From assembly GCA_001897615.1 (NCBI GenBank), contig MKTG01000050.1, positions 25,539-79,868 on the forward strand: a DNA stretch of 54,330 nucleotides, written 5' to 3'. The DNA comes from Burkholderiales bacterium 68-10. GTDB lineage: Bacteria > Pseudomonadota > Gammaproteobacteria > Burkholderiales > Burkholderiaceae_C. The notes under the pieces were generated by a model, which searched no databases, was not told the DNA's origin, and worked only from the letters and a program-made list of their open reading frames with translations. Numbering within the stretch: the first letter of the stretch is position 1; the number at the start of each line of letters is the position of its first letter. The position numbers were made by a program, and so were the translations under genes. Of this stretch, positions 1-54,330 are shown one piece after another.

Positions 1-702
1 GTGTCGGTGGCCACGCTGGCGCAGGACTACGCCTTTGGCCGCGACGGTGTGAAAGCCTTCAAGGACGCGCTGAAGAAGGCCAGGATCGTGCAGGAGGAAT
101 ACCTGCCGCAGACCACCACCGACTTCACCGCCGGCATCCAGCGCGTGGTCGATGCCCTGAAGGACAAGCCGGGGCGCAAGGCGATCGAAGTCATCTGGGC
201 GGGCGGCACGCCGCCCTTCAACGCGCTGGCGGCGCAGGACTTGAAGAAGCGCTTCGGCATCGAGGTCTTCACCGGCGGCAACATCCTGCCTGCCATGGCC
301 AGCTACAAGAACTTCCCCGGCATGGAGGGGGCGACGTATTACTACTTCGGCATCCCGAAGAACCCGGTCAACGAAGCCCTGGTGGCCGCGCACTACAAGG
401 AGTTCAAGACTCCGCCGGACTTCTTCACCGCGGGCGGCTTCTCGGCGGCGATGGCCATCGTCACGGCCCTCAAGGCCACGGGCGGCGACACCAACACCAA
501 CAAGCTCATCAAGACCATGGAGGGCATGAGCTTCGACACGCCCAAGGGCAAGATGACCTTCCGCAAGGAAGACCACCAGGCCATGCAAAGCATGTACCAC
601 TTCCGCATCAAGAACGACCCGGCCTTCGCCTGGGGCGTGCCCGAGCTGGTGCACGAGATCAAGCCCGAAGAGATGCAGGTGCCGATCCGGAATAAGCGCT
701 GA
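1..702 (+). CDS. ABC transporter substrate-binding protein (branched-chain amino acid/amide type), 5' truncated by window edge
   Basis: ORF open at the window start; periplasmic-binding Peripla_BP_6-like sequence; followed by ATPase and permease genes of the liv type. Confidence 0.85.
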   Translation: MSVATLAQDYAFGRDGVKAFKDALKKARIVQEEYLPQTTTDFTAGIQRVVDALKDKPGRKAIEVIWAGGTPPFNALAAQDLKKRFGIEVFTGGNILPAMASYKNFPGMEGATYYYFGIPKNPVNEALVAAHYKEFKTPPDFFTAGGFSAAMAIVTALKATGGDTNTNKLIKTMEGMSFDTPKGKMTFRKEDHQAMQSMYHFRIKNDPAFAWGVPELVHEIKPEEMQVPIRNKR

Positions 703-724
703 TCGAGAGGGGTTCAGCGTTTGA

Positions 725-787
725 CGTTGAGCGTTGAGCGTGAAAACCGCTGTCTCACGCCCAACGCCGGACGCTCAACGCTCAACG
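725..787. repeat. 17-bp perfect inverted repeat in substrate-binding protein/livG gap
   Basis: CGTTGAGCGTTGAGCGT (725-741) and ACGCTCAACGCTCAACG (771-787). Confidence 0.85.
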
Positions 788-795
788 GCACAGTC

Positions 796-1554
796 ATGCT
801 CGAAACCCACGACCTGACCATCCGCTTTGGCGGCCATGTGGCCGTCAATGCCGTGACGTGCAGCTTCGCGCCCGGCACGCTGACGGCCATCGTGGGGCCC
901 AACGGCGCGGGCAAGACCACCTACTTCAACCTGATCTCGGGCCAGCTCAAGGCCAGCAGCGGCCGCGTGCTGCTGAACGGGCGCGAGCTGTCCGGACTGC
1001 CGGCGTCGGCGCGCACGCGCGCCGGCCTGGGCCGGGCGTTTCAGCTCACCAACCTGTTTCCCAACCTGTCGGTGCTGGAGAACGTGCGGCTGGCGGTGCA
1101 GGCGACGCAGCGCGTGGGGCTGAACCTGTGGCGCATCTGGAGCGACCAGCGCGAGCTGACGCAGCGCGCGCTGGAGATCCTGGAGTCGGTCGCGCTGCTC
1201 GACCGCCAGGGCATGCCGGTGGCCGGCCTGCCGCACGGCGACCAGCGCAAGCTGGAAGTGGCGCTGCTGATGGCGCTCGACCCGCAGGTCTACATGTTCG
1301 ACGAGCCCACCGCCGGCATGAGCCACGACGAAGCGCCGGTGATCCTGGACCTGATCCGGCGCCTGAAGCAGGACCGGAGCAAGACCATCCTGCTGGTGGA
1401 GCACAAGATGGACGTGGTGCGCGAGCTGGCCGACCGCATCATCGTGCTGACCAACGGCCAGCTGGTGGCCGACGGCGAGCCGGCCGAGGTCATCGCCTCG
1501 CCGGTGGTGCAGGAAGCCTACCTGGGGGTGACGAAGGACGAGGTGCCGGCGTGA
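796..1554 (+). CDS. livG: Branched-chain amino acid/amide ABC transporter ATP-binding protein
   Basis: GPNGAGKTT Walker A, DEPTAGMSHDE Walker B; internal ATG at 796 is the likely start. Confidence 0.9.
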   Translation: MLETHDLTIRFGGHVAVNAVTCSFAPGTLTAIVGPNGAGKTTYFNLISGQLKASSGRVLLNGRELSGLPASARTRAGLGRAFQLTNLFPNLSVLENVRLAVQATQRVGLNLWRIWSDQRELTQRALEILESVALLDRQGMPVAGLPHGDQRKLEVALLMALDPQVYMFDEPTAGMSHDEAPVILDLIRRLKQDRSKTILLVEHKMDVVRELADRIIVLTNGQLVADGEPAEVIASPVVQEAYLGVTKDEVPA

Positions 1555-1564
1555 GCGAAACACC

Positions 1565-1683
1565 AACAGCCGAACGCAGAGGGCGCGGAAATTTCGCAGA
1601 AGACGCAGAAAGACAGCCCCAGAAATCAGGATTTTTCTTCTGCGATTTCAGCGCTGTTTTTGCGCCCTCTGCGTTCGGCTGTT
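1565..1683. repeat. 22-bp perfect inverted repeat (CGCAGAGG-type intergenic element) between livG and livF
   Basis: AACAGCCGAACGCAGAGGGCGC (1565-1586) vs GCGCCCTCTGCGTTCGGCTGTT (1662-1683). Confidence 0.85.
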
Positions 1684-1696
1684 CAAAGGCATCCCC

Positions 1697-2422
1697 ATGA
1701 GCGACAACCTGCTCACGCTCGAAGGCGTGCACACCCACATCGGCGCCTACCACATCCTGCACGGCGTCGACCTGCGGGTGCCGCGCGGGCAGCTGACCAT
1801 GCTGCTGGGGCGCAACGGCGCCGGCAAGACCACCACGCTGCGCACCATCATGGGCCTGTGGCAGGCAAGCCAGGGCCGCATCGCCTTCGGCGACCAGGAC
1901 ATCACGAAGAAGCACACGCCGCAGATCGCGCAGCTGGGCATCGCCTACGTGCCCGAGAACATGGGCATCTTCGCCGACCTGACGGTGAAGGAGAACATGG
2001 TGCTGGCCGCGCGCGGCGCACGCAGCGCGGCGCAGATCGACGGCGAGCGGCTGGCCTGGATCTTCCGGCTGTTTCCGGCGGTGGAGAAGTTCTGGAACCA
2101 CCCGGCGGGCAAGCTGTCGGGCGGGCAGAAGCAGATGCTGGCCGTCAGCCGCGCCATCGTCGAGCCGCGCGAGCTGCTGATCGTGGACGAGCCCAGCAAG
2201 GGCCTGGCGCCCAGCATCATCAACAACATGATCGACGCCTTCCAGCAGCTCAAGGCCAGCGGCGCCACCATCCTGCTGGTGGAGCAGAACCTCAGCTTCG
2301 CGCGCCGCCTGGGCGACCACGTGGCGGTGATGGACAACGGCCGCGTGGTGCACGCCGGCCGCATGCAGGCGCTGGCCGAGGACGAGGCGCTGCAGCAGCG
2401 GCTGCTGGGGCTGTCGCTGTGA
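1697..2422 (+). CDS. livF: Branched-chain amino acid/amide ABC transporter ATP-binding protein
   Basis: GRNGAGKTTT Walker A, LSGGQKQM signature, VDEPSKGLAP. Confidence 0.9.
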   Translation: MSDNLLTLEGVHTHIGAYHILHGVDLRVPRGQLTMLLGRNGAGKTTTLRTIMGLWQASQGRIAFGDQDITKKHTPQIAQLGIAYVPENMGIFADLTVKENMVLAARGARSAAQIDGERLAWIFRLFPAVEKFWNHPAGKLSGGQKQMLAVSRAIVEPRELLIVDEPSKGLAPSIINNMIDAFQQLKASGATILLVEQNLSFARRLGDHVAVMDNGRVVHAGRMQALAEDEALQQRLLGLSL

Positions 2423-2435
2423 ATACCGATTTTTC

Positions 2436-2578
2436 TGAACGCAGAGGACGCAGAGGTTTCGCAAAAGTCGCGAAGAGAAAGAGGTTCGATTCGGTTGCAC
2501 CAGCACGCCCGACGTTCGCCGTTGAAACGAGATCTTGCTTCTGCGATTTCTGCGCGAACTCTGCGCCCTCTGCGTTCA
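2436..2578. repeat. Second CGCAGAGG-type inverted-repeat element between livF and livH
   Basis: TGAACGCAGAGG (2436-2447) vs CCTCTGCGTTCA (2567-2578), with further imperfect complementarity inside. Confidence 0.8.
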
Positions 2579-2591
2579 AAAGCCTGACTCC

Positions 2592-3575
2592 ATGAACACC
2601 CGCGACATCGACTACATCCCCCTGCTGCTGGTGCCCGTGCTGGCGCTGCTGGCGCTGCCGCTGGTGGGCTCGGGCTCGACCTGGCTGACGCTCACCGTGG
2701 CCGGGCTGGCCATGGGCATGATCATCTTCATCATCGCCTCGGGCCTGACGCTGGTGTTCGGCCTGATGGACGTGCTGAACTTCGGCCACGGCGTGTTCAT
2801 CGCCCTGGGCGCCTTCGTGGCCACCAGCGTGCTGGGCGCCATGGGCGACTGGACCGGATCGAGCGACATCTGGCGCAACCTGCTGGCGGTGCTGCCGGCC
2901 ATGCTGGTGGCGATGGCGGTGGCCGGCGCCATCGGCCTGGCGTTCGAGCGCTTCATCGTGCGCCCGGTCTATGGCCAGCACCTCAAGCAGATCCTGATCA
3001 CCATGGGCGGCATGATCATCGGCGAGGAGCTGATCAAGGTCATCTGGGGCCCGCAGCAGATCCCGCTGCCGCTGCCGGCGGGCATGCAGGGTTCGTGGCT
3101 GATCGGCGAGGCCGCCGTCGAGAAATACCGCTTGGTCGCCGTGATCGTCGGCCTGCTCGTGTTCGCCCTGCTGGCCTGGACGCTGTCGCGCACCAAGGTG
3201 GGGCTGTTGATTCGCGCCGGAGTGCAGGACAGGGAAATGGTCGAGTCACTCGGCTACCGCATCCGGCGCCTCTTTGTCGGGGTGTTCGTGGCCGGCAGCG
3301 CGCTGGCCGGGCTGGGCGGCGTGATGTGGGGGCTGTACCAGCAGACCGTGATCCCGCAGATGGGCGCGCAGGTCAACATCCTGATCTTCATCGTCATCAT
3401 CATCGGCGGACTGGGCAGCACCACCGGCGCGCTGATCGGCGCGCTGCTGGTCGGCCTGATGGCCAACTACACCGGCTTTCTGGTGCCCAAGGTGGCGCTG
3501 TTTTCCAACATCGCGCTGATGGTGGCCATCCTGCTGTGGCGCCCGCAAGGCGTCTACCCGGTGGCGAATCGATGA
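2592..3575 (+). CDS. livH: Branched-chain amino acid/amide ABC transporter permease
   Basis: Hydrophobic permease with GLTLVFGLMDVLNFGHG motif typical of LivH; ATG at 2592. Confidence 0.88.
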   Translation: MNTRDIDYIPLLLVPVLALLALPLVGSGSTWLTLTVAGLAMGMIIFIIASGLTLVFGLMDVLNFGHGVFIALGAFVATSVLGAMGDWTGSSDIWRNLLAVLPAMLVAMAVAGAIGLAFERFIVRPVYGQHLKQILITMGGMIIGEELIKVIWGPQQIPLPLPAGMQGSWLIGEAAVEKYRLVAVIVGLLVFALLAWTLSRTKVGLLIRAGVQDREMVESLGYRIRRLFVGVFVAGSALAGLGGVMWGLYQQTVIPQMGAQVNILIFIVIIIGGLGSTTGALIGALLVGLMANYTGFLVPKVALFSNIALMVAILLWRPQGVYPVANR

Positions 3576-3577
3576 AC

Positions 3578-3690
3578 TCCCCCCTGAGTCGCTTCGCGCC
3601 TTCCCCCCTCTCCTGCGGGAGGGGGGACAACGCGAGTCGCCGGCGCAGGTCCGGCGACCGCGTTCGCTGGCCTGGCCTGCTCCGCGGCCA
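3578..3690. repeat. Palindromic intergenic element (CCCCCCTGAG...CGCGGCCA), copy 1
   Basis: Shares CCCCCTGAG, GGGGGACAACGC, GCGTTCGCTGGC and TGGCCTGCTCCGCGGCCA with 46096-46195; internal helix 3629-3664. Confidence 0.75.
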
Positions 3691-3754
3691 TCGGATCAGC
3701 GGGAATGCGTGCCGATCAGGTCATGGCTGTGCTTTCGCACAGATCTTGGATTCT

Positions 3755-3812
3755 TCTTTTTTGATAGCTGGCAGCGCACGAAGGGCGCGCGTTACAGCCA
3801 TTTTTTATCTCT
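3755..3812 (-). repeat. Dispersed GCGCCAGCAGCTATCA-type element, copy A
   Basis: TTTTGATAGCTGGCAGCGCACGAAGGGCGCGCGTTACAGCCATTTTTT. Confidence 0.65.
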
Positions 3813-3815
3813 GAC

Positions 3816-4889
3816 ATGCTCAGCCGCCTCTTATCCAACGACCTGCCGCGCAGCCGCGTGCTGGCGGCGATCCTGATCGCCATCGTGCTGGGCCTGGCCT
3901 TCGCGCCCTTCCTGTTTCCGGGCGTCAAGGCGCTCAACGTGGCGGCCAAGGTGCTGATCTTCATCGTGCTGGTGGCGGCGTTCGACCTGCTGCTGGGCTA
4001 CACCGGCATCGTCAGCTTCGCCCATACCATGTTCTTCGGCATCGGCGCCTACGGCATCGCCATCGCCTGCACGCACCTGGGCGCCAGCTGGGGCGCGCTG
4101 GCCGCGGGCACCGGGGCGGCGCTGGCGGTGTCGCTGCTGCTGGCGCTGGCGATCGGGCTGTTCTCGCTGCGCGTGCGCGCCATCTTCTTCGCCATGATCA
4201 CGCTGGCGGTGGCCGCCGCCTTCCAGACGCTGGCCTCGCAGCTGTCCGACTTCACCGGCGGCGAGGACGGCCTGACCTTCAAGCTGCCCGAATGGCTGTC
4301 GCCCAGCTTCGAGCCGTTCGAGAGCGAGTTCCTGGGCGTGCTGATCGACGGCAAGATCATCTGCTACTACCTGCTGTTCGTGCTCTGCGTGGTCCTGGTG
4401 CTGGCGCTGCTGCGCATCGTCAACTCACCCTTCGGGCGCGTGCTGCAGGCGATCCGCGAGAACGAGTTCCGCGCCGAGGCCATCGGCTACCGCGTGGTGG
4501 TGTACCGCACGCTGTCCTCCGTGCTGTCGGCGCTGTTCGCCACGCTGGCCGGCTGCATGCTGGCGATCTGGCTGCGCTACAACGGGCCGGACACCTCGCT
4601 GTCGTTCGAAATCATGATGGACGTGCTGCTGATCGTCGTCATCGGCGGCATGGGCACCGTCTACGGCGCCGTCATCGGCTCGGTGCTGTTCCTGGTGGCC
4701 CAGAGCTACCTGCAGGATTTGCTGCGCCTGGGCAGCGAGGCGAGCAGCGCCGTCCCGGTGCTGTCGGCGCTGCTGTCGCCCGACCGCTGGCTGCTGTGGC
4801 TGGGCCTGCTGTTCGTGCTGTCGGTCTACTACTTTCCCACCGGCGTGGTGGGGCGCCTGCGCGCCTGGCGCGAGCGGCAGGCACGCTGA
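3816..4889 (+). CDS. livM: Branched-chain amino acid/amide ABC transporter permease
   Basis: LivM-type permease sequence (GYTGIVSFAHTMFFGIGAYG). Confidence 0.88.
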   Translation: MLSRLLSNDLPRSRVLAAILIAIVLGLAFAPFLFPGVKALNVAAKVLIFIVLVAAFDLLLGYTGIVSFAHTMFFGIGAYGIAIACTHLGASWGALAAGTGAALAVSLLLALAIGLFSLRVRAIFFAMITLAVAAAFQTLASQLSDFTGGEDGLTFKLPEWLSPSFEPFESEFLGVLIDGKIICYYLLFVLCVVLVLALLRIVNSPFGRVLQAIRENEFRAEAIGYRVVVYRTLSSVLSALFATLAGCMLAIWLRYNGPDTSLSFEIMMDVLLIVVIGGMGTVYGAVIGSVLFLVAQSYLQDLLRLGSEASSAVPVLSALLSPDRWLLWLGLLFVLSVYYFPTGVVGRLRAWRERQAR

Positions 4890-4923
4890 GTCTGGCTTTC
4901 ACCACCACCCGAGGAGACCCACC

Positions 4924-7056
4924 ATGACAAGCCCCTTCCCGCGCCTGCACGGCCTGGCCCTGGCGGCCGTGGCCAGCGCCACGCTGCTGGCCTGTGGCGG
5001 CAGCGACGACGTGTTCAACGTCAAGCCCGCCGGCATCGGCGCGCTGCACACCCAGCACCACGACGGCGGCGGTGACGATCTGCTCACCGCCGGCCTGGGC
5101 GCCGCCGGACTGGCCTCGGCCGTGCCACCCACCTATGCCGACCCGCTGCAGCCGACCGCTGCCGAGCTGCGCCGCGCCGCCATCTACAACAGTTACCGCG
5201 CCCTGGTCGACACCACGGCGGCCGGCGGCTACGGCCTGTTCTACGGCCCCGGCGTGGCGGCCGACGGCACGCCCGGCAGCGGCGACGGCAAGGTGGCCGG
5301 CACCGAAACCATCGCCTTCACCGACGACGGCTCGGGCCGCGAGAACGTCACCCTGATGGTGCAGGTGCCCGACAGCTTCGACCCCGCGCGCGCCTGCATC
5401 GTCACCGCCACCTCGTCGGGCTCGCGCGGCGTGTACGGTGCCATCTCCACCGGCGAATGGGGCCTCAAGCGTGGCTGCGCCGTGGCCTACACCGACAAGG
5501 GCACCGGCAGCGGCGCGCACGACCTGCGGCACGACACCGTGCCGCTGATCGACGGCACGCGCGCCACCGCGGCCAGCGCCGGCGCGCAGGCCGCGTTCGA
5601 CGCCGGCCTGAACCCGGCCGAACTCGCCGCCTTCAACGCCGCCACGCCCGATCGCCTCGCCTTCAAGCACGCCCATTCGGGCCGCAACCCCGAAAAGGAC
5701 TGGGGCCGCCACACCCTGCAGGCGGTACGGCTGGCGCTGTACGTGCTGAATGAGCGCTATGGCGAGCTGAACGCCGATGGCCGCCGCCGCGTGCGCCTGG
5801 ACGCCGGCAACACGCTGGTCATCGCCTCCAGCGTCTCCAATGGCGGCGGCGCCGCCATTGCCGCCGCCGAAGACGACCGCCACGGCCTGATCGACGGCGT
5901 GGCGGTGGCCGAGCCGGCCATCGAAATGCCCGCCAACGCCGGCGTCGCCGTGCAGCGCGGCGCCAGCCTGGTGCCGGTGAGCGGGCGCAACCTGATCGAC
6001 TTCACCAGCCACGCCAACCTGTACCAGGCCTGCGCCGCGCTGGCCCCGTCGCAGGCCACGGCGCCGTTTGGCGCCGCCTTTGCCGGGCTCTACAACAACC
6101 CGGCGCTGCCGATCGCCGCCAACCGCTGTGCCGCCCTGGCGCAGCGCGGCCTGCTGACCGGCGCCACCACCGCCGAGCAGGCCGAGAACGCGCTGCAACG
6201 CCTGCGCGACTATGGCTGGGAGGCCGAATCCAGCGTGCTGCAGGCCTCGCACGCGGCGTTCGAGATCTCGCCCGCCGTCGCCGTGACCTTTGCCAATGCA
6301 CTGGCCCGCGCCCGGGTGTCGGACCACCTGTGCGGCTTCAGCTACGCCGCCACCGCCACCAACGGCAGCGTCACCGCGCTGGCGCCGGTGCTGCTGGCCG
6401 GCATGTTCGCCACCGGCAATGGCGTGCCGCCCTCCAGCGGCGTCAACCTGGTCAACAACCGGGCCGCCCAGGGCCCGGCGCGCGACTTCCTGAGCTTCAA
6501 CGCCCAGGGCGTGGCCGACTGGAACCTGGACGGCGCCCTGTGCCTGCGCGAGCTGGTCACCGGCAACTCCGCCAGCGCCACCCGCCTGCAGGCCGGCATG
6601 CGCGAAACCCAGCGCAACGGCAACCTGCGCGGCAAGCCGACGCTGATCGTGCACGGCCGCGACGACGCGTTGCTGCCGGTCAACCACACTTCGCGCCCCT
6701 ACGCCGCGCTGAACCGCAAGGTCGAGGGCACGGCCAGCCGGCTGAGCTACATCGAGGTCACCAACGCCCAGCATTTCGACGGCTTCATCGGCCTGCCCGC
6801 CGTGCTGCCCGGCTACGACAGCCGCTACGTGCCCCTGCACCTGTACCTGAACCGCGCGCTGGACGCCGTGTACGAGCACCTGCGCAACGGCAGGCCGCTG
6901 CCGCCCAGCCAGGTGGTGCGCACCACGCCACGCGGCGGCACGCCCGGCAGCGCGCCGGCGCTGGCGGCCGCCAACGTGCCGGCGCTGGCCGCCAGCCCGG
7001 CGGCCGGCGACGCCATCGGCTACGCGGGCGGCAACACCATCGTCATTCCCGACTGA
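4924..7056 (+). CDS. D-(-)-3-hydroxybutyrate oligomer hydrolase family protein (lipoprotein-like signal)
   Basis: 710 aa; lipobox-like LLACGG; SNGGGAA and downstream sequence characteristic of 3HB-oligomer hydrolases. Confidence 0.8.
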   Translation: MTSPFPRLHGLALAAVASATLLACGGSDDVFNVKPAGIGALHTQHHDGGGDDLLTAGLGAAGLASAVPPTYADPLQPTAAELRRAAIYNSYRALVDTTAAGGYGLFYGPGVAADGTPGSGDGKVAGTETIAFTDDGSGRENVTLMVQVPDSFDPARACIVTATSSGSRGVYGAISTGEWGLKRGCAVAYTDKGTGSGAHDLRHDTVPLIDGTRATAASAGAQAAFDAGLNPAELAAFNAATPDRLAFKHAHSGRNPEKDWGRHTLQAVRLALYVLNERYGELNADGRRRVRLDAGNTLVIASSVSNGGGAAIAAAEDDRHGLIDGVAVAEPAIEMPANAGVAVQRGASLVPVSGRNLIDFTSHANLYQACAALAPSQATAPFGAAFAGLYNNPALPIAANRCAALAQRGLLTGATTAEQAENALQRLRDYGWEAESSVLQASHAAFEISPAVAVTFANALARARVSDHLCGFSYAATATNGSVTALAPVLLAGMFATGNGVPPSSGVNLVNNRAAQGPARDFLSFNAQGVADWNLDGALCLRELVTGNSASATRLQAGMRETQRNGNLRGKPTLIVHGRDDALLPVNHTSRPYAALNRKVEGTASRLSYIEVTNAQHFDGFIGLPAVLPGYDSRYVPLHLYLNRALDAVYEHLRNGRPLPPSQVVRTTPRGGTPGSAPALAAANVPALAASPAAGDAIGYAGGNTIVIPD

Positions 7057-7058
7057 CC

Positions 7059-7937
7059 ATGCCCCACTCGTCCCTGTACCTGCGCTGCGCCGGGCGCGAA
7101 CTCCATGTGCTCGACTGGGCGCCCGCGCACGCCAGCCCCGCGCGTGGCACCGTCGTCGCCTGGCACGGCCTGGCGCGCACGGGGCGCGACATGGACGAGC
7201 TGGCGGCGCACCTGTCGGCGCGCGGCTGGCGCGTGCTCTGCCCCGACACGATCGGGCGCGGGCTGAGCCAGTGGGCGCAAAGCCCGCGCGAGGAATACTG
7301 CCTGGCCTTCTACGCCCGGCTGGCGCGCGAGCTGCTGCAACAACTGGGCGTGGAGCGCTGCCACTGGGTCGGCACCTCGATGGGCGGCGCCATCGGCACC
7401 GTCGGCGCCTCGGGCTACTTCGAGCCCGAGCTGGCGCGCCGCATCCAGAGCCTGGTGCTCAACGACAACGCGCCCGAGCTGGCGCAGCCCGCCATCGAGC
7501 GCATCAAGGCCTACGCCAGCCAGCCACCGGCGTTCGCCACCGTGAGCGAGCTGGAGGCGTTCTTTCGCGCCGCCTACCAGCCCTACGGCTTCCTGACCGA
7601 CGCCCAGTGGCGGCGCCTCGCGGAAACCAGCACCCGCCGCCTGCCCGACGGCCGCGTGACGCCGCACTACGACCCGGCCATCGTTGGCCAGTTCACCCAC
7701 CACCCCGACGACTACCGCATCTGGCACCACTACGACGCGCTGAAGCTGCCGGTGCTGCTGCTGCGCGGCGCCGAATCGGACCTGGTGCTGCGCCAGACCG
7801 CCGAGCAGATGCGCGCCCGCGGCCCCGGCGCGCGCGGCCAGCTGCAATGGGTGGAAGTGCCCGGCTGCGGCCACGCGCCGGCGCTGAACGTGGCCGAACA
7901 GCTGAACCTGGTGAGCGACTTCATCGAGCGCGCCTGA
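7059..7937 (+). CDS. Alpha/beta hydrolase
   Basis: HGLARTGRD oxyanion region, GTSMGG nucleophile elbow, C-terminal GCGHAP; ATG at 7059. Confidence 0.88.
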   Translation: MPHSSLYLRCAGRELHVLDWAPAHASPARGTVVAWHGLARTGRDMDELAAHLSARGWRVLCPDTIGRGLSQWAQSPREEYCLAFYARLARELLQQLGVERCHWVGTSMGGAIGTVGASGYFEPELARRIQSLVLNDNAPELAQPAIERIKAYASQPPAFATVSELEAFFRAAYQPYGFLTDAQWRRLAETSTRRLPDGRVTPHYDPAIVGQFTHHPDDYRIWHHYDALKLPVLLLRGAESDLVLRQTAEQMRARGPGARGQLQWVEVPGCGHAPALNVAEQLNLVSDFIERA

Positions 7938-7995
7938 AGCGCGCACCGGCGCCGCCCGGTGCCGCGGACAGGCCGCGCCCGCGGCCCCCGCGCCC

Positions 7996-8979
7996 TTACT
8001 TCTTGAGCTGCGCCTCGACCTGGCCCACCAGGTCCTGGCCGACGTCGGGCGTGAACATGTTCCACACCGGCTGCACGCGCTCGCGCATGCGCGCGCGCTC
8101 GGCGTCGCTCACCTCGTTGACCTTCATGCCGCGATCGGCCATGGCCTTCCTGGCGGCCTCGGACTGCTCGCGCGCCACCTGGCGCTGGTAGGTGCGGGCC
8201 TCGACGGCGGCGTCCTTCAGGATCTTCTGCTGCGCCGGCGTCAGCTTGTCCCAGAACGCCTTGGACACCAGCGGCACGAAGGGGCTGTAGGTGTGGCGCG
8301 TGATGGACAGAAACTTCTGCACCTCGTTGAGCTTGAGCGCGGCGATCACCGCGTTGGGCGTGCCCTGGCCGTCGATGGTGCGCGTCTCCAGCGCGGTGTA
8401 GAGCTCGGGGATGGCCAGCGGCACCGGGTTGGCGCCCAGCGCCTTGATGGTCTCCTGCGAAATCTTGGCCTGGATGGAGCGGAACTTCAGGCCCGCGAAG
8501 TCCTCGACCCTGGCGATCGGGTGCTTGCTGTTGGTGGCGTTGAAGAAGCCGTTCTCCCAGTAGGCCAGGCCCACCAGGCCATGCGCCGGCAGGCTGTCCA
8601 GCAGCTTCTGGCCGATCGGGCCGTCCAGCACCTTGTCGGCTTCCTCGGCGTTCTTGAACAGGAACGGGAAGTCGAAGATCGAATACGCCTTGACCATGCC
8701 GGTCAGCGTGGTGGTCACCGGCACCGTGAATTCGATGGTGCCGCCCTGCAGCGCCGAGGTGACCTTGACGTCATCGCCCAGCGCGGCGTTGTAGTAGGGC
8801 TTGATGTCGATCTCGCCATTGCTCTTGGCCTTGACCAGTTCGACGAACTTGGCCACGCCCTGGCCCTGGTGGGTCTTTTCGGACAGGGTGACGGCGAACT
8901 TGCCGGTCACCGCCGCCCAGGCAGGGCCGGTCAGCGCGGCGGCCAGCAGGCCGGCGACGAGGGGGATGCGGAATTTCAT
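7996..8979 (-). CDS. dctP: TRAP transporter substrate-binding protein (DctP family)
   Basis: Signal peptide; GLKFRSIQAKISQETIKALGANPVPL motif; adjacent DctM and DctQ. Confidence 0.9.
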   Translation of the reverse strand: MKFRIPLVAGLLAAALTGPAWAAVTGKFAVTLSEKTHQGQGVAKFVELVKAKSNGEIDIKPYYNAALGDDVKVTSALQGGTIEFTVPVTTTLTGMVKAYSIFDFPFLFKNAEEADKVLDGPIGQKLLDSLPAHGLVGLAYWENGFFNATNSKHPIARVEDFAGLKFRSIQAKISQETIKALGANPVPLAIPELYTALETRTIDGQGTPNAVIAALKLNEVQKFLSITRHTYSPFVPLVSKAFWDKLTPAQQKILKDAAVEARTYQRQVAREQSEAARKAMADRGMKVNEVSDAERARMRERVQPVWNMFTPDVGQDLVGQVEAQLKK

Positions 8980-9015
8980 GACGGTCTCCTTGGTTGAAGC
9001 GGTTCGGTGCGCCCT

Positions 9016-10293
9016 TCAGCGCCACCAGGCGGCCGGCACCGTGACCAGCGCCGGAAACAGGATCAGCAGCGCCAGCAGCGCCAGCAGCGCCAGCAGGAAC
9101 GGGGCGATGCCGCGCACCGCCTCGGGCATGCTGACCTTGCCCACCGAGCTGACCACGTTGAGCACCACGCCCACCGGCGGCGTGATCAGGCCGATCGAGC
9201 AGTTCATGATGAACACCACCCCGAAGTACACCGGGTCGATGTCGGCGGCCTTGACGATGGGCATGAACACCGGCGTGAAGATCAGCACGATGGGAATGAA
9301 GTCCAGCACCATGCCGGCGAAGAACACCACCACCATCATGGCCGTCATCAGCACCAGCGGGCGATCGGAAATGGTCTGCAGCCAGGCGCCGACCTGACCC
9401 GAGATGTCGGCGATGGTGATCATGTACGAGGCCACCATGGCCAGCGCCGCCAGCAGCAGCACCACCGAGGTGGTGCGCGCGGTGACCAGCAGGCACTCGT
9501 AGATCTTGCGCGGGCTCAGTTCGCGGTACACCACCAGGCCGACGAACAGCGCGTACGCCGCCGCCACCACCGCCGATTCAGTGGGGGTGAAGATACCGAA
9601 GCGCAGGCCGCCGATGATGATCACCGGCAGCATCAGCGCCCAGCCGCCCTGCCCCAGCAGCCGCAGCCGCCGGCCCCAGGGCACGCGCGGCGTCACGCTG
9701 ACCTGCTGGCGCCGCGCCACGATCCACCAGGCCACCATCAGCACCAGGCCCATCATCACGCCCGGAACGATGCCGGCCAGAAACAGCCGCGTGATCGACA
9801 CGTTGGCCGCCACGCCGAAGATCAGGAAGCCGATCGAGGGCGGGATCACCGGCGCGATGATGCCGCTGGCCGCCATCAGCCCGCAGGCACGGCCGGGGTC
9901 GTAGCCGGCGCGCCGCATCATGGGCACCAGGATGGCCGCCAGCGCGGCCGTGTCGGCCACCGCCGAACCGGACAGGCTGGCCAGCAGGATGCCGGCAAAG
10001 ATGGCCACGTAGCCCAGGCCGCCGCGCAGGTGACCGACGAAAGCGCTGGCCATGTCGACGATGCGCCGCGACAGCCCGCCGGCGTTCATGAACTCGCCCG
10101 CCAGGATGAAGAACGGCACCGCCATCAGCACGAAGTTGTCGGCGCCGGCGATGGCGTTCTGCACCACGATCTGGGCGTCGAACTGGCCCATCACCAGCAT
10201 CAGCGCCACGCCGGAGAACATCAGCGCGAAGGCGATCGGCATGCCGAGCGCGATCAAGGCCAGCAACGACAGCAGGAAGACGACGGCGGTCAT
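9016..10293 (-). CDS. dctM: TRAP transporter large permease (DctM)
   Basis: 425 aa polytopic protein; GSAVADTAALAAILVPMM and PPSIGFLIFG motifs. Confidence 0.92.
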   Translation of the reverse strand: MTAVVFLLSLLALIALGMPIAFALMFSGVALMLVMGQFDAQIVVQNAIAGADNFVLMAVPFFILAGEFMNAGGLSRRIVDMASAFVGHLRGGLGYVAIFAGILLASLSGSAVADTAALAAILVPMMRRAGYDPGRACGLMAASGIIAPVIPPSIGFLIFGVAANVSITRLFLAGIVPGVMMGLVLMVAWWIVARRQQVSVTPRVPWGRRLRLLGQGGWALMLPVIIIGGLRFGIFTPTESAVVAAAYALFVGLVVYRELSPRKIYECLLVTARTTSVVLLLAALAMVASYMITIADISGQVGAWLQTISDRPLVLMTAMMVVVFFAGMVLDFIPIVLIFTPVFMPIVKAADIDPVYFGVVFIMNCSIGLITPPVGVVLNVVSSVGKVSMPEAVRGIAPFLLALLALLALLILFPALVTVPAAWWR

Positions 10294-10844
10294 GACGCGC
10301 GCCCCCCATCGCCGTCAGCGGCCACGCGCTCGGCCTCGGCCTCGATGCGATCGCCCAGGTCCTGCGTCAGCTCGCGCTCGTCGCCGCGCCAGGCCCGCAG
10401 CAGGTTGTTGCAGACCGGAAAGATCAGCGCCACGCCGAACACCAGGGCCACGCCGTACAGCCAGGCGTAGGAAATGCCCAGCACCGGGTAGCTGTTGGCC
10501 AGGTTGATCTGCGTCTGGCGCCAGCCGCCGACGATGAAGATCACGCAGCCGGCCAGCAGCAGCAGCCCGGTGAGCAGCACCAGCACCCGCCGCGTGCGCG
10601 GCCCGACGGCGTGCAGCAGCGTGTCGAAGCCGATGTGGATGCGCTGGGCCGACGCCAGCACCGCGCCCATGAAGATCAGCCACACGAACAGCAGGCGCGA
10701 CAGTTCCTCAGAGACGGCGATGCCGGTGTTGAAGGCGTAGCGCAGCACGACGTTGCCGAACACCAGCAGGCCCATGATGGCCAGGCAGGCCACGATGAGC
10801 AGCTCGAAGCCGCGCGTGATCCAGCGCGCGGTGCGCTCAAGCAC
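10290..10844 (-). CDS. dctQ: TRAP transporter small permease (DctQ); probable GTG start
   Basis: DctQ-type sequence from VLERTARWITRGFELL; the in-frame upstream extension lacks DctQ character. Start uncertain (see findings). Confidence 0.75.
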   Translation of the reverse strand: MLERTARWITRGFELLIVACLAIMGLLVFGNVVLRYAFNTGIAVSEELSRLLFVWLIFMGAVLASAQRIHIGFDTLLHAVGPRTRRVLVLLTGLLLLAGCVIFIVGGWRQTQINLANSYPVLGISYAWLYGVALVFGVALIFPVCNNLLRAWRGDERELTQDLGDRIEAEAERVAADGDGGRAS

Positions 10845-11011
10845 GCCGGTCTCCGGCCGGGTGGTGGGGGTCCATGGTGTGTCTCCTCGATGCGAATGCT
10901 GGCCCGGATTAAACGCGCTTTTGGGCCACCCCGCCATCCGTTGCAACCCCGTGCGAGGCGATCGCGCCGGCCCGCCTGCCGCCGCACACTCAGGCGGACC
11001 GAAAATACGAT

Positions 11012-11060
11012 AAAAAAGTGGTCGCAACGCCCTTCTGGAAAGCGCCAGCAGCTATCATTA
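11012..11060 (+). repeat. Dispersed GCGCCAGCAGCTATCA-type element, copy B
   Basis: AAAAAAGTGGTCGCAACGCCCTTCTGGAAAGCGCCAGCAGCTATCATTA. Confidence 0.7.
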
Positions 11061-11070
11061 TTGAAGTCAT

Positions 11071-12141
11071 TCAGCTCGCACCAACAAGCCCGGCGGGCGG
11101 CGACGCCGGCACCCGGGCCCGCGTCGGCCAGCCCTGCAGGTGGTCCTGCACGATCTCGGCCAGCGCGGCCAGCCAGACCGGGTCGTCGTTCAGACAGGGC
11201 AGGTAATGAAACGCCTGCCCGCCCGCGGCCTGGAAGGCGTCCCGGCCTTCCATCGCGATTTCCTCCAGCGTCTCCAGGCAGTCCACCACGAAACCGGGGC
11301 AGACCACGTCCACGCGCGCCGTGCCAGCGCGGCCCAGCTGCTCCAACACGGCCTGCGTGGCCGGCTCGACCCACTTGGCCTTGCCGAAGCGCGACTGAAA
11401 GCTCAGCACCCAATCATGGGGCCGCAGCGCCAGCCGCTCGGCCAGCAGGCGCGCGGTGGCCACGCATTCGTCGTAGTACGGGTCGCCCCGCTCCACCGTG
11501 CGCTGCGGCACGCCGTGAAAGCTCATCACCAGCTTGTCCGGCCGGCCATGCGCCTGCCAGTGCTGCAGCACCACGCGGCTGAGCGCGCGGATGTAGCCCG
11601 GGTCGTCGAAAAAGCGCGCCACGAAACGCAGCTCAGGCACATGGCGCGCGCCGCGTGCCCAGTCGGCCACGGCGTCCACCACGCTGGCGGTGGTGGTGCC
11701 CGAATACTGCGGGTACAGCGGCACCACCAGGATGCGCGTGCAGCCGCGCGCGCGCAGCTCGTCCAGCTGCGAGGCGATCGACGGCTGGCCGTAGCGCATC
11801 GCCAGCCGCACGCTGACGTCGTGCCCGCGCTCGCCCAGGTAGCCGCGCAGCATCGCCGCCTGCTTGCGGCTCCACACGAGCAGGGGCGAGCCCTCGGGCG
11901 TCCAGATGGACTGGTACTTGGCGGCCGACTTGGCCGGGCGCGTGCGCAGGATCACGCCGTGCAGGATGGGCTTCCACAGCGCCGGCGGGATCTCCACCAC
12001 GCGCGGGTCGCTCAGGAATTCGGCCAGGTAGCGGCGCGTGGCCGCGGCGGTCGGTTCAGCGGGCGTGCCCAGGTTGCACAGCAGCACGCCCGTGCGGCCC
12101 GGCTGGCCGCGCGCGGCCTCGGGTTCAGGTCGAAAAGGCAT
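11071..12141 (-). CDS. hemH: Ferrochelatase
   Basis: LLCNLGTPAEPT, PLYPQYSGTTTASV, MSFHGVPQRTVERGDPY motifs. Confidence 0.95.
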   Translation of the reverse strand: MPFRPEPEAARGQPGRTGVLLCNLGTPAEPTAAATRRYLAEFLSDPRVVEIPPALWKPILHGVILRTRPAKSAAKYQSIWTPEGSPLLVWSRKQAAMLRGYLGERGHDVSVRLAMRYGQPSIASQLDELRARGCTRILVVPLYPQYSGTTTASVVDAVADWARGARHVPELRFVARFFDDPGYIRALSRVVLQHWQAHGRPDKLVMSFHGVPQRTVERGDPYYDECVATARLLAERLALRPHDWVLSFQSRFGKAKWVEPATQAVLEQLGRAGTARVDVVCPGFVVDCLETLEEIAMEGRDAFQAAGGQAFHYLPCLNDDPVWLAALAEIVQDHLQGWPTRARVPASPPAGLVGAS

Positions 12142-12179
12142 GGGCTATTCTCTCCGATGGCCTGCCCACCCCACCGCAC

Positions 12180-12893
12180 ATGAGCCCCCACCGCCTCGAC
12201 CTGCGCCGCATCCGCGCCATCACGCTCGACCTGGACGACACCCTGTGGCCCGTGTGGCCCACCATCGCGCGCGCCGAGGACGCCCTGCGCGACTGGCTGG
12301 ACCACCACGCCCCGCGCACCGCCGCCCTGGCGCGCGACGCCGACACCGCCCGCCAGGCGCGCCAGGCCGCGCGCGCCGCACAAGCCGAGCGCCTGCACGA
12401 CCTGGGCGCGCTGCGGCGCGAGGCCATCCGCCAGCTGCTGCTGCGGGCCGGCGAGGACGACGCCCTGGCCACGCCCGCATTTGAGATTTTTCTGGCCGCG
12501 CGCCAGCGCGTCACCCTGTTCGACGACGCGCTGCCCGCGCTGGCGGCGCTGAGCGCGCGCTACCCCGTCGTGGCGCTGAGCAACGGCAACGCCGACGTGC
12601 ACCGGGTCGGCATCGGCGCATACTTTCGCGCCGCCGTCAGCGCCGCCGACATCGGTGTGGGCAAGCCCGACGCGCGCATCTTCCGCGCCGCCGCGCAGGC
12701 CGCCGGCGTGGCCGAATCCGAGGTGCTGCACATCGGCGACGACCCGCGGCTGGACGGCCACGGCGCGCTGGCCAGCGGCATGCAGATGGCCTGGGTCAAC
12801 CGCGCCGGCGCGCCCTGGCCGGACGACGTGGCCGGCCAGCCGCACGCCGAGGTGGGCGACCTGGCAGCGCTGTGCGCGTGGCTGCAGGCCTGA
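12180..12893 (+). CDS. HAD-IA family hydrolase
   Basis: LDLDDTLWP motif I, ALSNGNADVHR motif II, VGKPDARIF motif III, HIGDDPRLD motif IV. Confidence 0.9.
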   Translation: MSPHRLDLRRIRAITLDLDDTLWPVWPTIARAEDALRDWLDHHAPRTAALARDADTARQARQAARAAQAERLHDLGALRREAIRQLLLRAGEDDALATPAFEIFLAARQRVTLFDDALPALAALSARYPVVALSNGNADVHRVGIGAYFRAAVSAADIGVGKPDARIFRAAAQAAGVAESEVLHIGDDPRLDGHGALASGMQMAWVNRAGAPWPDDVAGQPHAEVGDLAALCAWLQA

Positions 12894-12907
12894 GCGGGGG
12901 CCGACAG

Positions 12908-12920
12908 CGTCAGACGTTGA
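12908..12920. repeat. Putative att site (left)
   Basis: CGTCAGACGTTGA, identical to 33922-33934. Confidence 0.8.
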
Positions 12921-13197
12921 TCACACGTTTAAACGTTGATCGGTCGGCAAAGGGCCGTGAATGCTAGGTTTCGCGGGGAAATCGGGCTGCGGCCTTTGCG
13001 GGAAACGCTGGAAGTACCCCCAGTTGTACCCCCATGGGGGTATCGGGATGATAGATCAGTCTGGATGCGGGTGCCAGCGCTGCGCCTGCCGGATAAAACG
13101 GTTATGGCGCAGACCGCATTGTTGGCTGACGCCTGGAACGGTACGCGATGAGATGCAGGGGAACGGGCCGCTGTGGCCCAGACCTCGGAGAACTCTC

Positions 13198-14355
13198 ATG
13201 GCAGACCACCACACCCGCCACAACCCGCTGGGGCAAGACGCCCTGTTCGCCACGCCAGCATCGCTCATGCTCGACGCCCGCCTCACGCCACTGGAGCGCA
13301 ATGGCTGGCAGGTGCTGCGCATGCTGCGCTCTGCGGAGGACATCAGTCCGCTTGCAAACCTGGGGCAGTTGCGCCGCTATCTCACCTCCACCCCGCTGGG
13401 GCAGAGGGCCGGATACGAGACGGCCCGGCGCGTTCTCGTCGTGCTTCGGCTGACGGGGTGGATCAGTCTGGTGGGCCAGCAACGCGACCCTCTGACCGGC
13501 CATGTGCTCAGTGAGCTATATCAGGTTCACGAAAGCGCCCTCAGCTTCCAACAGGCTTGCACGCTCGATGCCAGCCTCCCCGCGCTGCTGCAATCTTCCA
13601 TCGGCCACGAAAACAACCAGGTGGATCGGGTGGCCGTCCACATTCAGGCAGTGTTGGCGCAGGCACCTGACGCCGCCTCCCTTGCGACCCAAGATCAGCG
13701 CCACGATGACGATGATTTGCCCCCTATGCCGCCGTCGCAGGCGAGCGAGGCAGCCGACCCGCTGCCATTGTCTGGCGATTCCGCTGGCAGCACGCCTGTT
13801 CCGCAACAGACCGGGCACGCTCGCCACATGACGGCTGAGCAGGGCAGTACGTATAAGACGTATATGTATAAAAAAGAACGTACGTACCGCGCGCGCGAAG
13901 GCAACGGCGATTCAGCATCGCAGTCGGTGAGCTTGCCGCCTTGCCTGAGCAATGCCCAGGCAGATCAGCAAAAGGACGTGCAGGCCGCCTTGCGGCGGCT
14001 GCCGCCGCAGCATCGCCAGGAAGTACTCGATGAGTTGCAGGCACGCAGCCAAAGTGGCACCGTGCGCAATGTCGTGGCCTACTTTTTCGCCTTGGTGAAG
14101 CGCGTTTTTGCGGGCGAGTTCCGCTTGTGGGCAGGTCGCAAGGAGGCGTATACCACCCCACGGCCTGCCGAGAATCGGCCTGCAGTTCCACCGCGTACCG
14201 AAGACCGCCCAGAACCGACTGCGCAACCGGCATCACGTGAAACCGCCCTGGCGCACATCGCCAACATCCGCAAGATCATGAAGGCCTCGACGAACGCTGG
14301 GGACATCGCAGCGCAGGCAATGCAGGCCAGGGGATGGCAGCCGCATCCTGCGTAG
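13198..14355 (+). CDS. Island replication-like protein, possibly STY4528 family
   Basis: MADHHTRHNPLGQDALFATPASLMLDARLTPLERNGWQVLRML resembles ICE/pathogenicity-island STY4528-like proteins (recalled, not searched); ATG at 13198. Confidence 0.55.
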   Translation: MADHHTRHNPLGQDALFATPASLMLDARLTPLERNGWQVLRMLRSAEDISPLANLGQLRRYLTSTPLGQRAGYETARRVLVVLRLTGWISLVGQQRDPLTGHVLSELYQVHESALSFQQACTLDASLPALLQSSIGHENNQVDRVAVHIQAVLAQAPDAASLATQDQRHDDDDLPPMPPSQASEAADPLPLSGDSAGSTPVPQQTGHARHMTAEQGSTYKTYMYKKERTYRAREGNGDSASQSVSLPPCLSNAQADQQKDVQAALRRLPPQHRQEVLDELQARSQSGTVRNVVAYFFALVKRVFAGEFRLWAGRKEAYTTPRPAENRPAVPPRTEDRPEPTAQPASRETALAHIANIRKIMKASTNAGDIAAQAMQARGWQPHPA

Positions 14356-14372
14356 CAAATGCTGCCGCGAAA

Positions 14373-14405
14373 CGGGTCGTCACTGCACGCCGCAGTGACG
14401 ACCCG
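14373..14405 (+). terminator. Hairpin terminator after the island replication-like gene
   Basis: CGGGTCGTCACTGC-ACGCC-GCAGTGACGACCCG, 14-bp perfect stem 18 nt after the stop; no clear T-tract. Confidence 0.6.
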
Positions 14406-14957
14406 CGCAACACCGCAAACAATGCGGGCGAGAGCCAGTTCCTATTGCGTGCGGCCTACATGATGATGTCCGCACTACATTGACCGGGCAGTTGCCAAGA
14501 CCGATGGGCTTCGTACATCGGCACCCCTAACAGCGCAGGTTCCTGCAAGCGCTGGCCCAACAGGGTGGAGCCACCCCAGGTATGCCCAGGCTCCGACCGC
14601 ATACCGACCCTACCCAAGGGCGGAGCCTTCTTCGTCTGTTTGAACTCATCCCTACCGCGCCGTCTGGCGCACTGTCCTTTGCAGCAATTGCCTGTGCGCG
14701 ACGCACAGGGTTCCCGCTGCATGTCTCATCCCACTCACCTCATAGGAGGACTCGTCCACGTTCACAACACTTTCGTCTTGCATTACCTCCGTCTGGACTT
14801 CCAACAGGGAGCAAGACGGACGCCTCATTCGAGGCCCTGGTGTCTCCTGAACACCATGCCCTTGCCCTCACGGGATCTCGCCTTGGCGAGTTGGCACCAA
14901 CACTAACCACTGAATTTCAGGACAACGCAGTACGGTGCTTTGTTTGGAGACCGGAAG

Positions 14958-15821
14958 ATGGACGACTTGACCTACACACTGCGGCAGTTATGCCAGCGCA
15001 ACCGTGACGGTAGCTACAACACACAGGCCGACCGGGTGCGTTCTCTCGCACTGGCTGCGCGGCAACTGCGCGAGGCCGGTTTCCGGCAGATGAAGGCTTC
15101 GTCGCTCAAGGGCAAGCACGTCCAGGCGCTGCTGGAACGCTGGCAGGGAGAAGGCTTGTCGTCCGGCACCATCAAGAATCGGCTTTCTCATCTGCGCTGG
15201 TGGGCCGAGAAGATCGGCAAGTCGGGCATCTTGCCGGCGGACAATATGCAGCTTGGCGTGGCCGAGCGCCGCTATGTGACCAACGTCAGCAAGGCCAGGG
15301 AACTGGGCACAGGTCTTGAACAGATTACCGATGTCCACGTGCGCATGAGCCTTCAGCTACAGGCCGCCTTCGGATTGCGTCGGGAGGAAGCGATCAAGTT
15401 GCAGCCCAGTTACGCAGATCGGAGCGACCACATCGCCCTCAAGGGATCGTGGACCAAGGGCGGCCGGGAGCGAACGGTGCCCATCACCACGACAGAGCAA
15501 CGCGACGTGCTCCAGGCAGCACACCACCTGGCAGGCACAGGGTCATTGATCCCGGCAAACAAGACCTACATCCAGCAGCGGCACGTCTACGATGGTCAGT
15601 GCAAGGCGGCGGGGCTGAGCCATATGCATGGCCTTCGCCATCAGTATGCGCAAAGCCGCTATGAGACTCTGACGGGGTGGCCTGCACCAGCAGCGGGTGG
15701 GCCACCCGTCAGAACGCTGAGCGATACACAGCGAACCCAGGATACCGCAGCACGACAAATCATCAGCCGAGAGCTTGGACACGAACGGCTGCAAGTTACT
15801 GCTGTTTATCTCGGAAGATAA
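14958..15821 (+). CDS. Tyrosine recombinase / integrase domain-containing protein (ICE-associated type)
   Basis: FGLRREEA (Arg), MHGLRHQYAQ (HxxR), ELGHERLQVTAVYLGR (C-terminal Tyr) catalytic pattern. Confidence 0.8.
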   Translation: MDDLTYTLRQLCQRNRDGSYNTQADRVRSLALAARQLREAGFRQMKASSLKGKHVQALLERWQGEGLSSGTIKNRLSHLRWWAEKIGKSGILPADNMQLGVAERRYVTNVSKARELGTGLEQITDVHVRMSLQLQAAFGLRREEAIKLQPSYADRSDHIALKGSWTKGGRERTVPITTTEQRDVLQAAHHLAGTGSLIPANKTYIQQRHVYDGQCKAAGLSHMHGLRHQYAQSRYETLTGWPAPAAGGPPVRTLSDTQRTQDTAARQIISRELGHERLQVTAVYLGR

Positions 15822-15826
15822 ACAGC
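15801..15826. terminator. Bidirectional terminator hairpin between the convergent recombinase and res genes
   Basis: GCTGTTTATCT-CGGA-AGATAAACAGC, 11-bp perfect stem overlapping the recombinase stop. Confidence 0.65.
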
Positions 15827-15836
15827 TCGGCCTCCA

Positions 15837-18800
15837 CTACTTCACCACCTCCATCAGCTTGCCGAAACTGTCCACCACGTCGTATTTGACGTTCTCCGGG
15901 GCGTAGCAGCGGTTCATCTCGTCGAAAAACTTGCGGGCGCACTTGATCTTGGTTTTCTCGATCTCACGCAGGTCCATCGAGGACATGGACCCCTTGGTTT
16001 CCGCCACGAAATAGATGTGCTTGACCGCGCCTTCCTTGAAGCTGATCGCCCAATCCGGGTTGTAGTCGCCCACAGGCGTGGGAATAAGGAAGCCGCGTGG
16101 CAACTTGGCATAGACCACCACTTCATTTGCTGTGTCCAGCTCTTTCACGAACTCCCGCTCCACCTTCGAATCCGTCAGCACATAGTCGTAGATGTGTCGC
16201 TGAAGCTTGTCACCGGCCTTGCTGAAGTCCTGCTTGGTCTGCCCGACGGTGAAGATGTCGAGGTCGAACTTGTCCTCGACGGGATCGTAGGCCAGGTGTT
16301 CGATAATGACCGTGGCCTTCTGCTCGTTGATGAGTCGCGTGGCCTCGGCGATGAAACTTTCCGGGTTAGTCTTGAACTGCGCAAAAACCGCGACGTTAAT
16401 ACCCTTGAGGATTTCCGCCACCGTGCGGCGAGTCAATTGAGTACCTTCGGCCAGCTTGCCGATCAGGTCGTACTTGACCGCTGAATGAATCGACTGCTTG
16501 TTGTATTCGGTCTTTGTTTCGGCAACCTTGAAACCATCTCCACGCTTTAGCGCCTCACCAGTCACCTGGTCGATCTGTTCGCCTGCCTGGATGGTGTATT
16601 GCAGCGGGGTCACGCGCAGGGCCGCGTCCAGCTCCTTGACCGCCTTTTGCACCAATTCATGAGAGTCGAAATCGACACTGTAGGCCGCCTTGCGGTTGAT
16701 GCGGTTCCACAGCGCCTTGAACTCCTGTTTGTCGAAGTTGGCGTTGAGCGGGTTCTTCTTGGGTTTGCGGTCGTCGCCGATGTCAGGCAATTGGCTGGCA
16801 CTGAACACACTGTCGATAAGCTGGTACACCTGCGCCGCGTGCGGCTTCAGTTCGTCTGGCAGATCGGCCAGCGTTCCAGCCTTCTTGGCATCGTGATACG
16901 CGCCCGCGATCCGGTCTGAATCGTCTGTGTAGTCGTTCTTAACCAGATAGCGGTAGATTTGCTTCGCCAGTTGCGGCGTAACCGGCATGTCGCCGGTCGC
17001 CGTTTTCAGCACCTTGCCAGTGAAATATTCCTCGTTTGCCACGCGTGGACGTTCCGACAGCGACTCGCTGATGTCCTTTTGCAGCGCGGTCACGAAGTCC
17101 TTGTAGCTCTCGCTGGCCACTACCGTCAGCACGTTCACATCGTGAACGGTAGCCGGGTGATCCATCCGGTCACCATTCTGGTTGACCGACAGCCGCAAGC
17201 CGCGCCCCACCTCCTGGCGGCGGGAGATGGTGTTGTCGCTGTGCTTGAGCGCGCAGATGACGAACACGTTCGGGTTGTCCCAGCCTTCGCGCAACGCCGA
17301 GTGCGAGAAGATGAAACGCACCGGCTCTGCGAGCGACAGCAGGCGCTCTTTATCCTTCAGGATCAGGTCGTAGGCGTCCACGTCATCTGAAAACCCAGCG
17401 TTCTCGCCGCGCGCGGCAACCGTCGAGTCAGCCAGCCGCTTGGTTTTCTTGTCGATGGAGAAGTATCCGCTGTGGGTCTTGTCGGCCGAAATACCCTTCA
17501 AGTACCTGACGTAGGCCGTTTCGTCCAGATCGAGCATCTCGTTCAGGTACTGCGTGTATTCCGCTTCAAAGATGCGGGCGTATTCACCCTTTTCGTCCGC
17601 CTGCGTGTAGTCGCGGTACTTGGCCACCTCGTCGATGAAGAACAGGGTCAGTACCTTCACGCCCTGTTGGAACAATGCCTGTTCTTTGTCGAAGTGCGCC
17701 TTGATCGCTTCCCTAATTTGGATGCGGCGCAGAGCCGCCTCGGTCACGTCGCCGGTAGCGTCGCCGACCGTCAGCTCCACGCCATTGGTAAAGCTCAGGG
17801 TGTCGGTGTTGGCGTTGATGTCCGTCACCACGTAGTTGCGGTACTGATCCAACCCGCCCGACAGATCGAACAGGTTGTCGCCCTTGCCGAGCTTGCGCAC
17901 CACGCGCTTGATGTTGCCGCTCGCCAGCTTCTGCTCGAACTCGACGCGCGCCTCGGGCGGCTTCTTGCTCGAAATTTCGATGGATTGCAGGTACAGATAG
18001 CCTGCCGTGCCCGCCAGTCCCTTCACCGCGATGCCACGCACGGCGATTTTCTTCACCAGCTTCTGATTGTAGGCGTCCAGCGCATCGAGGCGGTGAATCT
18101 TGTTGTGGGTGGTCTTGTGGGTCGCCGAATAGCGCAGCACCATCAGTGCCTTGAACGCTTCCAGGGAATCCAGCGTTTTCTTGCCTTCCATCTTCTGCGG
18201 CTCATCCAGTATCAGGATAGGGCGGTTGGCGCTGATCACGTCAATGGGTCGGCGGGACTGGAAGTCGTCCAGTTCCTCGTAGATGCGGCGGTTGTCTTTG
18301 CCGGTGGCATTGAAAGCCTGCACATTGATCACCATCACATTGATGCCCGCGTCCGACGAAAAACTCTCAAGGTGGTGCAGTTGCTTGGAGTTGTAGATGA
18401 AGAAGCGCGCCTTCTTCTGGTACGTCTCCAGGAAGTGCTCGGCGGTGATGTCCAGCGACTTGGCCACGCCCTCGCGGATGGCGATACTGGGTACCACGAT
18501 GATGAACTTGCTCCAGCCGTACAGCTTGTTCAGCTCGAAGATGGTCTTGATGTAGCAGTAGGTCTTGCCCGTGCCGGTTTCCATCTCGATGTCGAGATTG
18601 ACCTTGGCCACCTTGGTTTTGACCAGCGCATCCGACAGCGGCAGGTTCTGCGCTCGTTGCACGGCGTGGATGTTGTCCAGCAGAGCCAGCTCCGACAGGG
18701 TGAGGTCGGCGTTGCGAAAAGCCGCCTCCTGCTCTGCCGCTGCCCCTGGCGCGGCCTCCAGCGCCAGCGCCCCTTGTGGGCTGGCGGGTGCCGCCTTGCG

Positions 18801-18920
18801 GGTGCCGGGGTCAAGACGATAGCGAATGCCGCCGTGCTGCGGCACCTGCCCCTTGAAACAGTCCACCACGGCCTGTACGGCGGCAGTCTGGTAGGCCTGC
18901 GTTTTGAACTTCAGCTTCAT
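15837..18920 (-). CDS. res: Type III restriction endonuclease subunit (Res; DEAD/DEAH helicase-nuclease)
   Basis: 1027 aa; [21 protein letters not shown] (motif I), ILDEPQKM (II), [31 protein letters not shown] (VI). Confidence 0.93.
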
Positions 18921-18930
18921 CGCAGTCCCC

Positions 18931-20829
18931 TCAAATGCTCTTCACTTCGGTGGATGGCGACAAGAGCTTAAAGATTTGCTCCACGTTGATCTTGACGGCG
19001 CTGTCCTTGAATCCGGCGTCGCGGAACACTACGCGCAGCGGCTTGTAGGTGGCCAGGTCCTTGACAAAGGCTTCGTCGATGCCGCCGTGCGCATCAAAGC
19101 AGGCGGCGAGCGCCGGGTTGCCATCCAAACTCGCGTCCACGAAGAACACCTCCTTGCCCTGGACGACCTTCTTCTCGATGGGCAGGGCGAGGTCAACGCC
19201 CCAGTCCAGCATCACCTGGAACAGCAGGTCTTCCGCCGTGCGGTCAGGCTTGATGTTGTCCACGAACAAGTCGAGATTGGCCTTGTCCAGTGCGTCGGGG
19301 GAGTAATACACGTCGGCCATGTTGGATGTGTCGATCTTGAGGACGCGAAAGCCGAGGTCGAGTGTCCTGGATTTATCACTTTCACTCAGTTCTTTGGCCA
19401 CATTGCGTATCCGTCTCTGCCCCATTTCAAAGATCGATGCCATGCCAAGCTCAGGCTTTGGAAGCGGCTCGGAAATCTGCACACCAATGAAACGTCGATT
19501 GCCACCGTCCTCGGCGTTTTGCTTCAGTACGGCATGGGCCGTGGTGGCGCTTCCACTAAAGAAGTCCAAAACAACATCGTCGCTGCTTGGGCTCGTCGCC
19601 AGTTGTAGGACTCGCTGCAATAGTTCAACTGGCTTTACTGAGTTGAGAACATTTTCTGTCTCTTCGAATGAAACGTATTTCAGCAAAGTCTTCTTCGCGT
19701 CCTGCGTGTGGCCCACTTCACTGTAAAACCAAAGGGTTTGCGGTGTTCTACCTTGCTTGACTTCAGTCAGAAATCGCTTAAGGCGGGGCATATTGTCGCC
19801 ATTAGCACCCCACCAAATTCGATTATCTGAATCCAGCTTTTTGAAGTTTTCTTCACTCACCCGCCAGTAACTTCCCTTCGGCGGCCCATCGATCACACGG
19901 CCGGAAGGGCACTTCACGGAATAGAGTCCCGCATCGTATCTGTTGCGTGCAGTGAGGTTATCGGATTGCCATACGCCACGAGGATCATTGTCAGGATTTT
20001 TATATCTAGCAATCATCTCATCGGTTTGTGGTAGAAGATTGGGTGTCCAACTCTCGCCATTCTTTGCATAAACCAAAACATAGTCGTGATCCTCCGAGAA
20101 CCATCGTGCGCTGTTCTTGGGAGAGAATACTTTCTGCCAGATGATCTGTGCAACAAAGTTCTCCTCGCCGAACACTTCGCTACATGCCTTGCGCAGATTA
20201 TCGACTTCATTGTCGTCAATTGAGATGAAGACGACACCGTCGTCTTTGAGCAAGTTCCTTGCAAGCCGAAGGCGCGCATAGATCATGCTCAACCAGTCCG
20301 AATGGAAGCGGCCATTGGCCTCCGTATTGGCGACCAAACGACCACCTTGCTCATCGACCTGGTTGGATTCAATCAGATAGCTTTCGGAGTCCTCGCTGAA
20401 GTCATCGTCGTAGATGAAGTCTCGGCCCGTATTGTATGGCGGGTCGATATAAATCAGCTTCACCTTGCCCAGATACGTTTCCTGCAGCAGCTTCAACGCA
20501 TCCAGGTTGTCGCCCTCGATGAACAGGTTCTTCGTGGTATCGAAGTCCACGCTTTCCTCGCGCACCGGGCGAAGTGTCTTGGCAATCGGCGCATTGGCCG
20601 TCAGCAGCGCCTCGCGCTTGCCCGGCCAGTTCAGGTGATACCGCTCCTGCGGCCCTTCCACGATAACGTCGGACAGCTCCTGCCGAAGCTGGTCGAAATC
20701 CACCGCCAGTTTCACACTGCCGTCTTCGCCCTTGGCTTCCGTCATGCAGCCGGGGAACATCTCGCGAATACGGGCGATGTTGTCTTCGGTCAGGTTGGGC
20801 GAGTGCATTTTCAATTTATTCATGGGCAA
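18931..20829 (-). CDS. mod: Type III DNA methyltransferase (Mod), beta-class N6-adenine/N4-cytosine
   Basis: [10 protein letters not shown] (motif IV) N-terminal to [13 protein letters not shown] (motif I); 10 nt upstream of res. Confidence 0.93.
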
Positions 20830-20875
20830 TTTCCTAAAATATTTGCAGATTCAGCAGTATCAAAAAACTGCCCTA

Positions 20876-23074
20876 CTAAAACGGAATATCGTCATCTTCA
20901 GCTGCGGTATCAGCATCTTCCGCTTCAACCAACGGAGTCTGATTGGCTTCACCTGCACCGGTTTGTTGCCAATCAGTCGCGATCTCCTGCCAGTCCACAC
21001 TGCGTTCAATTTTCTGGCCGTGCTCACTTCCCTCCAGCCCTTCACCAGACCACACTGCCCAGAAGTCGGGATCATCTGATTTGGGGCGTTGATCCTTGGG
21101 CAAGCTATTCATCTGCACCAGGACGGGAAGCTCAGATGCCCATCCCAAAAGAATGGCGTTGCGAGAGGGTAACGACGGCAAGTCGCGCAGCAGGCCACGC
21201 AGGTTGTCCGGCACCAGCTTGTGAACCAGTTCCTGATCACGGTCGTTGCTGATGCGATGTAGTAGATAGCTATTGCACTGGGACAAGACGGTGGGCGACA
21301 GCTCGCTGGGGCGTTGCGAAGACAACACCAGACCCAAGCCGAACTTACGGCCCTCTCTGGCAATTTTCTCGAACACCTGGCAGCAGATGGCTGCGGAGTT
21401 CTGGTTCTCCGCATCATCGTGATAGCGCTTAATGAAGGTGTGCGCTTCTTCCATGACCAAGACGGTAGGCAAGATCTTACCCGCATTGAGCTTACGGTAG
21501 CGTTGCAACGATTCCAGCGTCATACGGGCGATAACGGCAGTAATGATATGAACCACTTCCGCGGGAACCAGCGAAAGGTCAATCACCGTCACGGAACCGT
21601 TTGAAGCTTGGTTGTTACCAAGATAGTCACTCAACCAGTTGTCAAGATTTATGCCGTCCGTGTTAGAGATGATTGAGCGCATCCGGGTGTCGGACAAGAG
21701 TGTGCGAATGCGGGATACCAAAAAATCAACAAACTGACTGGCGTTTTCTTGTTCCGCCAAAATTTCTAGGTGGTCTGGGAGCTGAGAACCATCAAAGGCT
21801 ATTGGCACGTCCTCATCTGGCCCATCGTGAAGCAGAATGCCTCCGACAGTTTCAACTGAGGATTCCAGTGCTGTGATGATTCCCTGAACGTGAGCTTCAT
21901 TAAAAGCACGATAATATTCAATCGTCTCGCCATTTTTAACAAAGCTGTGGTGTGCGGCTCCTAAAGCAGTATTGATTGCCTCTAAGGCTTCATCTAGCTT
22001 GTTATCTCCATGTATGGCTATCTTCCCTTGTAAATCTGTGGCAATTGCCTTCAGGCGGAAGCCAAACTTCGATTCATCGGTCTGGATATCACCTGAACGC
22101 AGATCCCGGCGTGTTGAAATTAATCGAGATGAAAGATAACGGCGTAGTGCGAGCTTCTCTTCTTCCGGCGAGGTAGTCGAAATGGCCCTTCCTGCTTTGA
22201 CATCTCGCAGCGCACGCCGAAGCAGCGGGCGTTGCATCTTTGCACTGGCTTGAGTAAATGCACTCCATTCGGCGCTGTTCCAGAACCATAAGGGCACCTG
22301 GAGTTGCTCAATATCTTCAGAGTTTTCAGGTGGATCGACCGCAAACACCCGTACCTTTCCCATGCCTTTGAAGGTATTCGCGTATTCGCCATTGGGGTCA
22401 AGCACAATGAAACGGGCATTTGGGTCGGCTCCGTTGCGTGCCTTTCTGGCCGCATCCATCGACCAGCGAACCAAGCCAGCAACCGAACACGATTTGCCGC
22501 TGCCCGTATTGCCCAGGACAGCTAAATGACGACCGAAGAGACGATCAGGGTCGATCTTCACCTCTGCATTGGCCGCCAAAGGACTGACGCCGATTTTGAC
22601 GCGGCGATTCTCTCCCGACTCGACGATGGCGCGCAGCTGATCTTGCGTTGGCAGTAGCACCTGGTCACCCACCGAGGGGTAAGCCTGTACGCCGCGCTTA
22701 AACTCGTAGTGATCCTTGTCGCTGTCGCCGCCTGTGTAAGACAGAATCCCCAGCGGGTTCAGGCTCATCTTGCGCAGTGGATACGGCAGATCCACCAGAC
22801 CAAAGTCCTGCATTCCCTTACGCTTGGGGTATTGCGAACGCTCGACCGTGATCCATTCCACCTGTGCGACCAAGTAACCTTGCTCACCAGGTGCGAGCAC
22901 ATAACCATTGATGCGGGGGAATGGGCGCGGCGTGCCAGTATTGAGGGAAACACTGCCTGGCGCTTCTATGTCCAGCAAGACCTTGATCTCATCGGGCGAG
23001 ACGAAATCAATCGTACCTATGCGCAGAGCGTCAGCATGCGCCAGTGGAGACAGGCTCATAGCTGGTCGCTCCAA
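20876..23074 (-). CDS. HerA-like ATPase/translocase (DUF87)
   Basis: 732 aa; GNTGSGKSCSVAGL Walker A; VLVMEEAHTFIKRYHDDAENQN; GLGLVLSSQRPSELSPTVLSQCN. Confidence 0.88.
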   Translation of the reverse strand: MERPAMSLSPLAHADALRIGTIDFVSPDEIKVLLDIEAPGSVSLNTGTPRPFPRINGYVLAPGEQGYLVAQVEWITVERSQYPKRKGMQDFGLVDLPYPLRKMSLNPLGILSYTGGDSDKDHYEFKRGVQAYPSVGDQVLLPTQDQLRAIVESGENRRVKIGVSPLAANAEVKIDPDRLFGRHLAVLGNTGSGKSCSVAGLVRWSMDAARKARNGADPNARFIVLDPNGEYANTFKGMGKVRVFAVDPPENSEDIEQLQVPLWFWNSAEWSAFTQASAKMQRPLLRRALRDVKAGRAISTTSPEEEKLALRRYLSSRLISTRRDLRSGDIQTDESKFGFRLKAIATDLQGKIAIHGDNKLDEALEAINTALGAAHHSFVKNGETIEYYRAFNEAHVQGIITALESSVETVGGILLHDGPDEDVPIAFDGSQLPDHLEILAEQENASQFVDFLVSRIRTLLSDTRMRSIISNTDGINLDNWLSDYLGNNQASNGSVTVIDLSLVPAEVVHIITAVIARMTLESLQRYRKLNAGKILPTVLVMEEAHTFIKRYHDDAENQNSAAICCQVFEKIAREGRKFGLGLVLSSQRPSELSPTVLSQCNSYLLHRISNDRDQELVHKLVPDNLRGLLRDLPSLPSRNAILLGWASELPVLVQMNSLPKDQRPKSDDPDFWAVWSGEGLEGSEHGQKIERSVDWQEIATDWQQTGAGEANQTPLVEAEDADTAAEDDDIPF

Positions 23075-23642
23075 TCTTCAGCGGCTTGTCCCTGGGGCTT
23101 GGGAGCACTTTGCTGAGTGGCAAAGCGCTGCTTGAGAAGTTCGCTCATGCGGAACGTCGTCTTGTCAATCGCAGCCTTGGGCAGGAAGTTTGCCGTTAAT
23201 GTCGTCAAGTCAGCCAGTGCTGGACCAATCAGTAAACTAATTTGCGATGGTCGGCCGATCTCTTCATAGGTTTTCATGATGCGGTCAAGCGGATCATCGC
23301 GCGAAATCACAACCAAGTGCGTAGACGGGATGGTGAGCATGTCACGGATCACCCGGTTGATATGCTCGTCACCAAAGCTATAGCCGTATGTAACTAGGGT
23401 GCTATTCGGTCGGCACACTGCGGCTGCCAAGTCTCGGAACAACTCCACATAGGGATAGTCTGCAGTTTCCCTGTCCTTGGCGGCGTTGGGGTAGATCATC
23501 AGCCTGTGGGCCGTTGCCCCGCCCAAGCCCGGAGCCTGCAAATACGGCTCAACTGTGTCGGCTCCAAAAGGCAGGCCGATTCGGCGAATATCCTTGCCGG
23601 TCTGCACCCAATCCACAGAACCATGCAGCTTGGTGTCAGCGA

Positions 23643-23804
23643 CCGGCATATACCGGCCACCCCGGAGTCGGCATAAACCGGCCAGAGCCCGACCGGCGGC
23701 GCGCAGTCGGAGTCGGCATATACCGGCCAGCGCGTAGTCGGCATATATCGGCCAGGCCGTAGCCGGCGTAATCCGGCCACGGCGCAGCCGGCATATACCG
23801 GCCA
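23643..23804. repeat. Six-copy IS21 left-end repeat array (CCGGCATATACCGGCCA consensus)
   Basis: Copies start at 23643, 23668, 23713, 23738, 23763, 23788; two inverted copies at the right end (26287-26303, 26311-26327). Confidence 0.85.
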
Positions 23805-23900
23805 GCGGCGCCGTCGCGAGCGTCTCGAGATCTCTGACCCGATCGCTACCCTGCGAGCTTTTTGCTCGAGGGGGTCGCGGTGGGTCGCAGGAGGATCGAG

Positions 23901-25430
23901 ATGTTCCAGTACCGTCAGGTTCTCGTGCGCTTGCGCGCCGGGGACACCACGCGCGAGATCGCCCGCTCCGGTCTCATGGGGCGCGACAAGGCCGGCGAGC
24001 TGCGCACCCTGGCCCTGAGCCGCGGCTGGCTCGACGCCGGCGCCGAGCTGCCGGACGATCAGGCGATCGCCGCCGCGCTCAAGCCCGCCCGACGCGCCTC
24101 GTCCACCGTCTCGGCCGTCGAGCCCTTTCGCGAGGTCGTGCTGCGCTGGGTCCAGGCCGGCGTGCAGAGCCGGGCCATCCACGCCGCGCTGCGCCGCGAG
24201 CACGGCTTTTCCGGCAGCTACTCGGCTGTGGTGCGGATGGCGCGCTCGCTGCGCGCCGCACAGCCACCCGAGGTCACGGTGCGGCTGAGCTTCGCGCCGG
24301 CCGAGGCCGCGCAGGTCGACTTCGGCGCCGGACCGGTGCTCATGCACCCGGACGGCAAGCCGCGGCGCACCTGGGCGTTCGTCATGACGCTGTGCCACAG
24401 CCGCCATCAGTACGTCGAGTTCGTCTGGGACCAGAGCTCGGCCACCTGGCTGGGCTGCCACCGCCGCGCCTTCGAATGGTTCGACGGCGTGCCCGAGCGC
24501 GTCATCGTCGACAACGCCAAGTGCGCCATCGTCAAGGCCTGCCGGCACGATCCGCTCGTGCAGCGCGCCTACGCCGAGTGTGCAGAGGGCTACGGGTTCC
24601 GTATCGAGGCCTGCCCGCCGCATGACCCGCAGAAGAAGGGCATCGTCGAGTCCGGCGTCAAGTACCTCAAGGGCAACTTCCTGCCCACGCGCAGCTTCCG
24701 CGATCTCGCTGACCTGAACCGCCAGGCGCGCGACTGGGTCCTGCTCGAAGCCGGCGAGCGCATCCACGGCACCACGCGCGAGAAGCCGCTGACGCTCTTC
24801 GCGCTCGAGCGCCCGCTGATGCGCCGGCTGCCGCCCGTGGCGCCGGACCTGGGCACCTGGCACAGCGTGGTCGTGCACCGCGACTGCCACGTCCAGTTCG
24901 CCCGCGCCTACTACTCGGCCCCGTTCGCCCTGGCCGGCAAGACCCTGTGGCTGCGCGCCACCGACGCCGCCGTCGCCCTGTACCAGGACTACCGCCACCT
25001 CTACACGCACCTGCGCGCACGGCGCCCCGGCGAGCGCATGACCAATGCCGACCACCTGCCGCCGGACGCCCGTGCCTTCTACCGCCACGACCGGCGCTGG
25101 TGCCATGAGCGGGCGCTGGCCATCGGCCCGCACTGTGCCCAACTGATCGACCACCTGCTCTCGGATCGCATCGCCGAGCGGCTTCGCGCCGCCCAGTCCG
25201 TGATCGCGCTGGCCCAGCGCTACGGCGCCCAGCGCGTGGAAGCCGCATGCCAGCGCGCCATCGCGCACGACAGCCCGTACTACGTCACCGTCAAGACGAT
25301 GCTGGCCACTGGCGCCGATCTCGCGCCGATCGCCTCGGTCGAGACGCCCGGAGGCTACCAGCGCACCCGGTTCACCCGCAGCGCCGCCGATCTGTTCTCC
25401 AACGCCCCCGCCACCCCCACCCTTCAGTAA
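23901..25430 (+). CDS. istA: IS21 family transposase IstA
   Basis: DDE integrase core (AAQVDFGAGPV, IVDNAKCAIV, KKGIVESGVKYLKGNF). Confidence 0.93.
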   Translation: MFQYRQVLVRLRAGDTTREIARSGLMGRDKAGELRTLALSRGWLDAGAELPDDQAIAAALKPARRASSTVSAVEPFREVVLRWVQAGVQSRAIHAALRREHGFSGSYSAVVRMARSLRAAQPPEVTVRLSFAPAEAAQVDFGAGPVLMHPDGKPRRTWAFVMTLCHSRHQYVEFVWDQSSATWLGCHRRAFEWFDGVPERVIVDNAKCAIVKACRHDPLVQRAYAECAEGYGFRIEACPPHDPQKKGIVESGVKYLKGNFLPTRSFRDLADLNRQARDWVLLEAGERIHGTTREKPLTLFALERPLMRRLPPVAPDLGTWHSVVVHRDCHVQFARAYYSAPFALAGKTLWLRATDAAVALYQDYRHLYTHLRARRPGERMTNADHLPPDARAFYRHDRRWCHERALAIGPHCAQLIDHLLSDRIAERLRAAQSVIALAQRYGAQRVEAACQRAIAHDSPYYVTVKTMLATGADLAPIASVETPGGYQRTRFTRSAADLFSNAPATPTLQ

Positions 25431-25445
25431 CAGGAGCCATCGTCC

Positions 25446-26240
25446 ATGACCACCTTCAACCCCATGCCCGAACTCGCCCCGCAGCTCAAGCAGCTTCGCC
25501 TGTCCGGCATCCTCGATTCCCTCGAGTCGCGAAACCGCCAGGCCATCGAGGGCAAGCTCGCCTACACCGAGTTCCTTGCCATGCTCATCGGCGACGAAGT
25601 CGCACGGCGCGAGAACAAGAAGTTCGACATGCGCCTGCGCCGCGCGCAGTTCCGCACCACCAAGACCCTGGAGCAGTTCGACTTCGAGCGCGTGCCCACC
25701 CTGAACCGCGCGCTGCTCCAGGACCTGGCCGCCGGCCGCTACATCCACGAGAACGCGCCCGTGCTCATCGTGGGGCCCAGCGGGGTCGGCAAGAGCCACC
25801 TGGCCCAGGCGCTGGGCCACTGCGCGGTGCGCCAGGGCGTGGACGTCACCTTCACCACCTGCACCGCGCTCACCCAGTCGCTCAACGCCGCACGCGCCAC
25901 CGGCATCTACGATCGAAAGATCGGCGCGCTCGCGCGCGTCGGGCTGCTGATCATCGACGACTTCGGCCTCAAGCCGCTGCGCGCACCCGCCGACGAGGAT
26001 CTCCATGACCTGATCGCCGAGCGCTACGAGCGCGCTCCCACCCTCGTCACCAGCAACCTCGACTTCGAGGAATGGGACCAGGCCTTCGCCACCAACCGCC
26101 TGCTGGCCAGCGCCACGATCGACCGGCTGCGCCATAACGCCTACTGCCTCGAACTCGACGGCCGCTCGTACCGCGACCCGAAGGTCGCTCCGGCACCGAA
26201 AAAGGCCGCCGATCGCGCCCCGAAAACTGCGGCAAAATGA
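25446..26240 (+). CDS. istB: IS21 family helper ATPase IstB
   Basis: GPSGVGKSHLAQALGH Walker A, LLIIDDFGLKPL Walker B. Confidence 0.95.
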   Translation: MTTFNPMPELAPQLKQLRLSGILDSLESRNRQAIEGKLAYTEFLAMLIGDEVARRENKKFDMRLRRAQFRTTKTLEQFDFERVPTLNRALLQDLAAGRYIHENAPVLIVGPSGVGKSHLAQALGHCAVRQGVDVTFTTCTALTQSLNAARATGIYDRKIGALARVGLLIIDDFGLKPLRAPADEDLHDLIAERYERAPTLVTSNLDFEEWDQAFATNRLLASATIDRLRHNAYCLELDGRSYRDPKVAPAPKKAADRAPKTAAK

Positions 26241-27175
26241 CCCACTGAACCAACCCTCTCGGGACGCTTCACGGCAACCGCCACACTGGCCGGTATATGC
26301 CGACTCCCACTGGCCGATTTATGCCGGCTGCTGACACTTGGTGAAGCGAGCGACACCCTCCAGATACCGGGGTTCGCCACGGATACCCGGTGGGTTGTAG
26401 TGCATATCCAGATCAAGCCTAGAGGAACGGAAAATGGGCATTAGGTTGCCAAGAAAGCGATCCAGAAGATGCACGCCAGCCAGTTCCGCTCCAGCTTCAA
26501 TCAGCCTGTCGTAATTGGTCGTAAAAATGCTCAAGCGGTCGCGTGTTCCAATCCGACTTGCGAAGCTCATCAGAAACGTGACCAGTGTGTTGAAGGCTTG
26601 TTCACGTTGGTCGTCCGGAGCGACGGCAATCCCGGCTTCGCTCTTCAGAATGGACTCGGCGAACGTCTGCATTCCCGCTTCGAGTTCCCCGCGTAAGGTG
26701 GCTGCCTGGGCATCTTGAAGTATCTCCATACCACGCAACAGCTCATTTGCCACCCGCAGTTGATCCTCAACGTTGCCCTTTTTCCTTCCAGCCTGGCTTG
26801 CAGACGCTTCGGCTGCTGTGTTGATATTGTCTTGCTGAGTGGTAAGTGGAAGCGCTCCCATACCGGCTGCACCTTTCCCGGCAGCCAAGTAATGCACTGC
26901 ATGAGTGAGGCCCGACCCTGCCAACAGAGACAGGTGCTCAGACTGAAAGAGTGATGTCAGCCACGGCTCGATGTGTTCCCGCAGTTCCTTCTGGCTGAAC
27001 CCTTCCGAACTAACCCAAGATGCTTCACTGCCCTCCTGGAGTTTGAATTTCTTGTTCTCCGATTCGGCAAAGTACAGCGGTTTATCGTCATTTCTGACCT
27101 TGACGATGTTGGGGTAAAGCTCTTCTAAGCTTGTCTGTTTGCTAGTGTTCGGCATGACTTCAGGCTCCTCATTTT

Positions 27176-27838
27176 TTATCGGATCAATGCTGCATGGTCG
27201 TTCTTCAACTGCCGCAATTGAGCATTGATCTCCACCTTGCGATTGAACTGCTTTTCCTTGGCCAGCCGCGCCGTGATCCTGTCCAGCTCACGCTGCTTGG
27301 CTTGTGCTTGTTCGACGCGCGCCACCAGCTCGGCCAGTGTTTCCAGTGGCCGCGCCGACAGAGGGATCAAGCGGTGCAACAGTTGCTCGTACAGCCCGCC
27401 CAGATGCAGAGCTACGGGCATCGCGGTGCGTTCGCCATCCATTGGCAGCCAGTCCGATGCAAAGTAGCTGGAGAGCCCCCAACGGCTGGCGTCGCCTTCG
27501 TTCGGACGCTTGTAGGCGGCAGTCACCTGCGTTCGGCCATCGAAAGTCAGCTCGAACACGATAGGAAACGGGATAGCCCCGTCGATACAGCGCAGCACAT
27601 CGGCGTGCAGTTCCGGCGTTTTGAGCTGGATGCTGAAGATCTGGATTTCGGGTACGCCGGGGCGCGCCGGCAGATGCAGCGTCTCCGGTGCCAGCTTGTA
27701 CTGCCAGACGATCTGTTCCACCTGTTTGACGAACAGGTCTTTGAGTCGGGTGTTGGCTCCGCTGTATTCGTAGATCTTGTTCTTGGGCAGAACACGCCCG
27801 AAGGCGGCCTGCTTGGGGTAGGCGATCAGCGCGCTCAT
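27176..27838 (-). CDS. DUF4391 domain-containing protein
   Basis: 220 aa; characteristic RVLPKNKIYEYSGANTRLKDLFVKQVEQIVWQYKLAPETLHLPA; 4-nt overlap with the helicase. Confidence 0.8.
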   Translation of the reverse strand: MSALIAYPKQAAFGRVLPKNKIYEYSGANTRLKDLFVKQVEQIVWQYKLAPETLHLPARPGVPEIQIFSIQLKTPELHADVLRCIDGAIPFPIVFELTFDGRTQVTAAYKRPNEGDASRWGLSSYFASDWLPMDGERTAMPVALHLGGLYEQLLHRLIPLSARPLETLAELVARVEQAQAKQRELDRITARLAKEKQFNRKVEINAQLRQLKNDHAALIR

Positions 27839-30800
27839 CCGGCCTCCTGAATCACGAGGAAGCTGATGAGTTCAAAGTCGTCCAGCCCAGAGATGGTGCC
27901 CGTTAGCGCCGTGGTCTTGCCGCCGGTGAACAGGCTGTCCAGATCCTTTTCTTCCTTCACCTCGATCATCGAACGGATGGCTTTGCCCAGCAGGTAGGAG
28001 TAGGGCTGCATCCTGCGGCCATCCGACGTTTCCTGATTGAAGCGCTGGCAAGCCTCAATCATGGGCTTGTCCCGCCCTTTGCAGCATGTGCGCGCCAGAT
28101 CGAGCAGGCGCTTGACCTCGGTGTGGTCGTGGATCACCTCGCCCTCGCGGTTGATGTAGACGAGGTAGTAGGGGTGCAGGCGATTGTGCTGGTTGAGGTT
28201 GACGCCTGAATTGCGGTTGCGTAGCGTGAAGATCACCCCAGGATGCAGCCCCATCTCAGGCCGGGTGGGTACGACGGCGTGCATCCCGTTGGGCACATTG
28301 CTCAATTCGCCGTGGGCCTTGACGTAGTTGAGCAAGTCCATGCGGAAGTCGTTCAGGCCCAGATCGGTGATGGAGACACCGGTCTTCAAATCCTCCAGCT
28401 CGATGACTTCTTCCTGCAAGCGGCGCAGTTGCTCCTTGCGGTATGACACGTCGTTGGCTTGCGCGGACAGCACGTTGTCGTCGCCGGTGGCGGTAACGTC
28501 GGCGATCATCATCCGACTCTCGACGCGCTCCTTGAGGTTGATGTACTCGTCGAGCGAGATGTCGGGCCAGTAGTTGACAAGCTGGATGCTGGTATTGGGC
28601 GAGCCGATACGATCCACTCGACCAAAGCGCTGGATGATGCGCACCGGGTTCCAGTGGATGTCGTAGTTGATCAGGTAGTCGCAGTCCTGCAGGTTCTGGC
28701 CTTCGGAGATGCAGTCGGTGCCGATCAGCAGATCGACTTCGTGCGGCTCGTCCGGCAGCACTACAGCCTTCTCTTTCGAGCGAGGGGAGAACAGGGTAAG
28801 CAGTTCCTGGAAGTCGTAGCTGCGCTTGTGTGCGCCGCTTTTGATGGTGGACTGCGGCGCGCTCTTGCCGGTGACTTTGGCGGCGTGGATGGCGTGCCTG
28901 GCCAGCAGCTCCGGCGCAAGATTGGCGTACAGGTAATCGGCGGTGTCGGCAAAGGCGGTGAAGATCAGCACCTTCCTGTTGCCGGGGTTGATGGGCGCTT
29001 CGATCTTGCCAAGCAGTTGCACCTTGAGGTGCTGCAACTTGGCGTCGTCCTGCGGGGTAATCTTGTTCATCGAGGCCAGCAGGGCGTCGATAACCTGCAA
29101 GTCAACCTTGAGTTCGTGCTCCCAGGATGGCAAGTCCATGTCGGCGAGGCTGATCTTGATCTTGCCGCCGATCTCGCCGCCCTCGTCACTGGGTATTGGC
29201 AGGTCGTCGTCCTCGGCATCCAGCCCCTCCAGCACTTCCGTAAGGTCACCCACTGTCGCCGCGTCACCGGATTGGTTGAACACGGCAATTTTGGCCAGCG
29301 TAGCTTCGTGGTTGGCGCGCAGCGATTGCAGGGTGAGTCGGAATGACTGTACCGAGCTTTCGAGGCGCTTGAGCAGGTTGACCGTCATCAGGGCCTGCAG
29401 GCTCTTTTCGCGGTCAGCCTGACGCAGCGTGCCCTTGCCGCCAACCTTGGTGTCGTAGATATCCTCGTACTTTTTCAGACGACTGGGCAGGATGTAGCTA
29501 ATGGGCGCATACACAGCCAGCCTGAGCAGGGAGAGCTGCTCGAAGATTTCGTTGAAACCCAGCACGTCTGATCGCTCGGTCAGGCGGCAGTGGAACGACA
29601 ACGGCTTGCGGCGCTCGGGAAACTGGCCAATGTCCTTGGTGTCGTAGAAGGTCTGGATGTGCTTGCGCGAGCGTGCAATGGTGACGCTGTCGAGCAGCTC
29701 GAAAAAGTCAAAATCCAGCGAATCAAGGATTGCTCGCGCGGTGCGTTCTTCCGGTGGCAGCTTTGACCATGTGTTGAAGACTGCCTGGGCGTTGCGAAAA
29801 ACTTCTTCCACCGACTTGCTGGTGCGTAGTTTCTTGCTGAGGCTTTCCGAGTCGCCTTCGTAGGCCAGCGCAAGCTGGTTGCGCAGGTCGTTGAAGCGGT
29901 TGTTGACCGGCGTGGCCGACAGCATCAGCACCTTGGTCTTCACCCCTTCCTGAATGACCTTGCGCATCAGCTTCTGGTAGCGCGTTTCCTTGTCTTTGTA
30001 GGCGTCGTTGTTACGGAAGTTGTGCGACTCGTCGATGACGACCAGATCGTAGTTGCCCCAGTTGATGCGGTTGAGCGGTGTGCCGAAGGATTCGCCGCTA
30101 GTGCGCGAAAGATCCGTATGGCACAGCACGTCGTAGCTGAACCGGTCGCGGGCGAAGATGTTGGTCTTGAGGTTGCGGTTGTAGTTGAGCCAGTTGTCGG
30201 CCAGCTTCTTGGGGCAAAGTACCAACACGGATTTGTTCCGCAACTCGTAGTACTTGACCACGGCCAGCGCAGTGAAGGTCTTGCCGAGGCCGACGCTGTC
30301 GGCCAGGATGCAACCGCTGTAGGTTTCCAGCTTGTTGATGATGCCGGTAGCCGCATCCTTCTGGTAGTTGAAGAGCTTGTTCCAGATCAGCGTGTCCTGG
30401 TAGCCCGTGCGATCGTTGGGCAACACGTCTTCGTCGATGTCGTCGAGGAACTCGTTGAAGATGTTGTAGAGCATCAGGAAGTAGATGCTCTCGGGCGAGT
30501 TCTCCTGATAGACCGAGGCGATGTGCTCGCAGATCTGCGCAGTCACGTCCTCCAGTTTTTCGGAGTCGTTCCAGATCTGGTCGAACAGACTGAGGTAGGT
30601 GGCAGAAAAGGGGGCCTCGTCCATCTTGTTGACGAGGTTGGACACCGCATTGCCTTGCTGGTAGCCGAGATCGACAGCGGTGAAGCCGTGCAGAGGCATG
30701 TACGCCGTGTCGGTGCCGCCAGCCTGCACGCAGGCGAATTGCTGCATAGGCGCTTTGGTGCGGTTGCTGCGGAACGTGGCCTTGCGCCGTATCCAGTCGG

Positions 30801-31125
30801 CACATTCCTTGGCCACAGCCCGCTGGGTGAGCTTGTTGCGAAGCTGAATCTCGAACTCGCTGCCGTAGAGGCTGCGCTCGCGGTCGAGCTTGGGTATGTG
30901 GAACTCCTTGCGTTCCTTGCGAATTTTGTCGGTGACCTCGTTGGCCACAAAGGTAGGCGAGGTGAAGATGAAGTTCAGCTCGTCAATCTTTTCCAGCTCG
31001 GCCTTCAGCGCCTCGAAGGCGTACATCGAAAAGCACGAGGCTGCGATCTTCAGGCGCGCACCGGGCCTGAGGGTCTGCTTGAGATCGTCGCCCAGCAAGC
31101 GGCTGATGTTGTCGATCAGTTCCAT
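27835..31125 (-). CDS. SNF2-type helicase with N-terminal PLD-like domain
   Basis: 1096 aa; ILADSVGLGKTFTAL (I), LVVIDESHNFRN (II), MLSATPVNNR (III), LLIGTDCISEGQNLQDCDYLINYDIHWNPVRIIQRFGRVDRIGS (V-VI). Confidence 0.88.
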   Translation of the reverse strand: MELIDNISRLLGDDLKQTLRPGARLKIAASCFSMYAFEALKAELEKIDELNFIFTSPTFVANEVTDKIRKERKEFHIPKLDRERSLYGSEFEIQLRNKLTQRAVAKECADWIRRKATFRSNRTKAPMQQFACVQAGGTDTAYMPLHGFTAVDLGYQQGNAVSNLVNKMDEAPFSATYLSLFDQIWNDSEKLEDVTAQICEHIASVYQENSPESIYFLMLYNIFNEFLDDIDEDVLPNDRTGYQDTLIWNKLFNYQKDAATGIINKLETYSGCILADSVGLGKTFTALAVVKYYELRNKSVLVLCPKKLADNWLNYNRNLKTNIFARDRFSYDVLCHTDLSRTSGESFGTPLNRINWGNYDLVVIDESHNFRNNDAYKDKETRYQKLMRKVIQEGVKTKVLMLSATPVNNRFNDLRNQLALAYEGDSESLSKKLRTSKSVEEVFRNAQAVFNTWSKLPPEERTARAILDSLDFDFFELLDSVTIARSRKHIQTFYDTKDIGQFPERRKPLSFHCRLTERSDVLGFNEIFEQLSLLRLAVYAPISYILPSRLKKYEDIYDTKVGGKGTLRQADREKSLQALMTVNLLKRLESSVQSFRLTLQSLRANHEATLAKIAVFNQSGDAATVGDLTEVLEGLDAEDDDLPIPSDEGGEIGGKIKISLADMDLPSWEHELKVDLQVIDALLASMNKITPQDDAKLQHLKVQLLGKIEAPINPGNRKVLIFTAFADTADYLYANLAPELLARHAIHAAKVTGKSAPQSTIKSGAHKRSYDFQELLTLFSPRSKEKAVVLPDEPHEVDLLIGTDCISEGQNLQDCDYLINYDIHWNPVRIIQRFGRVDRIGSPNTSIQLVNYWPDISLDEYINLKERVESRMMIADVTATGDDNVLSAQANDVSYRKEQLRRLQEEVIELEDLKTGVSITDLGLNDFRMDLLNYVKAHGELSNVPNGMHAVVPTRPEMGLHPGVIFTLRNRNSGVNLNQHNRLHPYYLVYINREGEVIHDHTEVKRLLDLARTCCKGRDKPMIEACQRFNQETSDGRRMQPYSYLLGKAIRSMIEVKEEKDLDSLFTGGKTTALTGTISGLDDFELISFLVIQEAG

Positions 31126-31135
31126 CGTTTTCCCC

Positions 31136-32182
31136 TTACGCTCGCTTGATCCATTTCGCGCCTCGCCCCTTGCCCGTTGATTCGATCAACCCCTCTGATT
31201 TCATCGCCCGCAGCACTAGCCGCACCATGTCCCTGCTTACGCCCGGGCAGGCTTCTTCGATTTCGGAAATCGAAAACGGCAGAGTGCGTCCCAGAACTTC
31301 CGCACGCACCCGGTCGCCTTTGCTGCCACGGCCACGTTCGATGGTGCCGACACGTTCCTCGAACTCACGGTAGGCCCGTAGCAAGGCACCCCAGAAATAG
31401 TCGAGCCATGGCTTTACGTCGTGCTGCCCCTGGTGCCAGCCCTGCGAGCTGGCTTCCAGCGTCTCGTAATAGCCTTCCTTGGTATCTTCGAAGATGCGTT
31501 CCAAGCTGATGTAGCGACCCACGGCATAGTCGAAGTGGTAGAGCAGCAGCAGGGTCAACAAGCGGGACATGCGGCCGTTACCATCTGGGAACGGGTGAAT
31601 GCACAGGAAGTCGAGCATCGCCAGTGGTGCCAACACCAGCGGGTCGGCCAGGTGCTGATCCAGCGCGGTGGCGTAGCGCCCGGTCAGATCGCCCATGGCC
31701 ATCGGCGTGAGGTGCGCGGCGACTGGCTGGAAACGCAGACGCGAAGTGCCATCCGGGTGACGTTCGATGATGTCGTTATTGGTAGCCTTCCAGCGCCCGC
31801 CTGCCTGCGGCATATAGCGGTACAGCAGGGTGTGCAATTGCAGCACTACGCCCTCGCTGAAGGACATGTGCGCGGCCGATTCGTGGATCAGCGCCAGGGC
31901 GTCACGGTAGCCGGCGATCTCCTGTTCGGAACGGCTCTTTGGCGTTGCGTTGCGGATGACCAGGGACTTCAGCCGCGAGGGTGCTACGACAACACCTTCC
32001 AGCCGGTTAGACGACTCAGTGGACTCCACCACCGCGATCTGGCGCAGGCCCTTTAGGGCTTCGGGCGACTGTGCGGCGTAGAGTTGCTGCTTACCCTGGT
32101 ACTCGCCCAGTGTGCGCAACGTGGCGGCCTGGGTGCCGTCGAAGCGAAGCGCGGCGAGGTACTCGGGTGTGAGCGAGTGCAT
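31136..32182 (-). CDS. Fic family protein with C-terminal winged-helix-like region
   Basis: HPFPDGNGRMSR catalytic motif; N-terminal inhibitory-type SNRLEG ([S/T]xxxE[G/N]); C-terminal RTLPFSISEIEEACPGVSRDMVRLVLRAMKSEGLIESTGKGRGAKW. Confidence 0.92.
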   Translation of the reverse strand: MHSLTPEYLAALRFDGTQAATLRTLGEYQGKQQLYAAQSPEALKGLRQIAVVESTESSNRLEGVVVAPSRLKSLVIRNATPKSRSEQEIAGYRDALALIHESAAHMSFSEGVVLQLHTLLYRYMPQAGGRWKATNNDIIERHPDGTSRLRFQPVAAHLTPMAMGDLTGRYATALDQHLADPLVLAPLAMLDFLCIHPFPDGNGRMSRLLTLLLLYHFDYAVGRYISLERIFEDTKEGYYETLEASSQGWHQGQHDVKPWLDYFWGALLRAYREFEERVGTIERGRGSKGDRVRAEVLGRTLPFSISEIEEACPGVSRDMVRLVLRAMKSEGLIESTGKGRGAKWIKRA

Positions 32183-32205
32183 GGAAATGTAAGTCCAGGT
32201 TGTCT

Positions 32206-32392
32206 AAATGGGGTAATCATAGCCTTTAAATGGGGCATTGTCTCTAGAAATACCTCATTAAAGGTGTTTGATTACCCCATTTCATGAACGTAGGCCCGGT
32301 CGCGAGGGGTCGGCATGACCGACCAGGAAGGAAACGCATAAAAGGGTAATAATTTCACAATTACCCTATTTCCCCCATTGTTTACCCCATTT
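32206..32392. promoter_or_regulatory. Cluster of AAATGGGGTAAT / ATTACCCCATTT motifs upstream of the Fic-led operon
   Basis: AAATGGGGTAAT 32206-32217; AAATGGGGCATT 32228-32239; ATTACCCCATTT 32271-32282; ATTACCCTATTT 32360-32371; TTTACCCCATTT 32381-32392. Confidence 0.6.
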
Positions 32393-32515
32393 CCAGGCCC
32401 AACTCAGGGCGAAGGCAAACGGCAAGGGAACGGCCCTCAAGGGACAACGGCCCTATCCAGAAAAGGAAAAGGCCGTTCTGCCCACTCGCTGCTGCGATAC
32501 CCGGCCAAACCGTCT

Positions 32516-33727
32516 CTATGATGTGCCGCTGCCCTCCGCAGCACTCAGATAGTCCGCCCAGTCCTGCAACAGCGTCCTTCTCTGATCCAGCAGCAGCGCC
32601 TTGTTGTACGTCGCCCGCACCTTGTTGCTTTCCACGTGTGCAAGTTGCCGTTCAATTGCATCAGGCCGATATCCGTTCTCATTGGCCCAGGTCGAAAAGG
32701 TCGTCCGCCAGCAATGCGGTGTCGTGCCCCGGCCCAGGTTCATGTCGCGCATCGCGTAGGTAAGCCGATTTGGCGTGGTGAATCCCTTGCCGCTCCGGTG
32801 TGGGAATAGATAGCGCCCACCACTTGTGATGCGCTGCAAGTCTTTCAGTACCGCTATGGCCTGCGTGGACAATGGGCTGACATGGTCACGCCGCGCTTTC
32901 ATCTTCGCCGCAGGCCGACGCCACAGCGCATCCTCAAAGTCGAACTCGTCCCACTCGGCATCCGCCGCTTCCCCTGGACGGCAGGCGGTCAGCGCAATCA
33001 GCCGCAGACACAAAGAGGTTTCCGGATAGCCCCTGTAGCCGCGCAACTCCTGATAGAACTTCTGGATTTGCTCTCGCGTCATCGCCGCCTTGCTCTCGCT
33101 GAACGGCACGCGCAGCAGCCCGCGCAGGCTGGGAATTGGATTTGCCTCGACCAGCCCCCGCACGACCGCGAACTCGAAGATGGCCGACAGATCGCCTTTG
33201 ACGTGAATCGCCGCCCAGGCTCCGTGGGACTTGCATTCCTCCAGCAGCGGACGAATCTGCTTGACGCCAATGTCGCTCATCGGCATCCCGTCGAACTTGG
33301 GTGACAGGTACTTCCTGATGCGTGACTCTTTCGTCCGGTAAGAACTGAGCGCAAAGACTGGCTTGATCTCGGCCAAGTAAGCCTGCGCCACCTTGGCAAA
33401 AGAGCTTTCACGAGCGCGTTTGCGTTCCTCCAGCACTTCCAGGTTGCGCTGCTTGACCTGCTGCCGTTCATGGGCAGGATGGATGCCTTGCTTGACGAGG
33501 GTTCGCGCTTTCTCGCGAGCTGCGCGCGCCTCCGCAAGGCTTACTTGAGGAAAACCGCCGATAGCAAAGAGGTTCTCCTTGCCTTGCAGGCGGTACTTCC
33601 ACCGCCAGAGCTTGCCGCCGGCGGGCTTGACCAGCAGGAACAAGCCTCCGCCGTCTGATAGTTTCCAATCTCGATCAGTCGATTTGGCCGACCTGACCTT
33701 GAGGTCGGTGAGTAGGTTTTCGGGCAT
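32516..33727 (-). CDS. int: P4-type tyrosine integrase (DUF4102 N-terminus)
   Basis: N-terminal DLKVRSAKSTDRDWKLSDGGGLFLLVKPAGGKLWRWKYR; ALTACRPGEAADAEWDEFD; HCWRTTFSTWA; RQLAHVESNKVRATYNKA. Confidence 0.93.
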   Translation of the reverse strand: MPENLLTDLKVRSAKSTDRDWKLSDGGGLFLLVKPAGGKLWRWKYRLQGKENLFAIGGFPQVSLAEARAAREKARTLVKQGIHPAHERQQVKQRNLEVLEERKRARESSFAKVAQAYLAEIKPVFALSSYRTKESRIRKYLSPKFDGMPMSDIGVKQIRPLLEECKSHGAWAAIHVKGDLSAIFEFAVVRGLVEANPIPSLRGLLRVPFSESKAAMTREQIQKFYQELRGYRGYPETSLCLRLIALTACRPGEAADAEWDEFDFEDALWRRPAAKMKARRDHVSPLSTQAIAVLKDLQRITSGGRYLFPHRSGKGFTTPNRLTYAMRDMNLGRGTTPHCWRTTFSTWANENGYRPDAIERQLAHVESNKVRATYNKALLLDQRRTLLQDWADYLSAAEGSGTS

Positions 33728-33921
33728 CGTTGGACTCCAATGCGGGGAAAAGTACCCCCACGGTTGAACACGAGTACCCCCAACGCTACCCCCGAATTTC
33801 CTGGACCTCGATGAACAATAGGAACGCTCAGTAGACCGTATTGTTTACGCAACCCATTGATTTCAAATGGGACAACCTATCCACTAAACGCTACTGAGCG
33901 CCACCGAGATCCAGCAAAAAT

Positions 33922-33934
33922 CGTCAGACGTTGA
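33922..33934. repeat. Putative att site (right), overlapping the ychF stop codon
   Basis: CGTCAGACGTTGA; encodes the terminal NV* of ychF on the minus strand. Confidence 0.8.
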
Positions 33935-35018
33935 ACAGGAAGTTCATCACGTCGCCGTCCTTGACGACGTATTCCTTGCCTTCGGCGCGCATCTTGCCGG
34001 CGTCCTTGGCGCCCTGCTCGCCCTGGTACTGGATGAAGTCGTCGAAGGCGATGGTCTGGGCGCGGATGAAGCCGCGCTCGAAGTCGCCGTGGATCACGCC
34101 GGCCGCCTGCGGCGCGGTGTCGCCGATGTGGATGGTCCAGGCGCGCACTTCCTTGACGCCGGCGGTGAAGTAGGTTTGCAGCCCCAGCAGGCGGAAGGCG
34201 GCGCGGATCAGGCGGGCGAGGCCCGGCTCGCTCTGGCCCATCTCGGCCAGGAACAGCGCCTTGTCCTCCTCCCCCATGTCGGCCATGTCGGCTTCCATCT
34301 TGGCGCAGATGGCCACCACGGGGGCGTTCTGGCGGGCCGCGTATTCGGTCAGGCGATCCAGCAGCGGGTTGTTCTCGAACCCGTCCTCCGACACGTTACC
34401 GACGAACATCGCCGGCTTGGCAGTGATCAGGCACAGGGACTTGAGCAGCGCCTGGTCTTCCTTCGACAGCGCCAGGGTGCGCACCGGCCGGCCCTCGTTC
34501 AGCGCCGCCTGCACCGGCCCCAGCAGCTTGAGCATGGCGGCGGCTTCCTTGTCGTTGCCGCTCTTGGCGGCCTTGGTGTAGCGCTGCACGGCCTTGTCGA
34601 CGGTGCCCAGGTCGGCCAGGCACAGCTCGGTCTGGATGACCTCGATGTCGGAGATCGGGTCGACCTTGCCGGCCACGTGCACCACGTTCTCGTCCTCGAA
34701 GCAGCGCACCACGTTGACGATGGCATCGGTCTCGCGGATGTGGGCCAGGAACTGGTTGCCCAGGCCCTCGCCCTGGCTGGCACCGGCCACCAGGCCGGCA
34801 ATGTCGACGAATTCGACGATGGCCGGCAGCACGCGCTCGGGCTTGACGATGGCGGCCAGCTGCGCCAGCCGCGGGTCGGGCACCTCGACCACGCCGGTGT
34901 TGGGCTCGATGGTGCAGAAGGGGTAGTTCTCGGCCGCGATGCCGGCCTTGGTCAGGGCGTTGAAGAGCGTGGACTTGCCCACGTTGGGCAGGCCCACGAT
35001 GCCGCATTGCAGGCTCAT
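33924..35018 (-). CDS. ychF: Redox-regulated/Obg-like ATPase YchF
   Basis: [41 protein letters not shown]-terminal [17 protein letters not shown]. Confidence 0.97.
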
Positions 35019-35099
35019 GGGGAATTCTCTGTGTCAGTCGGGGGAAGCGCCCGATTGTACCGGCGCGGCCGCCTGGCCGCCGGCCCCAGCCCATGGGTC

Positions 35100-35150
35100 A
35101 AATCGGGCTGCGGCGCTTTTCTGGCGAGCGCCAGCAGCTATCAAAACAGA
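35100..35150 (+). repeat. Dispersed GCGCCAGCAGCTATCA-type element, copy C
   Basis: Core GCGCCAGCAGCTATCA at 35128-35143. Confidence 0.7.
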
Positions 35151-35163
35151 AGCGATGGATATC

Positions 35164-36030
35164 TCAGTCGAATCGCCATTCGGCCGCCACCGCATCACCC
35201 ACGCGCAGCGTGGCGCCGGCGCCCTGCACGATGACGCAGTTCATGCCGAAGGTGACGGCGCCGTCCAGCACCGGGTTGGCGCGGTAGGCCGACAGCGTGG
35301 CCAGCACCTCGGGGCCGACCTCGGCGCTGACCGGATCGACGTTGGGGATGGGGCAGCGCGCGCAGGGCTTGACCGGGCGCAGCACCACCAGCTGGCCTTC
35401 GGCGGTGGTGATGCGCAGCTCGGCCAGCCGGTCCTCGTCCTGCGCCGCCACGCCGTCCAGCACCAGGTTGGGCCGAAAGCGCTCCATGCCCACCGCCGCG
35501 TGGCCGGCGGCGCCCAGGCGGGCGTTCAGCTCGTCCAGCGAGGCGCGGCTGGCCAGCAGCAGCGGAAAGCCGTCGACGAACTCGATCGGCGCCCGCAGCT
35601 CGCCGGTCCAGCGCGGGCTGGCTAGGCGCGTTGCCTCGGGGTCGAAGCGCACCAGCCGCAGGCCGGGCCGGCCCAGAAAGTCGCTGAACCACTGGGCCGC
35701 CACGTCGCCCATGTCCCAGGCGGCCAGCTCGTCGCCCCACACCTGCACGCGGGTGGGCGACTCGACCTGATCGACGCCCAGGTGCAGCGCCAGCATGCCG
35801 GGGGCACGCAGCACCACGTCCTGCGTGCGGATCCGCGGGCGCACCAGCGCCATGCGCGGCAGCTCGCGCTGGGTAACGAAGCGGCCCGCGGCGTCCACCA
35901 CCATCCAGGCGCGGTCCAGGTCCAGCCCGGTGTCCATCAGCAGTGCCTCGCGCACCGCCACGCCGGCGCAGGACTTGACGGGGTGGACGTACAGGGCGGA
36001 CAGCGTGGCGTGCAGATCGGCGGCGGACAT
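35164..36030 (-). CDS. MOSC domain-containing protein (MOSC N-terminal beta barrel)
   Basis: LYVHPVKSCAG; RFRPNLVLDG; CARCPIPNVDP; start ATG at 36030. Confidence 0.9.
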   Translation of the reverse strand: MSAADLHATLSALYVHPVKSCAGVAVREALLMDTGLDLDRAWMVVDAAGRFVTQRELPRMALVRPRIRTQDVVLRAPGMLALHLGVDQVESPTRVQVWGDELAAWDMGDVAAQWFSDFLGRPGLRLVRFDPEATRLASPRWTGELRAPIEFVDGFPLLLASRASLDELNARLGAAGHAAVGMERFRPNLVLDGVAAQDEDRLAELRITTAEGQLVVLRPVKPCARCPIPNVDPVSAEVGPEVLATLSAYRANPVLDGAVTFGMNCVIVQGAGATLRVGDAVAAEWRFD

Positions 36031-36110
36031 GGGAGGGGGCGCGGCAAAGCGCGCCATTGTGCGGCATCGGCCGCCCGGGCCGCGCGGGGTCGGCCCCTAC
36101 AATCGCCCGC

Positions 36111-37241
36111 ATGCCCGTTTCCCATGACGTCTGCATCCGCGGCGCCGGCATTGTTGGCCGTTCGCTGGCGCTGCTGCTGGCGCGCGAGCGCCTGCGCGTG
36201 GCCCTGGTGGCGCCGCCGCCGGCCGACGCGCCGCGCCCCGCCGACGTGCGCGCCTACGCCCTCAGCCCCGCCGCGCGCACCCTGCTGGAGTCCCTGCGCT
36301 GCTGGCCCGACGAGCGCGCCGCCACCCCGGTGCTGGACATGCAGGTGTTCGGCGACCAGGGCAGCCAGGTGCGCTTTTCGGCCGCCGAACAAGGCGTGCC
36401 GGCCCTCAACTGGATCGTCGACGTGCCGGCGCTGGAGCAGCGGCTGGCCGAGGCCGTGCGCTACCAGAGCGGCATCGAACTGCTCGACGCCCCCGTCGCC
36501 GCGCCGCTGACCGTGGTGTGCGAAGGCCGCGCCAGCCGCACCCGCGCCGAGCTGGGCGTGGACTGGCAGGTCACGCCCTACCCGCAGCAGGCCATCGCCA
36601 CCCGGCTGGACTGCGAACGCCCGCACGGCCAGGTGGCGCGCCAGTGGTTCACGCCCGAGGGCGAGATCCTGGCCTTTTTGCCGCTGGACGGCGCGCAGGG
36701 CCGGCAGGTGGCGGTGGTCTGGTCGGTGCGGAGCGAGCGCCTGGCCGAGCTGCTGGCGCTGGACGACGGCGCCTTTGCCGCCCGCCTGCACGACATCAGC
36801 GGCGGCGCCCTGGGCGCGCTGCACCTGGGCAGCCCGCGCGCGCACTGGCCACTGCTGCTAGGGCGCGCCACGCGCTGGGTCGGCGCCCTGCCGGGGCGGC
36901 CGGGCGAAAGCTTCGCGCTGGCCGGCGACGCCGCCCACGCCATGCACCCGCTGGCCGGCCAGGGCCTGAACGTGGGCCTGGGCGACGTGGCCGAGCTGGC
37001 GCGCCAGCTGGCCGCGCGCGAAAGCTGGCGTTCGCCGGGCGACCTGAAGCTGCTGCGCCGCTACGAACGCGCCCGCCAGGCCGACTGGTTGCGCATGAGC
37101 CTGGCCACCGACGCCTTGCAGCAGCTGTTCAGCCGCCCCGAGGCCGCCGCCACCGCGCTGCGCCACTGGGGCATGGCCGCGTTCGAGCAGAGCGGGCCGA
37201 TCAAGCGCCGCATCGCCCGCCTGGCGATGGGAACTGGCTGA
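36111..37241 (+). CDS. UbiH/UbiF-family FAD-dependent monooxygenase
   Basis: GAGIVGRSLALLLA FAD fold; GDAAHAMHPLAGQGLNVGLGD. Confidence 0.9.
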   Translation: MPVSHDVCIRGAGIVGRSLALLLARERLRVALVAPPPADAPRPADVRAYALSPAARTLLESLRCWPDERAATPVLDMQVFGDQGSQVRFSAAEQGVPALNWIVDVPALEQRLAEAVRYQSGIELLDAPVAAPLTVVCEGRASRTRAELGVDWQVTPYPQQAIATRLDCERPHGQVARQWFTPEGEILAFLPLDGAQGRQVAVVWSVRSERLAELLALDDGAFAARLHDISGGALGALHLGSPRAHWPLLLGRATRWVGALPGRPGESFALAGDAAHAMHPLAGQGLNVGLGDVAELARQLAARESWRSPGDLKLLRRYERARQADWLRMSLATDALQQLFSRPEAAATALRHWGMAAFEQSGPIKRRIARLAMGTG

Positions 37242-37292
37242 GCGTCCACGGCTCTGACCGTGGCACCCCTTTTCATCCGCTTTTTTTTCGAC

Positions 37293-38009
37293 ATGACACC
37301 CATTGCCCTTCTGCGCCCTGCCCTGGCGGCGCTGTGCCTGGCGCTGCCGCTGGCTGGCGCCGCACAAGAATCGACCATCCGCAAGAACCTGGGCGAGCGC
37401 GTCCCAGCCCTGAGCCAGATCGACGAAATCAGCAAGACCGCGATGCCCGGCCTGTTCGAGGTGCGCGTGGGCACCGACGTGCTCTACACCGACGCCGAAG
37501 GCAACTTTCTGCTGCACGGCAACCTGCTGGACACGCGCAACGGCCGCAACCTGACCGAGGAGCGCATGGACAAGCTGCTGGCGGTCGACTTCAAGACGCT
37601 GAACCTGAAGCACGCCATCACCATGGTGCGCGGCAACGGCAAGCGCAAGCTGGCGGTGTTCGAGGACCCCAACTGCGGCTACTGCAAGCGCTTTGAAAAA
37701 GACCTGCAGAAGATCGACAACGTCACCGTGCACCTGTTCCTGATCCCGATCCTGGGCGAAGACTCGGTCACCAAGTCGCGCCAGATCTGGTGCGCCGCCG
37801 ACAAGGCCAAGAGCTGGAACGACTGGATGCTGCGCGACGTCGCCCCCAAGGGCAACGCCATCTGCAACACCGAGGCGCTGACCGTCAACCTGGACTTCGC
37901 CACCAGGCACCGCATCACCGGCACGCCCACGCTGATCTTCGAAGACGGCTCGCGCGTGCCCGGCGCCATTGGCGCGGCGCAGGTCGAAGAGCGCCTGGCC
38001 AAGCGCTGA
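37293..38009 (+). CDS. dsbC: Thiol:disulfide interchange protein DsbC
   Basis: Signal peptide; FEDPNCGYCKRFEK CxxC motif; GTPTLIFEDG. Confidence 0.92.
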   Translation: MTPIALLRPALAALCLALPLAGAAQESTIRKNLGERVPALSQIDEISKTAMPGLFEVRVGTDVLYTDAEGNFLLHGNLLDTRNGRNLTEERMDKLLAVDFKTLNLKHAITMVRGNGKRKLAVFEDPNCGYCKRFEKDLQKIDNVTVHLFLIPILGEDSVTKSRQIWCAADKAKSWNDWMLRDVAPKGNAICNTEALTVNLDFATRHRITGTPTLIFEDGSRVPGAIGAAQVEERLAKR

Positions 38010-38024
38010 CCGGCCGAGCCCGCC

Positions 38025-39827
38025 GTGCCGCGCCGCGCCGCCGCCACCGCGCCCACGCCGGCGCCCGTGCGCCACGAGGTGCGCATCGCCAGCCTGCACG
38101 GCCACCGCTACGCCGTGCGCCTGCGCATCGAGCGGCCGGCCGCCACGCAGCGCGTGTCGCTGCCGGCCTGGATCCCGGGCAGCTACCTGATCCGCGAATT
38201 CGCCCGCCACCTGCTGCCCATCACCGCCAGCCAGGGCCGCGCCGCGCGCGCCTGCCGCCAGATCGACAAGAGCAGCTGGGACATCGACTGCGACCCGCGC
38301 CGGCCGCTGGAGCTGCGCTACGAGGTGTACGCCTTCGACACCTCGGTGCGCACCGCCTGGCTGGACGGCGAGCGGGGCTTCTTCAACGGCACCAGCCTGC
38401 TGCTGCGCGTGCACGGGCAGGAACAGGCGGCGCACGAACTCACCGTGCACGCCCCGCCGCAGCGGCGCGACTGGCAGCTGGCCACCGCCATGACGCCGGT
38501 GCAGGTCGACGCGCGCGGCTTTGGCCGCTACCGCGCCGACGACTACGACGAGCTGGTCGACCACCCGGTCGAGCTGGGCACGTTCTGGAGCGGCCACTTC
38601 AAGGCCGGCGGCGTGCCGCACCGCTTCGTGGTGGCGGGCGCGCCAGCCGCCTTCGACGGCGAGCGCCTGCTGCGCGACACGCAAAAGATCTGCGAAACCG
38701 CCATCCGCCTGTGGCACGGCGCCAAGGCGCCGCCGCACCGGCGCTACCTGTTCATGCTCAACGCCGTGGGCGACGGCTACGGCGGCCTGGAGCACCGCGC
38801 CAGCACCGCCCTGATCTGCGGCCGCCACGAGCTGCCGCGCCACGACTCGCCCGCCAGCGCGGCACAGGTGGGCGACGGCTACGTCACCCTGCTGGGCCTG
38901 ATCAGCCACGAGTACTTCCACGCCTGGAACGTCAAGCGCCTGAAGCCGGCCGAATTCGCCCCCTACGACTTCACGCGCGAGAACTACACCCGCCTGCTGT
39001 GGTTCTTCGAGGGCTTCACCAGCTACTACGACGACCTGCTGCTGCGCCGCGCCGGCCTGCTGGACGACGCCGCCTATCTGAAGCTGCTGACCAAGACCAT
39101 CAACCAGGTGCAGCAGGCGCCGGGCCGCCACGTGCAGTCGGTGGCGCAGGCCAGCTTCGACGCCTGGGTGCGCTACTACCGGCCGGACGAGAACACCCCC
39201 AACAGCACCATCAGCTACTACACCAAGGGCGCGCTGGTGGCGCTGTGCTTCGACCTGACGCTGCGCCGCGAAGGCCGCGCCACGCTCGACGACGTGATGC
39301 GGGCTGTGTGGCAGCGCTGCCGCGGCGGCCCCATGACCGAGACCGACTTCGCCGACACCCTGGCCCAGCTCGGCGGGCGCCGCTTCGACGCCGAAATCGC
39401 CGCCTGGGTGCACGGCACCGACGAGCTGCCGCTGCGCCCGCTGCTGCAGGCGCAGGGCGTGCAGGTGCTGGACGAGCCCTCGCAACTGGCGCAGACACTG
39501 GGCCTGCGCGTGGACGACGGCCCTGGCGTCCGCATCAAGGTGGTGCTCGACGGCAGCCCCGCCGCCGCCGCCGGCCTGGCCGCGGGTGACGAATGGCTGG
39601 GCGTCGAGCTGCCGGCGCCGACGCCGCGCGGCGCCGCCAGCGGCTGGCGCCTGAACCAGCTGGACGATCTGCCGCTGTACGCCGGCCGCGCGCGCCAGCT
39701 CGTCGCCCTGGTGGCGCGCGACCAGCGCCTGCTGCGCCTGCCGCTGGCCCTGCCGGACAAATCCACCACCTGGCGGCTGGCGCCGCCGGGCAAGGCCGAC
39801 GCCGCCGCGTCGTGGCCCGGCCGCTGA
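38025..39827 (+). CDS. M61 family metallopeptidase (glycyl aminopeptidase-like) with PDZ domain
   Basis: LISHEYFHAWNVKRLKP (HExxH); C-terminal PDZ-like region. Confidence 0.9.
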   Translation: MPRRAAATAPTPAPVRHEVRIASLHGHRYAVRLRIERPAATQRVSLPAWIPGSYLIREFARHLLPITASQGRAARACRQIDKSSWDIDCDPRRPLELRYEVYAFDTSVRTAWLDGERGFFNGTSLLLRVHGQEQAAHELTVHAPPQRRDWQLATAMTPVQVDARGFGRYRADDYDELVDHPVELGTFWSGHFKAGGVPHRFVVAGAPAAFDGERLLRDTQKICETAIRLWHGAKAPPHRRYLFMLNAVGDGYGGLEHRASTALICGRHELPRHDSPASAAQVGDGYVTLLGLISHEYFHAWNVKRLKPAEFAPYDFTRENYTRLLWFFEGFTSYYDDLLLRRAGLLDDAAYLKLLTKTINQVQQAPGRHVQSVAQASFDAWVRYYRPDENTPNSTISYYTKGALVALCFDLTLRREGRATLDDVMRAVWQRCRGGPMTETDFADTLAQLGGRRFDAEIAAWVHGTDELPLRPLLQAQGVQVLDEPSQLAQTLGLRVDDGPGVRIKVVLDGSPAAAAGLAAGDEWLGVELPAPTPRGAASGWRLNQLDDLPLYAGRARQLVALVARDQRLLRLPLALPDKSTTWRLAPPGKADAAASWPGR

Positions 39828-40939
39828 GCATCCACCCCGGCCGGCGCGCCCTGCTGGCCACCACCGCGCTGGTGCTGCTGCTGCACGCGCTGGCCCTGGC
39901 GCTGCTGGGCCAGCTGCTGCGCCCGCCCAGCATCTTGCGCAACGTGGCGCCGCCCTTCTACACCCGCACGATCACGCCCGAAGCCCCCGCGGCAGCGGTA
40001 GTGGCGCAGCGCGCGCCCGCGCCTGCTGTTTCCAAGACAAAACGGCCTGTAGCGCGCATCCAGCGTGCGCCAGCAGCTCCTGAAACAGAAGCAAACCAGG
40101 CCACGGCGCCATCGCCCGCGGCCTCCGGCGCCGAGGCCGCCGACGCAGCGCTGGCCGCCGGCGCCCCCGAAGCGCCGGCATCCGCCGCCTCCGCCGCGCT
40201 GGCCCAGCAGGAGCTGCCCGACAGCGCCACCCCCCCAGCGCCAGACAGCGCCGCCGCCACGCCCCCGGCCACCGCCGCCAGCGCCGCCGAGCCCGCCTTC
40301 CTGGCCCAGTGGCCCGGCGACACCCGCCTGCGCTACACCCTGGGCGGCAACTACCGCGGCGAGCTGCACGGCGACGCCCGCGTGCTGTGGCAGCGCGAGG
40401 GCACGCGCTACCACACGGCGGTGCAGCTCGACGTCGGCCTGCTGCTGTCCATGAGCCTGACCAGCCAGGGCCAGATCACCGCCGCCGGCCTGCAACCGGC
40501 CGTGTTCGAGGAGCAGGTGCGCCAGCGCCGCCGTGGCGTGCGCCTGGACGAGGACGTGCGGCTCAACAACGGCGAGCGGCTGCCACGCCCGGCCGGCGTG
40601 CAGGACGCCGCCAGCCAGTTCGTCGAACTCGGCCACCGCCTGGCCACCGGCCAGATCAGCGCCCAGCCCGGCAGCGCCATCACCCTGTGGCTGGCGCGCC
40701 CGGGCGGCGTGGACGAATGGACTTACGACGTGGTGGGCGAAGACACCCTGCACCTGCCGCGCCTGGGCGCCGTGCGCGCCCTGCACTTCAAGCCGCGCCC
40801 CCTGGCCAAGCCACGCGGGCCGATTCAAGCAGAGATCTGGTTCGCCCCCACGCTGCAATACCTGCCGGTGCGCATCCGCATCACCCAGGGCGCCGACAGC
40901 TACATGGACCTGCTGGTGGAGACCATCGAGCAGCGCTGA
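39812..40939 (+). CDS. DUF3108 domain-containing protein
   Basis: Probable GTG start 39812; N-terminal TM, Pro/Ala-rich linker, C-terminal DUF3108-like region. Confidence 0.75.
   Translation: MARPLSIHPGRRALLATTALVLLLHALALALLGQLLRPPSILRNVAPPFYTRTITPEAPAAAVVAQRAPAPAVSKTKRPVARIQRAPAAPETEANQATAPSPAASGAEAADAALAAGAPEAPASAASAALAQQELPDSATPPAPDSAAATPPATAASAAEPAFLAQWPGDTRLRYTLGGNYRGELHGDARVLWQREGTRYHTAVQLDVGLLLSMSLTSQGQITAAGLQPAVFEEQVRQRRRGVRLDEDVRLNNGERLPRPAGVQDAASQFVELGHRLATGQISAQPGSAITLWLARPGGVDEWTYDVVGEDTLHLPRLGAVRALHFKPRPLAKPRGPIQAEIWFAPTLQYLPVRIRITQGADSYMDLLVETIEQR
40034..40091 (+). repeat. Dispersed element copy I, within the DUF3108 coding region
   Basis: CAAGACAAAACGGCCTGTAGCGCGCATCCAGCGTGCGCCAGCAGCTCCTGAAACAG. 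Confidence 0.55.
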
Positions 40940-40942
40940 TGC

Positions 40943-41000
40943 TCTTGATTTTATAGCTACCGGCGCACGTTGCACGGGCGCCAGAGCCTGGAATGACTTG
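40943..41000 (-). repeat. Dispersed element copy D (diverged)
   Basis: TTGATTTTATAGCTACCGGCGCACGTTGCACGGGCGCCAGAGCC. Confidence 0.5.
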
Positions 41001-41041
41001 GAAAACCCAGCGCCGCCCGCGACCCGCCGCGCGGCGGCCGC

Positions 41042-42349
41042 TCACTTGGGCCGCAGGTCCACCACGCGGCGCGCCTTGCCCACGCTGCGCTCGATGCCGC
41101 CCTCCGGTTTGAGCTCGATCTGCACGCTGCTGCCGACGTAGATCTTGATTTCGTGCTGCAGCAGCTTGGCGGCGGCGCGGGCGTCGATGTGCTGCGGGTC
41201 GAGGCCGGGTGCCACCTCGACCTGCACCTTCAGCTCGTCCAGCGGGCCGTCGCGCGTCAGCACGCACTGGTAGTTGGGCGACAGCTCGGGGCGCTTCAAG
41301 ATCAGCTCCTCGATCTGCGTGGGGAAGACGTTGACGCCGCGGATGATCATCATGTCGTCGGTGCGGCCGGTGATCTTCTGCATGCGGCGCATGGTGCGCG
41401 CGGTGCCGGGCAGCAGGCGCGTCAAATCGCGCGTGCGGTAGCGGATGATGGGCAGCGCCTCTTTCGTCAGGCTGGTGAACACCAATTCGCCCTCCTGCCC
41501 GTCGGGCAGCACGGCGCCGGTCTCGGGGTCGATGATCTCGGGGTAGAAGTGGTCTTCCCAGATGGTGGGGCCGTCCTTGGTCTCGACGCATTCGTTGGCC
41601 ACGCCGGGGCCCATGACCTCGGACAGGCCGTAGATGTCGACGGCGTCGATGGCCATGCGCTTTTCGATCGCCTGGCGCATCTCGTTGGTCCAGGGTTCGG
41701 CGCCGAAGATGCCCACGCGCAGCGACAGCGCCTTGGGGTCCAGCCCCATCTGTTCGACCTGCTCGCAGATCGCCAGCATGTAGCTGGGGGTGACGGTGAT
41801 CAGGTCGGGCTTGAAGTCCAGAATGAGCTGGATCTGCTTTTCGGTCTGGCCGCCGCCGAACGGCACCACCGTCAGGCCCAGGCGCTCGGCCCCATAGTGC
41901 GCGCCCATGCCGCCGGTGAACAGGCCGTAGCCATAGCTCTGGTGCAGCATGTCGCCCGGCCGCGCGCCGGCGGCGCGCAGCGAGCGCGCCACCACGTCGG
42001 CCCAGGTGTCGATGTCCTTGCGCGTGTAGCCCACCACGGTGGGCTTGCCGGTGGTGCCACTGCTGGCGTGGATGCGCACGATCTGATCGCGCTGCACGGC
42101 GAACATGCCGAAGGGGTAGTGGTCGCGCAGATCCTGCTTGGTGGTGAAGGGGAATCTGGCCAGGTCTTCCAGGCGCTGGCAGTCGTCCGGGTGCACGCCG
42201 GCGGCGTCGAACTTGGCCTTGTAGACCGGCGAGTGGGCGTAGGCGTGGGCCAGCGTGGCCTTCAGGCGGCCCAGTTGCAGCGCGCGCAGCTCGTCGATGC
42301 TGGCTTTTTCGATCGGCTCCAGCGGAAAGGTCTTGGTGGTGGTGTTCAT
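41042..42349 (-). CDS. paaK: Phenylacetate-CoA ligase
   Basis: IHASSGTTGKPTVVGYT AMP-binding motif; PaaK-like throughout. Confidence 0.95.
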   Translation of the reverse strand: MNTTTKTFPLEPIEKASIDELRALQLGRLKATLAHAYAHSPVYKAKFDAAGVHPDDCQRLEDLARFPFTTKQDLRDHYPFGMFAVQRDQIVRIHASSGTTGKPTVVGYTRKDIDTWADVVARSLRAAGARPGDMLHQSYGYGLFTGGMGAHYGAERLGLTVVPFGGGQTEKQIQLILDFKPDLITVTPSYMLAICEQVEQMGLDPKALSLRVGIFGAEPWTNEMRQAIEKRMAIDAVDIYGLSEVMGPGVANECVETKDGPTIWEDHFYPEIIDPETGAVLPDGQEGELVFTSLTKEALPIIRYRTRDLTRLLPGTARTMRRMQKITGRTDDMMIIRGVNVFPTQIEELILKRPELSPNYQCVLTRDGPLDELKVQVEVAPGLDPQHIDARAAAKLLQHEIKIYVGSSVQIELKPEGGIERSVGKARRVVDLRPK

Positions 42350-42813
42350 GCACCGCTCTCCTGGCTCGGGGGTTCGTCAGGCAGCACGTGGCCCTTGATC
42401 TGCGCGCTCTTGCCGCGAAACAGCGCCACGGTGTCGCCTCGCTGGTTGGTCACGCGCATGTCGTACACGCCGTGGCGGCCGCTTTGCACCTGCTCGACGC
42501 CCTCGCAGGTGAGCACGTCACCCAGCTGCGCGGGCTTGAGAAACTCGATGCCGCAGCCGGCCGCCACGGTGTTGTGGTTGCGGCTGTTGCAGGCAAAGGC
42601 AAAGGTCGAGTCGGCCAGCGTGAAGATGAAGCCGCCGTGGCAGATCTGGTGGCCGTTCAGGTGCAGCGGCCGCACCGTCATGCGCATGACGGCGCGGCCG
42701 GGTTCGCAGGCGAGCAGCTGCATGCCCATGGTCTCGCGCGAGGCGCGGTCGGCGGCGAACATGGCCTCGCCCACGCGGCGCGCCAGCGCCTGTGCGGCTT
42801 GTGCATGGCTCAT
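42346..42813 (-). CDS. paaI: Hydroxyphenylacetyl-CoA thioesterase PaaI
   Basis: HotDog thioesterase NGHQICHGGFIFTLADSTFAFACNS. Confidence 0.93.
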   Translation of the reverse strand: MSHAQAAQALARRVGEAMFAADRASRETMGMQLLACEPGRAVMRMTVRPLHLNGHQICHGGFIFTLADSTFAFACNSRNHNTVAAGCGIEFLKPAQLGDVLTCEGVEQVQSGRHGVYDMRVTNQRGDTVALFRGKSAQIKGHVLPDEPPSQESGA

Positions 42814-42815
42814 GC

Positions 42816-43619
42816 TCACTCGCCCCTGAACTGCGCAGGGCGCTTTTGCAGGAAGGCCGTCACGCCCTCGATGTAGTCGTGCGTGAAGCCCAGGCGCGAC
42901 TGCACGTCGCGCTCCAGGTCCAGCTGCTCGTCCAGGCTGTGGGTGTGGGCACCGCGCAGCAGGTGGCGCGTGGCCACCAGCGCCTTGGTGGGCATGGCGG
43001 CCAGGCGCTGGGCCAGGGCCCTGGCGGCGGCCAGGGCGTCGTCCTGCACGTCCCAGATCATGCCCATGGCCTTGGCGTCCTGCGCGCTCAGCTTGTCGCC
43101 GGTCAGGCACAGCGCCATGGCGCGCGCCAACCCGATGCGCTGCGGCAGCAGCCAGGTGCCGCCGCTGTCGGGCACCAGGCCGATCTTGCTGAAGGCCTGG
43201 ATGAAACTGGCGCCCGGCGCAGCGATGGTGACATCGCAGGCCATGGCCACCGACGCGCCCGCGCCAGCCGCCACGCCGTTGACCGCGCACACCGTGGGCA
43301 CGCCCAGGTTGACCAGGCGCCGCGTGGTGGGATTGAAGGCCTGCTCGATCACCGGGCCGGGGTCGGCGCGGTGCATCAGGTCGGCGCCGTCGCGAAAGTC
43401 GAACTCCGACAGGTCGGCGCCGGCGCAGAACGCGCGGCCGGCACCAGTCAGCACCAGCGCGCGGATGGCGCGGTTGGCCTGCACGCGGTCGAGCGCGGCC
43501 CACAGATCGCGGTGCATCTGGCGCGTGAAGCTGTTGAGCGAGGCGGGACGGTTGAGCGTGAGGACGGCGATCGCGCCGTCTTCCTCGTAGAGCACCGACG
43601 GCTCCGCGGGTGATGTCAT
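42816..43619 (-). CDS. paaG: Enoyl-CoA hydratase/isomerase, PaaG-like
   Basis: Crotonase fold; [16 protein letters not shown]; next to paaI and paaK. Confidence 0.88.
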
Positions 43620-43744
43620 GGCTTGTCTCCTTGGTGCGCGAATTTACCATTGGCCGACTGCCCGGTCGGCTAACCGGCGGGCCGCGCCGGCCGGTGGTTA
43701 TAGTGCCATTTGCACGCATTCACACCACCCGATCAGGAGAACCC

Positions 43745-44524
43745 ATGACCTACGAACTCATCACCACGCGCGTTGAGGGCGGCCAGGTGGGCGTCATCAC
43801 GCTCAACCGGCCCAAGCAGCTGAACGCGCTCAACAGCCAGCTGATGGTCGAGCTGGGCCAGGCGCTGAAGGCCTTCGATGCCGACCCGGCCATCGGCTGC
43901 ATGGTCATCACCGGCAGCGAGAAATCGTTTGCCGCCGGCGCCGACATCGGCGCCATGGCCAGCTACAGCTTCGCCGACGTCTACCGCGACGACTACATCA
44001 CGCGCGACTGGGAAACCATCCGCTCCATCCGCAAGCCGGTGATCGCCGCCGTGAGCGGCTTTGCCCTGGGCGGCGGCTGCGAGCTGGCCATGATGTGCGA
44101 CTTCATCATCGCCGCCGACAACGCCAAGTTTGGCCAGCCCGAGATCAAGCTGGGCGTCATTCCCGGCGCCGGCGGCACGCAGCGGCTGCCGCGCGCGGTG
44201 GGCAAGTCCAAGGCCATGGACATGGTGCTGACGGCGCGCATGATGGACGCCACCGAGGCCGAGCGCGCCGGCCTGGTCAGCCGCGTGGTGCCGCTGGACA
44301 AGCTGATGGAGGAAACCCTGGCCGCGGCGCTGACCATTTGCAGCTTTGGCCAGCTGGCGGTGATGGCGGCCAAGGAATCGGTCAACCGCGCCTTCGAAGG
44401 CACGCTGGCCGACGGCGTGATGTTCGAGCGCCGCCTGTTCCACGGCCTGTTCGCCACACAGGACCAGAAGGAAGGCATGGACGCCTTCGTCAACAAGCGC
44501 GCGCCGGCGTTCAAGCACCAGTGA
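43745..44524 (+). CDS. Enoyl-CoA hydratase
   Basis: [66 protein letters not shown]. Confidence 0.93.
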
Positions 44525-44550
44525 CCGCGGGCCATGGCCTGCAAAGGCCC

Positions 44551-44556
44551 TATAAT
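44551..44556 (+). promoter_or_regulatory. Probable -10 box of the tRNA-Met gene
   Basis: TATAAT 11 nt upstream of the tRNA 5' end. Confidence 0.55.
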
Positions 44557-44567
44557 GCGCGTTTGCC

Positions 44568-44644
44568 GGTGGTATAGCTCAGACGGTTAGAGCGTGGGAT
44601 TCATAACCCCAAGGTCGGTGGTTCGATTCCACCTACCACCACCA
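44568..44644 (+). tRNA. tRNA-Met (CAT)
   Basis: 77-nt cloverleaf GGTGGTA...TACCACCACCA; anticodon loop TTCATAA; T-loop GGTTCGATTCC; encoded CCA. Confidence 0.97.
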
Positions 44645-44650
44645 GACCCA

Positions 44651-44681
44651 AGGGCCCGGATGACCTCCGGGCCCTTTTTTT
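44651..44681 (+). terminator. Rho-independent terminator after tRNA-Met
   Basis: GGGCCCGGA-TGACC-TCCGGGCCC followed by TTTTTTT. Confidence 0.9.
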
Positions 44682-44761
44682 GCGTCTGCAAGTACGTGGC
44701 CCCGCGCGTGCTGCCCCGCACCTCCTCAGCGACGCACCCCGATACAATGCCCGCTCCCCGC

Positions 44762-44836
44762 GCCGCCGTAGTTCAATGGATAGAACGAGCGCCTCCTAAG
44801 CGCTAGATACAGGTTCGATTCCTGTCGGTGGTGCCA
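44762..44836 (+). tRNA. tRNA-Arg (CCT)
   Basis: 75-nt cloverleaf GCCGCCG...CGGTGGTGCCA; AGCGC-CTCCTAA-GCGCT anticodon arm. Confidence 0.96.
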
Positions 44837-44876
44837 CCGTCCCGTGCCAGGTCGCCGCCGCCCGCCGCCCACGTCC

Positions 44877-46094
44877 GTGCCCGCCTACACCTTCGAAGCC
44901 CTGCAAGCCGACGGCAAGTCCCGCAAGGGGGTGATCGAGGCCGACACCGTCCGTGCCGCGCGCGCACTGCTGCGCACGCAGGCCCTGGTGCCGCTGTCGG
45001 TGGAGCCGGTGACGGGCAGCGGCGGCTCGGTGCTGACGCGCCCCATCGGCGGCGCGCGCGCCTTCAACAGCGCCCAGCTGGCCATCTGGACGCGCCAGCT
45101 GGCCGGCCTGGTCAGCTCGGGCCTGCCACTGGAGCGGGCACTCACCGCGCTGGTGGACGAGGCCGAGCACGAGCGCCAGCGCCACCTGATCGCCGCGCTG
45201 CGCGCCGAGGTCAATGCCGGCGCGCCGCTGGCCGGCGCCATGGCGCAGCACCCGCGCGACTTCTCGCCCGTGTACACCGCCGTCGTCGCGGCCGGCGAAC
45301 AGGGCGGCCACCTGGGCGCCGTGCTGGAGCGCCTGGCCGACGACCTGGAAGAGCGCCAGACGCTCAAGGCCCGGCTGATCGGCGCGGCGCTGTACCCGGC
45401 CATCGTCACGGTAGTGGCCATCGTCATCGTCATCTTCCTGGTCAGCTACGTGGTGCCGCAGGTGGCCACGGTGTTTGCCGGCAGCAAGCAGGCACTGCCG
45501 ACGCTCACGGTGCTCATGCTGGCGGTCAGCCAGCTGGTGCGTGCCTGGGGCTGGTGGTTGCTGGGAACTATTGTTTTGATAGCTGTTGGCGCACGCCTGG
45601 CCTTGCGAAACAACAGATTGAGGCAGAAATTCGATGCCCTGTGGCTGCGCCTGCCCCTGGTCGGGCGGCTGTCCCGCGGCTACAACGCCGCCCGCTTTGG
45701 CGCCACGCTGGCCATGCTGGCCGGCGCCGGCGTGCCGATCCTGCGCGCGCTGCAGGCCGCGGGCCAGACCCTGAACAACACCGCCATGCGCGCCGACGCC
45801 GAGGACGCGCTGGTGATGGTGCGCGAAGGCGCGCCGCTGGCCGCCGCGCTGGCGCAGAAAAAGCGCTTTCCCGGCCTGCTGGCGATGTTCGCCCGGCTGG
45901 GCGAGCAGACCGGGCAGCTGCCCATGATGCTGCAGCGCGCCAGCACCCAGCTGTCGGCCGAGGTGCAACGCCGCGCCCTGCAGCTGGCCACCGTGCTGGA
46001 GCCGCTGCTGATCGTCGCCATGGGCGTGGTGGTGCTGCTGATCGTGCTGGCGGTGATGCTGCCGATCATCCAGTTGAACCAGTGGGTGAAATGA
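44877..46094 (+). CDS. gspF: Type II secretion system inner-membrane protein F
   Basis: PAYTFEALQADGKSRKGVIEADTVRAAR; two T2SSF repeats; probable GTG start at 44877. Confidence 0.9.
   Translation: MPAYTFEALQADGKSRKGVIEADTVRAARALLRTQALVPLSVEPVTGSGGSVLTRPIGGARAFNSAQLAIWTRQLAGLVSSGLPLERALTALVDEAEHERQRHLIAALRAEVNAGAPLAGAMAQHPRDFSPVYTAVVAAGEQGGHLGAVLERLADDLEERQTLKARLIGAALYPAIVTVVAIVIVIFLVSYVVPQVATVFAGSKQALPTLTVLMLAVSQLVRAWGWWLLGTIVLIAVGARLALRNNRLRQKFDALWLRLPLVGRLSRGYNAARFGATLAMLAGAGVPILRALQAAGQTLNNTAMRADAEDALVMVREGAPLAAALAQKKRFPGLLAMFARLGEQTGQLPMMLQRASTQLSAEVQRRALQLATVLEPLLIVAMGVVVLLIVLAVMLPIIQLNQWVK
45571..45640 (-). repeat. Dispersed element copy E, within gspF
   Basis: TTTTGATAGCTGTTGGCGCACGCCTGGCCTTGCG inside the coding sequence. 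Confidence 0.6.
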
Positions 46095-46095
46095 T

Positions 46096-46195
46096 CCCCC
46101 CTGAGCCGCTGCGCGGCTTCCCCCCAGGGGGACAACGCCAGTGGCCAGGGAAACCCCGGCCACGGCGTTCGCTGGCATGGCCTGCTCCGCGGCCA
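46096..46195. repeat. Palindromic intergenic element, copy 2
   Basis: See copy 1 (3578-3690). Confidence 0.75.
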
Positions 46196-46202
46196 CTTGA
46201 AG

Positions 46203-46262
46203 TTTCTTGGCCAATTGGCCTTTACCGCTTGCCCATCAAGCGCAAGCAGCTATCATTTTGAT
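46203..46262 (+). repeat. Dispersed element copy F
   Basis: TTGGCCAATTGGCC...CGCTTGCCCATCAAGCGCAAGCAGCTATCATTTTGAT. Confidence 0.65.
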
Positions 46263-47207
46263 ATGTCTCCCACCCTCGACGACAAGCTCGTGGTCGCCAT
46301 CTCCTCGCGCGCGCTGTTCGATCTGGAAGAGGAAAACCGCCTGTTCGAAAGCGGCGACCCCGAGGGCTACATGCGCGTGCAGCTGGAGCGGCTGGACCTG
46401 CCGGCGCGCCCCGGCATCGCGCACGCCATGGTGCGCAAGCTGCTGCGCTTCAATGAAGACGGCGTCGAGCGCGTCGAGGTGGTCATCCTGTCGCGCAACG
46501 ACCCGGTCAGCGGCATGCGCATCTTCAACTCGGGCGCGGCGCAGGCGCTGCGGCTGGAGCGCGGCGTGTTCACCCAAGGGCGCCCGCCCTTTGCCTACCT
46601 GCGGCCGCTGCAGGCCGACATCTTCCTGTCGGCCAACGCCGACGACGTGCGCGAGGCGCTGGCCGCCGGCTTTCCGGCCGCGCATGTGATGGTCGACGCC
46701 GCCCCGGCCGGCGACCGCTACCCCGACGAGGTGCGCATCGCCTTCGACGGCGACGCCGTGCTGTTCTCCGACGAGGCCGAGCAGGTGTTCCAGAAGAAGG
46801 GGCTGGCGGCGTTCCAGAAGCACGAGCAGCGCAAGGCCGACGAGCCGCTGCCCGACGGCCCCTTCAAGCCCTTTCTGGTGGCGCTGCACCGGCTGCAGCA
46901 GGCCGGCGTGCCGCACATGCGCATCCGCACCGCCCTGGTCACCGCGCGTGGCGCGCCGGCGCACCGCCGCGCCATCCAGACCCTGATGCGCTGGAACATC
47001 CGGGTCGACGAAGCCATGTTCCTGGGCGGCCTGCCCAAAGGCGAGTTCCTGCGCGAGTTCGAACCCGATTTCTTCTTCGACGACCAGAGCGGACACATCG
47101 CCCACGCCGCCCGGCATGTACCGGCCGGCCATGTGGCGGCGGGCGTGACCAATGCCACGGCGCCGGCGGAAACTTCGCGCCGCCGCCAGGACTCCAAGCC
47201 CCGATGA
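46263..47207 (+). CDS. 5'-nucleotidase (NT5C1/PF06189-like)
   Basis: KLVVAISSRALFDLEEEN; VILSRNDPVSGMRIFNS; ADIFLSANADDV; IAFDGDAVLFSDE. Confidence 0.88.
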   Translation: MSPTLDDKLVVAISSRALFDLEEENRLFESGDPEGYMRVQLERLDLPARPGIAHAMVRKLLRFNEDGVERVEVVILSRNDPVSGMRIFNSGAAQALRLERGVFTQGRPPFAYLRPLQADIFLSANADDVREALAAGFPAAHVMVDAAPAGDRYPDEVRIAFDGDAVLFSDEAEQVFQKKGLAAFQKHEQRKADEPLPDGPFKPFLVALHRLQQAGVPHMRIRTALVTARGAPAHRRAIQTLMRWNIRVDEAMFLGGLPKGEFLREFEPDFFFDDQSGHIAHAARHVPAGHVAAGVTNATAPAETSRRRQDSKPR

Positions 47208-47593
47208 ACACGTCGCGCTGGTTTCTATCCCTGATGCTCGCCCTGCCCTTGGGCAGTGCCCCGGCGCTGGCGCAAAAGGCCGCCGCGGCGGCCACCACGC
47301 CAAGCACGGCCAAGGCGCCCGGCAAGGGCGAGGCGCAGGCGCTGAAAATCTTTCGCATGCTCGACGCCGATGGCGACGGCCGCATCTCGCGCCAGGAGGC
47401 GCAGGTGGGCTTTCGCCTCAAGCCCTCGCTGGCCGAGGATTTTCGCCAGGCCGACCTGAACGGCGACGGCTACCTGACCGAGCAGGAAATCCGCGGTGTG
47501 GCCGAACGCCGCCGTGCCGAGCGGCAGGAGCGCCGGCGCCAGGAACAGGCGCTGGCCGCGCGCCCGGCCAACGCCCGCGCCGCCAAGCCGTAG
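47204..47593 (+). CDS. EF-hand domain-containing exported protein
   Basis: Signal peptide; EF loops DADGDGRISRQE and DLNGDGYLTEQE. Confidence 0.88.
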   Translation: MNTSRWFLSLMLALPLGSAPALAQKAAAAATTPSTAKAPGKGEAQALKIFRMLDADGDGRISRQEAQVGFRLKPSLAEDFRQADLNGDGYLTEQEIRGVAERRRAERQERRRQEQALAARPANARAAKP

Positions 47594-47657
47594 CGCGCCG
47601 CCCCCGATCGATGTTCAGGCGCCGCCCGCAGGCCCCAGCCTGGCGCCGCGCCCGGCC

Positions 47658-48983
47658 TCACTGCGCCGCCGACGACTCCATCTGGCTCAGCAGCGCGCCC
47701 AGCCACGGCTGCACGAACTGCCCGGCCAGCAGCCCGACCATGCCGGCGGCGGCGATCAGCAGCATGGACAGGGCCAGCTGCCGGATCAGCGCGCCGCTGC
47801 GCGAGCGCAGCACGAAGGACAGGCTGAACACGATGCTGGTGAACGAGGCCAGCCCCGCCCCCACGCCCGCCGTGCCCGGCGGGATGCCGCCCTGCGCCGC
47901 CAGCGACGCCGCCGCGGCCACCGAGCTGGCGCTGGACAGCAGGCCGCCGACGATGCTGACGAAGTAGAAGCCCGCGTCGCCAAACTGCCGCTGCGTCAGC
48001 GCGCCCAGCGCATGCAGCAGCAGGAAGATGGCCCCGTACTTGAGCGCCTGCGGCAGCGAGAACGGCATGTCCAGATGGATCTCGGGCGCCACGCCCGCCC
48101 CCGCCAGCCGGCCGCGCCGCAGGCTGACGCCCACCAGCAGCGCGCTGGCCCCCATCATCAACATGAAGGCGGAAAACGCGCTCACCAGCGCCTCGGGCGC
48201 CAGGATCAGCAGCAGCGTGGCGTTGCGCGCGATCATGGCCACCATCGCCAGCATGATGCCGCGGTAGGCCGTGCCGACGTAGGCCAGCCCCACCTCGCGC
48301 ACGCGCTCGACCAGCTCGATGACGGTGAAGTTGCTGTTGATCAGGCCGCCGAAGAAGCCCGACAGCTCGGTGCCGCGCGTGCCGTACATCTTCCACAGCA
48401 CGTAGTTGAAGAAGCCGATGCCGGCGATCAGGATCACCGCCACCCAGGCCGTGCGCGGCTCGATCAGGCCCCAGGGTCCCACGGCGCCCTGCGGCAGCGC
48501 CGGATAGATCACGATGGCCAGCACCGCCAGCAGGATGGCCGAGCGGATCTCGCCCTCCGACACGCCCATGGAGAAGTCGGCCAGGCGCTCCTTCCAGGCC
48601 AGCAACGCGGTGGCGATCACCATCACCGCCGCCGGCGCGATGGTGTGGCCGCGCCCGCACAGGATGCCGGCCATGCCGGTGACCAGCATCGCGGTCGAGG
48701 TGGTCAGCTCGGTGCCCTGGCCCGCGCGCAGCGATGAAATGTTGAGGATCAGCACCAGCAGGCCGGTGAGCGCCAGCGTGGCCAGCCCGTAACCGTTGCC
48801 CAGCGCGCCGCCCATGGTGCCCAGCAGGCCGATGAAGCCGAAGGTGCGCAGGCCGGCCTCCTTGCCGCGGCGCTCGCGCTCCAGTCCGATCAGCAGGCCC
48901 AGGGCCAGCCCGAGCGCCAGACGCATGAGGATTTGGGTATAGGGCCAGGCACTGACGGGCAGCAGGTTGTCGGTTTCGGACAT
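47658..48983 (-). CDS. MgtC/SapB-like DUF4010 membrane protein
   Basis: LGLLIGLERERRGKEAGLRTFGFIGLLG; polytopic; start 48983. Confidence 0.88.
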   Translation of the reverse strand: MSETDNLLPVSAWPYTQILMRLALGLALGLLIGLERERRGKEAGLRTFGFIGLLGTMGGALGNGYGLATLALTGLLVLILNISSLRAGQGTELTTSTAMLVTGMAGILCGRGHTIAPAAVMVIATALLAWKERLADFSMGVSEGEIRSAILLAVLAIVIYPALPQGAVGPWGLIEPRTAWVAVILIAGIGFFNYVLWKMYGTRGTELSGFFGGLINSNFTVIELVERVREVGLAYVGTAYRGIMLAMVAMIARNATLLLILAPEALVSAFSAFMLMMGASALLVGVSLRRGRLAGAGVAPEIHLDMPFSLPQALKYGAIFLLLHALGALTQRQFGDAGFYFVSIVGGLLSSASSVAAAASLAAQGGIPPGTAGVGAGLASFTSIVFSLSFVLRSRSGALIRQLALSMLLIAAAGMVGLLAGQFVQPWLGALLSQMESSAAQ

Positions 48984-49131
48984 CGGGGCGATCTTGCCGC
49001 ATGGCGGGGGGCGGCGCAACACGAGCATGTCACGCCCGCACGGCCTTCGTGCCGGGTCTTCAGCCTCGCCTCAGTCTGGCGCCCGGGCTGCGGCTAGCAT
49101 GGGCACTCCCCTTCCACCTTTTCCAGCCACC

Positions 49132-50955
49132 ATGCGCCTGCCGGACAGCCTTGCCCGTTTTCACAGCTTCCTGCGCCAGGTGGCGCGCCTGTCGGCGCCG
49201 TATTTCAGCGCGTCGGACGAACGCTGGCGCGCGCGTGGCCTGCTGGCGGCCATCGTGGCGCTGAACCTGGGCGCGGTGTACATGCTGGTGCAGATCAACG
49301 AATGGAACCGCGTGTTCTACGACGCGCTGCAGAACAAGGACGCCGCCGTGTTCTGGCGGCAGCTGGGGCGCTTCACGCTGCTGGCGATGGTGTTCATCGT
49401 CATCGCCGTCTACCGCTTCTACCTGACGCAGCTGCTGCAGCTGCGCTGGCGTGCCTGGATGACGCGCGAGCTGATGGGCCGCTGGCTGCACGGCCAGGCC
49501 TTCTACCGCATGGAGCTGGCGCGCTACGCCGGCGCGGCCGAGCCCACCACCAGCGCCACCGGACTGCCGCATCCGGGCCAGCGCGAGCCGGACAACCCCG
49601 ACCAGCGCCTGCAGGAAGACGTCAACCTGTTCACCGCGCAGACGGTGGGCCTGTCGATGGGCTTTCTGAACGCCGTGGTCACGCTGGCCAGCTTCGTCGG
49701 CATCCTGTGGGGACTGTCGGGCGCGTTCTCGTTCACGCTGGGCGGGCAGGCCATCACCATTCCCGGCTTCATGGTGTGGATGGCGGTGCTGTACTGCACG
49801 GCCGGCAGCGTGCTGACGCACTACATCGGCCGCCCGCTGATCGGGCTGAACTTCGAGCAGCAAAAGCGCGAGGCCGACTTTCGCCATCACCTGGTGCGGG
49901 TGCGCGAATACAGCGAGGCCATCGCCCTGGACCGCGGCGAGCAGGTGGAGCAGCGCAACCTGGACACCCGCTTTGGCGCCGTGCTGGCCAACTACCTGCG
50001 CCTGATCGGCAAGCAGAAGCAGCTGGTGGGCTTCACCAACCTGTTCGGCCAGGCGGCGGTGGTGTTTCCGTTCATCGTCGCGGCGCCGCGCTTTTTCTCC
50101 GGCGCCATCCAGCTGGGCGAGCTGATGCAGATCGCCAGCGCCTTTGATCGCGTGCAAGGCGCGCTGTCCTGGTTCGTGGACAACTACGACAGCCTGGCCA
50201 GCTGGCGCGCCACCACCGAGCGCCTGACCAGCTTCGAGGCCGCGCTTGTCAAGCAAAATCAGGCGACAGCGCCTGACCAGCAAGCGCCAGCAGCTATCAA
50301 TTCAGGAATCATCGAGGCCCACGACCTGACCCTGCAACTGCCCACCGGCGCCACCTTGCTGCAAGGCGCCGAGTTGCGCGTGGCACCCGGCCAGCACACG
50401 CTGGTGCAGGGACCGTCTGGCAGCGGCAAGTCCACGCTGTTCCGGGCGCTGGCCGGCATCTGGCCGTTCGCGCAAGGGCAGGTCGGCCTGCCGGCCGGCA
50501 CCATGTTCATCCCGCAGCGGCCGTACTTCCCCGACGGCGCGCTGCGCGACGCCCTGGCCTACCCCGAGCCGGCCAGCCGCTACGACGACGCCCAGCTGCA
50601 GGCCGCGCTGCGCGACGCCTTGCTGCCCGCGCTGGCGGCGCGCCTGGACGAGCGCGACAACTGGACGCAAAAGCTCAGCGGCGGCGAGCAGCAACGCCTG
50701 GCGATCGCCCGCGTGCTGCTGCGGCAACCCGCCTGGGTGCTGGCCGACGAGGCCACCAGCGCGCTGGACGTGCCGGCCGAGCAGCAGCTCTATGCCCGCC
50801 TGCGGGCGCTCACCGAGCAGGCCGGCGGCGCCCTGGTGTCGATCGCCCACCGGCCCAGCGTGGCGGCCTTCCACGGCCGGCGCTGGCAGTTCGTGCCGCA
50901 GGCGGACGCCGCACAGGCGCGCTACCGGATCGAGGTGGCGGCGCAGGACGCATAG
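49132..50955 (+). CDS. ABC transporter ATP-binding/permease protein (SbmA/BacA-YddA-like)
   Basis: NEWNRVFYDALQNKDAAVFW typical N-region; GPSGSGKSTLFRALAGIWPF; LSGGEQQRLAIARVLL. Confidence 0.92.
   Translation: MRLPDSLARFHSFLRQVARLSAPYFSASDERWRARGLLAAIVALNLGAVYMLVQINEWNRVFYDALQNKDAAVFWRQLGRFTLLAMVFIVIAVYRFYLTQLLQLRWRAWMTRELMGRWLHGQAFYRMELARYAGAAEPTTSATGLPHPGQREPDNPDQRLQEDVNLFTAQTVGLSMGFLNAVVTLASFVGILWGLSGAFSFTLGGQAITIPGFMVWMAVLYCTAGSVLTHYIGRPLIGLNFEQQKREADFRHHLVRVREYSEAIALDRGEQVEQRNLDTRFGAVLANYLRLIGKQKQLVGFTNLFGQAAVVFPFIVAAPRFFSGAIQLGELMQIASAFDRVQGALSWFVDNYDSLASWRATTERLTSFEAALVKQNQATAPDQQAPAAINSGIIEAHDLTLQLPTGATLLQGAELRVAPGQHTLVQGPSGSGKSTLFRALAGIWPFAQGQVGLPAGTMFIPQRPYFPDGALRDALAYPEPASRYDDAQLQAALRDALLPALAARLDERDNWTQKLSGGEQQRLAIARVLLRQPAWVLADEATSALDVPAEQQLYARLRALTEQAGGALVSIAHRPSVAAFHGRRWQFVPQADAAQARYRIEVAAQDA
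50252..50305 (+). repeat. Dispersed element copy G, within the ABC exporter gene
   Basis: CAAAATCAGGCGACAGCGCCTGACCAGCAAGCGCCAGCAGCTATCAATTC. Confidence 0.7.
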
Positions 50956-50992
50956 CGCGGGCATCGCCGCCGGACCGCGCGCCGCCCCCGCA

Positions 50993-51601
50993 TCAAAAGC
51001 GGTGCGTGTAGTACAGCTGGCCGAAGTCCAGGCCCGGGTTCGGCCTCTTGATGCCCAGGTTGGACACGTGCTGGTAGCGCAGCCCGAGCGTCGAACGTCC
51101 CTGCGCGCCCCACTGCACACCCACGCCCAGCATGTCGGAAAACTGGAACGCCGTGCTGAGCGAGCGCTCCGGCGCCACGCGGGTGTGCGACAGCAGGCGC
51201 GCGCCGATCGAGCCCTCGACGAACAGCAACGCCTGGCCGCCCCGCAGCGGCCGCTCCAGCCGCAGCACGGGCGAATAGCCCAGCTCCAGCAGGTCACGGG
51301 CCTTGGGCACGCGCCAGGCCGCCAGCTCGACCTCGTGGCGCAGCCGCAGGCGCCACTGCGCGCCCTGCCACAGGGGCGCGGGCTGCGTCCAGCCGGCGAT
51401 CACACCGAGCTTGCTGACATTCGCCTCGGCCGCCCCGGCCGCCGACAAAGTCCAGTCCAGGCCCCCGGCCGGCTGCGCCTGGGCCTGCGCCAGCCCGCAA
51501 GCGGCGCCCAGGCAGGCCGCCACCGCCCAGGCGACGCGGCCAGGAGCGCGCGTCGCGGAACCGGGATGGAAACGGCTGTGGCAGCAGGGCAGATCGGTCA
51601 T
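50993..51601 (-). CDS. Acyloxyacyl hydrolase (PagL-like lipid A deacylase)
   Basis: C-terminal LGLRYQHVSNLGIKRPNPGLDFGQLYYTHRF with the PagL HxSN motif. Confidence 0.85.
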   Translation of the reverse strand: MTDLPCCHSRFHPGSATRAPGRVAWAVAACLGAACGLAQAQAQPAGGLDWTLSAAGAAEANVSKLGVIAGWTQPAPLWQGAQWRLRLRHEVELAAWRVPKARDLLELGYSPVLRLERPLRGGQALLFVEGSIGARLLSHTRVAPERSLSTAFQFSDMLGVGVQWGAQGRSTLGLRYQHVSNLGIKRPNPGLDFGQLYYTHRF

Positions 51602-51629
51602 GCCGGCATCCTACACAAGCTCAAACTCA

Positions 51630-51682
51630 GGCAAAAGCGCCTGTACCGCGCGCGCAACAAGCGCCAGCAGCTATCAAAAACG
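51630..51682 (+). repeat. Dispersed element copy H
   Basis: CAAAAGCGCCTGTACCGCGCGCGCAACAAGCGCCAGCAGCTATCAAAAA. Confidence 0.72.
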
Positions 51683-51696
51683 AACTGTCCAGGAGG

Positions 51697-52335
51697 TCAC
51701 GGCGCCAGGGTGCTGACGTACTGCGACGGCTGCGGCCGCTCGCGCGCCGGTTTGGCCCGGGTCACCGTGCCGACGCTGATGAAGCACAGCGCCTGCTCGT
51801 GCTCGCCCAGGCCGAACAGCGCGCGCAGCGGCGCCGAGGCCAGCGCCTTGCCGCTGGTCAGCGCCGCCCCGAAGCCCAGCGCGTGCGCCATCAGCAACAG
51901 GTTCTGGATCGCGCAGCCGGCCGACACGATGCGCTCGTGCGGCGGAATGTCGGCGTCATCGTCACGCAGCCGCGCCACCGCCAGCATCAGCAGGGGCGCG
52001 CGAAACGCCTTGTCGCGCGCCTGCCCGATCTGCTCGGCCGTGGCCTGGGCATCGCGCTGCGCCAGCGCGGCGGCAAAGGCATCGCCCAGGCGCGCTCGCG
52101 CCGCCTCGGGCACGACGATGAAGCGCCAGGGCAGCAGCGTGTGGTGATCCGGCGCGCTGGCGGCGGCGCCCAGGATGCGCGCGGTCTGCGCCGCATCCGG
52201 CCCCGGCAGGCCCAGGCGCCGGGGCAGCACGGTGTGGCGGCCGTGGATCAGCGCCTGCGCCAGCTCGTCCGTGCTGGCGGCTGGGGAGCGCGCGGACGGC
52301 AGCGTCGGTTGTGCCATCGGTGTGGAATCGGCCAT
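51697..52335 (-). CDS. Nitroreductase family protein
   Basis: Nitroreductase-like sequence (HHTLLPWRFIVVPEAAR; CAIQNLLLMAHALGFGAALTSG). Confidence 0.87.
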   Translation of the reverse strand: MADSTPMAQPTLPSARSPAASTDELAQALIHGRHTVLPRRLGLPGPDAAQTARILGAAASAPDHHTLLPWRFIVVPEAARARLGDAFAAALAQRDAQATAEQIGQARDKAFRAPLLMLAVARLRDDDADIPPHERIVSAGCAIQNLLLMAHALGFGAALTSGKALASAPLRALFGLGEHEQALCFISVGTVTRAKPARERPQPSQYVSTLAP

Positions 52336-52387
52336 GGCCGACAGCGTAGCGCAACGCGGCGTCGGACGGCCGATCGCCCGCGCCCGA

Positions 52388-53593
52388 CTATTGCCGCGCC
52401 GCCGACCAGTCGGCCAGCAGGGCGCGCGCCGACAGGTAATGCACCACGGCGGCGCGCCAGTCGTTTTGCGCCACCACCTGCGACAGCTCGACGCTGGCCA
52501 ACTCGGCATAGGCGTTGACCAGCTCGATCAGGCTGCGCCGGCCGATCTTGAACTGCAACTCGTACAGCTCGACCACGCTGGCCGAGGAGGCGATCTGCCG
52601 CTGCGAAGCCTCGATCTGCAGCAGGCTCTGCGCCATGTCGGCCTCGGCGGTGGCGCTGCGCTCGGCCAGCTCGCGCTCCAGCAGGTCCACGCGCTGGCGG
52701 GCGGCGGCGATCTGCTTGGCGGCGCTCTGCACGGTGTAGTCGGCGCTGCGGTCGAAGAACGACCAGTTCAGCACCACCCGCGCATAGCTCTGGTTGCCGG
52801 CGCCGACCTCCAGGTCCACGCGCGGCAGGCGCTGGCGCTCGAGCGTGCGCTGCTCGGCGCGCACGGCCTCGGCCTCGCGCTTCTGCGCCTCGACGCCGGG
52901 GTGGGCGCGCGCCTCGTGATCGGCCGGCAGGCTGTCGCGCCAGTTGGCGGGAATCGGGTTGTCCAGCGTCGGCGTCTGGCGCGTGTAGCGCGTCAGCTTG
53001 GACAGCGCCAGCTTCATCGCCTTCTCGTGTTCGACGATGCGCATGCGCACCTGCAGCGCGCGCGACTGTGCCTGCACCAGCTCGTAGCGGCGGCCCGGGT
53101 CGTTGGCGACCACCACCTGCAGGTCGCCGATGATCTTGTCGTGCCGCTGCAGGTTGCGCTGCTCGACCTCCAGCAGCTCGCGCGCGCGCAGCGCCTCCAT
53201 GTACAGCTGGGCCACGGTGGCGGCCACCAGTTCGCGCGTCTCCGCCGTGCGCTGGCGCAGCGACTGCTGCTTGAGCTCCTCGCGCTCAATGGCCGTGTCG
53301 ATCGACCCGGCGGCGTACAGGTTGACGCGCCCGGCAACGCCGCGAAACGGCTGGCTGTAGCTGTCCGGCTTGGCCAGGTAGCCACCCGCCTGCGCCCCCA
53401 GCGTGGGCAGGTGCTGCGCCCGCGTCGCCGCCGCGCGCGAGGCGGCCACTTCTTCGCTGGCGCGCGCCTCCAGCACGGCCGGATCGGTGTCGACGGCCTC
53501 GTTGATCAGGACGGTCAGGCCGGCGGCCTGGCCGGCCTGGGCCGCGCACAGCAGCGCGGTGGCCAGAATGAGCTTGCGCATCTGCGGATTCAT
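52388..53593 (-). CDS. TolC-family outer-membrane protein
   Basis: Signal peptide; OEP coiled-coil repeats; adjacent HlyD. Confidence 0.9.
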   Translation of the reverse strand: MNPQMRKLILATALLCAAQAGQAAGLTVLINEAVDTDPAVLEARASEEVAASRAAATRAQHLPTLGAQAGGYLAKPDSYSQPFRGVAGRVNLYAAGSIDTAIEREELKQQSLRQRTAETRELVAATVAQLYMEALRARELLEVEQRNLQRHDKIIGDLQVVVANDPGRRYELVQAQSRALQVRMRIVEHEKAMKLALSKLTRYTRQTPTLDNPIPANWRDSLPADHEARAHPGVEAQKREAEAVRAEQRTLERQRLPRVDLEVGAGNQSYARVVLNWSFFDRSADYTVQSAAKQIAAARQRVDLLERELAERSATAEADMAQSLLQIEASQRQIASSASVVELYELQFKIGRRSLIELVNAYAELASVELSQVVAQNDWRAAVVHYLSARALLADWSAARQ

Positions 53594-53605
53594 CGTGGTG
53601 GGCTC

Positions 53606-54330
53606 TCAGCGCTCGCGCAGGGCCTGCTTCAGGCGCGTGATGGGTTTGGTGAGGTACTGGAACACGGTCTTCTCGCCGGTCTTGATGTCCACCGTGGCGA
53701 TCATGCCGGGGATGATGGGCAGCGGCCGACCGTCCTTGTCCTGGAGCCGGCTCTCGGTGGTCTCGACAATCACGCGGTAGTAGGACTCGTCCGCGTTCAG
53801 CTTGAGCTCGCTCGGGCGACGGTTGTCCTGCAGCGTGTCGGGACTGATCAGGGTCACCTTGCCCTCCAGCCCGCCATACAGCGCGTAGTCATAGGCGGTG
53901 AGCTTGACCAGCGCCTCGTCGCTCGGCTTGATGAAGGCCACGTCCTGCGGGCGAATGTAGGCCTCCACCAGCAGCGGGCCGTCCACCGGCACGATTTCCA
54001 TGATGTCCTGGCCCACCCCGATCACGCCGCCGACGGTGTTGATGCGGATGTTCTTGACCACGCCGCGCAGCGGCGCCTTGATCTCCGACCGTGTCACCGG
54101 GTCGGCGCGCGCGGTCATGGCCTCCTCGCTCTGCGCCAGCTCGGCCTCCACGCGCACCAGTTCGGTGTTGGCGTCGGACTGGAACTTGTTGCGCCGCTCG
54201 GTCATCTGCAACTGCAGCTCATTGGCCTGGCGCTTCATGCGCAGGATCTCGACCTCCGACACCACGCCCTTGGCCGCCATCGGCTCGGTGATGGCGATCT
54301 CGTGGTCCAGCAGCTTCTTGCTCTGCAGCA
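53606..54330 (-). CDS. HlyD-family type I secretion membrane fusion protein, N-terminus beyond window
   Basis: IKAPLRGVVKNIRINTVGGVIGVGQDIMEIVPVDGPLLVEAYIRPQDVAFIKPSDEALVKLTAYDYALYGGLEGKV; frame open to the window edge. Confidence 0.9.
   Translation of the reverse strand, partial: LQSKKLLDHEIAITEPMAAKGVVSEVEILRMKRQANELQLQMTERRNKFQSDANTELVRVEAELAQSEEAMTARADPVTRSEIKAPLRGVVKNIRINTVGGVIGVGQDIMEIVPVDGPLLVEAYIRPQDVAFIKPSDEALVKLTAYDYALYGGLEGKVTLISPDTLQDNRRPSELKLNADESYYRVIVETTESRLQDKDGRPLPIIPGMIATVDIKTGEKTVFQYLTKPITRLKQALRER

What the first reader, a model, noticed from the sequence alone, without database searches (positions are those of the whole stretch)
23056..27155. IS21 insertion splits the SIR2 effector exactly at its K|LHGS active-site motif; ORF reconstructs perfectly
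Seen: minus-strand nt 27155-26337 (819 nt, 273 codons, ending ...ARFTK) and 23628-23056 (573 nt, 191 codons including stop, starting LHGSVDW...) join in frame when the IS and one TSD copy (2708 bp) are removed, giving 463 aa with LLAGSGLT, TTNYD and KLHGSVDW motifs. The IS separates the TTNYD region from the catalytic-type His, so the NADase should be dead. Inference: insertion may have been selected to disarm a toxic effector, since the neighbouring genes look intact.
Basis: seen in the sequence. Interest (0 to 1): 0.75.

Follow-up and report, generated by a model that had tools for sequence, protein, structure and literature searches.

The report
Transposon-broken SIR2 effector in defence operon
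A mobile element has landed in a bacterial anti-phage NADase gene one codon before its catalytic histidine and almost certainly killed it; the break itself is ordinary, but the broken gene belongs to a two-gene SIR2-HerA cassette that relatives carry inside several different DNA-modification defence operons, and an intact second copy sits in the same genome.

Summary
A complete IS21-family element (23634-26336, 2703 bp, 5-bp target duplication CTTGG) interrupts a minus-strand SIR2 gene between Lys273 and Leu274 of its KLHGS motif. In 58 of 58 relatives the two halves are adjacent with no base between them, and 53 have an uninterrupted full-length frame, so the empty site is natural. Asn214 and His275 are invariant in 47 relatives; the equivalent pair is required for defence in Vibrio cholerae. 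The element separates them, so this copy is almost certainly dead as an NADase.

"Selected to disarm" is not shown. It is one event, the halves show no decay, and loss is tolerable for neutral reasons: the four-gene core (SNF2 helicase, DUF4391, type III Mod, Res) occurs without SIR2-HerA elsewhere, and the genome has a second, intact SIR2-HerA inside a type 3 BREX operon. HerA starts at an ATGA overlap with the SIR2 stop, so the insertion may also lower HerA, Mod and Res.

The more interesting result is that this SIR2-HerA clade is a cassette nested in type III R-M, BREX type 1 and BREX type 3 operons and exchanged between them. I found no description of that in the library searched.

The parts
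26337..27155 (-). SIR2 N-terminal half (273 aa; contains LLAGSGLT and TTNYD); reads on into the element and stops at 26319 after 5 foreign codons
   Evidence: N half matches PDLC04079 31-251, E 3.4e-83
23056..23628 (-). SIR2 C-terminal half (190 aa, starts LHGSVDW). An ATG inside the element (23649) is in frame and could start a 197-aa fragment
   Evidence: C half matches PDLC04079 252-426, E 4.6e-71; SIR2_2 PF13289 E 1.4e-4, just under cut-off
23634..26336 (+). IS21-family insertion sequence, 2703 bp, inverted ends with several terminal repeats; G+C 0.70, like the chromosome (0.70), while SIR2 is 0.54-0.55
   Evidence: single full copy in the genome
23629..23633 (.). target-site duplication CTTGG, left copy
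26337..26341 (.). target-site duplication CTTGG, right copy
23862..25430 (+). istA transposase of the element
   Evidence: NF033546 260 bits, cut-off 160
25446..26240 (+). istB helper ATPase of the element
   Evidence: NF038214 260 bits, cut-off 200
20876..23059 (-). herA, 727 aa; ATG overlaps the SIR2 stop as ATGA; Walker A GNTGSGKS
   Evidence: PDLC04098 906 bits; motif and junction; overlap conserved in relatives
18931..20829 (-). mod, type III DNA methyltransferase, DPPY motif
   Evidence: PDLC03634 764 bits
15837..18920 (-). res, type III restriction helicase-endonuclease
   Evidence: PDLC03647 1121 bits, RE_endonuc PF19778
27176..27838 (-). DUF4391 protein
   Evidence: PF14335 189 bits
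27835..31125 (-). SNF2-family helicase (PADLOC C3a139 'HKD+Snf2'; no HKD nuclease motif found in this protein)

Best explanation
A recent transposition of an IS21-family element knocked out the SIR2 NADase of a SIR2-HerA (Nezha-type) cassette. The cassette is nested between DUF4391 and mod of a four-gene type III R-M-like defence operon. Shown: insertion, target duplication, split between the invariant Asn and His, intact frames on both sides. Inferred: no NADase activity, because neither half carries a complete active site. Inferred: the loss was tolerated because the cassette is an optional module of this operon and an intact second SIR2-HerA lies in a type 3 BREX operon of the same genome. 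Inferred and untested: expression of herA, mod and res may be lowered because herA is translationally coupled to SIR2 and transcripts now cross 2.7 kb of antisense element.
For: Structure of the insertion. The halves map to consecutive profile positions and are contiguous in 58/58 relatives. N214 and H275 invariant in 47 relatives; in V. cholerae SIR2, N168A or H227A abolishes defence (PMC11559045), and the His of our C half aligns with residue 227 of E. coli SIR2 8j4u. The top 22 fold matches of an intact relative are all E. coli SIR2-HerA or SIR2. Second intact SIR2-HerA in the same genome, inside brxF-brxC-[SIR2-HerA]-two further genes-pglX-nuclease-brxH-pglZ. Core operon without the cassette in several plasmids. 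Recency: perfect duplication; dN/dS against L011 is 0.09 and 0.06 for the halves and 0.06 for HerA. Element G+C equals the host chromosome while SIR2 and HerA are 0.53-0.55, so it probably jumped in this host lineage.
Against: Loss of activity was not assayed, and a split enzyme could in principle reassemble if both fragments were made. The predicted model is weak around residues 213-276, so the active-site geometry was not checked in three dimensions. No sibling genome shows the empty site in this very strain. dN/dS against L011 averages over the whole divergence and would not detect decay since a recent insertion.
Confidence: 0.88

Rival explanations
1. The insertion was positively selected because an armed SIR2 was costly, for example by self-activation or conflict with the second SIR2-HerA.
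For: SIR2 is hit while the other frames are open. L068 has a frameshifted SIR2 next to an intact HerA while its near-identical relative L049 is intact. Selected inactivation of another suicide system, CBASS, under antifolates is reported (PMC12409362).
Against: One event in one genome. About 53 of 58 relatives keep SIR2 whole, so it is not usually too costly. The element is single-copy and could land anywhere. Redundancy and optionality explain tolerance without selection.
Confidence: 0.2
2. The C-terminal fragment is translated from the ATG inside the element's end (23649), keeping HerA translation coupled and perhaps forming a HerA complex without NADase activity.
For: In-frame ATG a few codons before LHGS gives a 197-aa ORF. 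The ATGA overlap with herA is kept.
Against: No good ribosome-binding site or sigma-70-like promoter in the region; the start lies in RNA structure (z only -1.8).
Confidence: 0.12
3. The insertion acts as a reversible switch: precise excision would rearm the effector.
For: Perfect target duplication and intact istAB.
Against: Precise excision is rare for insertion sequences (own knowledge). No relative carries an element at this site.
Confidence: 0.03
4. Assembly artefact or chimera.
For: Draft genome of 116 contigs.
Against: The element has a single full copy, lies inside a contig with both flanks, has exact ends and a 5-bp duplication.
Confidence: 0.02

Closest known systems
SIR2-HerA / Nezha anti-phage system (E. 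coli, V. cholerae; PDB 8j4u, 8su9, 8sub)
   Same: SIR2-type NADase gene directly followed by herA; invariant Asn and His; HerA Walker A; fold search of an intact relative returns E. coli SIR2-HerA first
   Different: Distant in sequence (about 18% identity in the fold alignment). Below the NCBIfam equivalog cut-off for SIR2_antiphage (75.8 and 24.7 bits for the two halves, cut-off 500). Nested inside modification operons rather than standing alone; this copy is broken
Type III restriction-modification (Mod/Res)
   Same: mod and res adjacent, with strong profile matches
   Different: In this operon type they come with an upstream SNF2-family helicase and DUF4391, and with one or two slots that hold optional genes
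BREX type 3 and type 1
   Same: They host the same SIR2-HerA clade inside their operons, including in this genome
   Different: The window's operon has no BrxC or PglZ; it is not BREX
IS21 family
   Same: istA/istB pair, TG...CA ends, several terminal repeats
   Different: Nothing notable; nearest copies found in the family are 71-81% identical

Membership tests
SIR2-HerA (Nezha) | SIR2 gene immediately upstream of herA on one strand | tested here: met
   ATGA overlap at 23059-23056; 4-bp overlap in 51 of 55 relatives with both genes
SIR2-HerA (Nezha) | NADase catalytic Asn and His | tested here: met
   N214 and H275 invariant in 47 intact relatives; both present in the window, but on separate fragments
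SIR2-HerA (Nezha) | intact SIR2 in this copy | tested here: not met
   interrupted by the element
SIR2-HerA (Nezha) | fold of E. coli SIR2-HerA SIR2 | tested here: met
   Foldseek E 1e-10, probability 1.00, for the intact relative L011, but model pLDDT 66 and TM 0.46
SIR2-HerA (Nezha) | 12:6 complex, NAD+ depletion on infection | not testable with these tools
   needs biochemistry
IS21 family | istA and istB above curated cut-offs | tested here: met
IS21 family | defined ends and short target duplication | tested here: met
   TGTCAGC/GCTGACA and CTTGG
Type III R-M | Mod with N6-methylase motifs and Res with helicase plus endonuclease domain | tested here: met
Type III R-M | methylation and restriction activity | not testable with these tools
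   needs methylome and phage assays
BREX (window operon) | BrxC and PglZ | tested here: not met
   no such match among the operon proteins

The most novel reading that the evidence does not exclude
This SIR2-HerA clade is a mobile plug-in killing module. It is repeatedly inserted at fixed slots inside operons that tell self from non-self DNA by methylation (type III R-M, BREX 1, BREX 3), and it uses the host system's recognition step as its trigger or acts as its backup when restriction fails. The window is then a natural knock-out of the module inside an otherwise intact host operon.
Probability: 0.35. Interest if true: 0.75.

Novelty: new variant of a known kind. Interest (0 to 1): 0.42.

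Why it matters
Insertion sequences breaking defence genes are known (for example IS256 in hsdS of V. cholerae, PMC12409362). The useful part is the context. One genome carries the same effector cassette in two unrelated modification systems, one broken and one intact. Relatives show the cassette moving between BREX and R-M operons while the operons also exist without it. That makes a testable question out of whether an abortive-infection module works alone or is licensed by the modification system around it.

Tried and rejected
Strict sigma-70 promoter scan of the element for an outward promoter: none. Solved-structure search with the N half: no match; the C half matched E. coli SIR2 weakly. 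Structure prediction of the intact Halomonas relative: fold recognised, active-site region too uncertain to measure distances. Search for an HKD nuclease motif in the SNF2 protein: none, so the 'PLD' label is not claimed. Direct repeats near the two integrase genes to find island ends: nothing convincing. Same-genus genomes: flanking genes are present, but hemH and ychF lie far apart there, so the island's empty site could not be read. Plasmid search for the element: only istB fragments at 73-75%. Joining the two halves was left out on purpose; adjacency in relatives answers the same question.

Full report
WHAT IS THERE. The minus-strand reading frame 27155-26337 (273 codons) ends in ...ARFTK and the frame 23628-23056 (190 codons plus stop) begins LHGSVDW. 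Between them lies 23634-26336, a 2703-bp element with ends TGTCAGC...GCTGACA, several terminal repeats of about 20 bp in inverted orientation, and istA and istB on the plus strand above their curated cut-offs. CTTGG is present on both sides.

TEST OF THE SPLIT WITHOUT JOINING IT. I searched the halves apart. The same PADLOC SIR2 profile is matched at 31-251 by the N half and at 252-426 by the C half. A scan of one genome per species gave 58 relatives. In every one the N match and the C match touch with no base between them, and 53 are a single uninterrupted full-length frame reading ...K-LHGS.... The closest, Halomonas citrativorans (L011), is 463 aa long and 89-91% identical. The junction is therefore exactly between Lys273 and Leu274, and homologues do not end there.

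EFFECT ON THE ENZYME. In 47 intact relatives Asn214 of TTNYD and His275 of KLHGS are invariant. In Vibrio cholerae SIR2 the active-site mutations N168A or H227A abolish phage immunity (PMC11559045), and the His of our C half aligns with residue 227 of E. coli SIR2 in 8j4u. The element puts the two residues on different fragments. A predicted model of the intact L011 protein finds E. coli SIR2-HerA structures first, but its confidence is low between residues 213 and 276, so I make no geometric claim. Loss of NADase activity is an inference, a strong one.

EFFECT ON THE NEIGHBOURS. herA begins with an ATG that overlaps the SIR2 stop (ATGA, 23059-23056). The 4-bp overlap is kept in 51 of 55 relatives with both genes, which points to translational coupling. 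After the insertion ribosomes stop five codons inside the element. Restart would need the in-element ATG at 23649, for which I see no good ribosome-binding site, and the region shows no strict sigma-70-like promoter. The neighbouring frames are intact, with their motifs present, but their expression is open.

WHEN AND WHERE. The duplication is perfect. dN/dS against L011 is 0.09 and 0.06 for the two halves, like HerA at 0.06, so there is no visible decay; this comparison would not detect decay since a very recent event. The element's G+C (0.70) equals that of the chromosomal flanks (0.70), whereas the SIR2 halves and HerA are 0.53-0.55. It exists once in the genome, and the nearest copies in the family are 71-81% identical. 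The simplest reading is a single jump after the operon entered this host lineage.

WHY LOSS MAY BE TOLERATED. First, the genome has a second SIR2-HerA, 70-80% identical in SIR2, full length, on another contig. It lies inside an operon with BrxF, BrxC, [SIR2-HerA], two further genes, PglXI, a YhcG nuclease, a BrxH helicase and PglZ, a type 3 BREX set. Second, the window's host operon exists without the cassette. SNF2 helicase - DUF4391 - Mod - Res with nothing between DUF4391 and Mod is found in Variovorax, Methylotuvimicrobium, E. coli, Photobacterium, Acinetobacter and Endozoicomonas records. In Raoultella and Aeromonas the same slot holds an ATP-binding-domain gene instead. So the SIR2-HerA pair is an optional module here.

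A WANDERING CASSETTE. Among the 58 relatives, 37 have SIR2-HerA (SIR2 alone at two contig ends) in a modification operon: 5 in the window's operon type between DUF4391 and mod, 10 in BREX type 3 (mostly between brxC and pglX), 15 in BREX type 1 (between or after pglX parts and before pglZ), and 7 beside other type III mod genes. Neighbours are nearly always on the same strand and spacing is mostly short or overlapping. The assignments rest on profile matches for representatives (L069, L065, L058, L027) and on clustering for the rest; a few are cut by contig ends. On a HerA tree the host-system labels need 20 changes (least possible 4, shuffled mean 31.6). Starred branches force at least 3 changes of the label for the window's operon type, 3 for BREX 3 and 5 for BREX 1. 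The cassette is thus partly inherited with its host system and often exchanged between systems. The sample is biased towards relatives of one query. A large 2026 survey of BREX operons discusses backup nucleases and HerA-containing capture systems but has no mention of SIR2 (PMC12839542), and my searches for SIR2-HerA with BREX gave nothing on nesting. The library lacks most subscription papers, so novelty is provisional.

SELECTED OR NOT. It is a single event; most relatives keep SIR2 whole; and one further case of SIR2 broken beside an intact HerA (L068) may be real or a sequencing error. Hitting the codon before the His is not informative, since an insertion almost anywhere upstream of the C-terminal helices would have the same effect.

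VERDICT. Observation confirmed; mechanism of loss well supported; selection unproven. The insertion alone is ordinary. The nested, exchangeable SIR2-HerA cassette and the broken/intact pair in one genome raise the interest to moderate.

Noticed in passing
L069 (own genome, G000:C107:15000-34999): A complete-looking type 3 BREX operon in the same genome carries a second, intact SIR2-HerA between brxC and pglX.
   Followed up: yes
L065, L019, L020, L031, L039, L050: In BREX type 1 loci pglX is encoded as two genes of about 600 aa, with SIR2-HerA and sometimes other genes sitting between the two parts.
   Followed up: partly
L094, L095: The slot between DUF4391 and mod holds a 2.7-kb ATP-binding-domain gene instead of SIR2-HerA; L095 also has an AAA ATPase plus DUF4276 pair between mod and res.
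   Followed up: partly
L099, L107: IS256 and IS1380 elements lie in or next to mod of the same operon type on plasmids, so insertions into this operon recur in other genes.
   Followed up: no
window 31136-32182: Fic-family gene directly upstream of the SNF2 helicase on the same strand, best PADLOC match SoFic.
   Followed up: no
window 14940-15821 and 32516-33727: Two different tyrosine integrases flank the defence operon, the second next to ychF; no attachment repeats were found.
   Followed up: partly
L015, L016: A DUF2130 gene overlaps the end of herA by 4 bp in the Hydrogenophaga versions of the operon, a possible third cassette gene.
   Followed up: no
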